DNA of 53,735 bases, taken from IMG/VR virus record IMGVR_UViG_3300023223_000794, positions 1 through 53,735 of that record; one strand, 5' to 3'. Source of the stretch: a virus. Position 1 is the first letter of the stretch. Each line of letters opens with the position of its first letter. The notes under the pieces were generated by a model. That model did not search any database, was not told the DNA's origin, and saw nothing but the letters and a program-made list of their open reading frames with translations. Position numbers and translations under genes: made by a program. Positions 1-53,735 of the stretch are shown one piece after another.

Positions 1-144
1 GCGTGTAACCATTGGTTTCAAGTAAAGACCTTGTTTCCTGAGGGTAAAATTCCTATCGCACAAACTCTAGACATTGGTTACGCGCACTACTTTTACCTTG
101 CTAAATACCAGGCAGAGTATTTTCGATCGATTCTTGAGTTAATC
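1..144. repeat. Direct repeat closing the circle (copy 1)
   Basis: Bases 1-144 are identical to 53592-53735. The repeat lies inside one open frame that starts at 52839 and continues to 222 without a break once the ends are joined. This is what a circular assembly or circularly permuted phage DNA gives. A genuine short terminal repeat is possible but less likely inside a gene. Confidence 0.95.
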
Positions 145-222
145 CAAGAGCAATTCCCTGAACGCTGGAAGTATCTTCAGTCCTTAATTCTTTTGCACGA
201 CGACATTTCAAAGAACAGCTAA
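1..222 (+). CDS. C-terminal end of glycosyltransferase-like protein (continues from 52839)
   Basis: This is the last 73 codons plus stop of the gene that begins at 52839. The frame at base 1 (Ala-Cys-Asn-His-Trp) is the same frame that reaches 53592. The joined protein is 324 residues. This part holds only the C-terminal tail, ending in an Asp-Asp-rich segment, and no catalytic motif is visible here. The next gene starts five bases later, so it belongs to the rightward structural operon. The first in-frame ATG after base 1 (base 31) is not a real start. Confidence 0.85.
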   Translation, partial: ACNHWFQVKTLFPEGKIPIAQTLDIGYAHYFYLAKYQAEYFRSILELIQEQFPERWKYLQSLILLHDDISKNS

Positions 223-227
223 CGACT

Positions 228-1337
228 ATGGCGATTCCCTTACATATTCCTGGTATTGATTTAACGGCATTCGCGTCAGTTACTGGGGCACAAATCGCGC
301 AAGCTACGTCACACTCAAATCCTCTTGTACCATATGGGTTTGTGTTTGAGTGGGATCTCTCCGGGGGGCCACCAGTAATCTCAGGGGATTCTGCCGTCAA
401 ACTGCGTTTTATTATGATCGACATACAAGATCCTATAGCGAAGGTCTTTCGTGTTTGGAACGCTGACACATCAACTTGGGTTCCTGTTACACTTGGTGTT
501 GGTTCTGTGTCAAATGCTTCGCTGGCTGCAAGCTCTGTGAGTTTAACGAAGTTAGACGTAGCTATGGGTGGGAAGTTACAAATCTTGCGAAAAGACGCAG
601 CGGGCACTGCCTGGACTGTACAGGACTTAACACTTGATGACAATTCGCTTACGTTAGATAAGATATCTAACGCAGGTATTACTGAACCTTCGTTAAAACT
701 CCTACGATGGAATGAAGCAGGAAATGCAGTAGAGAGCGTATCGTCAGAGATATTATTTGTTGCGGGAATCGGAGATGATACCCTAGAGGCTGTAAAGTTT
801 GCGAACGGTTCTTCAAAACTTGGGTATATCTTTCGTCGAACTGCTGAAGGTTGGGATTTCGAGCAGCCTAAAAAGATTCTTGACACTCCAGATGGTTCTT
901 CGGCAAACCAGTCGGTAGTCTGGAATAACGCGGGTAGTGCCTGGGAGAATAAAGCTGGAAGTTTCCTGCACGAGCAGCATATATTTACTTCAGCTGCTCT
1001 AGACACTTTTGCAGGTACAGTGATCCAGCCAGCTGTTACACATAATATGACTATTAGTACAGATAGCGTTGACAGTATTCAGGGATTCGTAGAAAATTTA
1101 ATTACAGAGCATAACTACCTAGTAGGCGATAGAATTCCATTAACATCTGTTTACGAAACAACAACCGGTTTTCCTGCCTTTCAACCTTGGGCAAATACAA
1201 CACAGTTTGGATTAAACCAGCAAACCGCAGCTGGAGCACTTCTGCGTGCACTAGACCGAGATCTTGGAACTCCTGTTACGCTCACGCCTACTAATTGGCG
1301 TATTAAGCTTTACATTCGGCACAGAAACTTTACTTAA
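228..1337 (+). CDS. Putative virion/appendage protein
   Basis: This 369-residue protein is rich in Ser, Thr, Ala and Asn and has several degenerate beta-strand repeats. Recurring pieces such as LTLDKISNAGITEPSLKLLRW and QSVVWNNAGSAWENK suggest a repetitive fibre-like body. There is no signal peptide or membrane segment. It starts five bases after the glycosyltransferase-like gene and lies just before the adaptor and nozzle-like genes, so I infer a structural role. I do not recognise a named family. Confidence 0.55.
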   Translation: MAIPLHIPGIDLTAFASVTGAQIAQATSHSNPLVPYGFVFEWDLSGGPPVISGDSAVKLRFIMIDIQDPIAKVFRVWNADTSTWVPVTLGVGSVSNASLAASSVSLTKLDVAMGGKLQILRKDAAGTAWTVQDLTLDDNSLTLDKISNAGITEPSLKLLRWNEAGNAVESVSSEILFVAGIGDDTLEAVKFANGSSKLGYIFRRTAEGWDFEQPKKILDTPDGSSANQSVVWNNAGSAWENKAGSFLHEQHIFTSAALDTFAGTVIQPAVTHNMTISTDSVDSIQGFVENLITEHNYLVGDRIPLTSVYETTTGFPAFQPWANTTQFGLNQQTAAGALLRALDRDLGTPVTLTPTNWRIKLYIRHRNFT

Positions 1338-1344
1338 TCTTACT

Positions 1345-2328
1345 ATGGCTTTACTGCATATACTTGAACGACTTCGCGCATCTGAAGGGATTCATTTTGA
1401 TGATCCGTTCCAGAAAACGAAGGTTATTGAACTGCTGAATCGTGTTATTGAGCAGTTCTACTCTACGAGAACATTGCCCGGGTCAGAGAAAACAGTTAAG
1501 CTTGATGTAACTACCACAAACCAACTTATCACATTGCCGCACTTCATCGACGATATTCGAGGATTGAGGTTGGATGACGCGAAAAATACAGGTGAATACC
1601 GAGATGTAGAGAATCGATTTGATCGATTTAACGCTAATGCGGATGTTCTAAAGTGGGATGATGCAGGAACTTCTCCGTTATATACAGAACTTTCAGAAGA
1701 TGGACCTCTGACCTTTACTTTGAAAGCAGTACAAGTTGATTCCTTTTCAGTTGTAATCTCAGGGAAAACTACAGTTGCAGATTTTCACACTGAAGAACTT
1801 GTATTTCCTCCGAACACTGGAACGAAGACTACGTCAAGTAGCTTTATTGCAAACTTTGTACGGTCGATTGCAAAGAACTTAGTGCCAACCGGCACAGATA
1901 TTTTGATCACTGACGCTGGAGGTGCCTCTGTTGGAACTCTACACTCAGACCAAAAAAATACGAGATATAAGGTTATTCGAATTGCTGATGTTAGTTCTAA
2001 TTCCTCGCTAAGCTTTAACCATTGCATCGAAGTTTTGTACAAGGAAAGCTTTCGACCGCTTCACCAAGACATGGATGTATTTCTTGATGGCTCTTTTGAT
2101 GATCTTCTGTTCTTTAGTTTCTTAGCAGATCTTTATTCAGGGCGTGAAGAAACTTTACTTAAACAACAGGCAGCGGCTCAACAGGTTGGTAGACTTCTTC
2201 AAGGAAAGAATCGTCAAGCTTCTCAAGGTAAACTTCGCCGGTTAGACTATATAGAGTCTAACTCTCTTCGCGCGATTCGATCTTCTAGATTTTCCCGTTA
2301 TCCTTACTTACACTCCTCTATGTACTAA
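1345..2328 (+). CDS. Putative head-tail/neck structural protein
   Basis: The protein has 327 residues from the ATG at 1345, seven bases after the previous stop. An open frame extends upstream to 1264 but would overlap the previous gene. The N-terminus is helical (HILERLRASEGIHFDDPFQK) and is followed by LPHFIDDIRGLRLDD, a pattern of proteins that precede a tail-tubular-B-like protein in podovirus operons. Its stop overlaps the next start as TAATG, so translation is coupled to the nozzle-like gene. The assignment rests on context and overall look and is not secure. Confidence 0.45.
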   Translation: MALLHILERLRASEGIHFDDPFQKTKVIELLNRVIEQFYSTRTLPGSEKTVKLDVTTTNQLITLPHFIDDIRGLRLDDAKNTGEYRDVENRFDRFNANADVLKWDDAGTSPLYTELSEDGPLTFTLKAVQVDSFSVVISGKTTVADFHTEELVFPPNTGTKTTSSSFIANFVRSIAKNLVPTGTDILITDAGGASVGTLHSDQKNTRYKVIRIADVSSNSSLSFNHCIEVLYKESFRPLHQDMDVFLDGSFDDLLFFSFLADLYSGREETLLKQQAAAQQVGRLLQGKNRQASQGKLRRLDYIESNSLRAIRSSRFSRYPYLHSSMY

Positions 2329-4787
2329 TGCCTACTCCTGGTACAATACATTCGTTCCACGGTGGAATGGTTCAATCAGTAGATCCTACAAAGATCGCTG
2401 ATGATCAGTATTTTTTTCTCTCGAACGGTCGTGTAAGGCAGGACAAGGTTCGTGCAATCAATCAGCCAATACTTTTCGATGGATTAGTTAGCGGAAATAA
2501 GCAAGCTGTTGTTGGTATTGGTTCACGGATTTATGCAATTGTAGCAGGTAAACTCTATACGAGAGACTATGCAGATCTATTAAACACTGACTTTTTGCAA
2601 GTTGCTGGGTTCTCCCTGGACGCTACGGTAGATAGGATTTACCATGTACTCATTCCAGCCTCGAATACAAACTATGCCCGTGTGTCAGCTGATGGACTTC
2701 CTGATGGAGTGGTTACGTTTACTGTACAAGTCCCAGGGAATTCACCGGGATTCTTATTTCAGGACGGGATTAACCAGGCGTGGTTTGTAAACATCGCAAC
2801 GAATAAAGCTTTCCAGACTAGAGGATACAATCGGTGGAATACTACAAATCGTGAGTATGTTCCAATCGGAACTTTAATGACTTACGTAAGCGGGCGGTTG
2901 TATATAGCAGCTAAGGATCAGGAGAAAACTACATTGATACTCAGATCTGTAACTGGGCGACCGTTAGATTTCATGATTCAGATTAACTCCTCAGGTAATA
3001 AGATAGATGCGCTAGAGTCAATCGGGGGCGCGGCACCTGTAGCATATCGCGTATCAGCGTCAGAACTTACAGCCTTACATCCTTTGGATTTACAAAACCA
3101 GGCGTTTCTAGCTTGTACGGCTGCTGAATCGTTCTTTGTAATTCCTGACTTTAACAATCGACTTTTTGCAGAACCCACATTTTTTGATATTCGTTTCCTT
3201 GCAGTCGGTGCTATTAACCAAGAGTCTATTACAAATTTGCTAGGGAATACAGCGCTTATTGCACAAGCAGGAGTTCGGGATTTCAACTCAGTAGCTTATT
3301 TAGAGAATGCAGGCCGAAATTCCGTGTTAAACCGTAAGGTATTTAACCTAACTGAAGGCATTACCCAAGTAAATCCAGCAGCTATTACTTTCGATGACTA
3401 TGCGCTCTTTGCTATGGATACAAGGATCGGTAAAGGAGTTTTAGTTTATGATACTCAGTTAGAGCAGTTTGTAGCTTTTGATACATTCGATGCACTTGGT
3501 GGTGTGGTACAGTTTACGCTTATTGAAGTAGCAGGTGTGCGAAGACTCTTTGTTATTACGGACGGCGATGAACTTTACGAATACTCGCCACGTCTCGGTA
3601 CGCCCGCGCTAGTTCGTTTCTATCCTCGCGATGTAACTGGAGATCATAATAAAGCGTTAACATTAGCTTCTGTTGATCTTATCTTTGACTCTACGAAAAC
3701 TGGTGGGGTTGCTGCGGCAGAATGTTATGCAGATCGAATGGTTACTGATTCCGCTGAGGGACGTTATGCGGCAACACAAATCGATGACGAAGACGTACAA
3801 CAGCTTCCTTTCACAGCAGGCGTAAACAAACCGATTATTCAAAAGTTGCATCTACGTTTTAACGAATCTCCTGCTCAGGGCTCTCGCGTTGGAGTACTTG
3901 TTGCATGGGATGGCGGTGGATCTCTCATGTCGATGACGTTAAACTTAGTACCCGGTGGCATTGTTAACCAGAATCAAGCATTTAGTGAAACTCCACCCTC
4001 TCTCCCGGCTCGTTATAAGTTTGCACTTATCGGGGATGATGGTGTAGCTAATGATGCGAAGTTTGCAATAGTAGGGGCTATTCTACGGAATAACTATTCT
4101 GCTATTCTTGGTGCCGGTGATCATAATAACTATAACGATTTTAATGCTATCACAGCTTCAGCCTGGAAACCTTCAAAAGATGTTGACCGTACGTTTTTTG
4201 CCCTTGGTAATTCTGAACTTGATGACGGAATTCCTGGGACTAGACACACGGAGCATTATAAATTCTTTTTAGGGTCTAACGGAAATCGTTACTGGAAACA
4301 ATCTTTGAATGAAAACGCTGACGTGTTCTTTGTAAACTCAGGGTTTAACTCTGCTGGAACTCTTATAGAACCCGATGGAAATACAGCAGGTTCTAAACAA
4401 GGTCTTGCAGTAAAAGCATTACTTGCAGAGTCTACCGCATGGTTTAAACTAGTTGTAATGCATCATTCACCTTATGTCTCCCAGGCTAGTATTCAGCAGA
4501 TGGTTCTGCAATGGCCTTTTGTCAGTTGGGGCGCTACGATGCTAGCCTGTGGAGACCCTAATTTCTATGAGTATTTGTTGGTAGATCGTTTGCCTGTGGT
4601 TAATTGTGGAACAGGTACAGGACGAGCGCTAGGAACTCCGGATGAGATAGTGCGTAGCGATTCAATTTTCTTGGATAGCACGCATAATGGATTCTTAGAG
4701 TTTACAGTTACTTCATTTAAGGCAACTGTACAGTTTAAAAACTCCAATGACACAGTAATTCATTCTTTCCAAGTTCGCAGAAGATGA
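2328..4787 (+). CDS. Tail nozzle-like (tubular B-like) protein fused to a degenerate phosphoesterase domain
   Basis: The protein has 819 residues. Its first ~540 residues look like a beta-propeller tail tubular/nozzle protein: FHGGMVQSVDP at the start, repeated beta strands, and a VYDTQLEQFVAFD blade. Residues about 560-790 follow the layout of a calcineurin-like metallophosphoesterase: FALIGDDG near 563, GAGDHNNY near 596, ALGNSELDD near 626, VMHHSPYVS near 709 and ACGDPNFYEY near 740. The usual GNH(D/E) is GNSE and the usual GHxH is GDPN, so the catalytic His and two metal-ligand His are missing. I infer a structural or binding role for this domain rather than catalysis. The final ATGA overlaps the next gene. 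Confidence 0.7.
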   Translation: MPTPGTIHSFHGGMVQSVDPTKIADDQYFFLSNGRVRQDKVRAINQPILFDGLVSGNKQAVVGIGSRIYAIVAGKLYTRDYADLLNTDFLQVAGFSLDATVDRIYHVLIPASNTNYARVSADGLPDGVVTFTVQVPGNSPGFLFQDGINQAWFVNIATNKAFQTRGYNRWNTTNREYVPIGTLMTYVSGRLYIAAKDQEKTTLILRSVTGRPLDFMIQINSSGNKIDALESIGGAAPVAYRVSASELTALHPLDLQNQAFLACTAAESFFVIPDFNNRLFAEPTFFDIRFLAVGAINQESITNLLGNTALIAQAGVRDFNSVAYLENAGRNSVLNRKVFNLTEGITQVNPAAITFDDYALFAMDTRIGKGVLVYDTQLEQFVAFDTFDALGGVVQFTLIEVAGVRRLFVITDGDELYEYSPRLGTPALVRFYPRDVTGDHNKALTLASVDLIFDSTKTGGVAAAECYADRMVTDSAEGRYAATQIDDEDVQQLPFTAGVNKPIIQKLHLRFNESPAQGSRVGVLVAWDGGGSLMSMTLNLVPGGIVNQNQAFSETPPSLPARYKFALIGDDGVANDAKFAIVGAILRNNYSAILGAGDHNNYNDFNAITASAWKPSKDVDRTFFALGNSELDDGIPGTRHTEHYKFFLGSNGNRYWKQSLNENADVFFVNSGFNSAGTLIEPDGNTAGSKQGLAVKALLAESTAWFKLVVMHHSPYVSQASIQQMVLQWPFVSWGATMLACGDPNFYEYLLVDRLPVVNCGTGTGRALGTPDEIVRSDSIFLDSTHNGFLEFTVTSFKATVQFKNSNDTVIHSFQVRRR

Positions 4788-5272
4788 TAACTTTAGCAGA
4801 AAAAATGGGGCTGCCTGTAGATACTGTTTTATCTTATGCACATGGTGTTATTGCTCTACGACCAAAAGATTTTTATGAAACAGAAAACGTTACAAAAGCT
4901 GCAGAATATTTATTTGAAGCATATCAAAGAAAGAATTCTTTAGCTAGTTTATATCGTCAGTGTAAAGAAGCTTCTGATTGTGGATTACTTTTTATAGCAT
5001 TAAATAATCATAGAGATATTATAGGCGTTGGTATAGTCTTTGCTTTTTTTGAGACAAAACGATTTTATGTAGAGCATTTGGCCACATCAACTAAAATAGC
5101 AAAAATCTCTCTAATCCTTCAGTTCCGTGACATGCTTAGAAAGCACGAAATTAATATTCGCGATTGGACTTTTGGGGGAACTAAATTTCGACATAATAAC
5201 ATACCAATAGCACTTTCAAGTAAGTGTATGTATCGATGGCAAAACGCAGAGGTTAATCATGGGAAGTCCTAA
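4784..5272 (+). CDS. Hypothetical protein, possibly GNAT-like
   Basis: This 162-residue protein overlaps the nozzle gene by ATGA and the following gene by 14 bases, in a tightly packed virion operon. The middle section (LLFIALNNHRDIIGVGIVF, then FYVEHLATSTKIAKISLIL) has the strand-strand-helix look of a GNAT acyltransferase core. Some T7-like podoviruses place a small GNAT-like internal virion protein in this part of the operon. The acetyl-CoA pyrophosphate loop is not clear, so function stays open. Confidence 0.5.
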   Translation: MITLAEKMGLPVDTVLSYAHGVIALRPKDFYETENVTKAAEYLFEAYQRKNSLASLYRQCKEASDCGLLFIALNNHRDIIGVGIVFAFFETKRFYVEHLATSTKIAKISLILQFRDMLRKHEINIRDWTFGGTKFRHNNIPIALSSKCMYRWQNAEVNHGKS

Positions 5273-6020
5273 TGTACAATCCGCAGGGGAAACTACTGCG
5301 CAGCAAATTCAAGCACTTATTGCGAATCTTCCACAGCTTCTGGAGGCTATTGCAGGGGATATCGATACGGTAGATCGTGCACAGTTGGAATCTGCAAGAG
5401 AACTTTCTCCGCAAATTTCACAGCTTGGAGGGGAGATAGCCGCACAAGAAGCACAAGCTCGTGCAGAGGCTGAACTAAATATCATATCTGGTACTGGCCG
5501 TGAATTAGTTCGCGAGGCTACAGAAACAGCAAGAATAGCTGATCCAGAGTTCTTCAAACTTCGTGAACAAATAGCAGGAACGGCAGATACATTGCTCTCT
5601 CCTGAACTTACCGGTAGTGAACTTGAAGAAGTTTCTAGATTACATAGCCAGACATTTGGCAGTAACACTGCACAAGCTCCTATTAAATCACTTCAAGCTG
5701 CAACTCAATTTGGTTCTGGGCTTCGTGAACGGTTACAATCTGCTGCAGGATTTCTTGCTGGAATCGCGCCATCATTACGTTCTGGAGCAGATACTTTTGC
5801 AATCTCCACCGGACGTAGTGTAGTTCCAAACGCCTCACTTGCAGGAGTTTCTGGCGCTCGACAGACTGGATTACAAACTTCACAGTTTGGAAGTCAACTT
5901 CTAGGTGAGGCTGGAAGTACTGCAAGGACAACAGCACAAGCTCGTGCAGCTACACCAGGCGGATTTGAAAGGTTCACTCAAATAGCTGGAGGTATTGGAA
6001 GTTTAGGTAGCGCATTTTAA
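5259..6020 (+). CDS. Putative internal virion/ejection protein
   Basis: This 253-residue Ala/Gln/Ser-rich, mostly helical protein has no transmembrane segment. It carries LSPELTGSELEEVSRLHSQ, then PIKSLQAATQFGSGLRERLQ, then a Gly/Ala-rich tail. I recall this arrangement from small proteins in podovirus ejection cassettes, next to the large internal virion proteins. It lies upstream of two larger Ala/Gln-rich proteins, which fits a DNA-ejection complex. This is context-based inference. Confidence 0.5.
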   Translation: MGSPNVQSAGETTAQQIQALIANLPQLLEAIAGDIDTVDRAQLESARELSPQISQLGGEIAAQEAQARAEAELNIISGTGRELVREATETARIADPEFFKLREQIAGTADTLLSPELTGSELEEVSRLHSQTFGSNTAQAPIKSLQAATQFGSGLRERLQSAAGFLAGIAPSLRSGADTFAISTGRSVVPNASLAGVSGARQTGLQTSQFGSQLLGEAGSTARTTAQARAATPGGFERFTQIAGGIGSLGSAF

Positions 6021-6033
6021 GCAAGGAAACATC

Positions 6034-7311
6034 ATGGGACTTCTAAATTTATTCCAGTTCATCGAAGATCGGGTTACTAAAGAGCCAGAGCGAAACCCTG
6101 ATTTCCTGGACTCCGAAGGTATAGTGAACCCTGGAGAACTTCCATTCCTGGGTGGTTCAAGGCGCGGGCGAGAGCTTAATCGTTCTGTGCTTCTAGATCG
6201 GGCAAAGCGTGCACCCGATCGTGCGATTTCTCGTACAGGGCAGACTGGATCTGCTAGTAATATAGCTCTTCTAAAGTTCCGCAAAGAGGATAGAGACGAT
6301 CAGAAAAAGGCACTTGCACTTGGCCGCATTTTCCTCCAACAACAAGGTGCAAATCTCACACAATTTAGTAATGATGAGATTATCGATGCGTCATTTAATC
6401 CAGCTGCCGAAGAGCTAGCGTTAAGAGGACTGTCTGCCCGTGCAGGTTCACGGGAACAGCTTGCTCTCTTAGGTCAGGACGTTGAAGGAAAAGTTGTTGC
6501 TGAGTTTAACAGCGCGTTCGGTGCAACTAAAGCAGAAATTGCAGATCAAGTTCATGCAGAAAAGATTCGTAAAGATACACAACAAGCAGCTTTACTCGCC
6601 GCCAATACAGCTGTTCAACGAAGTTTTGATGAAGCCATAAATATCGAAGGTACTCTCGACCAAGAAAAAAGACTAGCTGCGGCAGAGCTTACCGCCGTAC
6701 AAGGTACAGCATCTCGGGCATTCAATGTATTTCCAGGGACATTTAATCCTGGCGCAGGCGGTTTACTCCCAGGGCAACAAGTTCAACAGCCGGTGCAAAA
6801 TATTCGAACTGAAGAGGTCACACCTGTCACAGAAAACGTTGGCAGATTCATAGGGACAGGGATAAATCAGCAGATTCTTGAGAGTCTTAAAGCCACTCCA
6901 ACAGGAGTACGTATAGGTTCTGATAATATCGATGCAGTAATAAATGGCTTGGCAGTTGAAAGTGGTGCTATCGCAGCAAGTGCTGGACGTTTTACAGGAG
7001 AGCCAACGTTACAACCAGGCTTACAAGGTGGTGGAGTAAGGCAAGTAGTTAATTCCGCACTTCTTGCTCCAATTCCTGAGTCTGCAGTTGGCTCAACACT
7101 TGCTCCAATCCCCCAAAGTACGCCAGCGCAAGCACCACTTTCCCTTCTAGATCCTACAGCACTTCAACGTCCATTGTCAAGTCAGGCTGTAGAGAAAGAC
7201 ACAGAAGGTAATGTAGTTAAAACTCGATCATTCATCCGTACGTCGGATGCAATCTGGCTCTTTAACTCTGAGAATAGTCAGTTTGAGATCTTTAAACGTA
7301 TAAAGAATTAA
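6034..7311 (+). CDS. Putative internal virion protein
   Basis: This 425-residue protein is preceded by AAGGA at a good distance from the ATG, one of the clearer ribosome-binding sites in the genome. The first half is charged and helical, with coiled-coil character between residues about 90 and 230. The second half is Gly/Pro/Gln-rich and ends in a compact beta-like tail (TRSFIRTSDAIWLFNSENSQ). It sits between the two other presumed ejection proteins. I do not recognise a family. Confidence 0.5.
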   Translation: MGLLNLFQFIEDRVTKEPERNPDFLDSEGIVNPGELPFLGGSRRGRELNRSVLLDRAKRAPDRAISRTGQTGSASNIALLKFRKEDRDDQKKALALGRIFLQQQGANLTQFSNDEIIDASFNPAAEELALRGLSARAGSREQLALLGQDVEGKVVAEFNSAFGATKAEIADQVHAEKIRKDTQQAALLAANTAVQRSFDEAINIEGTLDQEKRLAAAELTAVQGTASRAFNVFPGTFNPGAGGLLPGQQVQQPVQNIRTEEVTPVTENVGRFIGTGINQQILESLKATPTGVRIGSDNIDAVINGLAVESGAIAASAGRFTGEPTLQPGLQGGGVRQVVNSALLAPIPESAVGSTLAPIPQSTPAQAPLSLLDPTALQRPLSSQAVEKDTEGNVVKTRSFIRTSDAIWLFNSENSQFEIFKRIKN

Positions 7312-7315
7312 CATT

Positions 7316-7558
7316 ATGCTAATGTCTCGTGATTATTCTAAATTTCAAAAAGCATTTGTTAAAGACAAATTGTCTGCACTAGTTTTTGATATTTTGTCGA
7401 ACAACTTTAGATGGGATGAAGATTGGCCCATAGCTTATTTTACACAAGTCTTCGTGAGGTCTCAGATAAGAGATTTACATAAATTTGCTTGGATTGATTT
7501 TGTAGATATTCACAATGAAGTTATTATACAACGAGAAAAACTTTTAAGTTTTAAATAA
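7316..7558 (+). CDS. Small hypothetical protein
   Basis: An 80-residue aromatic-rich protein, starting four bases after the previous stop and in the same direction as its neighbours. It has no signal peptide, membrane segment or recognisable motif. A second ATG two codons in (7322) is an equally possible start. Position suggests a minor virion or assembly protein, but nothing in the sequence proves it. Confidence 0.5.
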   Translation: MLMSRDYSKFQKAFVKDKLSALVFDILSNNFRWDEDWPIAYFTQVFVRSQIRDLHKFAWIDFVDIHNEVIIQREKLLSFK

Positions 7559-7572
7559 CTGACCCCCTTGCT

Positions 7573-7890
7573 ATGCAAAGTAAAACTATACACGCACAAG
7601 CAGAGTTAAACCCTAGAGGTGTATTTCGATAAACAAATACATATCCTTATTGGAAACGATTTTTTAAATGCATTTGGCCGAGCACAATACCACCGTTAGG
7701 TGAACTATCAGGATGGGCTAATGATGGAATCATTGTAAAAGCTAAAGTAAATTTTTCTTTCATCGATCGAATTAGGCTTTTAACTAGTGGAAATTTAAGT
7801 ATAAAAACTGTTATAGAGTGTGCAAATATACCAGGTGCTTGCCAATCTAAAGTGTATGTACAGCCTGATCCACCTAAATTTTTAGACTAA
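7573..7890 (+). pseudogene. Small phage gene interrupted by an in-frame TAA
   Basis: A single frame runs from the ATG at 7573 to the TAA at 7888-7890, with one TAA at 7630-7632 after 19 codons. The first part reads MQSKTIHAQAELNPRGVFR. The second part (85 codons) starts TNTYPYWKRFFKCIWPS, goes on to PPLGELSGWANDGIIVK, and looks like a real protein. The second part contains no in-frame ATG, GTG or TTG near its start, so it cannot easily be a separate gene. A CAA-to-TAA change would explain it. Readthrough or a sequence error are alternatives. TAA ends most other genes here, so genome-wide recoding is excluded. Confidence 0.6.
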
Positions 7891-7898
7891 TTCCCGTT

Positions 7899-10800
7899 AT
7901 GCCACCCCAAGCTATTACTTCTGTTGACGCTGACGAACTCATGGTTCTTCTAAATTCTGGTGACATTAAGCCTGAGCAGCTCGAAGATCCACCAGAAACT
8001 TCCACGCCGCAGAGTATTTCACCACAGGCATCGTTAGAACTCTTAGCTTCTGAGTCAGCTAGAAAAGCCTCAGACGCACGCCAAGAGCACGCGGTCATAA
8101 TGGCTCGCAATGAACAAAAAGTAAAACGTACAGCTCTCCTCCAAGAACAGAGAGAACTTACCCGTCAGCAGAATCAGGTAGATCGAGCGGAGAATGCTGG
8201 TGTTATACCTGTTACTGTTGCAGAAGGTTTTGGGAACTTCGGTGGTGCTTTGATGAAACCTCTGAAAACTGTCGCACCTCGAGTTACTCCAAATGAAGTT
8301 GCTCATGCGTTTAACATACGTACTGACTTTTCCCGTAACGTAGCTGCGCCTTTTATTAATGCCTTTTCTACGGTAGCCAACGAATCTACTTCACCTATGA
8401 TGATCGTTGGTTCTCTTGCGGGTATTGGTCCAGGTAAGGCTGCGGTAGCTGGGGTGATGAAAACAGCCGGTGCACTTACAGCACTTACAGTTCCTTCTCG
8501 CGTAAAGGAAACTGCTATTGCTGCTGGTCGTGGAGATGTTCCTCAAGCCATAGAGAATGCAGTTATTGGAGGGCTAGAAGTTGCTGGAATTGGTGCAGCT
8601 TTTAAGACTGGAAGTATCTTGAAACGCCAGGCGCGTGAAGCTTCTTCGGAAACTCCCGGCTTGTCCGTGCAAGGTAAGGAAGACTTTAAGCGAATGGAAG
8701 AAGAAGTTTTTGATGAGCTTGACACAATCCTCAAGGAAAAAGTAGATGAGAAAACCACCTTTGAAGAGATCGCTCAAATGATTGAAGTTACCATGGGTCC
8801 AGATGCAAGAGTGCATATCCCTGGGGCGTGGAATAAAATGCTTCGAGCAAAACGGCCACGCTATGATCTTGATAATACCACAGAGCTTATTGTAAATGTA
8901 GCGAAAAATGCTCCAGATGCTAGAGCAAAACAGATTGCAAAACCAACGCCTAAGTCATTCGTCGGACGAGCAAACATCGTCGAGCCTGCTGTAAATAAAA
9001 TCGCGCGCCTCGGTGCTGCCGGGAAGCATCTCGCAGTAGCCTTCATTGAACATGCACGGATGAAAGCACGACTTCGTGGTCCTCTAGAAACTAAACCTTT
9101 TTTGGTAATAAAGAAAGCTAAGCTCTCTAAGGACGAGAAAGAAACTCTAGAGTTTTTCCTCTGGGAGCAGCAGAATAAAGACCAGGGAAATCGTAGTATA
9201 CTCTGGGAAGACTTATCCGATGCCCAAAAGAACGTAGCAACTGAACTGCGGAGTTACTTTCACGGAACTCAGGCTGCACAAAACTCTCCAGAGCTTAACA
9301 TTGAAGTCGATAATCGGCGAGCGCGTTCAGATCCAAACTATTTTCCTGGGATTGTCTCACGTGAGGTTTTACTAGAGATTACTAATAGTCCTGAGGCTCC
9401 ATTTGCTCTTGCACGAAAAGAGGATTGGATTACGCATACAATGGAGCAGGCTCAGCGGCGTGTAAACGCTACGCGTGGAGCGAAAGAAAGTGTAGGTCCT
9501 GGAGTAACAGCACCGCAGCCAGGTCCTGGCACTTCTGATCCTTTACTTACACGCGAAGGTGCTACTAGTGCTTACGAAGAGTTTATTACCGGAATCTCTA
9601 AGACTACAAGGCAAATCATGGAAGAGAATCCAAACAACCCGCAAGCACAACAACAAGCTTTCGCAGCTATTCGTCAAGAACAAGGTCTAGGTATTCCCTG
9701 GAGTTGGACGGACAAAGACCTTTCTTCTGTAGTTACTCGTTATGGGCGTCGTGTTGGAAGTGATATGGCTTTTGATCTAGCCTTTCGTTCAAATCCTGTT
9801 GCGCGAACTGTCTATGGGCTACAAAAACCTGGCGCGAATAACCCAAAGAATGTGCCAGGAACAGATATCCCAATTCAAAGGTCCTTTGCGGCAAATCCTA
9901 TGGTGAATAAGCTTTACGCACAAGAAATTGCTGATCTTGATTTTGCGTCACCAGGGACAGCCGAGGCCATCGCTACCGAAGCCGGCGTACTCCTCAAATC
10001 CGGGCTACTTACTATTGCAAAGTCCGGTATCCGAGATCTTCTTTCAAATCAGGCAAACATGGCTCCGCATATTCGTATGTCAGATGTGGAGAACTTTCAT
10101 AAGGCTACGAAAAACCTTAGCTTTAATGCTGTTCGTGCGTATGAGCTTGGATTAGGTAAAGAATCTATGCTAGCGCTCACTGATCCTACGCGCGGTCTTC
10201 CAGGTATTGCGCTTCGTATGCGTCAAGCTGCTGAGTTTCAGCAGAAGTGGGCTGGTCGAACTCTTTATGAGAACGGTATTCGTACCCACACCCTTGGGAT
10301 GGCTGATCTAGTTAGTATGGACTTCCGCGCACAGATGTTCCGCGCACCCAATGGCGAGATTCGTGGTCCTAAAGAAGCTTTAAGGTTCATGGACGATTTT
10401 GGCGATACAGTTAACTGGCAACCTTACATTGGACCCGAAGCTCAGGCCATGCCACCAAGGCTCCAGGATGAAATGTCTGCTAGATTTGTAGAATCTATGC
10501 AAGGAACTTTTGATTTACGCCAGGTACCTACGGGAGTTCTGGACACACGTAGTTTCATTCGAGGATTTACTACCTTTATGAGCTATCCCATCGGTCGAGG
10601 GAACGAGTGGAATAATAAAGTTCTTGAACCATTGCTTCGTGGAAATGCTACTCCGTTCTTTAAATCCACCTTGGCTGCTCCTTTGGCGGGGGCTGCAACT
10701 CTTGCCTACAACGAGATGCTTTCAGGTCTTCGCTCCAGTGGTGCAACTTTTGAAGAGGCTATGGATCAAGATGAACTTGATGATGCGATGTTCCGACTGG

Positions 10801-11624
10801 CTTATCTTGCAACAGTATCAGGGGCTATGGGTATTCAAGCAGACTATGCGCTAGCTGGTTATAAAACCTTCCTTTCTGATCAGAATCAAGTTCGTGGTGC
10901 ATTGCCTTTCTTTCCTCTTGCAGACCTCGGTGCACAGATGGTTAAAACTACAGCGGATGCTCAGAAAGCTCTTCGAGATGGCGTTTCACCCTTTAACGTA
11001 GCATTACAGACCGCAGAACAATATGCCCGTGGTTGGAACCAATACGCAAACGTTATCTTTGCAGCTACAGCACGTCCAGCAGAGCGGTCACGCGTTAACC
11101 GTAACCGGGATATTGTCGCATTCCAATCTCTTAACAACGAGCCCCCAGATCCACGGTTTAACTTTTCCCCTTACTTTGACCCCAACATCCGTAAGTATAA
11201 ACGTTCTGAAGATCCTGCCGAGATTGGGAAGCTTCTACCTCCACTCCTCTCTCGTATAGTCAGAGACTATGCAGAAGATCCTATAGCATTACAGGCCCGG
11301 CTTCAGTCATTAAACTCCGAGTCAGTAACCTACCTACCAGATAGCACCGTGGATGAACTACTTTCTTTGAAGAACATGGAATTCATTTCCTGGAAAGCTC
11401 GTACAGATTCTCCAAAACATGCCGCACAACTTCTGGTTAACCAATACTCAGGGAATCTAGTTAACGGAGTTAAGAATGAGATCGTTGCAGGATTCAGCGA
11501 TCTTGTTGGAAACGATTTGGATTTGTTTGATCCACAGTTCATACCTAAAGGTAAAGCCCCAAGAGATGCGGCGCAGCAAGTATTTGAACAACCCACTACG
11601 CCACCACCGCCTTTATTTCGTTAG
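7899..11624 (+). CDS. Very large virion (ejection-type) protein
   Basis: At 1241 residues this is the longest protein of the genome and the last gene of the rightward block. It has a charged coiled-coil region near residues 45-105, then an Ala/Gly-rich segment (about 165-245) with hydrophobic stretches that might cross or perturb a membrane. Next comes a large helical domain containing AKSGIRDLLSNQANMAPH near residue 705. Length, composition and position match the large internal virion protein ejected with DNA by podoviruses. No lytic transglycosylase motif is visible. The stop lies only four bases from the stop of the convergent leftward block. Confidence 0.6.
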   Translation: MPPQAITSVDADELMVLLNSGDIKPEQLEDPPETSTPQSISPQASLELLASESARKASDARQEHAVIMARNEQKVKRTALLQEQRELTRQQNQVDRAENAGVIPVTVAEGFGNFGGALMKPLKTVAPRVTPNEVAHAFNIRTDFSRNVAAPFINAFSTVANESTSPMMIVGSLAGIGPGKAAVAGVMKTAGALTALTVPSRVKETAIAAGRGDVPQAIENAVIGGLEVAGIGAAFKTGSILKRQAREASSETPGLSVQGKEDFKRMEEEVFDELDTILKEKVDEKTTFEEIAQMIEVTMGPDARVHIPGAWNKMLRAKRPRYDLDNTTELIVNVAKNAPDARAKQIAKPTPKSFVGRANIVEPAVNKIARLGAAGKHLAVAFIEHARMKARLRGPLETKPFLVIKKAKLSKDEKETLEFFLWEQQNKDQGNRSILWEDLSDAQKNVATELRSYFHGTQAAQNSPELNIEVDNRRARSDPNYFPGIVSREVLLEITNSPEAPFALARKEDWITHTMEQAQRRVNATRGAKESVGPGVTAPQPGPGTSDPLLTREGATSAYEEFITGISKTTRQIMEENPNNPQAQQQAFAAIRQEQGLGIPWSWTDKDLSSVVTRYGRRVGSDMAFDLAFRSNPVARTVYGLQKPGANNPKNVPGTDIPIQRSFAANPMVNKLYAQEIADLDFASPGTAEAIATEAGVLLKSGLLTIAKSGIRDLLSNQANMAPHIRMSDVENFHKATKNLSFNAVRAYELGLGKESMLALTDPTRGLPGIALRMRQAAEFQQKWAGRTLYENGIRTHTLGMADLVSMDFRAQMFRAPNGEIRGPKEALRFMDDFGDTVNWQPYIGPEAQAMPPRLQDEMSARFVESMQGTFDLRQVPTGVLDTRSFIRGFTTFMSYPIGRGNEWNNKVLEPLLRGNATPFFKSTLAAPLAGAATLAYNEMLSGLRSSGATFEEAMDQDELDDAMFRLAYLATVSGAMGIQADYALAGYKTFLSDQNQVRGALPFFPLADLGAQMVKTTADAQKALRDGVSPFNVALQTAEQYARGWNQYANVIFAATARPAERSRVNRNRDIVAFQSLNNEPPDPRFNFSPYFDPNIRKYKRSEDPAEIGKLLPPLLSRIVRDYAEDPIALQARLQSLNSESVTYLPDSTVDELLSLKNMEFISWKARTDSPKHAAQLLVNQYSGNLVNGVKNEIVAGFSDLVGNDLDLFDPQFIPKGKAPRDAAQQVFEQPTTPPPPLFR

Positions 11625-11628
11625 GGTC

Positions 11629-11979
11629 TTACTTCTTATCTGCTCTCTCTTGCGCAGCTTGATCAGTGTACTTAAAGTTTTTATACCGTACACTAAGCTT
11701 CTTTATGTTATGCTTAATGCATCGATTTCTTGATATACCTAACTCTTGTCGTAAACCTTCCATATAGAATTCAAGGTCACCTAATTCTTCAATCACATTC
11801 TCTAGATCGAGGGGTTTTTGATAAATTGCCCATTTCTTAATAGCGTCAAGCAATTCACCAGCTTCACCAGAAATACCTACAGCCATGTGTAAGCTATTAG
11901 CTTGTCCTATAGTGAGTTCTATTATTATGTCTTCACCAGGTTTAACTAGCGTTGTAACCATTTGTTGATGTTTAGTCAT
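11629..11979 (-). CDS. MazG-like nucleotide pyrophosphohydrolase
   Basis: This 116-residue protein is the last gene of the leftward block. It carries GISGEAGELLDAIKKWAIY followed by NVIEELGDLEFYMEGL. These are the EExxE/ExxD metal-binding helices of the all-alpha NTP pyrophosphatase (MazG) superfamily. The tail RYKNFKYTDQAAQERADKK is typical of phage members. Such enzymes hydrolyse NTPs or dNTPs, and phage versions are thought to adjust nucleotide pools or the stringent-response signal. Family is secure, exact substrate is not. Confidence 0.88.
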   Translation of the reverse strand: MTKHQQMVTTLVKPGEDIIIELTIGQANSLHMAVGISGEAGELLDAIKKWAIYQKPLDLENVIEELGDLEFYMEGLRQELGISRNRCIKHNIKKLSVRYKNFKYTDQAAQERADKK

Positions 11980-11983
11980 TATA

Positions 11984-12355
11984 TTAGGTAGTTTTTATTG
12001 TTACATGTTCACCATCGTCACTTGAACTTAAGTGTTCATTTGTATGATTACATTCTACGAATTCTACAAGACAAAGGTTTGCTATGTCCACTAGGTGCTC
12101 CTTATTCCCGGTTTTCTCATAGAGATTTAACTGTCTTCTAATTAATGGAATCCTATCCCACTCAGGTTTTTCTGGGGAACGAAGTTTCCCGTAGCGAAGT
12201 GCTCCCATAATAAGGCGATTTCGCATAAAGGTTTCGAACGCTTCAGACCACTCGCTAAGCTTTAACGTTTCGTATATACGTTTCGATTCTGCCTTTGATC
12301 CATTAACTCTCGTTAGAAGTCTTCGGCGCATTAGTTGAAAGTAAGTCTCTTTCAT
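11984..12355 (-). CDS. Conserved phage protein of unknown function
   Basis: A 123-residue helical protein containing FMRNRLIMGALRYGKLRSP and a second helix pair LYEKTGNKEHLVDIANLCL. I associate this layout with small phage proteins found near nucleotide-metabolism genes. Four bases separate it from the MazG-like gene downstream, so the two are probably co-translated and may act on the same pathway (inference). Confidence 0.6.
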   Translation of the reverse strand: MKETYFQLMRRRLLTRVNGSKAESKRIYETLKLSEWSEAFETFMRNRLIMGALRYGKLRSPEKPEWDRIPLIRRQLNLYEKTGNKEHLVDIANLCLVEFVECNHTNEHLSSSDDGEHVTIKTT

Positions 12356-12358
12356 TTT

Positions 12359-12619
12359 TTATTCTTTCGGTTCTTTGTCTTGTTCTGGTGGTTCTGTGTA
12401 ATCTAATTCCGAGAGTGCATGATATACGTCATCTCCTGGAAACTTTAAAGTTGCCGCTGTTAGAAGCCCAGGGCATTGCATCACACAACTGTAAAGGTAT
12501 TTACTCCCCTCTTCTAAAGGACCGAGCCAAGTTTTAGCACGACTGTAAACTACGTCACCTGCAACAAGTTTCTGTGATGCTCCTATTTCTTTATAGCCTT
12601 CTGGTATTTTAACGATCAT
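12359..12619 (-). CDS. Small hypothetical protein
   Basis: An 86-residue soluble protein. Its ATG overlaps the TGA of the 44-residue membrane peptide upstream (ATGA at 12616-12619), which fixes the start. The C-terminus is acidic and Glu/Pro-rich. No recognised motif. Confidence 0.6.
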   Translation of the reverse strand: MIVKIPEGYKEIGASQKLVAGDVVYSRAKTWLGPLEEGSKYLYSCVMQCPGLLTAATLKFPGDDVYHALSELDYTEPPEQDKEPKE

Positions 12620-12750
12620 TTTTTAGTTCCTTCTTTACTTATTTCTTTAGTCCATCCTTTTTTTGCTTCGCTTATGTTTTTTCTTAAACCTAGTCCTACA
12701 CCCAGGATCATTGATAATACAACTTTTATTATATGCGTAACTGCGATCAT
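12616..12750 (-). CDS. Short membrane peptide, 44 residues
   Basis: This short frame is framed by ATGA overlaps on both sides: its ATG (12750) overlaps the stop of 12747-14183, and its TGA overlaps the start of 12359-12619. Residues about 7-22 (IIKVVLSMILGVGLGL) form one membrane segment, followed by a Lys-rich tail with a Trp. It is probably an inner-membrane peptide. Function unknown. Confidence 0.7.
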   Translation of the reverse strand: MIAVTHIIKVVLSMILGVGLGLRKNISEAKKGWTKEISKEGTKK

Positions 12751-14183
12751 AGTTTTTCTTCTTGTTGTTTAGCTATGGCTTCTTCATAGCGTTTTTCTAT
12801 TTCTACGGCTTGCCCTGCCTCGTCTAACTCTTTACTTGCACGATCTTTAAAGTATTCATTTACTTTATTGTTTTTAACAACTATTTCTACAGTGCCAGGT
12901 TTTGAAACTCTAATGTCCTTACGCATTTGAGCTAACTCAAAAGCTCCTCTTATAACTCCTTTCGAGTATGTAGCTCCTAATGTGCTGTACAAGGTACTAA
13001 TTGCTACGGACCCCCCGTGCCGCTCAACTAACGTCACTATTGTATCAGCCATTCGAGCCTGTGAAGACTTGTTGCTAGAATTCATAGCAGCATATGTAAA
13101 AAGTTCGTATTCTGTCACGATATCCCAAGCTTGATCGATATGATCTATTGTTAAAGCCATTTTCTCCCATGGTTGAGCAAATAACAATGCTAGGGCAAGC
13201 TTTCGTGCGTGCATGTGTTTCCTCGTATAGAAATCATCCATGCGCGGATCTTTAATTGCTCGATTTTTCTTGTTCACAACCCCATCTTGAAATCGAGAGT
13301 TTAAATGGGCTAACACTTCTGGTGGTAAAGCTACTTGCCCTAATGCCTGTGCAACGATTGTAAGATGCTTTAACAATACTGACTCTGCGGCATCTTGTCT
13401 TGGGTCAGCATCTTTCTGAAATACTTCTTCATGTCTAGGTTTATCTGCTTCAAGAAATACCATCCGTGCAAGTAACCCATCTTGAATCATCCCCTTGCTA
13501 AGTATTAAATTCAGATTATCTGTTGTAATACCCCCAAGTAAATTCAAACAGGGATTAGGTATTACATCATCGCCGCGTCCTATAGTTACTTTTCGATACG
13601 AGCTACAGTCCCACATCTTTGCAAGATATACAGTTAATTCTTTTGGCGGGGCACTCCCAAACAACGTGAGTAATTCGTCTAAGATAAAGGCTAGTGAGAA
13701 ATGCGTATACACTAAAGATTTCCCTGTTACCGGATCTTTGTAAAATTTGGTTCGTACAGACTGGGATTGTACGTAAATTAATGCATCATAATTTACATGA
13801 TCAGGCGCAATTTTTACTAAAGCTCTATCGTTCTTTTCATTCTTCGAGGGCTTATTTTCCGCAACACCATAGTATTCTTGTAAAGCTTCTTTTGCATTTA
13901 TTCGACCGGCAATTTCTGCAGACGTTGGTTCGCATTGAAGTTCTTCCAGGAGCTTTTTAATTGTTTCTATTACAATTGATTTTCCATGGCCAGGAGCTGC
14001 AATGAATACAACAAACTGATTAGCAAAAATTGGCATATGTCTTAGAGAACCTAGCCATACGTTACGTTGGAGTGCGGCGGATATCATGGATAAAAATCCA
14101 GCTTTGATAAAAATTTGGGGTGTTGAGAATTTTTCTGTATATGTTAGCCATGCGTCGTATACCTTTCCGTAATTTTCGGGCAT
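12747..14183 (-). CDS. DUF3987-like P-loop ATPase (primase/helicase-associated)
   Basis: The protein has 478 residues. A Walker A motif APGHGKS is at residues 63-69, and a Walker B-like segment LAFILDELLTLFG has Asp169-Glu170. The region between, and the later CLNLLGGITTDNLNL, fit DUF3987-type replication ATPases of phages and plasmids, which are often associated with primase or helicase activity. The C-terminus (from about 375) looks like a winged-helix plus coiled coil ending in KQQEEKL. It lies downstream of the split DNA polymerase, so I infer a role as replicative helicase or loader. No primase domain is attached. Confidence 0.7.
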   Translation of the reverse strand: MPENYGKVYDAWLTYTEKFSTPQIFIKAGFLSMISAALQRNVWLGSLRHMPIFANQFVVFIAAPGHGKSIVIETIKKLLEELQCEPTSAEIAGRINAKEALQEYYGVAENKPSKNEKNDRALVKIAPDHVNYDALIYVQSQSVRTKFYKDPVTGKSLVYTHFSLAFILDELLTLFGSAPPKELTVYLAKMWDCSSYRKVTIGRGDDVIPNPCLNLLGGITTDNLNLILSKGMIQDGLLARMVFLEADKPRHEEVFQKDADPRQDAAESVLLKHLTIVAQALGQVALPPEVLAHLNSRFQDGVVNKKNRAIKDPRMDDFYTRKHMHARKLALALLFAQPWEKMALTIDHIDQAWDIVTEYELFTYAAMNSSNKSSQARMADTIVTLVERHGGSVAISTLYSTLGATYSKGVIRGAFELAQMRKDIRVSKPGTVEIVVKNNKVNEYFKDRASKELDEAGQAVEIEKRYEEAIAKQQEEKL

Positions 14184-14199
14184 TAGTTTCCTGAGATTT

Positions 14200-14298
14200 T
14201 TATGTCATGTAAAATCTTAAAGTTAATCCTGCTAATACCACCAATACTATTAGCAGCGCGTAGCCTACTTCTCGTTCCTCTGAACTCCAATAGTTCAT
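14200..14298 (-). CDS. Short membrane peptide, 32 residues
   Basis: This 33-codon frame has its ATG (14296-14298) overlapping the TGA of the next gene upstream on the minus strand (ATGA). Residues about 13-28 (YALLIVLVVLAGLTLR) form a single membrane segment after a charged N-terminus. It ends 16 bases before the ATPase start. Translation coupling and the hydrophobic core make it a likely real gene of unknown function. Confidence 0.55.
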   Translation of the reverse strand: MNYWSSEEREVGYALLIVLVVLAGLTLRFYMT

Positions 14299-14483
14299 CG
14301 TTGATTATTGTAAGGGGTTTTATCTTTGTTCTTTGCATCAGCTTTTGCTTTCTTGTCATCCCAACAGCCTAGTGTCCAAAGTCCTAAGACTAAGATCCCT
14401 AACAGAAATTGAACTGCAATGAATAGAATAAGCATAGCCTTGCCTAGCCATTTAAAATTCTCAACTGTAAATAATTCTATCAT
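14295..14483 (-). CDS. Small single-span membrane protein
   Basis: A 62-residue protein with one membrane segment at about residues 16-40 (AMLILFIAVQFLLGILVLGL) and a Lys/Asp-rich cytoplasmic-type tail (KKAKADAKNKDK). Its start overlaps the stop of the upstream gene as ATGA. It is one of a run of tiny coupled membrane genes at 12.6-15.2 kb. Function unknown. Confidence 0.65.
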   Translation of the reverse strand: MIELFTVENFKWLGKAMLILFIAVQFLLGILVLGLWTLGCWDDKKAKADAKNKDKTPYNNQR

Positions 14484-14737
14484 GTTTTTATTTCCGGTGG
14501 GATTGAAATACCTTGCGCATTATAACGCACAAGATAACCTTTTTCAAAATGCGCCTTCCTGGTTGGCATTAGGAAAAGAAACTCAAAAGGAGCATTAATA
14601 TACTTAGGATTAGGAATCAATCTTTCGTTTACAGCTAGTGAATGTTTTACTTTAAACTTCGATAACCTCAAACCGGTGAATGGTATAGCCATGACTAGCC
14701 CTAACATCAAACCCTGTATAAACTTTCTACGTTTCAT
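14480..14737 (-). CDS. Small protein with signal-like N-terminus (MKRRKF)
   Basis: The protein has 85 residues from the ATG at 14737, chosen because it overlaps the upstream TGA as ATGA. An in-frame ATG at 14764 would overlap the upstream gene by 31 bases. The N-terminus MKRRKFIQGLMLGLVMAI has twin arginines, then a hydrophobic run, and resembles a Tat-type signal or an anchor. The mature part is unremarkable. The same MKRRKF start reappears in a 22-codon frame at 14980-15048, pointing to a local duplication. Confidence 0.6.
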   Translation of the reverse strand: MKRRKFIQGLMLGLVMAIPFTGLRLSKFKVKHSLAVNERLIPNPKYINAPFEFLFLMPTRKAHFEKGYLVRYNAQGISIPPEIKT

Positions 14738-14973
14738 AACTTTTCTTTCTGTGCATTTTCCCAAAGTTTTACATCCTCTTGTCCCAAACTATTCCATCGT
14801 GTAACCATAAGCTGAGGATTTTTAGGTTGGACATAATGACTAAAACCGCAAGAACATTGCATTCGAACTGCATTCATAAACTCTAGCTCCAGGTCTGTAA
14901 ATATTTCTATGTTATCAAGTTGTTTACAACGTGGACAACAATACAGTAGGCGAAAAAAGTTTTTTACAAACAT
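14734..14973 (-). CDS. Zinc-ribbon protein (Lar-like)
   Basis: A 79-residue protein with two cysteine pairs, CCPRC at about 12-16 and CSCG at about 40-43, followed by VTRWNSLG. The CPxC...CxCG...WN layout resembles the Lar restriction-alleviation/zinc-ribbon family common in phages. Binding of zinc is likely; restriction alleviation is only a possibility. It overlaps the MKRRKF gene by ATGA. Confidence 0.55.
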   Translation of the reverse strand: MFVKNFFRLLYCCPRCKQLDNIEIFTDLELEFMNAVRMQCSCGFSHYVQPKNPQLMVTRWNSLGQEDVKLWENAQKEKL

Positions 14974-14979
14974 TACAAA

Positions 14980-15048
14980 TTATTGTTTGTGTATAGAACT
15001 TATTGTACTCAAGATTAGGAATGCATACATAAACTTCCTACGTTTCAT
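14980..15048 (-). pseudogene. Truncated duplicate of the MKRRKF gene start
   Basis: This 22-residue frame (MKRRKFMYAFLILSTISS and four more residues) fills the gap between two zinc-ribbon genes. Its first six codons and the upstream bases closely match the start of the gene at 14480-14737. It could be a translated micro-membrane peptide or the leftover of a duplication that lost its 3' part. Confidence 0.4.
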
Positions 15049-15056
15049 AATTTTTC

Positions 15057-15236
15057 TTAATAGTTTAAACCTTCTAAGTAATTTAAACGTTCGAATTCTT
15101 GCTCTTTTTTATATCTTATATAGGCTTCTTCATTAGCTTTTCGTTCAAATTTCCAACAGACAGAGCAAAAATAACTATTCCCTTGTAATTCGTCTTCTTT
15201 TGTTAATGATATTCCACAATTATTACAACTATTCAT
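15057..15236 (-). CDS. Small zinc-ribbon protein
   Basis: A 59-residue protein from the ATG at 15236, which overlaps the polymerase-gene stop by ATGA. A longer frame to 15275 lies inside the polymerase gene and is rejected. It has CNNC at residues 4-7 and CSVC near 27-30, a compact zinc ribbon, followed by a charged Glu/Lys/Arg helix. Unknown partner. Confidence 0.55.
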   Translation of the reverse strand: MNSCNNCGISLTKEDELQGNSYFCSVCWKFERKANEEAYIRYKKEQEFERLNYLEGLNY

Positions 15237-16222
15237 AATTTTAACCTTTCCATTTTCTTCACATTTCTTCCCCACTCTGCTTCGGTTTTCATTTGAAACT
15301 TTCTGTCCTTGTGCTCAAACTTAATACTCATAAACTCACTTAACTTTTCCGCCACTTCCTTGACATCTCGTTCCGGTGCTTGCATCAATACGCTGTCATG
15401 CTTATTACTTAGTACGTCCCACTCTACCTTCCCCTTGTCTTCCACATACTCTTGCATTTTTGTCAGCGCTATATGTGTAATACATCCTACAGTACTTTGT
15501 GGACAGTATGAATAATAGCTCTTGATTTTTTCTTGATTCAAATGTCCTGTGATTTTAATCGGATACCCGAATAAATTCACTATTTGCCCTGTGTCAAACG
15601 CCTCACGACGCACTGCGAAATGCCAGCATTTAATCTCTGGAAACAGTGTATGATATATCCTTAGAAACCTGCGTGCTTCGTCTAACGCCAAGTAAACCCT
15701 GCCCTGACTTTTTATCAAACAGTTCATTTGAAAAGTCTGCGCTTCCATGCCATAGTTAGCAGCATGACAAATCATCTTCCCTAGATCATAATATCTAAAC
15801 TCACTAGAATTCGGAAGATACAGTTCTTTAATTAGTTCGTCCAGCGTGGTCCAGTTCTCAGACTTCGCTAATTCTCCTGGTCTACAAGACAAATACCGCG
15901 CTTCAAACAGCTCGGGACTTACTTCCAACTCTTTCGCCCACTCTTTCGAGAACACATGCATTGCTACGAATACGTGTGATTTTACTCCTGCCTGGAATAA
16001 TTCCAAAAACTGCCCAGGCGGTGCAATGTTTGCAACAATAAATGCTTCGGCTCCTGCTTGATCTACGTTTACGAATACTTTATCTTCGTCAGGAATCCAG
16101 AGTGACACCATAGTCTGCGAAGGGTTCTGAACATTCCCTCCCTGCCGAAGTATCGTTTTTCGAGAAGACGCACGATACGTATCAGTTCCAGACAAGGCAT
16201 AGTTAGTTGAGATGCGGATCAT
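15233..16222 (-). CDS. Family-A DNA polymerase, C-terminal half (palm/fingers)
   Basis: The protein has 329 residues and carries the catalytic core of a PolI-type polymerase. Motif A is VNVDQAGAEA (Asp54). Motif B is GKMICHAANYGM (Lys149 to Gly158). Motif C is NKHDSVLM (His275-Asp276). It begins at RISTNYALSGTDTYRASSRK, which in intact enzymes follows the thumb. The thumb and 3'-5' exonuclease are in a separate gene (17099-18646), 876 bases away with three genes between. The start is fixed by an ATGA overlap with 16219-16383, so this half is made as its own polypeptide. A Tyr in the NYG motif occupies the Phe762-like position. I infer a two-subunit replicative polymerase. Confidence 0.9.
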   Translation of the reverse strand: MIRISTNYALSGTDTYRASSRKTILRQGGNVQNPSQTMVSLWIPDEDKVFVNVDQAGAEAFIVANIAPPGQFLELFQAGVKSHVFVAMHVFSKEWAKELEVSPELFEARYLSCRPGELAKSENWTTLDELIKELYLPNSSEFRYYDLGKMICHAANYGMEAQTFQMNCLIKSQGRVYLALDEARRFLRIYHTLFPEIKCWHFAVRREAFDTGQIVNLFGYPIKITGHLNQEKIKSYYSYCPQSTVGCITHIALTKMQEYVEDKGKVEWDVLSNKHDSVLMQAPERDVKEVAEKLSEFMSIKFEHKDRKFQMKTEAEWGRNVKKMERLKL

Positions 16223-16383
16223 TTTAATTTCTTCTTAAGCGCATTTAATTTTTCTATGTACAACATCCATTCATCGTAATCTGGATGGTCTATAAGCGGG
16301 TGTGGATACTCGCGTAATAGTAGCAATAATCCATCGCGAAGGCATTCACGCTCAAAAGGGTTTAGTTTTATTGTTTTAGTCAT
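16219..16383 (-). CDS. Small acidic/helical protein between polymerase halves
   Basis: A 54-residue frame. Its TGA overlaps the polymerase C-half start (ATGA at 16219-16222), which couples the two. The sequence LRDGLLLLLREYPHPLIDHP is helical and soluble-looking. No family recognised. Confidence 0.6.
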   Translation of the reverse strand: MTKTIKLNPFERECLRDGLLLLLREYPHPLIDHPDYDEWMLYIEKLNALKKKLK

Positions 16384-16432
16384 GGTAGTTCTTGAAGTTC
16401 CAAAGGGTAGAGTGCTTCTTTGCTTCGTATTC

Positions 16433-16732
16433 TTAGATATCCCGAGGTTTCTCGTATTTTACGCCCGGTAGTGGATCCCGTACCATTGTATGCACTTCCT
16501 TTTGAAGATACTGGTTTAAATAATACTCCTCACTCAGGAACTCTGTGTTAAACGGTTTTTCTTCTGTGGCTGCACTCCAAGCAGCCCATAGATCCCGTTC
16601 AAACATAAACGGATTATGACCAGCGCGGCCTTTGTATTTCTTAATCAGATCTTTGCAGAATAACTTTAGGTCTTCTTCTGAAGTTTTTGGAGTAGGCGGA
16701 TTTACTGGTATTGAACTTGAATCTTTACTCAT
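16433..16732 (-). CDS. Hypothetical protein between polymerase halves
   Basis: A 99-residue hydrophilic protein with a Ser/Pro-rich N-terminus and a helical middle (LKLFCKDLIKKYKGRAGHNP). It shows no homing endonuclease motif (no LAGLIDADG, GIY-YIG or HNH), so it does not look like the cause of the polymerase split. Confidence 0.55.
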   Translation of the reverse strand: MSKDSSSIPVNPPTPKTSEEDLKLFCKDLIKKYKGRAGHNPFMFERDLWAAWSAATEEKPFNTEFLSEEYYLNQYLQKEVHTMVRDPLPGVKYEKPRDI

Positions 16733-16757
16733 TTTCTTTTTCCTTTTCCTTTTCTTG

Positions 16758-17102
16758 TTAGTTGTTGTTAATATCTAGAGTCATTGCGGTAACCCGCATT
16801 ATATGATCTAGAAAAGCAGACTTAATGTAATTAATTATATTTCCAGTGTTCTTTGTTGTAATCATCACGCTTCCTGGAAATGGTTGTGTCCTTTCCATGC
16901 AAGTGATTAATATGCGGTCAGTACAAGCATCATCAGGATTACTTAATCTGATATGTATAGTATAATGACATTCTAAGAAACTGGTAAATAATAAAGTTTT
17001 ACCTCCATTGTTTATGTATTCTATGCAATCGGCCGCACGATAAAGCTTTAAAGCCTTTAACTGCGCAGTCAGGGTTCTTACGTCTTCTTTAGTTAAGTTC
17101 AT
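16758..17102 (-). CDS. Hypothetical protein between polymerase halves
   Basis: A 114-residue protein whose start overlaps the stop of the polymerase N-half as ATGA (17099-17102). It begins with a helix (LTKEDVRTLTAQLKALKLYR) and continues as alternating beta strands. It has no nuclease or intein signature. Translation coupling makes it part of the same operon. Function unknown. Confidence 0.6.
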   Translation of the reverse strand: MNLTKEDVRTLTAQLKALKLYRAADCIEYINNGGKTLLFTSFLECHYTIHIRLSNPDDACTDRILITCMERTQPFPGSVMITTKNTGNIINYIKSAFLDHIMRVTAMTLDINNN

Positions 17103-18646
17103 AGCTCATCCCAATTCATTGGCTCAAATTTTAACTCTCCTGCAATTTTTGCATATTTCCTATAAGCCAAACACACATCAATCACAGCATTCTTGTCATG
17201 TGCAAGCTTTAGTTTATACATAGAATCTTTCGCTAGACTTGCCAATCCAGTTTTCTTTGATTTCATCACTATAGGATAACATAATTCATCATGGAAATAC
17301 TTAGCTAATTGTGGTGGACTACCAGGATTTATATCATAACCTACTAGCTCTTTTAGCATTCGAAGATAGAAGTTTAACCTTACGTCAATATCCTTTTTAA
17401 GCTTAAGCATTCGTTCTTCGTCCACTTTAATCCCTGTAAGCTCTACAATAATATATGGTCGGATACTTTTAGACACCTGCTCGATACTTGCCTTCACTCC
17501 AGGCCTTATGCTAGCATACGTATCAATTCCTTCTTTAATTAGCATCATAAGTCTCACATCTTTCGCACAATACATCCACAGTTGTTCTTGTTGCTTCGTA
17601 TTGTGTGGGTTAAAAATACCTTCGTCTTTATGAAACGTTTCCTCAGTCCAATAACTTCCGCAGTGTCCAAGACTTCGCTCTATGAATGGAAAACATCGAT
17701 GATGTGCAAGCATAGTATCGTAAAGCTTACGCCCTAGCGGTAGATGGTATTTTCGCGCCAGCACTAAGTAATCAAAACTTTTGCCGTTATGTGCCACAGT
17801 TTGATTTCGAGACATTGCAAAGACCAATGCCCGCAGAATTCTATTCAATGCTGTCGGTGAGTAAACCCCTTCGTACCGAAAGTTCACTAAAGGCACTACG
17901 TATACGTTTTTTGTGTCAAATCCAAAACCAAAGCATGACATCTCAAGCGTCGGCGGCATAGTCTCTATATCCAGGAACAAATCCCTGCCTTCGTTCTGAC
18001 GGAGCACTTGCTCTACAAGTTCTAACGTCGGCACAAGATGGAATTGAGTCTTTACTTCAGGTAGTAACCCTCTGGTAGCCCATTTTCTCGCACGCAGCAT
18101 GTCAGACTTAAACCAAAACCTGTAATTCTTTCTTTGTGTTTTGCCGTGTCGCCGTTTTTCATCCCCGACTTCATCTTTATTGGAGGCTTCATGGCTGGCG
18201 TAAGGATTAAATCTAGCTTCATAATCCACCTGGTCAAAACAATCTTGGTAAGCGAAAGTAGAAGTACAGATAATATCTGTAGTATCCGATCGAATAATTC
18301 CAGTTATTTCTCTCATTCCTGTTATATACTTACACACCTTTGGAGTTCCTCTAGCTTCTTGGAGTAAGTAATCAGTATCCGACGTCTTTATATAAAAGTT
18401 GTGAGCTTTCTCACCCAAAGCTACGATTACTTTAGTCCCCGACCGAATTATTCCAGTATCTCCAAGTATTCGAACTTCTGTATGGTCTAACGAGAACTTG
18501 TTCCCAAGGCAAGATTTTACAAATTTTCCAGCAGTTCCGCTAAGTAACTGTTTTTGGTTATCAAATCTTGATGGATGTGATACTACTAGAGTAATCCCAC
18601 GATACTCTTTTGTAGGATTCATTCGATATGGATAAGGTTTAATCAT
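17099..18646 (-). CDS. Family-A DNA polymerase, N-terminal half (UDG-like, 3'-5' exonuclease, thumb)
   Basis: The protein has 515 residues from the ATG at 18646, which overlaps the upstream TGA. An upstream ATG at 18667 is less likely. Residues about 15-130 resemble the uracil-DNA-glycosylase-like domain found on some phage polymerases (LLSGTAGKFVKSCL, VIVALGEKAHNF). The 3'-5' exonuclease follows: LFLDIETMPP (Asp226, Glu228), AHNGKSFDYL (Asp292) and YCAKDVRLM (Tyr359, Asp363). The end is the thumb (INPGSPPQLAKYFHDEL, LAYRKYAKIAGELKFEP) and stops where the palm should continue. That part is encoded at 15233-16222. The exonuclease residues are intact, so proofreading is expected. Confidence 0.88.
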   Translation of the reverse strand: MIKPYPYRMNPTKEYRGITLVVSHPSRFDNQKQLLSGTAGKFVKSCLGNKFSLDHTEVRILGDTGIIRSGTKVIVALGEKAHNFYIKTSDTDYLLQEARGTPKVCKYITGMREITGIIRSDTTDIICTSTFAYQDCFDQVDYEARFNPYASHEASNKDEVGDEKRRHGKTQRKNYRFWFKSDMLRARKWATRGLLPEVKTQFHLVPTLELVEQVLRQNEGRDLFLDIETMPPTLEMSCFGFGFDTKNVYVVPLVNFRYEGVYSPTALNRILRALVFAMSRNQTVAHNGKSFDYLVLARKYHLPLGRKLYDTMLAHHRCFPFIERSLGHCGSYWTEETFHKDEGIFNPHNTKQQEQLWMYCAKDVRLMMLIKEGIDTYASIRPGVKASIEQVSKSIRPYIIVELTGIKVDEERMLKLKKDIDVRLNFYLRMLKELVGYDINPGSPPQLAKYFHDELCYPIVMKSKKTGLASLAKDSMYKLKLAHDKNAVIDVCLAYRKYAKIAGELKFEPMNWDEL

Positions 18647-18909
18647 GGTATTAGACTTATAGGGCATTTAACTAGAACTTCAAGTTTAGTCTCTAACTTT
18701 GACGATCTTACTAAAAATCCTAGGAATATTATGTCTTCTTTTCCGTGAATATCCACCCTACGCCATAAGTACGCTGCGTTTGTAAGGATTTTTAACTCTT
18801 GCCGGCCTAATTCAATTGCAATGACAGAAAAGTTTTTTTCTTTTGCTTTACTTAAGAGCTGTTGAATTTGCTCGAGTATTAGATCAGGATTTAATAAATT
18901 TTTGCTCAT
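18643..18909 (-). CDS. Small hypothetical protein
   Basis: An 88-residue alpha/beta protein overlapping the polymerase N-half start by ATGA. It has no membrane segment and no recognised motif. Position directly upstream of the polymerase suggests a replication role, unproven. Confidence 0.55.
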   Translation of the reverse strand: MSKNLLNPDLILEQIQQLLSKAKEKNFSVIAIELGRQELKILTNAAYLWRRVDIHGKEDIIFLGFLVRSSKLETKLEVLVKCPISLIP

Positions 18910-18913
18910 ATAG

Positions 18914-19243
18914 CTAAATTCCTTTCATGTCTATTAAAATCCCAAGCGTAATTAACACACAAGTTAGTGCACTTATCGCCAAAAGCATCCAATAGCTCCA
19001 TTTCTCTAGCCTAGTTATCCTATATGTGCTTTTGGCAATTTCGTAGCCTCTCGAGGACAACCCAAAGCCAAGGCTTTTCTGTGACTCCTCAACAGCATTT
19101 AACCTACGTTCTATCGCAGACCATCGACGCTCACGTTCTGTATATACTTTTTTCCAACCATTATTTGCGTTCTCTAATTGCTCAAAACAAATAGTAATCC
19201 GATCATTGAGTAGTTCAAACTCTTCTAAGCTCATGGGTAGCAT
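18914..19243 (-). CDS. Coiled-coil protein with C-terminal membrane anchor
   Basis: The protein has 109 residues. Residues about 5-75 are charged and helical with coiled-coil character (ERERRWSAIERRLNAVEES). Residues about 82-104 form a membrane segment (WMLLAISALTCVLITLGILI). Such tail-anchored coiled coils in phages may be structural, lysis-related or exclusion proteins. The location inside the replication block argues against lysis. Function unknown. Confidence 0.6.
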   Translation of the reverse strand: MLPMSLEEFELLNDRITICFEQLENANNGWKKVYTERERRWSAIERRLNAVEESQKSLGFGLSSRGYEIAKSTYRITRLEKWSYWMLLAISALTCVLITLGILIDMKGI

Positions 19244-19271
19244 TATCTGTGGTTTTGGGTTAGGTTCTCTC

Positions 19272-19574
19272 TTATTGTAAACCTACTTCTCTACGGGCCG
19301 CTTCTGTAGTTCCTACGGGTATTACCACTACTCCACTACCACCATTTGGGAAGTTAATCAAAGCAACTTCTCTACCATAGACATTCGAAAAATCTATTCC
19401 TGGCGTTGGCGGCGTCATTGCTTTTAGCATTACCTGTTGCTTGTATGCTATATAACTTAGCAACAAAAACATCACAAACAACCCGCATGCTAGGGCTTTT
19501 ATTAACTCTTTTAAAGTAGCTAAGTCTTTTAGATCACCGTATTCATCCATATGTACCAAGGTTTTTTCTTGCAT
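19272..19574 (-). CDS. Single-span membrane protein
   Basis: A 100-residue protein. A soluble N-terminus is followed by one membrane segment at about 26-45 (ALACGLFVMFLLLSYIAY). A C-terminal beta-rich tail (REVALINFPNGGSGVVVIP) would lie outside the inner membrane. The gene is the first one after the hairpin at 19595-19630. Function unknown. Confidence 0.6.
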   Translation of the reverse strand: MQEKTLVHMDEYGDLKDLATLKELIKALACGLFVMFLLLSYIAYKQQVMLKAMTPPTPGIDFSNVYGREVALINFPNGGSGVVVIPVGTTEAARREVGLQ

Positions 19575-19594
19575 AATTTTAGTTCTTCTTAGAA

Positions 19595-19630
19595 AGGGCG
19601 GTAGAGGCTCTACTCCTCCCCTACCGCCCT
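19595..19630 (-). terminator. Hairpin, probable intrinsic terminator or attenuator
   Basis: Arms AGGGCGGTAG and CTACCGCCCT (19595-19604 and 19621-19630) pair perfectly over ten bases around a 16-base loop. On the minus strand the hairpin is followed by TTTCT, a weak U-tract. It lies between 19657-20319 and 19272-19574, so it would reduce transcription into the downstream genes. Confidence 0.65.
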
Positions 19631-19656
19631 GGGAGTTTAACTTTAACTCTTAACTT

Positions 19657-20319
19657 TTAACCTGCTGCTTGCGCAGCCATTTCTGCCTTTTCGTCACGTG
19701 TAGTGCACCAATTTAATGCATTCTTTGTATAATCTTCAGAAGCCAGCCCTGCGATATCCCGCAGCCATGCACTCGCACGGAATCCTCGAGTTAACTTCTC
19801 ACCGGTATCCATGTCTTTTATTATATCACCTTGGTCATCCCTCTCAAACTGTTGCTCAGATGAAACTTTGCACTTGACAAACTTTCCGAATAATTCATCG
19901 ATACACTCTTCGATATTTGCTACTTCAATATTGCCGGCTCCATCCGTAGGAATCTTTATCCCGCAGTCAGTTAACAACTGTGCGATCTCAAGAAGACCAT
20001 TACTTTTCTTTCCATGCACCATCCTATGGTAAATGGTTAGTTTTGTTCCGGCGACTGGAATATCTATTTCTTTTACTTCTTCTGCGGGATCTCTTCCAGG
20101 TGGATATGCAAGTACACTCTCAGGCCAACAGATTTCTAGTTCAAGATCTACGCGTTGTTTGTAGTCTTTGTCGCCAGGAGTTCCAGCGTTCTTAAACGTT
20201 TTATCCACGACACGAAGAACATACTGGCGACTTGGAATATACCCAAACATGCTGCTAGAAGTCTCTGTGGTTTCATTATCTGCGGTAGGATTTGTTAGTT
20301 CATTAATGTTAATGCTCAT
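19657..20319 (-). CDS. Possible single-strand DNA-binding or recombination accessory protein
   Basis: A 220-residue protein with a short disordered N-terminus, a beta-rich core (RQYVLRVVDKTFKNAG, QRVDLELEICWPES, GTKLTIYHRMVHG) and an acidic segment. The layout (short Ser/Thr-rich start, then beta-strand and LELEI pattern) resembles phage DUF669/OB-type DNA-binding proteins. The terminal hairpin suggests it ends a highly expressed segment. The assignment is tentative. Confidence 0.45.
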   Translation of the reverse strand: MSININELTNPTADNETTETSSSMFGYIPSRQYVLRVVDKTFKNAGTPGDKDYKQRVDLELEICWPESVLAYPPGRDPAEEVKEIDIPVAGTKLTIYHRMVHGKKSNGLLEIAQLLTDCGIKIPTDGAGNIEVANIEECIDELFGKFVKCKVSSEQQFERDDQGDIIKDMDTGEKLTRGFRASAWLRDIAGLASEDYTKNALNWCTTRDEKAEMAAQAAG

Positions 20320-20371
20320 ATTTGTTTTGTTTTTTGGTTTTTTGGTTTCTGTGGTTTTACTTTATTCGCAT

Positions 20372-20722
20372 TTATTGCAATAATCTCTTTAAAGATTTAA
20401 CAATGTTAGCAAATAAAACATCTTTAAGTTGTTGTTCAAGAGGAAGTTCGTTAAACAGGACAATGCAGGGATGGGTTTTAAGCTTCAGGTCTTTCGTTTT
20501 TCCGTATACCCAGCCATTTTTTACTTTATCTGCCATCCACGCTTCATGTGAATGTGCTGGAGTGCTATCTTTAACGCTTAAATGGTAGTGAACTCCTTCT
20601 ATAGCTGAATCTCGCTGCCATTGATCGGCATCATCCCAAGGGCTCTGAGAATAATCACCGAGTTGTTGACAATAAGCTCGGTTAGCCTCATGACATACTT
20701 GTGCAATGTTTTCTATGATCAT
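20372..20722 (-). CDS. RyR-domain protein
   Basis: A 116-residue protein matching the small stand-alone RyR domain of phages: HEANRAYCQQLGDYSQSPWD near the start, AIEGVHYHLSVKDSTPAHSH in the middle, and AWMADKVKNGWVYGKTKDLK plus HPCIVLFNELPLEQQLKD toward the end. The domain is a known ligand-binding module in ryanodine receptors and is common but unexplained in phages. Family recognition is strong. Ligand and role are unknown. Confidence 0.85.
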   Translation of the reverse strand: MIIENIAQVCHEANRAYCQQLGDYSQSPWDDADQWQRDSAIEGVHYHLSVKDSTPAHSHEAWMADKVKNGWVYGKTKDLKLKTHPCIVLFNELPLEQQLKDVLFANIVKSLKRLLQ

Positions 20723-20796
20723 AATTCTTATGGTTTCTGTGGTTAATCACTCCTTACGAAGGAATAAAAGTTTTCAAGGAAAAAATCCTGTGGCGA

Positions 20797-20997
20797 TTAT
20801 TTGAATATTATTTGATACCATATTACTACTAAACACGAGAAATTTATGAAAGTCTTAATAGGTGCAGGAATAAACAAAAAAGAAAATAACATCAATAGTA
20901 TAGCTATAGAAGCTATTCTAAAGGATTTATCATCTTTAAGATTTTGTAGAAGACCTTCTCTTGAAGTCCAATGTTTGAGCATATTAGTTATTTTCAT
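20797..20997 (-). CDS. Small two-span membrane protein
   Basis: A 66-residue protein with hydrophobic segments at about 27-42 and 47-64 (IASIAILLMLFSFLFIP, FINFSCLVVIWYQIIF). Its start overlaps the methyltransferase stop by ATGA. Size and topology would suit a holin or an inner-membrane accessory, but it lies in the leftward block. Confidence 0.6.
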   Translation of the reverse strand: MKITNMLKHWTSREGLLQNLKDDKSFRIASIAILLMLFSFLFIPAPIKTFINFSCLVVIWYQIIFK

Positions 20998-21635
20998 GTT
21001 TCTTGTTCTTTACATTCTTTGTGTTTTATACTTCCTATTCCATGTATTGGTTGTTCTTTATGTGCAGGTAGTAACCTTACGTCTCTACGAAAGTAAAATG
21101 ACGTCGTCCAAGTATACCCATTAAGTGGTCCAAAGCCTGACATGTCTACTTCAAATAACCCAGCTTCTCTTAGTAATCTTGACGTAAGTTCTTTCCAATC
21201 AGAATTATCTAGGATAATAAAGCCATTGTGGGACAACATTTTAAGCGCTTCAATTGCGCACTCGTAACGGTGACTTCCGTCGATAATAATAACATCAAAT
21301 TTTTCTGTATGTTGATGGATAAAATTCACGTATTTTTCCTTCTCAGGACAAAAATTATAAATTCCACGGCAGCTTGTATCTCTAAACCATTTTTGAAACC
21401 ACTTTTTATTATCTTCTACTGAAGCTAGCATTTTACAACGATGCCTCCAATATCGAGTAGAGTTACCTGAACCGTACTCAAAAACGTTACAGTTCATGAG
21501 ATCTAGTTGCTCTAAGTATTCAATGGCTGGATAAGTGTACCAAGGAAGATCACCTTTTGCGTACCGCCGATCCCATTCGCGCAAGATACGGTACTGCTCA
21601 AATTTAGCTAGAGCACTTTTAATTACTTTACGCAT
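20994..21635 (-). CDS. Class I SAM-dependent methyltransferase-like protein
   Basis: The protein has 213 residues. NVFEYGSGNSTRYW at about 50-63 is the SAM-binding motif I (FEYGSGNST). SVEDNKKWF gives the acidic strand-2 residue, and VIIIDGSHRYECAIEAL at about 115-131 is motif IV/DG-SHRY. GFIILDNSDW follows. This arrangement is typical of phage and bacterial methyltransferases of the Methyltransf_24 type. Substrate could be glycan, lipid or protein. The N- and C-termini lack extra domains. Confidence 0.8.
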   Translation of the reverse strand: MRKVIKSALAKFEQYRILREWDRRYAKGDLPWYTYPAIEYLEQLDLMNCNVFEYGSGNSTRYWRHRCKMLASVEDNKKWFQKWFRDTSCRGIYNFCPEKEKYVNFIHQHTEKFDVIIIDGSHRYECAIEALKMLSHNGFIILDNSDWKELTSRLLREAGLFEVDMSGFGPLNGYTWTTSFYFRRDVRLLPAHKEQPIHGIGSIKHKECKEQET

Positions 21636-21862
21636 TATTTTTTGGTTTTGTTATTAAGCCATTTCTTAGCCTGAAACGTTTCACCGTTATTCATAGATTC
21701 CATATCTATAAAAGAAGCTATAAAACCTCTAGCCTCTATAGATCTATAGGTGCGTAGGTTACCATCATTTCTAGAACTAGTAAACTCAAAGCCGAAAGAT
21801 TTAAACCAGTCATCTAAAATTATGCCAGATAATTTTATTGGAAGTGCATCAAGTATATTCAT
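21635..21862 (-). CDS. Small hypothetical protein
   Basis: A 75-residue protein whose start shares one base with the upstream Sak4-like gene (TAATG). It has no motif and no membrane segment. The sequence GFEFTSSRNDGNLRTYRS and the spacing suggest a soluble accessory. Unknown function. Confidence 0.5.
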   Translation of the reverse strand: MNILDALPIKLSGIILDDWFKSFGFEFTSSRNDGNLRTYRSIEARGFIASFIDMESMNNGETFQAKKWLNNKTKK

Positions 21863-22611
21863 TATTTTAATTCCCTTATGTCAGGTTCTTGGTATTCTAT
21901 ACCTGGTGCATACTTATAAATATGTTCCCACTTAAAGGGTAAATCTTTACCGGCTAAGTGCTTACTTCTACAACCTGCGGTAACATCCCCAAGGTTCTTG
22001 AACGAAATCCGTAGCGCAGATCCTAAACGATACACGTAGCCTACTGCATCTGCTTCGGCCGCAACTATAGTTGTCAGTTTTCCTGTTAAATCTAAATCCT
22101 TACCTAAAGACTTTGCACCATCTTTAGTTTCAATCTCTTTATCTCGTATATGCGCAGTGAAAATCACCCTTGGCGCAGTTAGTTTCCATTCAAATAAATA
22201 CTTTCGCATCACTTCCCTTAAGTAACGATATCCATAACCGTGAGGTAAGTCTAGAACGCTATCTCCTGTAAAACGCTTTCCTAGCGTACTTTTTTTGTAA
22301 ATCCTAGTTGCTATAGGTTCACAGAAATCCTCAAACCTACTGATCGTATCTACCGCAACAAAGTCGAATTTCTTCTCGATAATTTCAGGGATTAATTTAT
22401 GCCAGTCAGTAATACTTTTGTCAGATGTAATATGCTGGGCTGTACATTTTAAAAATGCTGTTCCATCTTCTGTATCCATGATAAGATGCCGAGGTAACTT
22501 TGCTAGCATCTCTGTTTTTCCAGACTTAGCAGGGCCATAGATTACCAGTAGCCTAGGATCTTCGTGGCGGGCATCTGTTGTTTCCCCCGGTTCAGGTATA
22601 ATAAGGTTCAT
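21862..22611 (-). CDS. Sak4-like RecA-fold ATPase
   Basis: The protein has 249 residues. Walker A GPAKSGKT is at residues 26-33, and LIMDTEDGTAF follows on the next strand. Walker B VAVDTISRF has Asp88. The short RecA-fold core without the long RecA N- and C-termini is typical of phage Sak4-type single-strand annealing ATPases. Next to it are a PD-(D/E)XK nuclease (22962-23930) and possible DNA-binding genes, so a recombination or replication-repair role is likely. Confidence 0.8.
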   Translation of the reverse strand: MNLIIPEPGETTDARHEDPRLLVIYGPAKSGKTEMLAKLPRHLIMDTEDGTAFLKCTAQHITSDKSITDWHKLIPEIIEKKFDFVAVDTISRFEDFCEPIATRIYKKSTLGKRFTGDSVLDLPHGYGYRYLREVMRKYLFEWKLTAPRVIFTAHIRDKEIETKDGAKSLGKDLDLTGKLTTIVAAEADAVGYVYRLGSALRISFKNLGDVTAGCRSKHLAGKDLPFKWEHIYKYAPGIEYQEPDIRELK

Positions 22612-22645
22612 AGTTCTGCGGTTTTAAGGTTCTAAGGTTTTCTTC

Positions 22646-23002
22646 TTATATTTTCTTACCTTTCCATAACTCTAGGCAAAATGTGGCTCTTGTAATTGCT
22701 CGCTTCAAATGCCCTTCTGGACCTTCTCTATCCTTGGGTTCCGTGCCATGCACTTGATTATACGCTGTAGTCAAATGTCGTATTGCACGCATGTAATGAT
22801 AAGCAGGATCTATTTGCCAATCTTCAGTGTACCATTCACCAGGACCAGATTTATTTGACCCTGTCTGTGAAGTCCCTTGCGGAGACATTATATCAAGTAC
22901 AGCATTGCAAGCATGTGCTGCAACTTCTTCCCTAAATGGATATAGTTCTTTTTCTTTCGGCTTACTTTCCGAACTTGAGGGGTTCGTAGATTTTTCGTTC
23001 AT
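22646..23002 (-). CDS. Hypothetical protein, weakly DUF5664-like
   Basis: The protein has 118 residues from the ATG at 23002 and overlaps the nuclease gene by 41 bases. The N-terminus is Ser/Lys/Glu-rich and disordered. The core contains DPAYHYMRAIRHLTTAYN and EGHLKRAITRATFCLELW, two helices with His residues spaced as in phage DUF5664-type dATP/dGTP diphosphohydrolase-like proteins. The match is weak and no metal ligand set can be confirmed. Confidence 0.45.
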   Translation of the reverse strand: MNEKSTNPSSSESKPKEKELYPFREEVAAHACNAVLDIMSPQGTSQTGSNKSGPGEWYTEDWQIDPAYHYMRAIRHLTTAYNQVHGTEPKDREGPEGHLKRAITRATFCLELWKGKKI

Positions 23003-23930
23003 AACTTGGATCACTTTCTATACTTTGTAGGGTTAACGTTTCACCAACTATTGGTTTACAACAGAAATTATAAAATTGACACTTACCATAAACAGATTCA
23101 CACGTGTGATTCATGATACCTTCTGGTTCTCTTAGTCTAGCAAATTTTTTAGTCTCAAATTTATTTATAAGATCCCAGATTTTAACATATACCATTTCTC
23201 GGTATTCGTTTAGCTGTTCTGTCGAGAATTCAAACACAGATGACATACGGAAAAACGGCGCCTTTGCATTTAAGAATACTCCGTCAATCTGTGCTCCTTG
23301 TATTTTCCGCGCTATTTTTCCAAGCTCTTTTAACTCTGGATGTTTCTTACAGAAATCTCTTAGCATTACTATGTAAAATAACATTTGCGTATGACACTCA
23401 TATCCTGCAAAGTAATCCCAAGGATTCCTGCACATTGCAGTAGTCTTCATGTCGCAAATTATAGGACCTTGCGGTGTTTTACAGATCGAATCAATCGTAC
23501 CGCAGATTACCACCTTCAGCTCTGCTGTCTCGTAGAAAGTAAATGCAAAAGTTAACTCGCTTGCAGGCTTTCCGTTTGCTATGCGTAATACTTGGAAAGG
23601 TTTCTCATCCCATACATAACGCTCGTAAGCAACAAATGTAGACATAAGAAATCCTTTTGTTAGATATCTTTTATCCTTGCGTTCTACAGTAAGGTTAGGA
23701 TTCCATGCATGTACTTCTTCTGCCATTGTTTTAATTGACTTAAATGATCCCGGCTCCCATGCTTCTGTTAGCATCTTATGCCTAAACGAGTGCATACGAC
23801 TGCCAAAATCCATTGATAGCGTAGATTGTGTTTTACTCTGCCAGCCTTCCAGACAAGTTAGCTGATGCTTTCGAGCACAATGCATAGTTTGCAAACTCGA
23901 AGCGTCAAGGTAAATTATAGTTTGTTCCAT
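22962..23930 (-). CDS. PD-(D/E)XK (RecB/Cas4-like) nuclease
   Basis: The protein has 322 residues. The nuclease core is VVICGTIDSICKTPQGPIIC followed by DMKTTA, giving the Gly-x-Ile-Asp...Asp-x-Lys pattern of PD-(D/E)XK enzymes. A Cys near residue 18 (MHCARKHQ) and a C-terminal cluster (CESVYGKCQFYNFCC) look like the four cysteines of a Cas4/AddB-type iron-sulfur cluster. It lies beside the Sak4-like gene, so I infer an end-processing exonuclease for recombination. It is followed by a 16-base overlap with a small downstream gene. Confidence 0.8.
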   Translation of the reverse strand: MEQTIIYLDASSLQTMHCARKHQLTCLEGWQSKTQSTLSMDFGSRMHSFRHKMLTEAWEPGSFKSIKTMAEEVHAWNPNLTVERKDKRYLTKGFLMSTFVAYERYVWDEKPFQVLRIANGKPASELTFAFTFYETAELKVVICGTIDSICKTPQGPIICDMKTTAMCRNPWDYFAGYECHTQMLFYIVMLRDFCKKHPELKELGKIARKIQGAQIDGVFLNAKAPFFRMSSVFEFSTEQLNEYREMVYVKIWDLINKFETKKFARLREPEGIMNHTCESVYGKCQFYNFCCKPIVGETLTLQSIESDPSYERKIYEPLKFGK

Positions 23931-24154
23931 ATTTTATCCAAGTTTCTTTGCTGTTGTTTCAGTTGTGCAAGATCGAGTTGCTCCTTGACTTGTGCTAATT
24001 TTCTTTGTTTTTCGTTCGCCATTAACTGCCCGCGTAGAAGTCCAAGATGGTAACACGTTACAGCATAACTATCTAAACTTTGATTTTCAGTCGAGGTCTG
24101 GATTTTTGCAAAAGCTTCAACAGCTAGTTGCGTTTGATAATCGCTAATGATCAT
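23915..24154 (-). CDS. Small coiled-coil protein
   Basis: A 79-residue protein from the ATG at 24154, with a purine-rich GGAAAGAAGGGAAAA just upstream as ribosome-binding site. An in-frame ATG at 24187 lies inside the previous gene and is rejected. The C-terminal half (QRKLAQVKEQLDLAQLKQQQ) is a coiled coil. Overlaps the nuclease gene upstream of it by 16 bases. Confidence 0.5.
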   Translation of the reverse strand: MIISDYQTQLAVEAFAKIQTSTENQSLDSYAVTCYHLGLLRGQLMANEKQRKLAQVKEQLDLAQLKQQQRNLDKIWNKL

Positions 24155-24437
24155 TTTTCCCTTCTTTCCCTCCTTTCCCTCCTTCACTCACTCCTTCCAA
24201 GGCTTTTAACATCCTGGCAATAGTATTATTCAATTCAAGTTCTTTCATTTCTCGTGCTTTCTTTTTTGTCTGTGGTTTTGTGGTTTTAGCTTTTACGCTT
24301 TTCATTCCCTCAAGAGTCTCAGCACTTAATGGAGTTCTTGTTACTATTAAATATGGTGCAAGAAACTCTTTTAGCTGTGCATCTGTCATGCTTTCCATAA
24401 GATCAACAGACATGCTTAGTAGTGCATCAATAGTCAT
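24144..24437 (-). CDS. Small charged protein
   Basis: A 97-residue protein, start overlapping the preceding stop by ATGA. The N-terminal helix contains VDLMESMTDAQLKEFLAPYL. The rest is Lys/Thr-rich and ends GGKGGKEGKNDH. The Gly/Lys-rich end is encoded by the purine tract that doubles as ribosome-binding site for the next gene. Function unknown. Confidence 0.5.
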   Translation of the reverse strand: MTIDALLSMSVDLMESMTDAQLKEFLAPYLIVTRTPLSAETLEGMKSVKAKTTKPQTKKKAREMKELELNNTIARMLKALEGVSEGGKGGKEGKNDH

Positions 24438-24697
24438 GGATTCTTACTTTCATCGTTTTCAGTATTTGCATTATTTGCTAGTTTCTTGAAATTTACTATA
24501 TCTATTAAATTTAGCATAGCTTTAAGCAGTGTTATTACACTTAAAATATAGCCAGGTGGACAAAACATTTCCGTAGTGTTGGCTTTAAGATCTAGCCTCA
24601 AGAGTAATTTACGTCCTTCATAAACTTCAACTATATTGTTAATTGGCGTTAAAGTAATACTTTTTTCGTTAAATTTTTTGTAGAAATCAATAGTCAT
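24434..24697 (-). CDS. Small hypothetical protein
   Basis: An 87-residue protein coupled by ATGA on both sides. Beta-rich first half (ITLTPINNIVEVYEGRKLLL) and a helical hydrophobic second half (ILSVITLLKAMLNLIDIV). No recognised family. Confidence 0.55.
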   Translation of the reverse strand: MTIDFYKKFNEKSITLTPINNIVEVYEGRKLLLRLDLKANTTEMFCPPGYILSVITLLKAMLNLIDIVNFKKLANNANTENDESKNP

Positions 24698-25278
24698 ACG
24701 CTTTTCACTAAATCTATTCTAATCTTTCCCTCTGTTGTAACACTCACGTTTATCTTAGTAGAATCTTTACATAGCAACCGAACTTGCTCTAAAAACATAT
24801 CACTAACGAGAACGAGTTCAGTAAAATCTCCTGGTTCGCCTTCTTCAATAAACATTCCCAACCCTTCTAACGTAGCCTGTGTGTCTAACTCCATGGCTGA
24901 AAACTCTCCTGCATCTAGTTCTTTTTGTAATCCTTCTGCGCCTTCGTTAAGCCTGTCAATAGGATCTAATGTTACGCTTCCTAGCATATCTTTATTGGGA
25001 CCACGCTTAACCCTACCGTCAGGGTTTAACCTTACACGCACTGTATTGGAACCCTCTTGATGTATAGTATATTGCTCCCAAATGGTATACCATTTAGAGG
25101 CTTTGTTATTCTCTGCTAGCCATTCAATTCCTGCGCGTATTTTTTGTGTAAAAGAATTTTGTTGTAATCCAACGTCAGAGGGATGCATTTCAAATTCAAT
25201 AAGCTTTTCATTTAACACCCGTTCCAGTATTTGCTGAACTTCTTTTCCATTTCTTTCAGTCTTATATCCACCTGTCAT
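24694..25278 (-). CDS. Hypothetical protein next to the enhancer-binding-type ATPase
   Basis: This 194-residue protein is directly downstream of, and coupled by ATGA to, the NtrC-type ATPase gene at 25275-26186. The N-terminal third is helical, the middle contains RVRLNPDGRVKRGPNKDML, and the C-terminus is acidic and then beta-rich (KINVSVTTEGKIRIDLV). The basic segment could touch nucleic acid. Because the ATPase lacks a DNA-binding domain, this partner deserves testing as its targeting subunit. That is speculation. Confidence 0.5.
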   Translation of the reverse strand: MTGGYKTERNGKEVQQILERVLNEKLIEFEMHPSDVGLQQNSFTQKIRAGIEWLAENNKASKWYTIWEQYTIHQEGSNTVRVRLNPDGRVKRGPNKDMLGSVTLDPIDRLNEGAEGLQKELDAGEFSAMELDTQATLEGLGMFIEEGEPGDFTELVLVSDMFLEQVRLLCKDSTKINVSVTTEGKIRIDLVKSV

Positions 25279-26186
25279 GTCAACTCTCCTTTCAATAGAA
25301 AATTTATATACATCTCGCGTAACTCTCCTTCAAGTTGTCTAACATTCCCTTTCTTTACAAGGGTTGCCCACGTGTTTTTATCCCAAGCTGTTTCATTAAA
25401 CACTTTACTGAACTCTGAACCCCAGTCGTTTAATGCGATAATATGTTCAGCGATTGGAGGTATATCAGACATACGGTCTACGAGTGCCGGAATTTGAATT
25501 TGAATCCTTGCTAGCCGATGGTATAAGTCTTCCCTTAGTATAGGGTGTTCAGTACTAAAGACTCTTGAAGTTGCTGCTAAAAATCTACAGTTTGCAGTTT
25601 CATGTTGGTCTGAACCTACAGGTTTAAAAGTCCTATCTTCTAAAACTCTCAAGAGCTTTACTTGTATAAGCTCTGGTAAATCCCCAATTTCATCAAGAAA
25701 CAGTGTCCCATCATCAGCCGCACGTATTAATCCCTTACGATCGTTCACAGCACCCGTAAATGATCCCTTTATGTGTCCAAACAGTTCACTTTCGATTAAA
25801 GTTTCTGTCATTGCGTTTGCGTTACACGCTATGAATTGTCCAGTTCGTTCACCATGCAACGCGCGGGCTATGATTTCTTTTCCAACGCCTGTAGGTCCTT
25901 GGATAAATACAGAGTCTTCCATCGCACTAGCTAGCGTAACTTTTGCTTTCATGTCTATGCATAGCTGACTCTGGATTGTTATAAAGTTTTCTAATTCGTC
26001 TAGGACTTTACAATAATGATATTTATTTAACTTAACTTTCATTATCTCACTACAACTGTTTGCGAGAGATAGTGAACCAAACACTTCAGTTACAGTATCT
26101 TGTTCATGGTCTAATTGATAGATAGTTCGAAAATATCCTAAGATATCCTTTCCTATAATTCGTTGGGTAGGGTGTGTTTTATTCAT
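25275..26186 (-). CDS. Sigma-54 activator-type AAA+ ATPase (NtrC/PspF core, no DNA-binding domain)
   Basis: The protein has 303 residues. Residues about 70-300 follow the bacterial enhancer-binding protein core point by point: Walker A GPTGVGKE (97-104), ESELFGHIKGSFTGAVND with the sigma-54-contacting loop GSFTGA (141-146; usual GAFTGA with Ala changed to Ser), Walker B TLFLDEIGDL (Asp165-Glu166), sensor I RFLAATSR (201-208), arginine-finger region LREDLYHRL (218-225) and sensor II GNVRQLEGELR (280-290). In bacteria this core hydrolyses ATP to open sigma-54 RNA-polymerase complexes. The N-terminal ~70 residues are not a response-regulator receiver. The protein ends right after the AAA+ lid, so the Fis-type helix-turn-helix is missing. 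Five -24/-12-like elements in the genome support this function. A replication role is the alternative. Confidence 0.85.
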   Translation of the reverse strand: MNKTHPTQRIIGKDILGYFRTIYQLDHEQDTVTEVFGSLSLANSCSEIMKVKLNKYHYCKVLDELENFITIQSQLCIDMKAKVTLASAMEDSVFIQGPTGVGKEIIARALHGERTGQFIACNANAMTETLIESELFGHIKGSFTGAVNDRKGLIRAADDGTLFLDEIGDLPELIQVKLLRVLEDRTFKPVGSDQHETANCRFLAATSRVFSTEHPILREDLYHRLARIQIQIPALVDRMSDIPPIAEHIIALNDWGSEFSKVFNETAWDKNTWATLVKKGNVRQLEGELREMYINFLLKGELT

Positions 26187-26213
26187 AATGTGGTAGATAG
26201 TAGGTTCCTAAAG

Positions 26214-28118
26214 TTATGGGCAGCGGAGGTAATCAGTAGTTATAAGCGGTTTAAACTCTAGTAGTTTAGGTTCGGCAGGGAAAGTAAGTAACTTAAGCTC
26301 TAGCTCTGGCTTTAACTCTATAACATCTTCCTCAACTGCAGACTCCACAAATGCAGAGTTAGCTAATTCTTCCCGTTCGGCTTTAAAATCTTCCGTTATT
26401 TCCTCCTCAGTGGCCGCACGAAAGTTTTTAAGGTCTTTGGCATTTATTTTTCCGTTCGTAGCTTCTACGCCTCGCTTGATTAGCAATTCATTCCAGTCTT
26501 CTTTTGTTCGAATTACTTCTTTTAAACATCCTAATTTTGGTTTCATGTTATCATGCACTTCCTCTTCGACAGTCCCGGTGTAATAAATCATAGACTGATA
26601 TGCATCTGAAATAGAATTATACCGTAGCGCACGACCAAACACTTGAACTACTTCATACGCGTCGTAAGATGGTGTTCCGTTCAGTACACGAGGGCGAGAA
26701 TCTACATGCTCGTGATGAAGATCTAGACTAGCGCCGCCAGCTTTTGCTGTGAATAGGCAAGTGCTTCGGCCACCTTGTTGATATTCGTCAATGACATCTT
26801 GTTGCCTTTTGTCTCCCATAGGCTTAAAGAAAGCTTTAAGTTTTTCCCATTGCTTTTCTGTGGCAGTAATCTTATCATACTCTAGATGTAATGGTTTATG
26901 TTGAATAAACTCGTTTAAGTCTGCTACGCCTCCCCAGATTAGCGTAATATGCTCTAAAGGTACACCATGTTTACAGTATAATTCGATTACACAACGGATA
27001 ATAGTTCCTTTGAAATTCGTTGCAATGAGTGGATACTTGTCATTCTCTAGAGCTGTTATGGTTCGTTCTACTAGGATAGAGCATCGTACTAATTCTCCAC
27101 GTTCTCTGAAAATGTTCTTTGCTACCATCATTGCCATTCCAGAGCCTGGTGCACTACGATCAATTTTCCGTAGCCTTTCGAGATAGTCATCCCATGCACG
27201 GGTAAACCAAGCTTTGTGACCAGAGGACTGAAATTCAAGTAACTCTGCCCGATTATAGGCCTTACACTTCGGCCGAGCATTCTTTAATCGTATGATGTTA
27301 GACCCTAACCAGTCTACTATACGAGCCATGCCGGCCTGGTTAGGAATCGTAGGGTCACTTTTGTAAAGTTCTTGTGCCCGTTCCATTAGTTCCTTTGGCC
27401 TGAACATCTGAGTGCTAAGAATAAAAGTCTCTGCGTGGGCGAGATGAACCCATGGAGTAGCTGTTACCATCATCTGAAGAAATTTAAAGTTCTTGGTTTT
27501 AATTCTTCGGGCCATCTCTGTAAAATTCCTGGCAATTTGGGTCTGTTTACTATTCGCATTTCTTAAGTCATGCGATTCGTCTATAACAAGAATCTGCGGT
27601 GCAAACATAGGATTCCAGACAGGCATGATATAAATATCTCCAGCATGAACAAAGGTTTCCCAAGAGATGAACTTCTTTCCGGCTCTGTTTCGTAGTTCAC
27701 CCCAAGTCATGATAGCCACGGAACCGCCTGACTCTACAGGTAAACCAAATTTGTTCTTTAATTCTCTGTAAGTTTTGATCTTTGCTTTTTTTCGGACTAC
27801 GATTACGACGGCCGCGCTTCCTAGAGGTTTCTTAATGAAACCTGAGTCGTAAAGTTCTCGAAGCCATTCCCCAAAAACGATTGTTTTTCCACAACCTGTT
27901 ACACCTTGGACTAACGCAGAAAAGCTCTTTCCTCGGCTAAAATGCTCTGCAATAGAATTCAGTCCAGTTTTTTGAAAATCATGTGGTCCTCCATAGTTCC
28001 TTCGAGTCTTTAATACAATTGCCGGCGCTTTCTCACGGAACATCTTAGCTCCAATGATATCGTTAATCAGCTTTGTAGAAGTCTGGGAAGGTAAATCTTC
28101 GAAGGAAGTGATACTCAT
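26214..28118 (-). CDS. Superfamily 2 DNA/RNA helicase
   Basis: The protein has 634 residues. Motif I GVTGCGKT is at 72-79, motif II VIDESHDL (DESH, Asp180-His183), motif III VTATPW (about 218-223), and the C-terminal RecA domain has CLFTAKAGGASLDLH and motif VI VVQVFGRALRYN. This is a phage DEAD/DESH-like helicase, as used in replication initiation or recombination. The C-terminal ~90 residues are acidic and probably disordered. It is upstream of the sigma-54-type ATPase with a 27-base gap. Confidence 0.9.
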   Translation of the reverse strand: MSITSFEDLPSQTSTKLINDIIGAKMFREKAPAIVLKTRRNYGGPHDFQKTGLNSIAEHFSRGKSFSALVQGVTGCGKTIVFGEWLRELYDSGFIKKPLGSAAVVIVVRKKAKIKTYRELKNKFGLPVESGGSVAIMTWGELRNRAGKKFISWETFVHAGDIYIMPVWNPMFAPQILVIDESHDLRNANSKQTQIARNFTEMARRIKTKNFKFLQMMVTATPWVHLAHAETFILSTQMFRPKELMERAQELYKSDPTIPNQAGMARIVDWLGSNIIRLKNARPKCKAYNRAELLEFQSSGHKAWFTRAWDDYLERLRKIDRSAPGSGMAMMVAKNIFRERGELVRCSILVERTITALENDKYPLIATNFKGTIIRCVIELYCKHGVPLEHITLIWGGVADLNEFIQHKPLHLEYDKITATEKQWEKLKAFFKPMGDKRQQDVIDEYQQGGRSTCLFTAKAGGASLDLHHEHVDSRPRVLNGTPSYDAYEVVQVFGRALRYNSISDAYQSMIYYTGTVEEEVHDNMKPKLGCLKEVIRTKEDWNELLIKRGVEATNGKINAKDLKNFRAATEEEITEDFKAEREELANSAFVESAVEEDVIELKPELELKLLTFPAEPKLLEFKPLITTDYLRCP

Positions 28119-28120
28119 GG

Positions 28121-28417
28121 TTACAAATTATGTTCTTTACAGAGTGCTATTATCTCGACATGAGTTCTATCTGGATGATCTTGCCAGCTAGCTATTCCAG
28201 TATAATTTTTAACAATGTTGTGTATTGCAATTTCGAGAATTCCTCGCACTTTGTAGTATTCATCAGATCCGGTTTTATAGCATTTTCTCATAGCTCCCTG
28301 TAGACACCAACAAGTTGCTTTAGGATCTTCTGAGAATATTTGGAAACCTAGTAAATCGCGGGCTAAAGCATTTTTTATCCAAGCCGTTGGGTTTTCTAAG
28401 AGTTCGTAGATTTTCAT
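28121..28417 (-). CDS. DUF6197-like small protein
   Basis: A 98-residue protein with ARDLLGFQIFSEDPKATCWC, LQGAMRKCY and IASWQDHPDRTHVEIIALCK. This matches the pattern of the phage/actinobacterial DUF6197 family, in which an N-terminal WCL/GA motif is followed by WxDxPxRT. Function of the family is unknown. It is two bases upstream of the helicase gene on the minus strand, so probably co-translated. Confidence 0.6.
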   Translation of the reverse strand: MKIYELLENPTAWIKNALARDLLGFQIFSEDPKATCWCLQGAMRKCYKTGSDEYYKVRGILEIAIHNIVKNYTGIASWQDHPDRTHVEIIALCKEHNL

Positions 28418-28453
28418 GTTAGGGTTAGGATTTTGTAGTTTCTTGAAAGTGAA

Positions 28454-28567
28454 TTGAACCAGCCCAAATGAGTGATAAGTTCATTACCCGTGTAGGAATA
28501 TCTTGCTTTATCATAGCACATTATCCATTGGATTACTTGCGTGATGACGATGTATGAGCTGGTTCAA
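28454..28567. ncRNA. Long-range inverted repeat, possible structured RNA
   Basis: TTGAACCAGC (28454-28463) and GCTGGTTCAA (28558-28567) are perfect reverse complements enclosing 94 bases without a gene. It sits immediately beside the tRNA-like element at 28571-28641. The strand cannot be decided, but neighbouring genes and the tRNA-like element are on the minus strand. Could be a structured RNA, processing element or a decayed tRNA. Confidence 0.35.
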
Positions 28568-28570
28568 AAT

Positions 28571-28641
28571 TGGGGCGTCGGAGAGGACTCGAACCTCTAA
28601 TGTGGCTTTTAGGCCTAGTTTACCTGTTAACATACCGACTC
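28571..28641 (-). tRNA. Degenerate tRNA-like element
   Basis: On the minus strand the acceptor arms GAGTCGG and CCGACGC pair with one mismatch (A-G at pair 2). The T-arm AGAGG-TTCGAGT-CCTCT is perfect, the D-loop has the usual GG, and an encoded CCA ends it. The anticodon arm is too short (GGC-CTAAAA-GCC, three pairs and a six-base loop), giving 71 bases in all. It looks like a tRNA with a deletion in the anticodon arm, possibly once a Leu-type, or a tRNA-like RNA. I would not assign an amino acid. Confidence 0.5.
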
Positions 28642-28760
28642 CATTAAATTAACGCCAAGGAACTGGGATTACACCAGTTAACGTAATCGATACGTTTCCA
28701 AGGTTGGAGCGCGGAAGATTGGGAGTTTTCCGTCTATTACGGACTTGGCAAAAGTATAAA

Positions 28761-28838
28761 ACTCTCCAACTACCGACAAATGCATATGATCCTGGGCGGT
28801 ATGGACTCACGCAGGTGGTTTGAAGATAGTTGGAGAGT
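28761..28838. ncRNA. 12-bp inverted repeat enclosing 54 bases, possible structured RNA
   Basis: ACTCTCCAACTA (28761-28772) and TAGTTGGAGAGT (28827-28838) are perfect reverse complements. On the minus strand the hairpin is followed by TTTTATACTTTT, a U-rich run like an intrinsic terminator. An open frame of 66 codons at 28649-28849 runs through it but has a composition unlike a protein. The element may be a small RNA or the end of the 28.9-30.4 kb genes' transcript. Confidence 0.45.
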
Positions 28839-28869
28839 AAAGTGTTCATGGTGGGTTAGATCGAAAATT

Positions 28870-29121
28870 TTAATTTTCTCCGCATGTGATTAGTTTAGCT
28901 CCAGCTACTATAGCAGCTTGGAATTCATCGCGAGTAACAAAGTCAACAAGGATATTACTGTCGCGATCATATATATAATCACCAAGTTCCTGATCAGTGT
29001 CTGAGGAATTTAAGTATATTCCATCAAATCGCGTTACGTCTTCATTGACTAAACGGAAGCGCACTATGTCATCCATGGATTCCCATATTATCGCTGTTTT
29101 TATTGTTTCTATATCAGGCAT
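28870..29121 (-). CDS. Small acidic hypothetical protein
   Basis: An 83-residue acidic protein (VRFRLVNEDVTRFDGIYLN, then GDYIYDRDSNILVDFVTRDE), beta-rich. No membrane segment. The tandem AAGGTTAA repeat lies directly before its start. Acidic, possibly an inhibitor-like or adaptor protein, but there is no direct evidence. Confidence 0.5.
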   Translation of the reverse strand: MPDIETIKTAIIWESMDDIVRFRLVNEDVTRFDGIYLNSSDTDQELGDYIYDRDSNILVDFVTRDEFQAAIVAGAKLITCGEN

Positions 29122-29131
29122 AATTTATTAG

Positions 29132-29163
29132 AAGGTTAAAAGGTTAAAAGGTTAAAAGGTTAA
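29132..29163. repeat. Tandem repeat, AAGGTTAA x4
   Basis: Four head-to-tail copies of the 8-base unit AAGGTTAA. It lies in the short gap upstream of 28870-29121 and touches the end of the small lipoprotein frame. Slippage or a binding site for a regulator are both possible. Confidence 0.8.
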
Positions 29164-29306
29164 AACATCATTGGTGGGCCGGCATCTTCATCTACAGGAG
29201 GTTCTGATATTGCAGAAGATTCCATTGTAGTGCTACAACCGCTCCACGTAGTGCTAAGCACTAGCAAAACGCCAATTACGAATAATTTGTTCTCTGAGTT
29301 CTTCAT
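29160..29306 (-). CDS. Putative small lipoprotein (48 residues)
   Basis: A 48-residue frame with charged start MKNSENK, hydrophobic run LFVIGVLLVLSTT and a Cys at about residue 24 (WSGC), then a Ser/Pro/Asp-rich hydrophilic tail. This is the layout of a small phage lipoprotein such as an outer spanin, though the residue three before the Cys (Trp) is not ideal for a lipobox. It overlaps the end of the upstream gene by 53 bases in another frame. No strong ribosome-binding site is seen. Confidence 0.45.
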   Translation of the reverse strand: MKNSENKLFVIGVLLVLSTTWSGCSTTMESSAISEPPVDEDAGPPMMF

Positions 29307-29727
29307 TGTAGTGTGTTATTAGTCCATTCTGGGGTTCAAGGAAATACCATTCTTCGTTGTTACAGTAAGTCATGATAGTAACGTGTGCTCCAGGTCCGGG
29401 GATTCTGTTTAATGCTTCATCACGTTCGATGAATACCCAAGCTTCAATCATGGCGGGTGCAGTTTTCTTTACTAAGGTTTCGTTCTTACACAATGCTAAA
29501 GAGGCTTGCACTAATCCCCAGCGAGTAAAATCATCACAGTCGAAGGATTCATCTATAAATTCTCGTGGTGCTTCGTTTTTTAAGAACGATCCAAAATCGT
29601 CAAGCCATTCTAATGATGGCATGAAGTAGTTCTTGTCACGCATGGGAGCAACTTGGAGAAACCCGAGTTCTATTTCCATGAGTAGCTTGAGTCCTGAAGC
29701 TGTTATTGTTATTGGGTCGTCAGTCAT
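29254..29727 (-). CDS. Protein with DCDDF/His/EPQ motifs (possible cysteine-protease or transglutaminase-like fold)
   Basis: The protein has 157 residues from the ATG at 29727, which overlaps the upstream stop by a few bases. An in-frame ATG at 29793 would add a low-complexity TKTKTK stretch copied from a microsatellite. ESFDCDDFTRW (Cys in a DCDDF context), GPGAHVTIMTYCNNEEW and FLEPQNGLITHY give a Cys-His-(Glu/Gln) order. I have seen this in phage proteins with a predicted transglutaminase or papain-like fold. Function unknown; a lysis enzyme is one option since no endolysin is otherwise recognised. Confidence 0.5.
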   Translation of the reverse strand: MTDDPITITASGLKLLMEIELGFLQVAPMRDKNYFMPSLEWLDDFGSFLKNEAPREFIDESFDCDDFTRWGLVQASLALCKNETLVKKTAPAMIEAWVFIERDEALNRIPGPGAHVTIMTYCNNEEWYFLEPQNGLITHYNEELREQIIRNWRFASA

Positions 29728-30415
29728 TAGTGGTTTCTGCGGTTTCTGCGTTTTCGTTTTCGTTTTCGTTTTCGTTAGTGGAGAATAATTCAAGCGCGCG
29801 CTTTAACTTTCCAAGGTCTTTAATGCCGGTCTCTAATTTATCTTCAATGATTCGATTGGCTATTTTCCAGTTTATGCCCAGATTTTTTACGAGACAATGT
29901 CGGAGTTCATCAAGGGTTTCTAGTTTCTCTAACCGTTTTTGTCGTTCCATGTCTGCCTGCTCTTTTACTTTCGTGCGGCGGTTAATTGACACTTTCCACT
30001 CAGTGATTCTCCAGAGTTGGAAATACTTATGGAGATGTTCAAGATCTTTTTCACAAGTGTGACAGGGTTCAAGATGGCAAATAGTTAGATTGTTCCGTTG
30101 AATGAGGATTGCATTAGCTACTATTTCATTAACTATCGCATATTCTTTAGTGTGAACTGCAAGATCAACGAAATAGGCAAGATCAATAACGATAGTAGGT
30201 TTATCGGGTTTTCTTGCAAGAGGTTCTAGAGGAGGTTTTACGGGTTCAATTCTTGAGTAACCTTGCTGCTCTTTAAACCATTTGAATAAATGACGTTTAC
30301 CTTTATGATCTTGCCATTCAGCGTGATTAATTTTTACCCAACCTCGTTGAGCATTAGCCAGTTCTACTAGATGGTCGTGGGTGCTTATTATAAGAGGTAT
30401 ATTAGGTTCTTTCAT
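29720..30415 (-). CDS. Hypothetical protein with Asn-Glu repeat tail
   Basis: The protein has 231 residues. The N-terminal part contains LIISTHDHLVELANAQRGWV and HLFKWFKEQQGYSRI. A Cys pair (CHLEPCHTCEKD) near 115-122 and a basic coiled coil (KVKEQADMERQKRLEKLETL) follow. The tail NENENENENAETAETTND is encoded by a GTTTTC microsatellite and is acidic and disordered. Unrecognised. Confidence 0.55.
   Translation of the reverse strand: MKEPNIPLIISTHDHLVELANAQRGWVKINHAEWQDHKGKRHLFKWFKEQQGYSRIEPVKPPLEPLARKPDKPTIVIDLAYFVDLAVHTKEYAIVNEIVANAILIQRNNLTICHLEPCHTCEKDLEHLHKYFQLWRITEWKVSINRRTKVKEQADMERQKRLEKLETLDELRHCLVKNLGINWKIANRIIEDKLETGIKDLGKLKRALELFSTNENENENENAETAETTND
29750..29773. repeat. Microsatellite GTTTTC x4
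   Basis: Four tandem 6-base units encode the Asn-Glu repeat at the end of the 231-residue protein on the minus strand. Changes in copy number would keep the frame (6-base unit) and only lengthen the tail. Confidence 0.75.
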
Positions 30416-30591
30416 CGGAGGGTTCTTTCTTGGATAACAAACCTAGGCGGACTACACGCTACTCAGGTTACTACATGTTATTGCATGCAGTCCGCCATGG
30501 TTTGGTATCTGTTACGCTGGATTCATATTTCGTCCGTCGCCTTTCTTTGTTAACTTATGTTTCTGTCGGTTCTAGAAGGAAGGTTCCCTGC

Positions 30592-31242
30592 TTAATCGTC
30601 TGTGGAGCGTTTCTTACGTTCGACAATTTTTGCTTTGATATCATCTTGTTCTCTGACCAGTTCCAAGATTTCTAGTTGCATTTTCTTTGCTTCTTCTGGT
30701 TTCCCTTGCTCAGAGTATTCTACAATTTTACTCCAATCCATATTAGTCATCCGCTCGACTACGCTTTCTAGCTGACTTTCCAAGTCCGTAATCGAGATCG
30801 GCTTGAATTGCATTTCCTCGAAGTCCTTGGTGAATTGTTCAATATCGAAGTGTTGATTCGGGTCATCGCCTTTGAGAAGCTCAATTCCCAGCATTGCCAA
30901 GCCTCCATTATAACCGTTCGCTAGGTTCTCCGCACAAGAGGTTACAAGCTTCCGTCGAACAACTTGATTAACTGCATGAGCTACGTTTGCACGTCCAAGC
31001 ACTTTAATCACATCGAGTAAGTTATCTTCATCGACTCGCACAGTAACAAACGGATGTTTCGTTCCACCGCCTTTCGTTTTTAGAAAACTGTCACATTCTA
31101 AGATTACATCCCCAAATGTCAGCGTTGGCGGAGTGAGTTTTTTTAGCTTCTTAAGTGGATCAATTTTTTTAGGATCATTTCCGCCTTCAGAGCTAACGCT
31201 AGTTCCAGCCGTGGATTCAGTAGGTTTATTTAATAGACTCAT
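30592..31242 (-). CDS. Hypothetical protein
   Basis: A 216-residue protein. A Ser/Thr/Lys-rich start leads to FGDVILECDSFLKTKGGG, a globular middle, and a C-terminal helical hairpin (ESQLESVVERMTNMDW, then EEAKKMQLEILELVREQDD). Likely an early protein at the head of the leftward block. The 176 bases between it and the next downstream gene (30416-30591) hold nothing I recognise. Confidence 0.55.
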   Translation of the reverse strand: MSLLNKPTESTAGTSVSSEGGNDPKKIDPLKKLKKLTPPTLTFGDVILECDSFLKTKGGGTKHPFVTVRVDEDNLLDVIKVLGRANVAHAVNQVVRRKLVTSCAENLANGYNGGLAMLGIELLKGDDPNQHFDIEQFTKDFEEMQFKPISITDLESQLESVVERMTNMDWSKIVEYSEQGKPEEAKKMQLEILELVREQDDIKAKIVERKKRSTDD

Positions 31243-31291
31243 AACTTTGTTTCTTTATATTCTTTCTTTTCTTTTTTTTGTTTCTGGTAGA

Positions 31292-31549
31292 TTAACTTCC
31301 TGAAAATAGGAAGTTCTCTTTAGGAATTTCTTTCCCTTCGAGAGCATATTGCAGTTCTTCAAGTTTTTTCACAAGTGTTTCGTATTCTGCAATTTCTAAA
31401 TTCTTCTGGATCCACGCCAGCCGTATCAAACCTCTGCGATTTCGTTCTGCTGGCGTTGCTTTTACGTGTGCTTTAATTCGTGGAACACCGTAAGGATTCC
31501 CTCCAGCTTCGTGGATTCTAATCCCGCCTATTTTAACTTTCCTCGGCAT
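31292..31549 (-). CDS. Small basic hypothetical protein
   Basis: An 85-residue basic protein (MPRKVKIGGIRIHEAGGNPY, then RIKAHVKATPAERNRRGLIR). The start is four bases after the upstream stop. The basic first half suggests nucleic-acid contact. Unknown. Confidence 0.5.
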   Translation of the reverse strand: MPRKVKIGGIRIHEAGGNPYGVPRIKAHVKATPAERNRRGLIRLAWIQKNLEIAEYETLVKKLEELQYALEGKEIPKENFLFSGS

Positions 31550-31553
31550 GATG

Positions 31554-31949
31554 TTACTGTGCTATTGGCACGTAATTTTCTAGCAATTTTAATTGTTCAT
31601 CCCAAACTTCTATTTGTCCTTCGAGTTTCTTTCTTAATTCCACCGTGCAACTACTACAATCCTTTCTTGTTTTTCGAATCTCCCGTTTTAGTATATCTCC
31701 AAGCACAACTGCTACAATGTGTTCGAATGTTGACCCCGACGGGCTAACTGTTGGTTCCTTCGGATCTGCTTTTGCTCTTTCCACGCTTTCTTTTAACTCC
31801 TCTGCTGTTGTGGCTTCTAAAATCCGTTTATATAACACATCTAACATCATTTCTTCTTTTGTGTCTGGTAATACAAGTGGGCTAATAACAAAAGCCCGTA
31901 TTGCTACCTCAAGTATCGCTGCTTCGTTCGATGTTAGTGTAAGAGTCAT
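31554..31949 (-). CDS. Hypothetical protein, first gene behind a perfect -24/-12 element
   Basis: The protein has 131 residues from the ATG at 31949. An open frame continues up to an ATG at 32027, but that would place the start codon inside the promoter element (32011-32026) and upstream of its expected RNA start near 32000. The core is helical (LTSNEAAILEVAIRAFVISP), with a CSSC pair and charged helix later. Function unknown. If the sigma-54 interpretation is right, it is the first gene of a sigma-54 transcript. Confidence 0.55.
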   Translation of the reverse strand: MTLTLTSNEAAILEVAIRAFVISPLVLPDTKEEMMLDVLYKRILEATTAEELKESVERAKADPKEPTVSPSGSTFEHIVAVVLGDILKREIRKTRKDCSSCTVELRKKLEGQIEVWDEQLKLLENYVPIAQ

Positions 31950-32010
31950 ATCAAGTTCCGTTGTTCTGCGAGGTTCTGTGAGAGCCCTCGGCTCTGCTAC
32001 CCCTATAGAA

Positions 32011-32026
32011 AGCAAGTCTTGTGCCA
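32011..32026 (-). promoter_or_regulatory. Sigma-54-type -24/-12 promoter element, perfect match
   Basis: On the minus strand the bases read TGGCACAAGACTTGCT, an exact match to TGGCAC-N5-TTGCW. The predicted RNA start is about 12 bases past the GC, near 32000, giving a ~50-base leader to the ATG at 31949. My scan of the minus strand between 11.6 and 32.8 kb found only this and the 32712-32727 element with correct TGG and TTGC spacing at mismatch 0-1. Both sit at gene starts. Confidence 0.65.
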
Positions 32027-32027
32027 T

Positions 32028-32399
32028 ATCGCCCGCCCGCTTGCCTTTCTCCTTAAAGGCGCTCTTCTTGTTTTAGCACAATACCTGGTTTCTCTTTAAA
32101 TACTTTAACTCTTAAATTGCATAGTTTACGTAGTAGAAATTTTTAGTCTGGGGTACACCCCCTGGGACGTAAATTGTGCATTTAGTTTAACTCTTATTTA
32201 AAGTTTTTTCATGTTCTGTGTATTGTGCTAGGTCTTAGTAGCGTTAAAGTTGCTAAAAAAGAGTAAATAGAGCCTATTAGTTTAAATAGGAGTTAGTCAT
32301 ATTAGTGTAAAAGTTTAATTTCAATATAGACATATATTTACACTCCATAAACTCCACTAACTAACAGTTAAAGTATATTGGAGGAATCGTGGTTAAGTG
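32028..32399. other. 372-bp gene-free, AT-rich region; candidate origin or enhancer region
   Basis: No plausible gene is present. It holds an 11-bp inverted repeat pair, a small GGGG-TACA-CCCC hairpin (32150-32161), a second inverted repeat AGTGTAAA/TTTACACT (32304-32311, 32337-32344) and repeated TTTAACTCTTA motifs (near 32104 and 32188). It lies upstream of the perfect -24/-12 element. It could carry enhancer sites, the replication origin, or both. Nothing decides between these. Confidence 0.5.
32074..32230. repeat. 11-bp inverted repeat pair flanking 135 bp
   Basis: TAGCACAATAC (32074-32084) and GTATTGTGCTA (32220-32230) are perfect reverse complements. They lie about 50 and 195 bases upstream of the minus-strand -24/-12 element at 32011-32026. 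These distances fit upstream activator sites for sigma-54 promoters, but also fit an origin or operator. Confidence 0.7.
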
Positions 32400-32678
32400 C
32401 TAAGTCTTAAAGTTTAAATCACCGCGTACTGCATCCTCTATCAGCAAGAGGATATTTATAGTTTCACTTTCCGTAAAGGTGCAGTCTTTATGTCCCGGCC
32501 ATAGTAATGCAATCTTTTTGATCTTGGCTCGTAGTTCTATTTTAGTCTGTTCTGCACGTTTTGCTAAGTGCTCTAGTGCAGCTTTATTATATTTGTATTC
32601 CTGTAAGAGAAGTTCTTGTGCTGCAATGCGAGCCTCTAGATCTTCTATGTATTTCAACGCTTGTTCTAGGTCCATCAT
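32400..32678 (-). CDS. Coiled-coil protein
   Basis: A 92-residue helical protein with a clear coiled coil across residues 1-60 (LEQALKYIEDLEARIAAQEL, NKAALEHLAKRAEQTKIELR). The C-terminus is acidic. It is the most upstream gene of the leftward block. A -24/-12 element with one mismatch lies 34 bases before it, at a distance giving a ~23-base leader. The ATG at 32675 is a possible alternative start. Function unknown. Confidence 0.55.
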   Translation of the reverse strand: MMDLEQALKYIEDLEARIAAQELLLQEYKYNKAALEHLAKRAEQTKIELRAKIKKIALLWPGHKDCTFTESETINILLLIEDAVRGDLNFKT

Positions 32679-32711
32679 AGTGGTTCTTTCTTAGTGGTTA
32701 CCGTTACTAGT

Positions 32712-32727
32712 AGCAATTACCTTGCCA
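32712..32727 (-). promoter_or_regulatory. Sigma-54-type -24/-12 promoter element, one mismatch
   Basis: Reads TGGCAAGGTAATTGCT on the minus strand; the only difference from TGGCAC-N5-TTGCW is A at position 6. The predicted RNA start is near 32701, about 23 bases before the ATG at 32678. Confidence 0.55.
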
Positions 32728-32974
32728 ATTGCGCGTGGTCTGTTGTTTCTATTCCTTTAACGTTAAATTCCTTTACGTTTCCTTAGCGCCCGCGCCTATG
32801 CGTCATCTTCCCCACGCATTTGCGTCATACTCGCGCATCCGTTGGGTGTATCCATCCACGCATACAGTTTAAGAATAGGGGGTGGGGGGCCAAGAATCCG
32901 ATTAGATCCAAGAACATAGCAACTCGTAAAATTTTAAAATCTGAAATCTGAAACTAAACTTAGAAATCTAAATA
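32728..32974. other. Divergent intergenic region between the two gene blocks
   Basis: No gene is seen. The region contains GC-rich repeats of TGCGTCAT/ACGCA type (near 32807-32835: GCGTCATCTTCCCCACGCAT, then TTGCGTCATACTCGCGCATC), a G-run (GGGGGTGGGGGG near 32879) and an AT-rich stretch. The leftward block starts on one side and the rightward block on the other, so it is the main divergent control region. Confidence 0.55.
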
Positions 32975-32990
32975 TGGCATAGAGAATGCT
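32975..32990 (+). promoter_or_regulatory. Weak -24/-12-like element ahead of rightward block
   Basis: Reads TGGCATAGAGAATGCT; GG and GC are correctly spaced, but two bases differ from TGGCAC-N5-TTGCW. The expected RNA start (about 33001) would be almost at the ATG at 33004. Could be a real late promoter or chance. Confidence 0.25.
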
Positions 32991-33003
32991 ATGAATATGG
33001 TAC

Positions 33004-33165
33004 ATGGAAGCTCGGGACGAGAAGGAAAAGAAAGGTGAAGCGGAAGCTAACGCGAGGAAAGCTTTAAGAAGTAGTGCAAGGGAAGCGCGGGAAGCGAAGA
33101 CTGAAGCTAGTGGAATGGAAAAATGGGGAAGGGAGTTAGAAGAAAAGGAGTTAGGAGACCCGTGA
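33004..33165 (+). CDS. Small charged helical protein
   Basis: A 53-residue Lys/Glu/Ala/Arg-rich frame with a single helix-forming composition (MEARDEKEKKGEAEANARKA). Its TGA overlaps the GTG of the next gene (GTGA at 33162-33165), which supports both starts. Function unknown. Confidence 0.5.
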   Translation: MEARDEKEKKGEAEANARKALRSSAREAREAKTEASGMEKWGRELEEKELGDP

Positions 33166-33395
33166 AACCTGTAGAGTGGATGGTAGGGGGAATGGTGCTG
33201 ACGGTGTGTGGAAGTATAGGAGCTACAGTGGGAGTACATTTGTGGCAAGGGACAGAGTTAAGTGAAGCAGGGGAGAAAATGTTTAGTGATACGCTACATG
33301 TAATGCTGGGAATGATTTCAACGTTTGTAGGGTTGAGATTAGCAGCAGAAGGGAAAGTTGAAAAGAAAATTGAAAAGACAAATGAGGAAACTTGA
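33162..33395 (+). CDS. Two-span membrane protein, candidate holin
   Basis: The protein has 77 residues from the GTG at 33162, with AGGAG four bases upstream and a GTGA overlap with the preceding gene. An in-frame ATG at 33123 would be internal to that gene. Membrane segments lie at about 6-24 (WMVGGMVLTVCGSIGATV) and 42-56 (HVMLGMISTFVGLRL), with a charged C-terminus (VEKKIEKTNEET). Size, topology and the neighbouring DUF1353 gene suit a holin, but no endolysin is recognised nearby. Confidence 0.5.
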   Translation: MKPVEWMVGGMVLTVCGSIGATVGVHLWQGTELSEAGEKMFSDTLHVMLGMISTFVGLRLAAEGKVEKKIEKTNEET

Positions 33396-33753
33396 TGAAT
33401 GGTTTCCGGACGAGTTAGATTTACGATTTCGGGATATGGCGATGAAAAAGCGGCCGTTCATGCTACTCGCGAATTTTCGTTACGTAAGAAGTAACGGTGA
33501 AGTGATTACTGTTCCCAGCGGATACACAACGGATTTTGCAAGTATTCCACGAGTACTTCATGGAGTGTTTAATCCGATTGGACGTTATGGAAAAGCTGCA
33601 ATAGTACATGATTGGCTATGTGATACACGCAAACGGCCAAGCGTAGAAACACATAATATGTTTATAGAAGCTATGCACGCATTACGAGTAAAACGAAGAA
33701 CCATTTGGGCCTTAGGATTTGCGGTTCGTATATTTGGATCTCGATGGAAATAA
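33382..33753 (+). CDS. DUF1353 family protein
   Basis: The protein has 123 residues from the ATG at 33382, overlapping the previous gene by 14 bases. The signature VPSGYTTDFASIPRVLHGVF, with GRYGKAAIVHDWLCD following, is DUF1353. Family members are common in lysis or late gene clusters of phages; their function is not known. His-Asp in VHDW could be metal-binding. The position after the 2-TM gene supports a lysis or late-assembly connection. Confidence 0.85.
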   Translation: MRKLDEWFPDELDLRFRDMAMKKRPFMLLANFRYVRSNGEVITVPSGYTTDFASIPRVLHGVFNPIGRYGKAAIVHDWLCDTRKRPSVETHNMFIEAMHALRVKRRTIWALGFAVRIFGSRWK

Positions 33754-33760
33754 CTAAATA

Positions 33761-34240
33761 ATGAGCACGAAACTGGAAACTGAAGAGTCTCGCATAGGAA
33801 CTATGAATGCAGTGGAAACTGTAGTTTGTGAACGTTTCGAAACAGGCGATGATACACTCAAAGAAATTGCCGCAGACTTGTCTTTACCAGAAGTACAAGT
33901 TGTAGCGATTCTATCAAAGTTTTCTCCACAATTTCGTGATCACTTGCCGGTGGAAGGTGAAGGAAATGGAGAAGTTCTGATTCGGGATTCAGTAATTGTA
34001 GCAAACCAAGGTGAATTTGATAAACTACGAAACCATGCACATGATTTAGCAATATCTGCGGAGAGTGAGGCAGTTCAGTGGAGTGCGACAAGATATCTCT
34101 TAGATGAAGTAAAGGGCCGAAACGATCAGAAAGAAGATAACGGTAGAACTCAACTTAACGTACAGTTTCAAATAATTGCTGCAAGAAAAGAGAATACAGA
34201 AAAACTCATTAAACAGCAATTAGCAATAACAACAGGATAA
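33761..34240 (+). CDS. Putative terminase small subunit
   Basis: A 159-residue protein with an N-terminal helix-turn-helix-like segment (ERFETGDDTLKEIAADLSLP, EVQVVAILSKF) and a C-terminal helical region. It is the second gene before the large terminase, where the DNA-recognising small subunit is expected. No further proof. Confidence 0.55.
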   Translation: MSTKLETEESRIGTMNAVETVVCERFETGDDTLKEIAADLSLPEVQVVAILSKFSPQFRDHLPVEGEGNGEVLIRDSVIVANQGEFDKLRNHAHDLAISAESEAVQWSATRYLLDEVKGRNDQKEDNGRTQLNVQFQIIAARKENTEKLIKQQLAITTG

Positions 34241-34244
34241 AATT

Positions 34245-34355
34245 ATGGCATTTGATAATCATAAAAAACCAACTAAGCATAAAAAAACTTTTCATGAAGT
34301 AAGACCAAAAGAGAAAACATTTCACAAAACGAAAAAGAAGATGAAAACTAAATGA
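34245..34355 (+). CDS. Lys-rich 36-residue peptide
   Basis: A 37-codon frame with very basic composition (MAFDNHKKPTKHKKTFHEVR, then KKKMKTK). Its TGA overlaps the terminase ATG (ATGA at 34352-34355), which supports translation. It might bind nucleic acid or anionic membranes. Confidence 0.55.
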   Translation: MAFDNHKKPTKHKKTFHEVRPKEKTFHKTKKKMKTK

Positions 34356-36223
34356 TTCAAGCCGTTCCCACTACCGAAACTCCACAAGCTTTTGAAACTG
34401 AAGCTATTGCAGATTACTCTTCAGATTTTTCTCGACGAAATACAGACTTTTCAGAACGTCCTGATCCTCTCACAGAAGCTGAGAGAAATACTGTTAACGA
34501 TTTCGAAGGTCCGAGCCAATATCTTCCGCTCCCCTTTGAAGATCCAATTAACATGTATGGATTTTTCTCTACGCCATTCCAGCGCGGAGACCTTATTCTA
34601 TCAAAATGGCAATTAGAAACTTGCTCGTATGTAGTTCACGGAATCCAAGGGGTAACACCAACTGCAAAGATTCCCTTGAAGTTTCTTCTTCGTGCATGCA
34701 ATGGCTCAGGAAAAGATGCGTTTTTTACGGCGCCTCTTGTGGTATTTCTTACGGCCACCTGTATACGTCACAGATCGATTGTAACTTCTTCTTCAGATAA
34801 CCAACTTAACACACAAACTGAAGCATATATTCGTACATATGCCCAGACCATTAACGATTTCTTCGACTCCAAAATCTTTATAATCAAGCGTCGACATATT
34901 ATTTGTTCACTTACGGGTTCTGAAATTGTACTTTTCGCCACTGATGAAGCTGGACGTGCTGAAGGTTTTCATCCATTCCCTGATTATCCTGATACCGGTA
35001 TGCTTATTGCAATGAATGAAGCTAAATCTATTGAAAAGGATATCTATCAGGCTTTACGTCGTTGTAATGGTTTTAACCGTTGGGTAGAAGTTTCTTCTCC
35101 TGGGCAAATGGAAGGAGAGTTTTACGAAAACGACGAGCGAGCTATACCTTGGGATCAAAAAGAAATTGCGCCGTATGACAAAGCTATTTATATTAAACGA
35201 AAGATTCCGTATACAATGTGCCCTCATTTGCAAACAGCAGATAGTGAAAATCTAATTGAGGTTCACGGTAAGGATGATCCTTGGATTCAATCAATGCTGT
35301 TTGCAAACTTTTCTAACGATCCCGAGGGTACTATCATTGATGGAGTGTTACTGGCAAAAAATAAACGTAATGCTGTAAAGTACTTAAAGATTAAAGGTGA
35401 TGCAATTGGGTTAGATTTTTCTATGGGAGGGGATGCATTAACTTATGCATATCGTTCAGGTAATACTTTAAAATTCCCCGTTCGTTCTTTTAGAGAATCT
35501 AAAGCACAAAAAATTGCGGACCAATATGTAAGATGGTTTATCGAAGATAAGGTTCCCCTAGCGCAGGAGATTGACGATGGCGCAGAGCAAATTGTTATTA
35601 ATGGGGATGATGGTGGCGTTGGTAAACCTATTATTGATCTTATAGAGGCAAAGGGTTATCGGATAAACAGAATTACAAATAACTCACCACCAACGATTAC
35701 GAACACTCGAATACGCCGTTATGGTAATATGGGTGCTCAAATGTATTTTACAGTGAGGTTTATGTTAACGCATGGCGTTATTAATCTTGATACCGCAGCC
35801 GAGAGTACTCGAAAACAATTGCGCAATCGAAGATATGAACGGCGGGGTAACACTAAGTATCTTTTTCTAGAGAAAAAGGAAGATTTACGGAGAGTTGGTA
35901 GACCTTCCCCGGATGAAGCAGATGCCTTAGTCCTTGCATTTCGAAATCTCACTGTATTTGATTTCTTGCGTGAGGGACATATCACGTCTGTACGGCAGAC
36001 TTATGAGAGCGCTAAGATGACTAAAGAAATTAAAACGGTTCAAACTATAAGAACCGTTAAAAACGAAGTCAGAGGTGCGGTATATACGCTTGAACAACTT
36101 TTTAAAATGGCAGAGCTTCCAACAGTTAAACATAAACCAGGTAATCCAGGAATAGTTCGTAAAGCAATAGGAGTTGTTGCGCTTTCCAGGGGCTCTGGAA
36201 GAAATAGGAGAATACGACAATGA
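34352..36223 (+). CDS. terL: Terminase large subunit
   Basis: The protein has 623 residues. Walker A-like ACNGSGKD is at 115-122; the Walker B-like segment is GMLIAMNEAKSI, with Asn222-Glu223 in place of the usual Asp-Glu. GLDFSMGGDALTYAYRSGN starts the RNase-H-like nuclease, and RPSPDEADALVLAFRNL closes it. This ATPase-nuclease pair packages DNA into the prohead. The stop overlaps the portal start as ATGA. The NEA variant of the B motif occurs in some phage terminases. Confidence 0.9.
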   Translation: MIQAVPTTETPQAFETEAIADYSSDFSRRNTDFSERPDPLTEAERNTVNDFEGPSQYLPLPFEDPINMYGFFSTPFQRGDLILSKWQLETCSYVVHGIQGVTPTAKIPLKFLLRACNGSGKDAFFTAPLVVFLTATCIRHRSIVTSSSDNQLNTQTEAYIRTYAQTINDFFDSKIFIIKRRHIICSLTGSEIVLFATDEAGRAEGFHPFPDYPDTGMLIAMNEAKSIEKDIYQALRRCNGFNRWVEVSSPGQMEGEFYENDERAIPWDQKEIAPYDKAIYIKRKIPYTMCPHLQTADSENLIEVHGKDDPWIQSMLFANFSNDPEGTIIDGVLLAKNKRNAVKYLKIKGDAIGLDFSMGGDALTYAYRSGNTLKFPVRSFRESKAQKIADQYVRWFIEDKVPLAQEIDDGAEQIVINGDDGGVGKPIIDLIEAKGYRINRITNNSPPTITNTRIRRYGNMGAQMYFTVRFMLTHGVINLDTAAESTRKQLRNRRYERRGNTKYLFLEKKEDLRRVGRPSPDEADALVLAFRNLTVFDFLREGHITSVRQTYESAKMTKEIKTVQTIRTVKNEVRGAVYTLEQLFKMAELPTVKHKPGNPGIVRKAIGVVALSRGSGRNRRIRQ

Positions 36224-38115
36224 GTGCAGGATTGCATGATTTTCAACCTGATGATTCAACTGTAGATACAGTGGGTGTGGTTAAGCCGCAAGTTACTCTT
36301 ACAACAGAAGTACTTACACCAGCAGAAGAGGACGAAAAGCTTCCAACTTATGAATCAATTCGGCCACGCGTTTCTGCAATTTTGAGTTATTGGAAAACTT
36401 CTATCATGCCTCAACTTGATGCTCAGTCTGAAGATCGACGTTTTGAGATTGATGTTGCTGAGCAACGAAGAGAAGGGAATCTTGATGCAGATGAAATCAT
36501 GGTCCCAATTCGAACAATTTCACAGAACGTAGAGACAGCTAAAGCTGGATTTGTAGAACTTTTGGGCGGTGAGTCTGGTGCGCTTGTTTCATTACACAGT
36601 GACCATTTCTTAGAAGAGCCTGATAAAATTGTGTACTTACAAAAGTTAATCAATCGAGAGATTAAATCTCGTGGTTGGTTGAAAACTCATGTACGGGTAA
36701 TCGATTCATTTTGCACTCACGGGTTTTCTCACTATGAACTTATTGTTGACAATGATGCTCCATTAGGTTGGCGAATTGCAGATATACCAGCACGGACTTT
36801 ACTATTTCCAGAAGCGGTTAATTCTATTGCAGACGCGGATATTGTAATTCGGCGAAAGACTATTCTACCAAGTAGACTTCAAGCACTTGCTAAGATTGAT
36901 AGTATGGAATTTGAACCAGATGCTGTAGCAGAGATTTTGTTACAGCATACTATTTCAGAGAAGAGCGATGATGTTGACACTACAAAGCGTTTAAATGCTT
37001 CTATACTTTCTGATACTACATTAGATAGTATGCGAATTGAATATTTAAAGATTTACTTTCGGAATCCTGACGATGACAATGCACTTTATCAAGGGCTAGC
37101 ATGGGAGAATGGGTCTCTCTGGCTCCGCAAGCCCCAAAAATTGATGTCAGGAAAACTGAGGGATACTACAAAACCTGATTCTGACGTTAAGTTTGTTGAA
37201 GAACCTGCCCGTAGAATGCCTTTCTACGAATCTATTCTAATTGAAGACGAATCGGATGTTTTAACTGAGAAACGTGGCCGTGCACAGTTAGATAAACCCA
37301 CGCAAGAAGCAAATACTGTACTTGCTTCTGCTTTTGCTAATGGTGCTCAACGTTCTTCAAATATTCATGCATCACCTGCAAACCCGCAATTCGAGGGTGA
37401 AGCGTCACTAACAAATAAGAAGGTTATGAATGGTGTTGCGTGGGATTCTCCTATGAATTTTCATCAGCAACAACCACCAAGTGACTCTTTGCTCCTGGGA
37501 ATGCGGCAATTCACTGCAGAGAATAACAAAGATGCAGGGAATATTACATTTTCTACGTTAGATCGTGCAAAATCGAATACAACTGCGCAAGAATTACGGA
37601 CTTCACAAGGTGTTTCGGATAGTTTATCTACTATTTCAAAATTAGGGTTCATTAACACTCTTCGATCAATGTTTGCAGATGCGTTAGCTATTACTTTTTC
37701 TCGGATTCTCTTTGGTGAGCTTGAGATTCCAAGTATGAAACCCGATTTTCCGATTAAAGAGATTGTAGCTAAGCCAATCTTTGTAGGTTCTGCGGCTTCA
37801 GAAGATGTGATTGAACGAAATCGTATTCTGGGAAATATTGTACAGATTCTTCCGTTGTTACAAGCAGGCTCAAAATATAGTGACGTGCTGATAGAATTGA
37901 TGATTCGATTAATGTTTCCTGCAAGGGCGGCCGAGATTATTGGAGATGCTGACAAGAATGAGCAGACGCAAGAAGCAATGAAACAGCTTCTGGAACCGGC
38001 AAAACGCATGGCTGAGTTAATTTTGCAGTATGTGAATAGTAATGGACAACTTGATGCGCTTAAAACCGCTGAGTTGGCTGAACTGGCGAAGAGTTTTATT
38101 GAAACTAACGTATAA
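36220..38115 (+). CDS. Portal protein
   Basis: The protein has 631 residues and follows the terminase by ATGA overlap with AGGAG upstream. The core runs from PTYESIRPRVSAILSYWKTS through KPTQEANTVLASAFANGAQR, and the C-terminal half (AENNKDAGNITFSTLDRAKS, then ELRTSQGVSDSLSTISKLG) is the clip/wing region typical of podovirus portals. Length suits a large podovirus portal. It forms the ring through which DNA passes. Confidence 0.8.
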   Translation: MSAGLHDFQPDDSTVDTVGVVKPQVTLTTEVLTPAEEDEKLPTYESIRPRVSAILSYWKTSIMPQLDAQSEDRRFEIDVAEQRREGNLDADEIMVPIRTISQNVETAKAGFVELLGGESGALVSLHSDHFLEEPDKIVYLQKLINREIKSRGWLKTHVRVIDSFCTHGFSHYELIVDNDAPLGWRIADIPARTLLFPEAVNSIADADIVIRRKTILPSRLQALAKIDSMEFEPDAVAEILLQHTISEKSDDVDTTKRLNASILSDTTLDSMRIEYLKIYFRNPDDDNALYQGLAWENGSLWLRKPQKLMSGKLRDTTKPDSDVKFVEEPARRMPFYESILIEDESDVLTEKRGRAQLDKPTQEANTVLASAFANGAQRSSNIHASPANPQFEGEASLTNKKVMNGVAWDSPMNFHQQQPPSDSLLLGMRQFTAENNKDAGNITFSTLDRAKSNTTAQELRTSQGVSDSLSTISKLGFINTLRSMFADALAITFSRILFGELEIPSMKPDFPIKEIVAKPIFVGSAASEDVIERNRILGNIVQILPLLQAGSKYSDVLIELMIRLMFPARAAEIIGDADKNEQTQEAMKQLLEPAKRMAELILQYVNSNGQLDALKTAELAELAKSFIETNV

Positions 38116-38136
38116 TGTAGAGAAAAAATCTTAGAT

Positions 38137-38460
38137 ATGACCACAGCAGCAGTACTACAAAGTCGGACACGGTCTACTGAAAAACAGGTAGAGCGTATTG
38201 CAGCATCAAAAAAAGATCCGCCATTAGATCCTGGCGAACCTGACTTACATGAAGTAGAGCTTAAACGCTGGTTAGCTTTGACAGTTACTCAAAAGTTTTT
38301 CACGGCTATTGAGAAGGAGGAAGTTATAGCCTATGAGCGGCAGTTAAGTAATTTACGTAAAGGAAACACTACTGTAGCTATGGTTTATACAACTGAACAA
38401 AATGTTTTACGTAAAGTGCTTGCAGCCCAAGATCTTGAAAGATTGAAAACTATAGTCTAA
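38137..38460 (+). CDS. Small hypothetical protein after portal
   Basis: A 107-residue hydrophilic protein, mostly helical, between portal and scaffold. It has a Pro/Asp/Glu segment (DPPLDPGEPDLHEVELKRWL). Probably a head-assembly accessory by position. Confidence 0.55.
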   Translation: MTTAAVLQSRTRSTEKQVERIAASKKDPPLDPGEPDLHEVELKRWLALTVTQKFFTAIEKEEVIAYERQLSNLRKGNTTVAMVYTTEQNVLRKVLAAQDLERLKTIV

Positions 38461-38481
38461 AAAAGAAAGAAACACCTTACT

Positions 38482-39699
38482 ATGCCTGAAAAAACGATAG
38501 AACAACAAGTAGAAGAAGTTAAAAGAAAAGATTTTGTAATTCAAGATCCTATGGATTATATGGGTCAAGTTGTAAAAGAGCAAAAAGATTTAGACGAAAA
38601 GCAAAAGAAGGAAAAAATAGAGGAAGGGGAAGAAAAAGATGTAGACGAAGAAGAACAAGAAGATGTAGACGAATCTAAAGATTCTACTAAAGATTCTACT
38701 GAGGAGGGTATAATAGAAGATTCTTCTAAAGAAGATTCGTCTACACAGGAAGACTCTTCTAATGAGTCTAGTAAGTCTAGTGAGTCCACGGAAATAACTA
38801 CTGAAACTACTGCTGAAGCAGAAGATGTTACAACAAAAATTGAACGAGGCGCAACTAGAGATTTATCTGATTTTGCTGAGGAACACCATCAGCATCTTCG
38901 AAAGATGGGAAATCAGGCGTTTGCTCATGTAGGTGAGATCCTGAAACAACGTAAGGTTGAACAGGAAGAGTTAGTAGTTGTACAAGCAAAAGTCACGGAT
39001 TTAGAGAAAGGAATTGTTAGTTCTTACCAGGAACACCCTCAAGCTTTTGTATTAACTCCTAAGTACTCATCATTAGTTGCCGAAGAATCTGAGATAACTA
39101 GTCATATCACGCACTGGGAGCGTCAGAAAAGTTTAATCGCAGCAGGAAAACAATGGGTTAATCTTGAAATGGTTGGAAATCAGCTTGTAAATTCTGCACC
39201 AAAAGATCCTTCTGATGAAGACGGTATTGCAATAAATGCAAAACTTCTAGAGCTAAAAGGTAAAATACAGCATATAGGAGATCAAGCACAGCAGCTTGGT
39301 GCTGCGCATAAAGAGCGACATATAAGTTATTTGGCTGGGATTAAAAGTTTTGCCCAGAAAGCGTTTCCTCAGTTTGACGATAGTTCAAATGAGCCTGCAA
39401 AAAAAGCTTTGCTTAAAAGTGAGGGTGAAGCAAAAGCTGCTGGCTTAGAAGGAAATCCTTTAGCTCCTTTATTTGCGAGAAGTTTTGCAACGATTGAGTT
39501 ACAAGCCCAGATCATCAAAGACTTAAAAGAAACCTCTGCTACGGTCAGAAAGAAGAAGCGTAAAGATTTAGCTACAGTGAAACAAAAGGCAGATAAAATC
39601 TTAGAGAGTGCATCTACAACTAGCATTATAAAAAATAAACCATCATCTAGTGCTGAAGATGGCTGGGGGACTGTGGAGTATTCATCTTTCGAGAGCTAA
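38482..39699 (+). CDS. Putative scaffolding protein
   Basis: A 405-residue very acidic protein, directly before the capsid gene. Residues about 15-115 are low-complexity Glu/Asp/Ser (EEGEEKDVDEEEQEDVDESK). The rest is helical and charged, with coiled-coil propensity. Acidic, coiled-coil proteins between portal and capsid are characteristic scaffolds that shape the prohead and are then lost. A protease domain is not visible. Confidence 0.65.
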   Translation: MPEKTIEQQVEEVKRKDFVIQDPMDYMGQVVKEQKDLDEKQKKEKIEEGEEKDVDEEEQEDVDESKDSTKDSTEEGIIEDSSKEDSSTQEDSSNESSKSSESTEITTETTAEAEDVTTKIERGATRDLSDFAEEHHQHLRKMGNQAFAHVGEILKQRKVEQEELVVVQAKVTDLEKGIVSSYQEHPQAFVLTPKYSSLVAEESEITSHITHWERQKSLIAAGKQWVNLEMVGNQLVNSAPKDPSDEDGIAINAKLLELKGKIQHIGDQAQQLGAAHKERHISYLAGIKSFAQKAFPQFDDSSNEPAKKALLKSEGEAKAAGLEGNPLAPLFARSFATIELQAQIIKDLKETSATVRKKKRKDLATVKQKADKILESASTTSIIKNKPSSSAEDGWGTVEYSSFES

Positions 39700-39713
39700 T
39701 TTCATGGGCACTA

Positions 39714-39729
39714 TGGCATGATTCTTGCT
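39714..39729 (+). promoter_or_regulatory. Sigma-54-type -24/-12 promoter element upstream of the capsid gene
   Basis: TGGCATGATTCTTGCT lies in the 132-base gap between the scaffold and capsid genes. It differs from TGGCAC-N5-TTGCW only by T at position 6. The predicted RNA start is near 39740, giving a ~90-base leader to the capsid ATG at 39832. A strong hairpin terminator 2 kb further on (41710-41776) closes the unit. Confidence 0.65.
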
Positions 39730-39831
39730 ATAGTATAGACAGTCACTACAAGGATTGGGCTACCATTTAGACTAATTGTCACTAATTTTGCATTGGGCAG
39801 TGCTACTGATGTAAACTTAACTCTTAGACTT

Positions 39832-41121
39832 ATGGCAACAATAGCAGTTCCTAGTATTGATCAACCAAGAAATATTGAGATTCAATTCTCGATAGAAGAT
39901 AGAGAGCGATATAATACGCTACCGTTCTATTTTGCAAAATTTCAAGTGGATGATATGCGCTTGAATTCTGTGTATGCAAAGATGACGCGTAAAAGACGAT
40001 GGCAACCAAATGAAGGTCCGACAATGACTGCGGTTAAGAAAGCACGTTCACCTTTGATTCGTCAAAATGCATTCCCAGTCGGTGTTCAAAGTGAACCATT
40101 GATTGATACTTACGATGTGACTGAGGTGGCGAAGCGCGCGAATGTACATCGCCAGAACTTTCAATCGCCAGTATTTAAATTCGGTCCGCATTTTGAAAGT
40201 TTCTTTGCAGATAATATTCAACCGAATGTAGATAACATTATTACTCAGATTCGGATGTTCCGGGAGTTCTTTCTTCGGACAAGGATGTTTCATAAAGCTC
40301 CGTATATTTATCTTCCTGATTCAGTGGATAGACTTTATGCTGCACCTAGTACTGAAGGTGCTGCGGATGGTTCTGTTGGAAAGACTACGGACTGGCTTCA
40401 AGCTATGTCAACGCAAGTCGGTGATCCAGGAAATCTTTCGCTGAATACTGTTTATCAGACAGCACAAGCAATGTCTACAGACATTGGTGCGCTGCCGTTT
40501 AAGCCTGGTGGAGATATTGTGAATTCAAACGGTCTTAAGGACAAGTATGTTCTGATTACTTCGGAAGAGGCTTATATGCAGTTTAACTTTGATCCTTTTC
40601 GCTTGGAAAATCGAGAACTTTCTTTGGATGTAGTTACAGATAATTTTAAAGGTGATATTTTTGGTCGAGTTACTTGTATGACAGAGACGCATCCTTTGCG
40701 CATGTTGAATGATGGAACTTTTCCAGCACCGGAAACTCGGATTGAAGAGTCGGCAGGAGCGCCGGATCTTATTGGCGAAACGGTTCCAAATCCTGCATAT
40801 GTTACAGCTCCTTGGGAAATTGCGCTTATGTTTGGTGCCGATTCCTTCGAGTCTTTTGAGGTTGGTCCTCCACCAAAACACTTCTCGTCGAACACTGCGC
40901 CTAGTAAGCAGAAGTTTAATGCGATGCGGTGGAATGGTGAGGTTCGCATGATTGATAATATGATCATACCTGATGGTTCTGGCGGCTATGCTACGAATGA
41001 GTGGGGTGAGTATCTCAAGTTAATCGCTGATGTTACAATTGGTGCAATTGCAGTAAGAGAATTGAACGTAGTTCCTATCTTATTCAAGCGTATTAGAGGC
41101 GTTGAAAATTCCATTGCATAA
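39832..41121 (+). CDS. Major capsid protein (putative)
   Basis: The protein has 429 residues from the ATG at 39832. A TTG at 39793 is possible but would sit in the leader. The protein follows the scaffold and precedes a strong terminator, and it has the mixed alpha/beta composition and length of an HK97-fold capsid (APSTEGAADGSVGKTTDWLQ, then FNAMRWNGEVRMIDNMIIPD in the C-terminal part). The assignment is by position and style; no motif proves it. Expression is probably controlled by the -24/-12 element. Confidence 0.75.
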   Translation: MATIAVPSIDQPRNIEIQFSIEDRERYNTLPFYFAKFQVDDMRLNSVYAKMTRKRRWQPNEGPTMTAVKKARSPLIRQNAFPVGVQSEPLIDTYDVTEVAKRANVHRQNFQSPVFKFGPHFESFFADNIQPNVDNIITQIRMFREFFLRTRMFHKAPYIYLPDSVDRLYAAPSTEGAADGSVGKTTDWLQAMSTQVGDPGNLSLNTVYQTAQAMSTDIGALPFKPGGDIVNSNGLKDKYVLITSEEAYMQFNFDPFRLENRELSLDVVTDNFKGDIFGRVTCMTETHPLRMLNDGTFPAPETRIEESAGAPDLIGETVPNPAYVTAPWEIALMFGADSFESFEVGPPPKHFSSNTAPSKQKFNAMRWNGEVRMIDNMIIPDGSGGYATNEWGEYLKLIADVTIGAIAVRELNVVPILFKRIRGVENSIA

Positions 41122-41144
41122 TTAATTAAACACAATATAACATA

Positions 41145-41660
41145 ATGAAAAAACTATTAAGTGTTTTGATGTTGGTAGCCGGACTGTCGGTTATGCAAGC
41201 AGCGGTAGAGGTTTACACACTAGATCCTGCTGTTAACTTTGATGTGGGTCGTCCGTTTATTCGAACAAATGTGTTCATTACGGCTAAGACGGTTACTCGG
41301 GTACAATTGTTTGTTGCGGGCACAGCAACTACAGTTCAGGCTAACTTCTACGATTCGAACGATACGAATGAGCTGTTTCAGCTTACTGGATTTCAGACAA
41401 TTACAAATTACCAGACGAATTTCACGCAGGTGCTTACAAACCTTGTAGGACCCGAGATTGTGTTGTTTACAAACACGTTCTCGGGTATGGTTTCATTGAC
41501 ACAAGCTACGGTGACTGAAATTGCATTACCTGTGAAAGGTGCATTTATTGCTATTACTACGGCGCCCGTGGATGAAACACTTAATCCGCCTTGGAATATC
41601 ATTAGGGGTCTTTTAGTAGATTTCCAAACAAACGCAACGTTGATCATCCACACGCGGTAA
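41145..41660 (+). CDS. Secreted protein co-transcribed with capsid
   Basis: The protein has 171 residues with a standard signal peptide: MKKLLSVLMLVAGLSV, then a likely cleavage after MQA near residue 20. The mature part is beta-rich and Thr/Asn-rich (TNYQTNFTQVLTN). It sits 23 bases after the capsid gene and inside the same promoter-terminator unit, so it should be made in large amounts. An exported protein in a capsid unit is unusual. It may act in the periplasm or outer membrane (superinfection exclusion, release), or be a domesticated host protein. Family not recognised. Confidence 0.75.
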   Translation: MKKLLSVLMLVAGLSVMQAAVEVYTLDPAVNFDVGRPFIRTNVFITAKTVTRVQLFVAGTATTVQANFYDSNDTNELFQLTGFQTITNYQTNFTQVLTNLVGPEIVLFTNTFSGMVSLTQATVTEIALPVKGAFIAITTAPVDETLNPPWNIIRGLLVDFQTNATLIIHTR

Positions 41661-41709
41661 AGAATCTTGTGCAAGTCTGTGGTAGATAGCACGGGGTAGG
41701 GTAAAAATC

Positions 41710-41776
41710 GATGGACGAGAAGAAGTATAAGTGTTAGGTTCCGCTTTTCTAATTCTCGTCCATCAAATCTTTTTTA
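41710..41776 (+). terminator. Intrinsic terminator after capsid/secreted-protein unit
   Basis: GATGGACGAGAA (41710-41721) pairs perfectly over 12 bases with TTCTCGTCCATC (41753-41764), around a 31-base loop, and a run of T (41770-41775) follows. It is the clearest intrinsic terminator in the genome. The next gene starts five bases later, so the hairpin probably attenuates rather than fully stops transcription into the tail genes. Confidence 0.85.
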
Positions 41777-41780
41777 AGTT

Positions 41781-42227
41781 ATGTCTGTATCTCTAGGAGC
41801 AGGAACATTACCAAAACAGCCAACTGCCTTTGAAGTAATTTTCTCGCAGTTGAAAACAATGCAGACGGCGCAGGCAACGCTTTTAACAGAACTTCGAGTA
41901 GGAACTGAAGTAGTATTTGTTGCGCCAGATACAAATCCAATTGTTATTGCAGTAACTGATACAGCTGAACGGTTACATGCTGTGGACGGAGAGCTTCTAG
42001 TTCGTAGCGTAATTCTTCATGGAGTTAAGAGTTTTGATGCAAATGGTAAAGGTATTTCAAACGGGAATAATGTACGATTTGGAATTGCTAATGATAAAAT
42101 GCCTGTTGTAATTACACCGGGCGGATTTGCAGTTTATACAGCACCTGGATTTTCTTTCTTTGATCTGAATGACGTTTGGATTATTGGAGACGCAGGGGAC
42201 GGTGTGCATATTGATGGAATGAGGTAA
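41781..42227 (+). CDS. Hypothetical virion protein (after terminator)
   Basis: A 148-residue beta-rich protein (VVFVAPDTNPIVIAVTDTAE, then VVITPGGFAVYTAPGFSFFD), with no membrane segment. Location after the capsid suggests a head decoration or connector protein. No family recognised. Confidence 0.55.
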   Translation: MSVSLGAGTLPKQPTAFEVIFSQLKTMQTAQATLLTELRVGTEVVFVAPDTNPIVIAVTDTAERLHAVDGELLVRSVILHGVKSFDANGKGISNGNNVRFGIANDKMPVVITPGGFAVYTAPGFSFFDLNDVWIIGDAGDGVHIDGMR

Positions 42228-42233
42228 TAGCAA

Positions 42234-44432
42234 ATGGGATTTAACGCGTCAGGTGTGTCAGGTGGGCAATTGCAAGTTTACGGAACTCCGTTCTCTGATC
42301 CTGCTGTTATTACTGACATTGCGTTATTTCGTGCTAGGTTTGTAGGACCAGTACACACGCCCCTGCCAACCGTAGATTTTCCTGCGCCTTTGGGACCAGT
42401 TTTGGATAACCTTAATCCGCCTACAGGAGCTATTGCATTGAAAGATTCTTTAGAGAGTTATAATTTAGGGGATGTAACAAACCAAAAGATGAATGGAGGA
42501 GTTGGGTGGTCTGGTCCTTGGCGTACAGGAATAAACCCAGGAGCTTCGGAGGGGACTGGTCTTGCTGAGGATTTTGCTCGTGGTGCAGTTACAGGTTTTG
42601 ACGCCTTGGATTATGAGTTAACGGCAGAGCAATCTAACGCTGATCCGGATCCTATTATACTTGGGCGTCCGGCGCTAAACTTTGCAGGGCTGACTCAATG
42701 GGATGCTATTAATTCTCTCGGTGCTCCTGCGGGACAACTCGGTTACCCAGATTTGGTAAAGTTTCGGGCAAAAAGCGATCCTTTTGGTGTAGGACTTGAT
42801 GCGCTATGGTATCCGAACGACGGGATGTATTTGGATATGGTAGGTTCCCCTGGTGGTGCATTAACTCCTGCGGCAGAAGATGGCGCAGAGATTCAGAGTG
42901 GCTGGAGTTTAGTACATTTGCGGACTAAGGCAAGCTGGGGTTTACAACCGGGGGTTAAATATCGTATACGAATTCGGTTTGCAGGAAATGGTAGGAGTGT
43001 TATTCATGGGAATGATCTGGAAGTGTATCTTACTACAACACTCTTTGATAACCTTCCGGATACCGGTAGAAGTATTGCTAGAGCTTCCGTGTCAAATCCA
43101 ATTTTAAAAACTCGACCACAGTATAAAATAATTAAAAACATCGATATTAATCACCCACAAGAAGATCTAATTTTAGTTTTTTCTGTTTCACCATCATCTT
43201 CGAATTTTAAATTAAATATTCGATGTTCTTTCGTTGGGAATTTAAGGACCAGGACATCACAAAATTTAGTTAATGCTTCTTTTGGGCCTTTAGTTTTTGA
43301 GGTGGAGATTAAAACTCCTAATGGAGAAGTAGTATTCTTTGATGACTTTGATACTGAGAATCCGCCCGCAAAAGATCCAGGGCTGGTTTTAGAAACTTCG
43401 CAAGGGAAATTTGTAAACTCAGGTGATGTATTTCTACCATGGGGCGGTGAAGGCTCATGGTCAGGGCCTTGGAAGATTGGAGCTGAAGATGGTGTCGGGG
43501 ATGATTCGATGGAATCGTATGAGATTGCAAGTAGTAGTGCACTGAATAGATTAGGCGGTGGGATTGGATGGTCTGGTCCTTGGAAAGTAGGGCGTGCAAA
43601 TCAAGATTTAGCTTTTCCTGAAACTGAAGATCCTGCGGAACCTTTATTAGGATCAGATACTATTGAAAGTTATGCTTTGGGCGCTGTGGTGGCTGTATTG
43701 AGTAATTATCCTTCTAAACTAATTCCTTTATCTTCGTTAAATTCTTTAGTTTCTTCGTTGGTAGATTCTGGTACAAACAGTACTGTGCGGCCACCTTGGT
43801 TTCAGGTTGGTGGAGGTACAGAGTTTAATACTTTTGAAGGCGTAGGGTTATATTTACTGCTTCGACCGTCTAGTAATTCATTGCTTACTTCGGCTGATCC
43901 TGATGAAGATTTTGGAGCACAGATTGATGCAACCTATTCGTTGGATTCCGCAGATGTCCCAGCTCTTGTAGCCGAAAGATTTAACACTGTATCAACCTTT
44001 GATCTTTTAATAGGAACTTTAGTGCGTTTAACGTTGACAGTTGGGTCTAGCCCTTATTCTCCCGAATCTGCATATTTCTGGGCACGCTGGGGAAGTATTG
44101 GTACAGAGAGTACAAAGTTTCTTTCGACAAACCAGAATTTCATGCAAGAAGTAAATACGCTTGCTATAAACACTGGAGCGGCTAAGCAGCCTACGACATT
44201 GGTGCTTCTTATGACAGTGGGCACAAGTGGTCCACAGAGTTTAAACCTTGGTGCTGCTTGTGTAACGCGGGCTAGTAAAACAGGCCGGCCATTCTTGCTG
44301 GAGATTCTGTTGGAGAATGTAGATAATGGTGCAACAATATTCTCTGAGAATTTCGATACGTCTAATTCAGTAACTCGTGAACCTTTAGACGGAGGTTCTG
44401 CATGGGATGGACCTTGGGTGGTAGATCCTTAA
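42234..44432 (+). CDS. Large repeat-containing virion/appendage protein
   Basis: The protein has 732 residues with a recurring module: an acidic DSLESY/DSMESY/DTIESY start, then LNGG or LGGG, then GWSGPW. Copies begin near residues 69, 422 and 477 (the last partial), with further partial copies at about 402 (GSWSGPWK) and at the end (GSAWDGPWVV). The segments between are beta-rich with jelly-roll character. I infer a multi-domain adhesin or fibre protein. The same ESY...GWSGPW module is reminiscent of surface proteins of environmental bacteria, but I cannot confirm a family. Confidence 0.55.
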   Translation: MGFNASGVSGGQLQVYGTPFSDPAVITDIALFRARFVGPVHTPLPTVDFPAPLGPVLDNLNPPTGAIALKDSLESYNLGDVTNQKMNGGVGWSGPWRTGINPGASEGTGLAEDFARGAVTGFDALDYELTAEQSNADPDPIILGRPALNFAGLTQWDAINSLGAPAGQLGYPDLVKFRAKSDPFGVGLDALWYPNDGMYLDMVGSPGGALTPAAEDGAEIQSGWSLVHLRTKASWGLQPGVKYRIRIRFAGNGRSVIHGNDLEVYLTTTLFDNLPDTGRSIARASVSNPILKTRPQYKIIKNIDINHPQEDLILVFSVSPSSSNFKLNIRCSFVGNLRTRTSQNLVNASFGPLVFEVEIKTPNGEVVFFDDFDTENPPAKDPGLVLETSQGKFVNSGDVFLPWGGEGSWSGPWKIGAEDGVGDDSMESYEIASSSALNRLGGGIGWSGPWKVGRANQDLAFPETEDPAEPLLGSDTIESYALGAVVAVLSNYPSKLIPLSSLNSLVSSLVDSGTNSTVRPPWFQVGGGTEFNTFEGVGLYLLLRPSSNSLLTSADPDEDFGAQIDATYSLDSADVPALVAERFNTVSTFDLLIGTLVRLTLTVGSSPYSPESAYFWARWGSIGTESTKFLSTNQNFMQEVNTLAINTGAAKQPTTLVLLMTVGTSGPQSLNLGAACVTRASKTGRPFLLEILLENVDNGATIFSENFDTSNSVTREPLDGGSAWDGPWVVDP

Positions 44433-44459
44433 ACGAGTTAATAAAATAGATACAGTATT

Positions 44460-45197
44460 ATGGGATTAGCAGTAGTTGATATTTTCACGGGCGGTGATCA
44501 GTCTTTTAAGCTTGAGGATGTTCCGATTGCGCGAGGCATGTCTATGCCTGTGGCTGATCCATCTACTGTAGGTGGATCTGTTGGTACAAATTGGACGAAG
44601 TTACTGATTGGAATTCAATTTGCTATGGATGGAGCCGTGGATAACATTAGTAATCCTTACCTTTACCTTGGACTTTGTTCTGGCACGTCACAGATTCTAG
44701 GCGGTGGTGCACCAAGACATTTTATGGGTGGTCGTTTTGGTGGAGGGACTTTGACATATGCTGCTGGACCGCCTGAGTCTTTCTCAAACGGTGCAGGTGC
44801 CGTAACATTCCAGCGAAATCTTAATGGTACGGTAGTTGAAACTGGTTTTGGAGGCTCTTTTCAGAATAGATATTCTGGTGATCCAGAAGATCGTCGAGGA
44901 GTTCTTGCAATGCAGTTTGAGAAAACTGGAGGAAATATTGTTATGTGGGCAGGAGGTCAGGCAAACGCAACCACTTATCCTGATATTACTACGGTTAAAT
45001 TCAAGCAACTCTTTGATCTAACAGATTTGTCTGACATTGGAACTTGGGATTCAAACTATGCTGCTGTAGAAAACACTACTCCACTTTCAGACGAACAAGA
45101 TGTAACTAATGGTTGGTTAGATGCCATAAATATCTACTATAACAAAACTGCAATTCCGGCACACAAGTACGGGGTTCACTTTAAAAGGTTAGCATAA
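44460..45197 (+). CDS. Putative virion protein
   Basis: A 245-residue Gly-rich beta protein. GGGAPRHFMGGRFGGGTLTY and GFGGSFQNRYSGDPEDRRG suggest loops of a carbohydrate- or surface-binding structure. The stop overlaps the next start (TAATG), so it is co-translated with the next protein. Function by context only. Confidence 0.5.
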   Translation: MGLAVVDIFTGGDQSFKLEDVPIARGMSMPVADPSTVGGSVGTNWTKLLIGIQFAMDGAVDNISNPYLYLGLCSGTSQILGGGAPRHFMGGRFGGGTLTYAAGPPESFSNGAGAVTFQRNLNGTVVETGFGGSFQNRYSGDPEDRRGVLAMQFEKTGGNIVMWAGGQANATTYPDITTVKFKQLFDLTDLSDIGTWDSNYAAVENTTPLSDEQDVTNGWLDAINIYYNKTAIPAHKYGVHFKRLA

Positions 45198-45739
45198 TGA
45201 GTGTTGGAGCACAAACAGTAAATGATAGGTTGCAGGGAAAAGCCGCAGCAACTGTTCCTGCGGCAATTAGTGATCAAGAACTTGTAGCTGCGTTGTTTGA
45301 TACCGTTGGAAGGTTAGTGACAGTCAGTGAGGATTTTGGACAGAAGCTTGCGAGGATAAGTGACATAACGCCAGCGGTAGCTAGATCTGCAACAATTTCT
45401 AATACACAACTTACAGCGCCAGGGAGGACGACTTATCAAGATATCTCGTGGGCTAGTTTTATAGCTTATCGAATTACAATTGCAGCTGTAGATACAGATG
45501 TAGATTTAAGTATTGTTCAAACTGATGATTTGGCAGATACTACTCCTGCTATTTCTCCTTTAGATTTTACAACCAAGGTGGCAGGATCAACACTTACAGA
45601 TCATGTAATTACAATTACAGTAAATGGAAAGTATTTATTGATTGCTAGGCGTATGGCAACACATGCTGCGTTAAGTTTTGATGCAGAAAATGGGGGGACA
45701 GCGGTAACAGTAGATAGCGCAACAATTATAGGAAGATAA
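45197..45739 (+). CDS. Hypothetical virion protein
   Basis: A 180-residue protein. The first 60 residues are helical, the rest beta-rich with many Thr/Asp/Ala. It starts on TAATG of the gene before. Possibly a tail or neck accessory. Confidence 0.5.
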   Translation: MSVGAQTVNDRLQGKAAATVPAAISDQELVAALFDTVGRLVTVSEDFGQKLARISDITPAVARSATISNTQLTAPGRTTYQDISWASFIAYRITIAAVDTDVDLSIVQTDDLADTTPAISPLDFTTKVAGSTLTDHVITITVNGKYLLIARRMATHAALSFDAENGGTAVTVDSATIIGR

Positions 45740-45746
45740 AAATAAC

Positions 45747-46262
45747 ATGGCTAAAATTAACTTTAAAGAACAGTTTAATCCTAATGCTCCTAGAGCGGGA
45801 CAATTTGTTCCAGAAGAAGACCAGCATAAGCAAGAATCTGGTAGTCTATTAAGACCTGATTTTAATAAAGAAGATCCTGAACATCCTCTTATTGATCCAG
45901 GAGAAGTTACAAATACGGAACTTCGTAGGGCAGTTTTTGAGTCTTTAGCTGAAGGCATAGGGTTTGGCCAAGGATCAGGTTTAATTTACCGAGATTTAAA
46001 ACCGAAAAAACTTGCTACTGAACGTTGTCGTGCAATGTATAGAGAGGTCATGGAGATTAATGGAAATATGCTTTTTGTTAATTTTAATTCTCTCGATGAT
46101 TTTGATGCATATGAAATAGCAGTAGCAGAAAATACTCCGGGCGGGGATACTGATTTAGCTATAGATTGGTTAGCTCTTACAGCAGTACAGTACGGTCTTT
46201 TAGGTACAGCAACTTTTGATGAAGTAAAAGCAGTAATTCCAGATATTCCACAAGGGGTGTAA
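45747..46262 (+). CDS. Hypothetical virion protein
   Basis: A 171-residue mixed alpha/beta protein with AGGAAG upstream as ribosome-binding site. The start is charged and disordered (KINFKEQFNPNAPRAGQFVP), and the C-terminal part is helical (IDWLALTAVQYGLLGTATFD). Unrecognised. Confidence 0.5.
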   Translation: MAKINFKEQFNPNAPRAGQFVPEEDQHKQESGSLLRPDFNKEDPEHPLIDPGEVTNTELRRAVFESLAEGIGFGQGSGLIYRDLKPKKLATERCRAMYREVMEINGNMLFVNFNSLDDFDAYEIAVAENTPGGDTDLAIDWLALTAVQYGLLGTATFDEVKAVIPDIPQGV

Positions 46263-47036
46263 ATGTCATTTAATATAAATATTCGCGATAGTAAACGTTT
46301 TACTGTCGATGATATAGGGTTTGGTTTAATTAGAGGATTATATCCAGGAGCTTTTCCTGTTATTCAAACAGGTAGTGTTGCCGGAATATCTGCGAATGTT
46401 AGAACAGTTGTTTGGAATGGCGCTTCTAGTGGTGACGAACCTTATCCTTGGCAAAATTCTGGTTTTTCTTTAGAGGTTGTTTCAAGTAGTCCTTTAGATG
46501 TTCAGGTTATAGAAATAGATGGATTAACTGTAGGACAAGAATTTCAGAATTCTGGACCACTCACTTTAAATGGAACAACTCCTGTAGCCGTTCCAGGGAC
46601 ATGGATTGGTGGTGTACACGGAGCAAAACTTTTAGCAAACAATGGCTTAGATATTAATGTAGGGACTATTGAAATTAGACTTGCAGGGGGCGGATTAGTT
46701 TTAGGAAAGATACTTCCAACAGAAGGTGCAACTCAAAATGCTATTTTTATGGTTCCTTTAGGTCTTACTTTATATATTCAAGCTATATTTCTTAGTTGCA
46801 TAGTTATGAATTTAGATTCTGTTGTAACTTTACAAATTTTTAAAAAGGACCCCGGAGGAACTTGGCAAGGACTAGTTCCTTTTAGCGCTGGTGCTCAATT
46901 TATTCCTTTTTTGATTCCATTTCCTGTTGGTCCCGGTTCTCAAGTAGAATTGCGAGGATTATGTAACAGAAATATGGCTACTATAAGTGTGGGATTTAGT
47001 GGTGTTCTTGTTCCGCCAGGCTTTGATGAATTTTAG
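46263..47036 (+). CDS. Putative appendage/structural protein
   Basis: A 257-residue beta-sandwich-like protein, start immediately at the end of the preceding gene. It has a Gly-rich middle (GTWIGGVHGAKLLANNGLDI) and hydrophobic strands near 190-240. It precedes the LamG-like genes. Virion role inferred. Confidence 0.5.
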   Translation: MSFNINIRDSKRFTVDDIGFGLIRGLYPGAFPVIQTGSVAGISANVRTVVWNGASSGDEPYPWQNSGFSLEVVSSSPLDVQVIEIDGLTVGQEFQNSGPLTLNGTTPVAVPGTWIGGVHGAKLLANNGLDINVGTIEIRLAGGGLVLGKILPTEGATQNAIFMVPLGLTLYIQAIFLSCIVMNLDSVVTLQIFKKDPGGTWQGLVPFSAGAQFIPFLIPFPVGPGSQVELRGLCNRNMATISVGFSGVLVPPGFDEF

Positions 47037-47042
47037 TTCATT

Positions 47043-48266
47043 ATGAGTAACGATAGTCATCCAGAAATTACTTTAGAGCGTTGGCGTGGAGCTGGAGCAG
47101 CATTCTCTCCGGACTTTAGCGCGTCGTTGGCGACCTTTGAGAAATATGGCTGGGCTGTTACCGGGAACCCTCTACATGTCGATGGGCCGACTGGTGGGAA
47201 GGCGTTAAGTTTTGATGGGGCGAGTAGACTGAACACGGGGAGTAAACCAGACCGAGGACTTACGGCTATTTCGATCTCGGTTTGGGCTTTTGTTGATCCT
47301 GATGATTTTGATGGTGGGGCAGCTACTATTCTCGATAATTCGGGATTATCCCCAGGCTCGAACAGCGGATTTGATTTATTATTCGATGATCGAGGAGGGG
47401 CGAACCCCACAAAAGGTGTTTTTTTTGAGTTTAAAGGTTCAAGCGGTAGAATAGGCAGATCAAATGATAATGTAATATCTGTTGCAGGTTGGTATCATAT
47501 TATATGCATCTACTCAGTCAACGTTTTTGAATTTTACATAAATGCAGTTGATGAAATGTCATCAGGAACGCCTGACGGAAACTATAACCCAGGTGACTTT
47601 AATCTAACAGTGGGAGCGAACACAACAGATGGAACATTTCCATTAACGGGACGTGTGGGAGATGTCCTGATCTTCCCCAGGGTCCTAACGGCAACTGAAG
47701 TCTCCCAAATCTACAACAACACCGTTTTCAAATACAAAGACAAGCTGATCAGCATGTGGCATGGGGATTCTCCGAATTGGAGAGATGCGATTGGAAGTAA
47801 TGACGGGACGGGAACAGGACTGGACGATACGAATATTGTAGCTGGGATCAATGGGTTGGATCGAGCGACGAGTTTTAATGGGACGGATGAGCGTGAGGAT
47901 ATGGGTGACATTGGATTGGTGAAAACCGTTGTTCATTTGGTTAATCCTGGCTCTACTACAGAACAGTTTACGCAATTGGATGCTGGTAAGTCAATTGATC
48001 TTTCAGGGGGGGCAGTGACTTATACGGGTATTACCGCATCCGCGACTTTTGTGGACGATGAAGCTAGCACAACCGTTGTGGCAGATAGGTTTCAGTTGAT
48101 TGTTTCAACATTTAACACGGCGATAGTCTCCGCTGATTTCTCGGTTGCTTATGACGGCACAAATTTTGGAGCTATTAAATCAAGTGTTGTCGGAGTATTC
48201 AGCGATGAACTCACCCAACTCCAAGTCACAGATATGAATAGGCTTATCCGACAAGGGACATTTTAA
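47043..48266 (+). CDS. Double LamG/concanavalin-like adhesin
   Basis: The protein has 407 residues with two concanavalin/LamG-type domains. Domain 1 (about 45-230) contains GKALSFDGASRLNTG, LTAISISVWAFVDPD, GWYHIICIYSVNVFEFYINA and the closing LTATEVSQIYNNT. Domain 2 (about 237-400) repeats LISMWHGDSPNWRDAIG, RATSFNGTDERED and the end segment FSDELTQLQVTDMNRLI. LamG-like domains bind glycans. In phages they usually sit on tail fibres or head decorations, so I infer a host-surface role. Confidence 0.75.
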   Translation: MSNDSHPEITLERWRGAGAAFSPDFSASLATFEKYGWAVTGNPLHVDGPTGGKALSFDGASRLNTGSKPDRGLTAISISVWAFVDPDDFDGGAATILDNSGLSPGSNSGFDLLFDDRGGANPTKGVFFEFKGSSGRIGRSNDNVISVAGWYHIICIYSVNVFEFYINAVDEMSSGTPDGNYNPGDFNLTVGANTTDGTFPLTGRVGDVLIFPRVLTATEVSQIYNNTVFKYKDKLISMWHGDSPNWRDAIGSNDGTGTGLDDTNIVAGINGLDRATSFNGTDEREDMGDIGLVKTVVHLVNPGSTTEQFTQLDAGKSIDLSGGAVTYTGITASATFVDDEASTTVVADRFQLIVSTFNTAIVSADFSVAYDGTNFGAIKSSVVGVFSDELTQLQVTDMNRLIRQGTF

Positions 48267-48268
48267 AT

Positions 48269-48901
48269 ATGAGCGCGGTAGACCGTATATTTGATCCTTC
48301 GTTTCTCCAAGATTACTGGCCTTTGAACAAAGATGCTTTGGACTATAGTGGGCATGGGAGGGATGGGACGCCCACAGATTTGACGTTTGTGGAGGGGCCG
48401 TTTAACGGAAAGAACATTGGAGACTTTAACGGAAGCACAAGCGAAGTTGATCTTGACGATACAGTTTTACCAATAGGTTCTACTCCGCGTTCTATTACTT
48501 GTTTCTTTCAAGCAACTGATATAACTAGTGTAAAACTTTTTGATTATGGAACAGATACAACTGGGCAAAGGTTTGGTTTAGGAATTGGCGCAGGAAGTGT
48601 GCTAGAGTTTGACGGTTCTTCTGCTGACGTATCCGGAATTACAACTATTATTGCAGGACAACCTTATTTTACAGTAGTAACCTGGGATGGGGTAAGTTTG
48701 AAATTATATCTTAATAGCGTGTTTGAATCTGTTGGAACACCTACGCTTAATACAACACTTAGTGGTGGAGCTAAGATAGGAACTAAATTTGATGGTGCAA
48801 CTGAGGATTTCACTGGCCAAATTTGGAAAGTTAAGATTTTAAACGTAGCTCTTTCTGTTGAAGAAATTACAGTTCTTCATCAATTTGATAGTAATGCTTA
48901 A
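48269..48901 (+). CDS. LamG-like adhesin
   Basis: The protein has 210 residues, two bases after the previous gene. One LamG-like domain: YWPLNKDALDYSGHGRDGT, then IGDFNGSTSEVDL, RSITCFFQATDITSVKLFD, YFTVVTWDGVSLKLYLNSVF and the closing LSVEEITVLHQF. It is the shortest of the four tandem LamG-like genes. Confidence 0.75.
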   Translation: MSAVDRIFDPSFLQDYWPLNKDALDYSGHGRDGTPTDLTFVEGPFNGKNIGDFNGSTSEVDLDDTVLPIGSTPRSITCFFQATDITSVKLFDYGTDTTGQRFGLGIGAGSVLEFDGSSADVSGITTIIAGQPYFTVVTWDGVSLKLYLNSVFESVGTPTLNTTLSGGAKIGTKFDGATEDFTGQIWKVKILNVALSVEEITVLHQFDSNA

Positions 48902-48902
48902 A

Positions 48903-49916
48903 ATGATAGCTAAGCAACCATATTCAATTTTTCCGGACTTAGAGATTACTACTTTAGAGGGCGTTTACTTTACGTTAGAAACGTCGTATAGCGGAGCTGA
49001 TGGTAGTGATAAACGTAATAATGCTACTTCTTTAACAAATGCATCTTTTCAAAGTGATGGTTCTGTAAGTTTTACCGCAGGGGATTTCGTTATTCCATCT
49101 ACAACGTTTACTACTCAAATCTATTGGATAAATGAAAGTGGTCAATGGAATCGTTACGTGGATAATGGGACTTTGATTTATAAGAATACTGTAGTGGTTG
49201 GATCAAAGCCTTTGACTATAACGTCTACAGGTTTTACAGGTGAAACTGTTCATGTTAAAGGGATTGAGTTATATTCTCATGTATACACTGTAGATGAAAT
49301 TAACGCAGATTTCCAGAAAGCTGTACCTGATTCGAACGTTGCATTCCTTACTAGTAACTTCATTGAAGATTTCAGCCGTTTTGGAGCAGGATTAACTCCT
49401 ACTGCTGTTTCCTTTCTTTCACGGTCTGCGCTTTTTCCTGTTGCTACTAGCGTAGTAGTCAGTGATAATGACTTTGCTCCTGTTGGTAATTGGAGTTGTG
49501 CGGGATGGTTAAGGTTAGCTTCATTTGGTGGTAGTAGTCTTGGTCGAATTTTGGACAATGGAGAAACTATTCTTCGTGTTGATGATACTAATGACACGCT
49601 TTCCTTCGCCTCGGATGGCTCTACATTTGCAGTCTCGGCAACGAATAGCTTGGAGTTAAATCGCTGGATTATGTTCGGGATACGTCGAGCTGCTGACGGA
49701 ACTTGCGACTTCTTCGTAGATGGAGAGATTAACGGAACAGAAAGTCAAGCTTCAGGAACGCCGGCCGCTGGAACTACTTCTATGCACATAGGAAATGACT
49801 CTTCGTTTACTCCAGTGTTCGATGGAAAATTAACGTATTTTACTGTTTGGAATGGTTCACGTTCACGAGGAGAGTTTCGAAATTTCTATGAATCAACTAG
49901 ATCTTTAATTGGATAA
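48903..49916 (+). CDS. LamG-like adhesin, two domains
   Basis: The protein has 337 residues from the ATG at 48903; in-frame codons further upstream lie inside the previous gene. The first part (about 30-140) is beta-rich; the second (about 160-330) is LamG-like: SRSALFPVATSVVVSDND, WSCAGWLRLASFGGSSLGRI, RWIMFGIRRAADGTCDFFVD and LTYFTVWNGSRSRGEF at the end. Probably another host-binding fibre or decoration protein. Confidence 0.65.
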   Translation: MIAKQPYSIFPDLEITTLEGVYFTLETSYSGADGSDKRNNATSLTNASFQSDGSVSFTAGDFVIPSTTFTTQIYWINESGQWNRYVDNGTLIYKNTVVVGSKPLTITSTGFTGETVHVKGIELYSHVYTVDEINADFQKAVPDSNVAFLTSNFIEDFSRFGAGLTPTAVSFLSRSALFPVATSVVVSDNDFAPVGNWSCAGWLRLASFGGSSLGRILDNGETILRVDDTNDTLSFASDGSTFAVSATNSLELNRWIMFGIRRAADGTCDFFVDGEINGTESQASGTPAAGTTSMHIGNDSSFTPVFDGKLTYFTVWNGSRSRGEFRNFYESTRSLIG

Positions 49917-49920
49917 GACT

Positions 49921-50217
49921 ATGAAAGCAAGTAGAACTGACATTTACATTGGTACGGCTTTGGCTACTCTGGTGCTTTTCTTGGGTTGGCTTTCTACTCA
50001 ACAGGCTAATACTAAATCTCGTGTAACAATTATTGAAAACAGTTTTAGCAGTCCGGAAAAGTTGGGTGAGCTTTCTAGCTCTTTGCGTAAGTTAATTGAT
50101 GGTAATGTACTAACCGCCAGAGAAGAACGAAAAGAAATTTTACAGAGTGTTAACACATTGAATCTTGCAGTAGCAGTCTTGGATGAAAGGGTTTCTCGTA
50201 TTTTAGAAGAAAAATAA
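49921..50217 (+). CDS. Membrane-anchored coiled-coil protein
   Basis: A 98-residue protein from the ATG at 49921, with one membrane segment at about 7-25 (IYIGTALATLVLFLGWLS) and a helical C-terminus (REERKEILQSVNTLNLAVAV). It sits beside a second anchored coiled-coil gene. This pair in a rightward cluster resembles spanin or holin-type lysis proteins, but no lysin is adjacent. Confidence 0.55.
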   Translation: MKASRTDIYIGTALATLVLFLGWLSTQQANTKSRVTIIENSFSSPEKLGELSSSLRKLIDGNVLTAREERKEILQSVNTLNLAVAVLDERVSRILEEK

Positions 50218-50222
50218 ATGTT

Positions 50223-50738
50223 ATGAATTCTGAAGATGGCGAAGGGGGCCAAAGGGGAATAGAAGAAAATCATGCATCACTAGTCGTTGACTTAATGGTA
50301 AGAAAAGGCTATCCGGTAGTTCAACCAAGTCATGAATCGCACAAAAACAATTTCTTTAAATTTACAGTAATTTCCTTTGGCTTTATCCTAGGTCTACTCT
50401 TAGTTTGCAATTTAAAGATTGTCTCACAGTGGCGAATAACAATCGATGAAGATTTAAAAACCGTAGATCAAAAGTTAAAAGCTTCCCTGATCGTACCGCT
50501 TCTGTTACACTCGAATGTAACTAAAAACACTGCGATATTAAATGGCACGAAAATTGCTGTAAGTAGTTTAGAGAAGGCGAAAAACGAAAACACTATTCGA
50601 ATAAATAACTTGTATATGATGCTTGAGCAAGTGCAATTTGATTTGAAAACCCTCAAGAGTGAAAATCTTATACTCCTTGATTCGATGGTAAATGGAAATA
50701 ACGAAGTAGTAAGAACCCCAAAGAAAGAAAAATTATGA
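50223..50738 (+). CDS. Membrane-anchored coiled-coil protein
   Basis: The protein has 171 residues. The N-terminal ~45 residues are charged, a membrane segment lies at about 46-63 (FKFTVISFGFILGLLLV), and a long C-terminal helix with coiled-coil pattern follows (SSLEKAKNENTIRINNLYMM). Type II topology with an external coiled coil is that of inner spanins, although it is unusual in length. A perfect -24/-12 element lies inside the coding sequence at 50543-50558. Confidence 0.55.
   Translation: MNSEDGEGGQRGIEENHASLVVDLMVRKGYPVVQPSHESHKNNFFKFTVISFGFILGLLLVCNLKIVSQWRITIDEDLKTVDQKLKASLIVPLLLHSNVTKNTAILNGTKIAVSSLEKAKNENTIRINNLYMMLEQVQFDLKTLKSENLILLDSMVNGNNEVVRTPKKEKL
50543..50558 (+). promoter_or_regulatory. 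Sigma-54-type -24/-12 element, perfect match, inside a gene
   Basis: TGGCACGAAAATTGCT is an exact match to TGGCAC-N5-TTGCW. It lies within 50223-50738; the predicted RNA start is near 50570, and the first complete gene downstream begins at 50735. If active it would raise expression of the tail-fibre, LamG and nozzle genes. Because it is inside coding DNA, chance is possible. Confidence 0.4.
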
Positions 50739-50911
50739 GTTACCGTGATGATTTACCAGAGATTGACTGTGAAATAGGTGTTGATGTTATGGAACCGCCA
50801 GAGTTTAGTCCGTCTTCGATTTCTAGATTTCCCTTGAGCCCTCATGGGCAGCCTGTAATACCAATACCAAATCCTTCGTGTTCCATCAGCCCTAATACTT
50901 GCAGTCCTTGA
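50735..50911 (+). CDS. Small Pro/Ser/Cys-rich protein
   Basis: A 58-residue frame whose ATG overlaps the preceding TGA (ATGA). The first half is acidic (DDLPEIDCEIGVDVMEPPEF) and the second half Pro/Ser-rich with Cys residues (PNPSCSISPNTCSP). No signal peptide. Possibly a short virion or lysis-related protein. Unrecognised. Confidence 0.5.
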   Translation: MSYRDDLPEIDCEIGVDVMEPPEFSPSSISRFPLSPHGQPVIPIPNPSCSISPNTCSP

Positions 50912-50917
50912 CCTATC

Positions 50918-51319
50918 ATGAGTGATCTAAGCGATGCGCTAGAATTAGAATTTGGCCAGCACTTTACTGGTATTACAGCAATGACACAACCTGCGGCGTT
51001 GTGGGTAGCGTTGTTTACAGCTGCACCTACAGACGCGGGCGGGGGCACTGAAGTTTCAGGCGGAAGTTACGCGAGGATTAACATGGGAGTAGGTGCTGGA
51101 AATTGGACAGATGTAGGGGATGGAAGTTTTACTAACGCGAACGTTATCACTTTCGTTACACCTACAGCAGACTGGGGAACTGTAACGCATTTTGCATTGT
51201 ATAGCCTCGTAACTGCAGGGACTCTCTACCTGCACAGCGCTTTAACTGTGACAGAGATTATCACTAGTGGTTCTCCTGTAATTTTTCCTGTTGCTGCGTT
51301 AACGTTTACACTTGACTGA
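50918..51319 (+). CDS. Phage tail-fibre/decoration family protein
   Basis: A 133-residue protein with LWVALFTAAPTDAGGGTEV, SGGSYARINMGVGAGNWTD and WGTVTHFALYSLVTAGTLYL. This is the well-known small phage protein that is often annotated as tail fibre or capsid-associated. The family signature is clear; the exact virion location is uncertain. It is followed at once by an LamG-like gene (TGATG overlap). Confidence 0.8.
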   Translation: MSDLSDALELEFGQHFTGITAMTQPAALWVALFTAAPTDAGGGTEVSGGSYARINMGVGAGNWTDVGDGSFTNANVITFVTPTADWGTVTHFALYSLVTAGTLYLHSALTVTEIITSGSPVIFPVAALTFTLD

Positions 51320-52350
51320 TGGCTCTTGCTGATCACAATCCTAACACTGTTGTTCATTGTCGAATGGACGAAGCTCTTGGTGGTCATAATCTTCGAAACC
51401 TGGCAGGCACAGATATTACTGTAGTAAACTCTCCTGTGGTTGCCTTAGCAGCATTTCCGGGAATTTCAGGGGAAGGATTTACCGGAGCGCGAGGTTTTTT
51501 TAACGTTGGAGATATATCAAGTGAAGAGCGGCAGTATGCGATTAATATTGCACCTGACACGAAACTGACAGGTGGTGCTAATTCATTCTCTGTAGCTTTC
51601 TGGTATAAGGCGGATTTTGGCACACAGTTAACCAACGCAACAGATACTCTTTTTGGTTATTTTAAAAACAATAGTGCATTTGGACGTAACACTATTGTTC
51701 TTGGCCGGCGCAGTGGGGAATTTCGTTATACTGCATTTTATGGTGCTTCCTTTGGTGATAATATAGTAGTACAAGGGCCTTTGTCTATTTCCGACGGCGA
51801 ATGGCACAGTGTAGTATTTGTTTGGAACATAGCGACTACCAGTATTATTATTTATCTCGATGGCTCTGCAAATAGCATGTCAACAGTAGACGCGAATTTA
51901 GCAACAGTAAATGTTGATGCAGACGAGGCTCCCTTGTATATTGGCTGGGCTGACATTGCGTCGCAGAGATCAGCCGAAGGTGAGTTCGATTTATTTTCTA
52001 TTTGGGATCAAGTTGCGTTAACGCCTACTGAAGTCGATGAGTTTCACACAGATCAAGCACAGGGTCTTTGGTATGGTCGAAATGTAGAAGGAGAATTCGA
52101 GGGCGTAGGAATATTTGCGGGAACATTAGAAATTTCAAGAGAGTTGAACGGAACTTTTAGCGGTGCTGGATTTCTTGAAGGTACTTTGAACGTTAACGGA
52201 AATTCTCTTACCGGAAAGTTTAGTGGTTCTGGCTTTCTTACTGGAACTCTTCAGGTGGGCGATAACGTTGTAACGCACACGCTTCCGAGAACACTCACGG
52301 AAGAAGGTCGGAAATTGCCAAGAACCTTAACAGCTATAAAGTTAAACTAA
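51319..52350 (+). CDS. LamG-like adhesin with C-terminal repeats
   Basis: The protein has 343 residues. The LamG-like part spans about 5-250: TVVHCRMDEALGGHNLRNLA, NSFSVAFWYKADFG, DGEWHSVVFVWNIATTSIII and the closing LTPTEVDEFHT. After it come three short repeats, GEFEGVGIFAGTLEI, GTFSGAGFLEGTLNV and GKFSGSGFLTGTLQV, then a basic tail. The repeats may be a trimerisation or attachment stem. Likely host-recognition protein. Confidence 0.7.
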   Translation: MALADHNPNTVVHCRMDEALGGHNLRNLAGTDITVVNSPVVALAAFPGISGEGFTGARGFFNVGDISSEERQYAINIAPDTKLTGGANSFSVAFWYKADFGTQLTNATDTLFGYFKNNSAFGRNTIVLGRRSGEFRYTAFYGASFGDNIVVQGPLSISDGEWHSVVFVWNIATTSIIIYLDGSANSMSTVDANLATVNVDADEAPLYIGWADIASQRSAEGEFDLFSIWDQVALTPTEVDEFHTDQAQGLWYGRNVEGEFEGVGIFAGTLEISRELNGTFSGAGFLEGTLNVNGNSLTGKFSGSGFLTGTLQVGDNVVTHTLPRTLTEEGRKLPRTLTAIKLN

Positions 52351-52351
52351 T

Positions 52352-52846
52352 ATGAGAGCTAATGAAGTAATTACTTTAGAAGCATTTAGTGATACGACAG
52401 CTTCAGATGCTAGTGGAGCCCATGCTTCGTATATATTTCGTCGATGGGATATTACGTTGAAGGCCCCTTTTCGATTGTACAGAATACCGAAGCCTATTGA
52501 CGTAACATTTATTCTTTCTGTAAGGGCTGCTGGAACTGGCCCTGTTTCTGCAAGATATATGCTCTGGGAAGATGAAGCTGCTCGGATGCCTTCAGATGCT
52601 ACGTTATATAGGAGTGAGAAACTTCCAGCAGTGGCAACCTTTGAAGCCTGGACAATTGTCGACCAGACTACTCCAGCTTTAGCAGAAGATTTGAACCTTC
52701 GTACAGGGTTACATGCAGATGACATATCTTGTGATGCAGATGACGAGTTAAGTACAGCAGCTACGATTGTTAAACTATACGCTGAGCTTCCTTGGCTTAA
52801 TCCAAATGCTGGGGTACCTTTAGTCTTTAACGGAGCCTATGCTTGA
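52352..52846 (+). CDS. Hypothetical virion protein
   Basis: A 164-residue beta-sandwich-like protein (FRLYRIPKPIDVTFILSVRA, then AARMPSDATLYRSEKLPAVA), overlapping the next gene by 8 bases. Probably a fibre-associated or virion protein. No family recognised. Confidence 0.5.
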   Translation: MRANEVITLEAFSDTTASDASGAHASYIFRRWDITLKAPFRLYRIPKPIDVTFILSVRAAGTGPVSARYMLWEDEAARMPSDATLYRSEKLPAVATFEAWTIVDQTTPALAEDLNLRTGLHADDISCDADDELSTAATIVKLYAELPWLNPNAGVPLVFNGAYA

Positions 52847-53735
52847 GCCTGAAATAGAGTGTATTCAAATACTTCCGGTTTTTACCATGTGGTCTAAGCC
52901 GTGGCTGTACGGTCGTGATGAAGGTAAAGTAACGTGTGGATATGAAGTACAACAACGCATACGTTATGATCTTGCATATGCCAGCGCTTCGATATTACTC
53001 GCAATAAAACACTATGGTCGTGCGATAGTTTATGCAGATGAGTTCTTTCACGGAGTTATAAAGAAGCTGGGATTTAACGTAGGCGTTGAGGTAATCCTAG
53101 AGGATCTTCCTGCTACTCCACCTTTAGATCAGTTATTCTACACTGCGTATAAGTTAGCTGTAGTTGCTGATGCACAAGAAACTTATATAGATAATGGACT
53201 CTGCAAAACATTAGTGCATCTCGATTTAGATGTGTTTTTGTTAGAGCCCTTAGCCGTGAATGAGAACGATTTGGATAATACTATACTTGTGCAGTCCTCA
53301 GAGTTATTTTTTCCGAATCACATGCATTACGTGGATTTTTACTTATACCTAAAGGACAAAGTTAGGTTTGAATTCACTAGACAAGAACATGATTACTTTC
53401 AAGACATTCTTAATGGTCGAGCGTTTAACACAGGGATCATGATATTAGATTGCTCTGCTCGAATGCGTCCTTTAGCTACAGCCTCGTTAGATTTATTCCA
53501 GAGATTAACGAAACATATCCTAGAACTTAAAAAGTATCGAAGTATTTCATTTCCTTCAGCTTTCGTAGAACAGGGAACTGTAGGTCTGGCAGCGTGTAAC
53601 CATTGGTTTCAAGTAAAGACCTTGTTTCCTGAGGGTAAAATTCCTATCGCACAAACTCTAGACATTGGTTACGCGCACTACTTTTACCTTGCTAAATACC
53701 AGGCAGAGTATTTTCGATCGATTCTTGAGTTAATC
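52839..53735 (+). CDS. Glycosyltransferase-like protein (DUF6734-like), 5' part, continues at base 1
   Basis: The joined protein is 324 residues: 52839 to 53591 plus bases 1-222. A nucleotide-sugar transferase-like layout is visible: VFTMWSKPW near the start, GRAIVYADEFFHGVIKKLGF, then HLDLDVFLLEPL with a DxD motif, and later RAFNTGIMILDCSARMRPL. This order matches the DUF6734/GT-A-like proteins of phages and bacteria. It would transfer a sugar onto a virion or host component. It follows an adhesin and a hypothetical gene in the virion operon, so modification of a virion protein is a reasonable guess. Substrate unknown. Confidence 0.7.
   Translation, partial: MLEPEIECIQILPVFTMWSKPWLYGRDEGKVTCGYEVQQRIRYDLAYASASILLAIKHYGRAIVYADEFFHGVIKKLGFNVGVEVILEDLPATPPLDQLFYTAYKLAVVADAQETYIDNGLCKTLVHLDLDVFLLEPLAVNENDLDNTILVQSSELFFPNHMHYVDFYLYLKDKVRFEFTRQEHDYFQDILNGRAFNTGIMILDCSARMRPLATASLDLFQRLTKHILELKKYRSISFPSAFVEQGTVGLAACNHWFQVKTLFPEGKIPIAQTLDIGYAHYFYLAKYQAEYFRSILELI
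53592..53735. repeat. Direct repeat closing the circle (copy 2)
   Basis: Exact copy of bases 1-144. Removing one copy leaves a circle of 53591 bp and restores the glycosyltransferase-like gene that spans the junction. Confidence 0.95.

Follow-up and report, generated by a model that had tools for sequence, protein, structure and literature searches.

RNA polymerase carrying sigma-54 cannot leave the closed complex by itself; an AAA+ hexamer first has to insert its GAFTGA loops and remodel region I. The bacterial enhancer-binding proteins (e.g. NtrC, PspF, FlrA, NtrC1 and RtcR) share a PF00158 core with the GAFTGA loop, the Walker A and B motifs, arginine fingers and sensor II. AAA+-only forms are also familiar, as in the construct PspF1-275, and Helicobacter FlgR is a natural activator without a DNA-binding domain. 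Phages redirect host polymerase via sigma-70-type factors, antiterminators or polymerases of their own, and to our knowledge control by sigma-54 activators was once thought to be bacterial. In the Pseudomonas phage YuA (AM749441) virion genes are preceded by -24/-12 promoters that the annotation marks as active, and its late promoters are reportedly rpoN-dependent. DctD250, an AAA+ core alone, needs no enhancer to activate many sigma-54 promoters in vivo, in both Salmonella and E. coli (PMC3844500), and Chlamydia CtcC, which has no DNA-binding domain, has been proposed to be a general activator (PMC12282069).

The window, by which we mean the whole 53,735 nucleotide stretch of viral DNA analysed here, encodes a putative activator, P0001, on its minus strand (Table 1), the plus frame containing many stops. 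P0001 differs from the bacterial enhancer-binding proteins in being phage-borne, in having neither a regulatory domain nor a helix-turn-helix (HTH), in having no evident enhancer, and in its sequence identity to them, which is well under 50%. Whereas DctD250 and PspF1-275 are laboratory truncations of bacterial proteins, the phage truncation is natural and family-wide. CtcC and FlgR resemble P0001 in their lack of a C-terminal HTH but are chromosomal and have a receiver domain and a sensor kinase, while YuA, unlike the family to which the window belongs, has no PF00158 protein and no strong-consensus sites (1-50 kb).

Table 1. Position of the predicted features in the window and, in the last row, of sigma-54 genes in two relatives.
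Feature	Position	Strand	Basis
97-aa gene, shortly downstream of activator in 14 relatives	24144..24437	-	gene-order comparison
Protein of 194 aa, diverged within the ~200-aa family; its gene is translationally coupled to that of P0001	24694..25278	-	HMM of 15 homologues, 7.7e-7
Predicted sigma-54 activator AAA+ core, 303 aa (P0001), no C-terminal HTH	25275..26186	-	Pfam, motifs, family-wide conservation
Walker B LFLDE, residues 162-166	25689..25703	-	motif reading and homologue conservation
GSFTGA sigma-54-contact loop, residues 141-146	25749..25766	-	motif reading; GxFTGA-type in homologues
Walker A GPTGVGKE, residues 97-104	25875..25898	-	motif reading and homologue conservation
Helicase-like gene, conserved upstream neighbour of activator	26214..28118	-	Pfam and gene-order comparison
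-24/-12 element TGGCACAAGACTTGCT, ~60 bp upstream of internal ATG 31949	32011..32026	-	consensus scan
-24/-12 element TGGCAAGGTAATTGCT, 34 bp upstream of leftward operon's first gene	32712..32727	-	consensus scan
-24/-12 element TGGCATGATTCTTGCT, 103 bp upstream of capsid gene	39714..39729	+	consensus scan; relatives share position
Capsid mRNA leader; relatives' leaders have one or two AGGGCA-loop hairpins, degenerate here	39738..39831	+	
Major capsid protein gene, 429 aa, predicted sigma-54 promoter target	39832..41121	+	AlphaFold/Foldseek, homologues
-24/-12 element TGGCACGAAAATTGCT, 12 of 12, within ORF 50223-50738, further rightward genes downstream	50543..50558	+	consensus scan
Sigma-54 genes	L256:3387-4676 (G050); L090:2730-4196 (G007)		

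An initial sequence-only reading had described P0001 as an AAA+ core with the GSFTGA loop, both Walker motifs, an arginine finger and sensor II, and all of these are found as stated, with arginine fingers at R218/R224 and sensor II at R283. Pfam PF00158 (Sigma54_activat) matches residues 72-231 over profile positions 4-168 of 168 (3.9e-49), and all significant matches listed among solved structures (FlrA, NifA, ZraR, NtrC, FleQ, NtrC1 and PspF) are sigma-54 regulators. Matches to bacterial sigma-54 regulators reach 4e-43 in phmmer, and at least 25 NCBIfam models, nearly all of sigma-54 regulators, match P0001 via their AAA+ parts with scores far under the model cut-offs. P0001 also matches the 339-position PHROG profile phrog_7998 (1.2e-33), as does an HTH-bearing bacterial-type activator (L053/G028) along positions 9-317, so phrog_7998 is a broader family of unknown function. 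The same reading had noted the absence of a receiver domain and an HTH, and indeed Pfam and NCBIfam searches reveal no receiver, GAF, PAS or other N-terminal regulatory domain, and no HTH, in P0001. Residues 1 to about 66 match nothing known, the tail after R283 is 20 residues long, and P0001 forms a long branch in the activator tree. On its predicted features P0001 is placed in the sigma-54 activator AAA+ family, but the name enhancer-binding protein is withheld, as the DNA-binding feature was looked for and not found.

The relatives of the window constitute an uncultivated phage family represented by metagenomic contigs, with genomes of about 45-55 kb and a conserved gene order. The order seen in the window recurs in 16 contigs, whole or nearly whole, and runs helicase, activator, ~200 residue gene, 97 residue gene, PD-(D/E)XK and (in some) Sak4-like genes, then a two-piece DNA polymerase A, DUF3987 and the structural genes. 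The polymerase is split into genes for its N- and C-terminal parts, at 15233-16222 and 17099-18667 in the window and likewise in relatives. No cultured relative was found in INPHARED by tblastn with three conserved proteins, and capsid matches in MAG contigs give no consistent host. Among the INPHARED matches to the activator, almost all are bacterial contigs that bear phage labels; the ones read over their full length are bacterial regulators and in nearly every case have an HTH. The mislabelled records (OR84xxxx-OR85xxxx, MT83xxxx, CAKLQ..., AGRM..., AFYI...) hold ordinary bacterial sigma-54 regulators and, together with INPHARED rpoN matches of the same kind, look like host contamination. 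The only true phage case among these matches is a human-gut phage of another lineage (MT121960.1), which has an HTH-less activator core beside replication genes (L002:19773-20687) and no -24/-12 site of the standard consensus.

Scans of viral contigs with P0001 or the helicase as a single sequence gave no match, and a two-sequence alignment gave poor search patterns; an alignment limited to the activator core succeeded, yielding 38 viral loci, about 25 of which share one design, in which the core follows a short N-terminus and the protein stops 140-170 residues past the loop. Across the family the core is strictly maintained: Walker A K103, Walker B D165/E166, R224 and sensor II R283 are kept in 59 of 59 distinct homologues, and a contact loop of the GxFTGA type, with few substitutions, is likewise present in every one. 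The stretch N-terminal of Walker A varies (31-132 residues), and the C-termini of all 59 aligned activators end 13-30 residues past sensor II. None of the relatives' activators examined has an HTH after the core, and this predicted absence is a trait of the family.

Candidate promoters were scored out of 12 against the consensus TGGCACG-N4-TTGCW (also TGGCAYR-N4-TTGCW), with GG and GC fixed. The window holds four sites at ≥11/12 and seven at ≥10/12, so that the -24/-12 elements proposed from the sequence alone are upheld but not their number, which had been given as five. About 0.16 sites per window would be expected by chance at ≥11/12 (dinucleotide shuffles, maximum one per shuffle; Poisson P ~2e-5), and no site at this threshold is present in lambda, T7, N4 (1-50 kb), Mu or YuA (1-50 kb). 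Overall, 17 family contigs contain 64 such sites in 777 kb, compared with 0 in 225 kb of control phages. Two of the window sites (32712 and 32011) are at the head of the leftward operon, where ORF 31554-32027 may really begin at ATG 31949. As this operon also contains the activator, positive feedback is possible. A weak sigma-70-like match (39705-39734) overlaps the capsid site; such matches are not enriched.

The assignment of the capsid gene is based on an AlphaFold model (pLDDT 66.5) in which a long helix resembles the spine and some strands the E-loop; the Foldseek matches listed for it are phage capsids throughout, with HK97-fold capsids matching at E down to 2e-10. The fold is nearest to that of podoviruses such as N4 and cyanopodoviruses. 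As the first set of relatives was found via the activator, we reseeded the search with the capsid protein (13-sequence alignment), giving 102 matches of which 80 were retained. Of the 80 loci, 37 carry a site at ≥11/12 before the capsid gene, compared with 1 of 392 control segments drawn from the same loci, and at ≥10/12 the figures are 59/80 and 21/392; many of the 80 loci are closely related, and these therefore represent fewer independent events than 80. The capsid-proximal sites of the relatives are 125-271 bp upstream of the gene. A PF00158 protein is encoded in 59 of the 80 capsid-seeded records, including every record of 34 kb or more, and the 21 records without one are all fragments (≤33.7 kb).

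This co-occurrence of activator and -24/-12 elements in related phages, which the sequence-only reading had proposed as a check, together with the sites upstream of the capsid gene supports its view that the phage drives its own sigma-54 transcription. Relatives without elements, which it had regarded as contrary evidence, are not the rule, the exceptions being MT121960 and one clade (L162, L168, L173, L175, L179, L181) with no sigma-54 site at the capsid gene, in which the upstream gene almost reaches the hairpin leader. The longer records of this clade retain the activator, and three have a TGGCATGATTCCTGCT site 82-155 bp after it; from its sequences the clade is judged to have lost the capsid promoter. 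Since the capsid gene of most members has a predicted sigma-54 promoter a short way upstream, late expression is probably sigma-54-dependent.

The leaders of the capsid genes contain small hairpins with a conserved six nucleotide loop, AGGGCA, and compensating stems (GGTA/TACC, GCGA/TCGC, GTTGC/GCAAC), as in L115, L116, L123, L162 and L178. At least one is present in 50 of 70 distinct leaders and at least two in 35 of 70, against a background of 0.002-0.013 per 230 bp. They are retained where the sigma-54 site is lost. Neither hairpins nor leaders have an Rfam match in the five sources scanned, and the leader in the window folds no better than shuffled sequences.

Eight relatives (G007, G050, G052, G055, G060, G062, G064, G067) encode a complete sigma-54 in the replication region, with AID, CBD and DBD domains and the RpoN box ARRTIAKYRAELGI, indicating that the family does invest in sigma-54. 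In G007 the gene is between the Sak4-like ATPase and DNA polymerase, and in G050 and its close relatives it is upstream of the helicase and activator; as these are eight separate contigs and two genomic positions, chimeras are unlikely. The activators of the sigma-54-encoding phages form one supported clade (99/88). No cultured phage equivalent of the phage sigma-54 was seen, and the window record has no rpoN homologue. Capsid sites in the sigma-54-encoding clade score only 8-9/12 and are not enriched, 9/12 not being rare by chance, and a special promoter consensus for this clade could not be shown.

We propose that P0001 is a phage activator cut down to its ATPase motor, acting from solution at the phage -24/-12 promoters, those of the late operon included, and assign this reading a probability of about 0.82. 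P0001 would be made from the replication operon, early or in the middle of infection, and would oligomerise as an ATPase whose GSFTGA loop contacts region I of sigma-54, remodelling the sigma-54 RNA polymerase waiting at the phage promoters into open complexes. It would be gated by its own expression and not by a receiver domain. Activation is predicted for the capsid (late) operon, for the head of the leftward operon, to which the activator gene belongs, and in most relatives for the operon behind the activator; late transcription would be sigma-54-dependent, following synthesis of the activator. Most members, the window included, would use the sigma-54 of the host, one clade supplying its own. 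Given the lack of a DNA-binding domain, and several promoters with little upstream room for an enhancer, P0001 most likely acts from solution, on any closed complex. For the family as a whole, it is probable that late transcription runs on sigma-54 RNA polymerase under the control of the phages' own solution-acting motor, and that the sigma-54 system of one clade needs just host core polymerase.

The alternative that survives best, though we consider it unlikely, is a core tethered near the promoters by a DNA-binding partner, either the ~200 residue protein encoded next to it (194 residues in the window) or another phage protein. In 16 contigs, one of them the window, the activator is followed by a gene of the ~200 residue family, which is found there in all relatives extending far enough, and in the window the two genes overlap by 4 bp, a conserved adjacency that would suit such a partnership. 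The model of a ~200 residue homologue (pLDDT 80, pTM 0.45) has an alpha-beta-alpha-alpha-beta-beta domain at residues 47-125, which in VIA-align weakly resembles Stn1 (Z 5.4) and the winged helices of Pi and RepE (Z 4.4). These values (Z 4-5.4) are below the meaningful level, Foldseek returns no match under 0.001 and Pfam essentially none for the family, and naming the neighbour by fold match was rejected as the matches are too weak. The predicted domain of the 194 residue protein (45-126) is at best weakly winged-helix-like; the neighbour may bind DNA, perhaps in replication. A further gene just upstream of the activator in G050 (L256:8011-8331) encodes a 106 residue HTH-like and coiled-coil protein, a candidate DNA-binding partner in the sigma-54-encoding clade. 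A ~110 residue gene between helicase and activator in nine relatives was rejected as a partner, having no visible HTH and being absent from the window.

The promoters themselves speak against tethering. Well over half of the relatives checked have a site at ≥9/12 no more than 220 bp from the activator stop, in most cases on the same strand, at a threshold where the chance frequency of sites is not negligible, and in about 30 relatives a site is 2-62 bp past the stop; the window has no promoter site here. Such a site would drive the ~200 residue gene and the replication genes after it, and because most relatives have a sigma-54 promoter between the two genes, the neighbour looks like a target. 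At an offset of 2-11 bp the DNA upstream is activator coding sequence, leaving little non-coding room for an enhancer, and several promoters are without non-coding space upstream. Activation from solution would fit better than activation with a partner.

It is improbable that the core is aimed instead at the host, switching its sigma-54 regulon on or jamming it as a decoy, with the phage promoters secondary. Host sigma-54 promoters should indeed fire too, as an activator in solution is promiscuous (DctD250), but well-placed -24/-12 sites are over-represented in the phage genomes, and the catalytic residues intact in all members argue against the decoy version. There is very little likelihood that genuine phage promoters rely on host activators, making the phage core superfluous; this appears to be so in YuA, whose annotation lists active -24/-12 late promoters and whose proteins include none with PF00158, but in the present family the core is universal and intact, unlike a dispensable gene. 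Hardly credible is a replication AAA+ protein (helicase or clamp loader) that resembles sigma-54 activators, which would account for a gene in the replication block beside that of the helicase and for a weak match of P0001 to the PHROG clamp-loader profile (5e-6), as 59 homologues retain the loop that contacts sigma-54, the solved structures listed as top relatives are all of sigma-54 regulators, the genomes carry sigma-54 promoters and some sigma-54 itself, and there is no sign of the helicase loader role that the sequence-only reading had envisaged as a counter-explanation.

In a literature search covering few subscription journals, neither a sigma-54 activator nor a sigma-54 encoded by a phage was found described, and with this incomplete coverage novelty is likely but not certain. 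The AAA+-only DctD250, CtcC and the late promoters of YuA are already known; it is their combination in a phage, of which the search found no description, that is likely new.

The proposed solution-acting motor has implications for both phage and host. Promoters dependent on sigma-54 give no transcript unless a motor hydrolyses ATP, a property well matched to an all-or-none late switch. As a predicted side effect, infection would also fire the sigma-54 regulon of the host. The relatives with their own sigma-54 would possess a compact, possibly orthogonal sigma-54 system, and with AAA+-only activators occurring as a natural family, it can be asked whether the enhancer-binding part has ever been indispensable.
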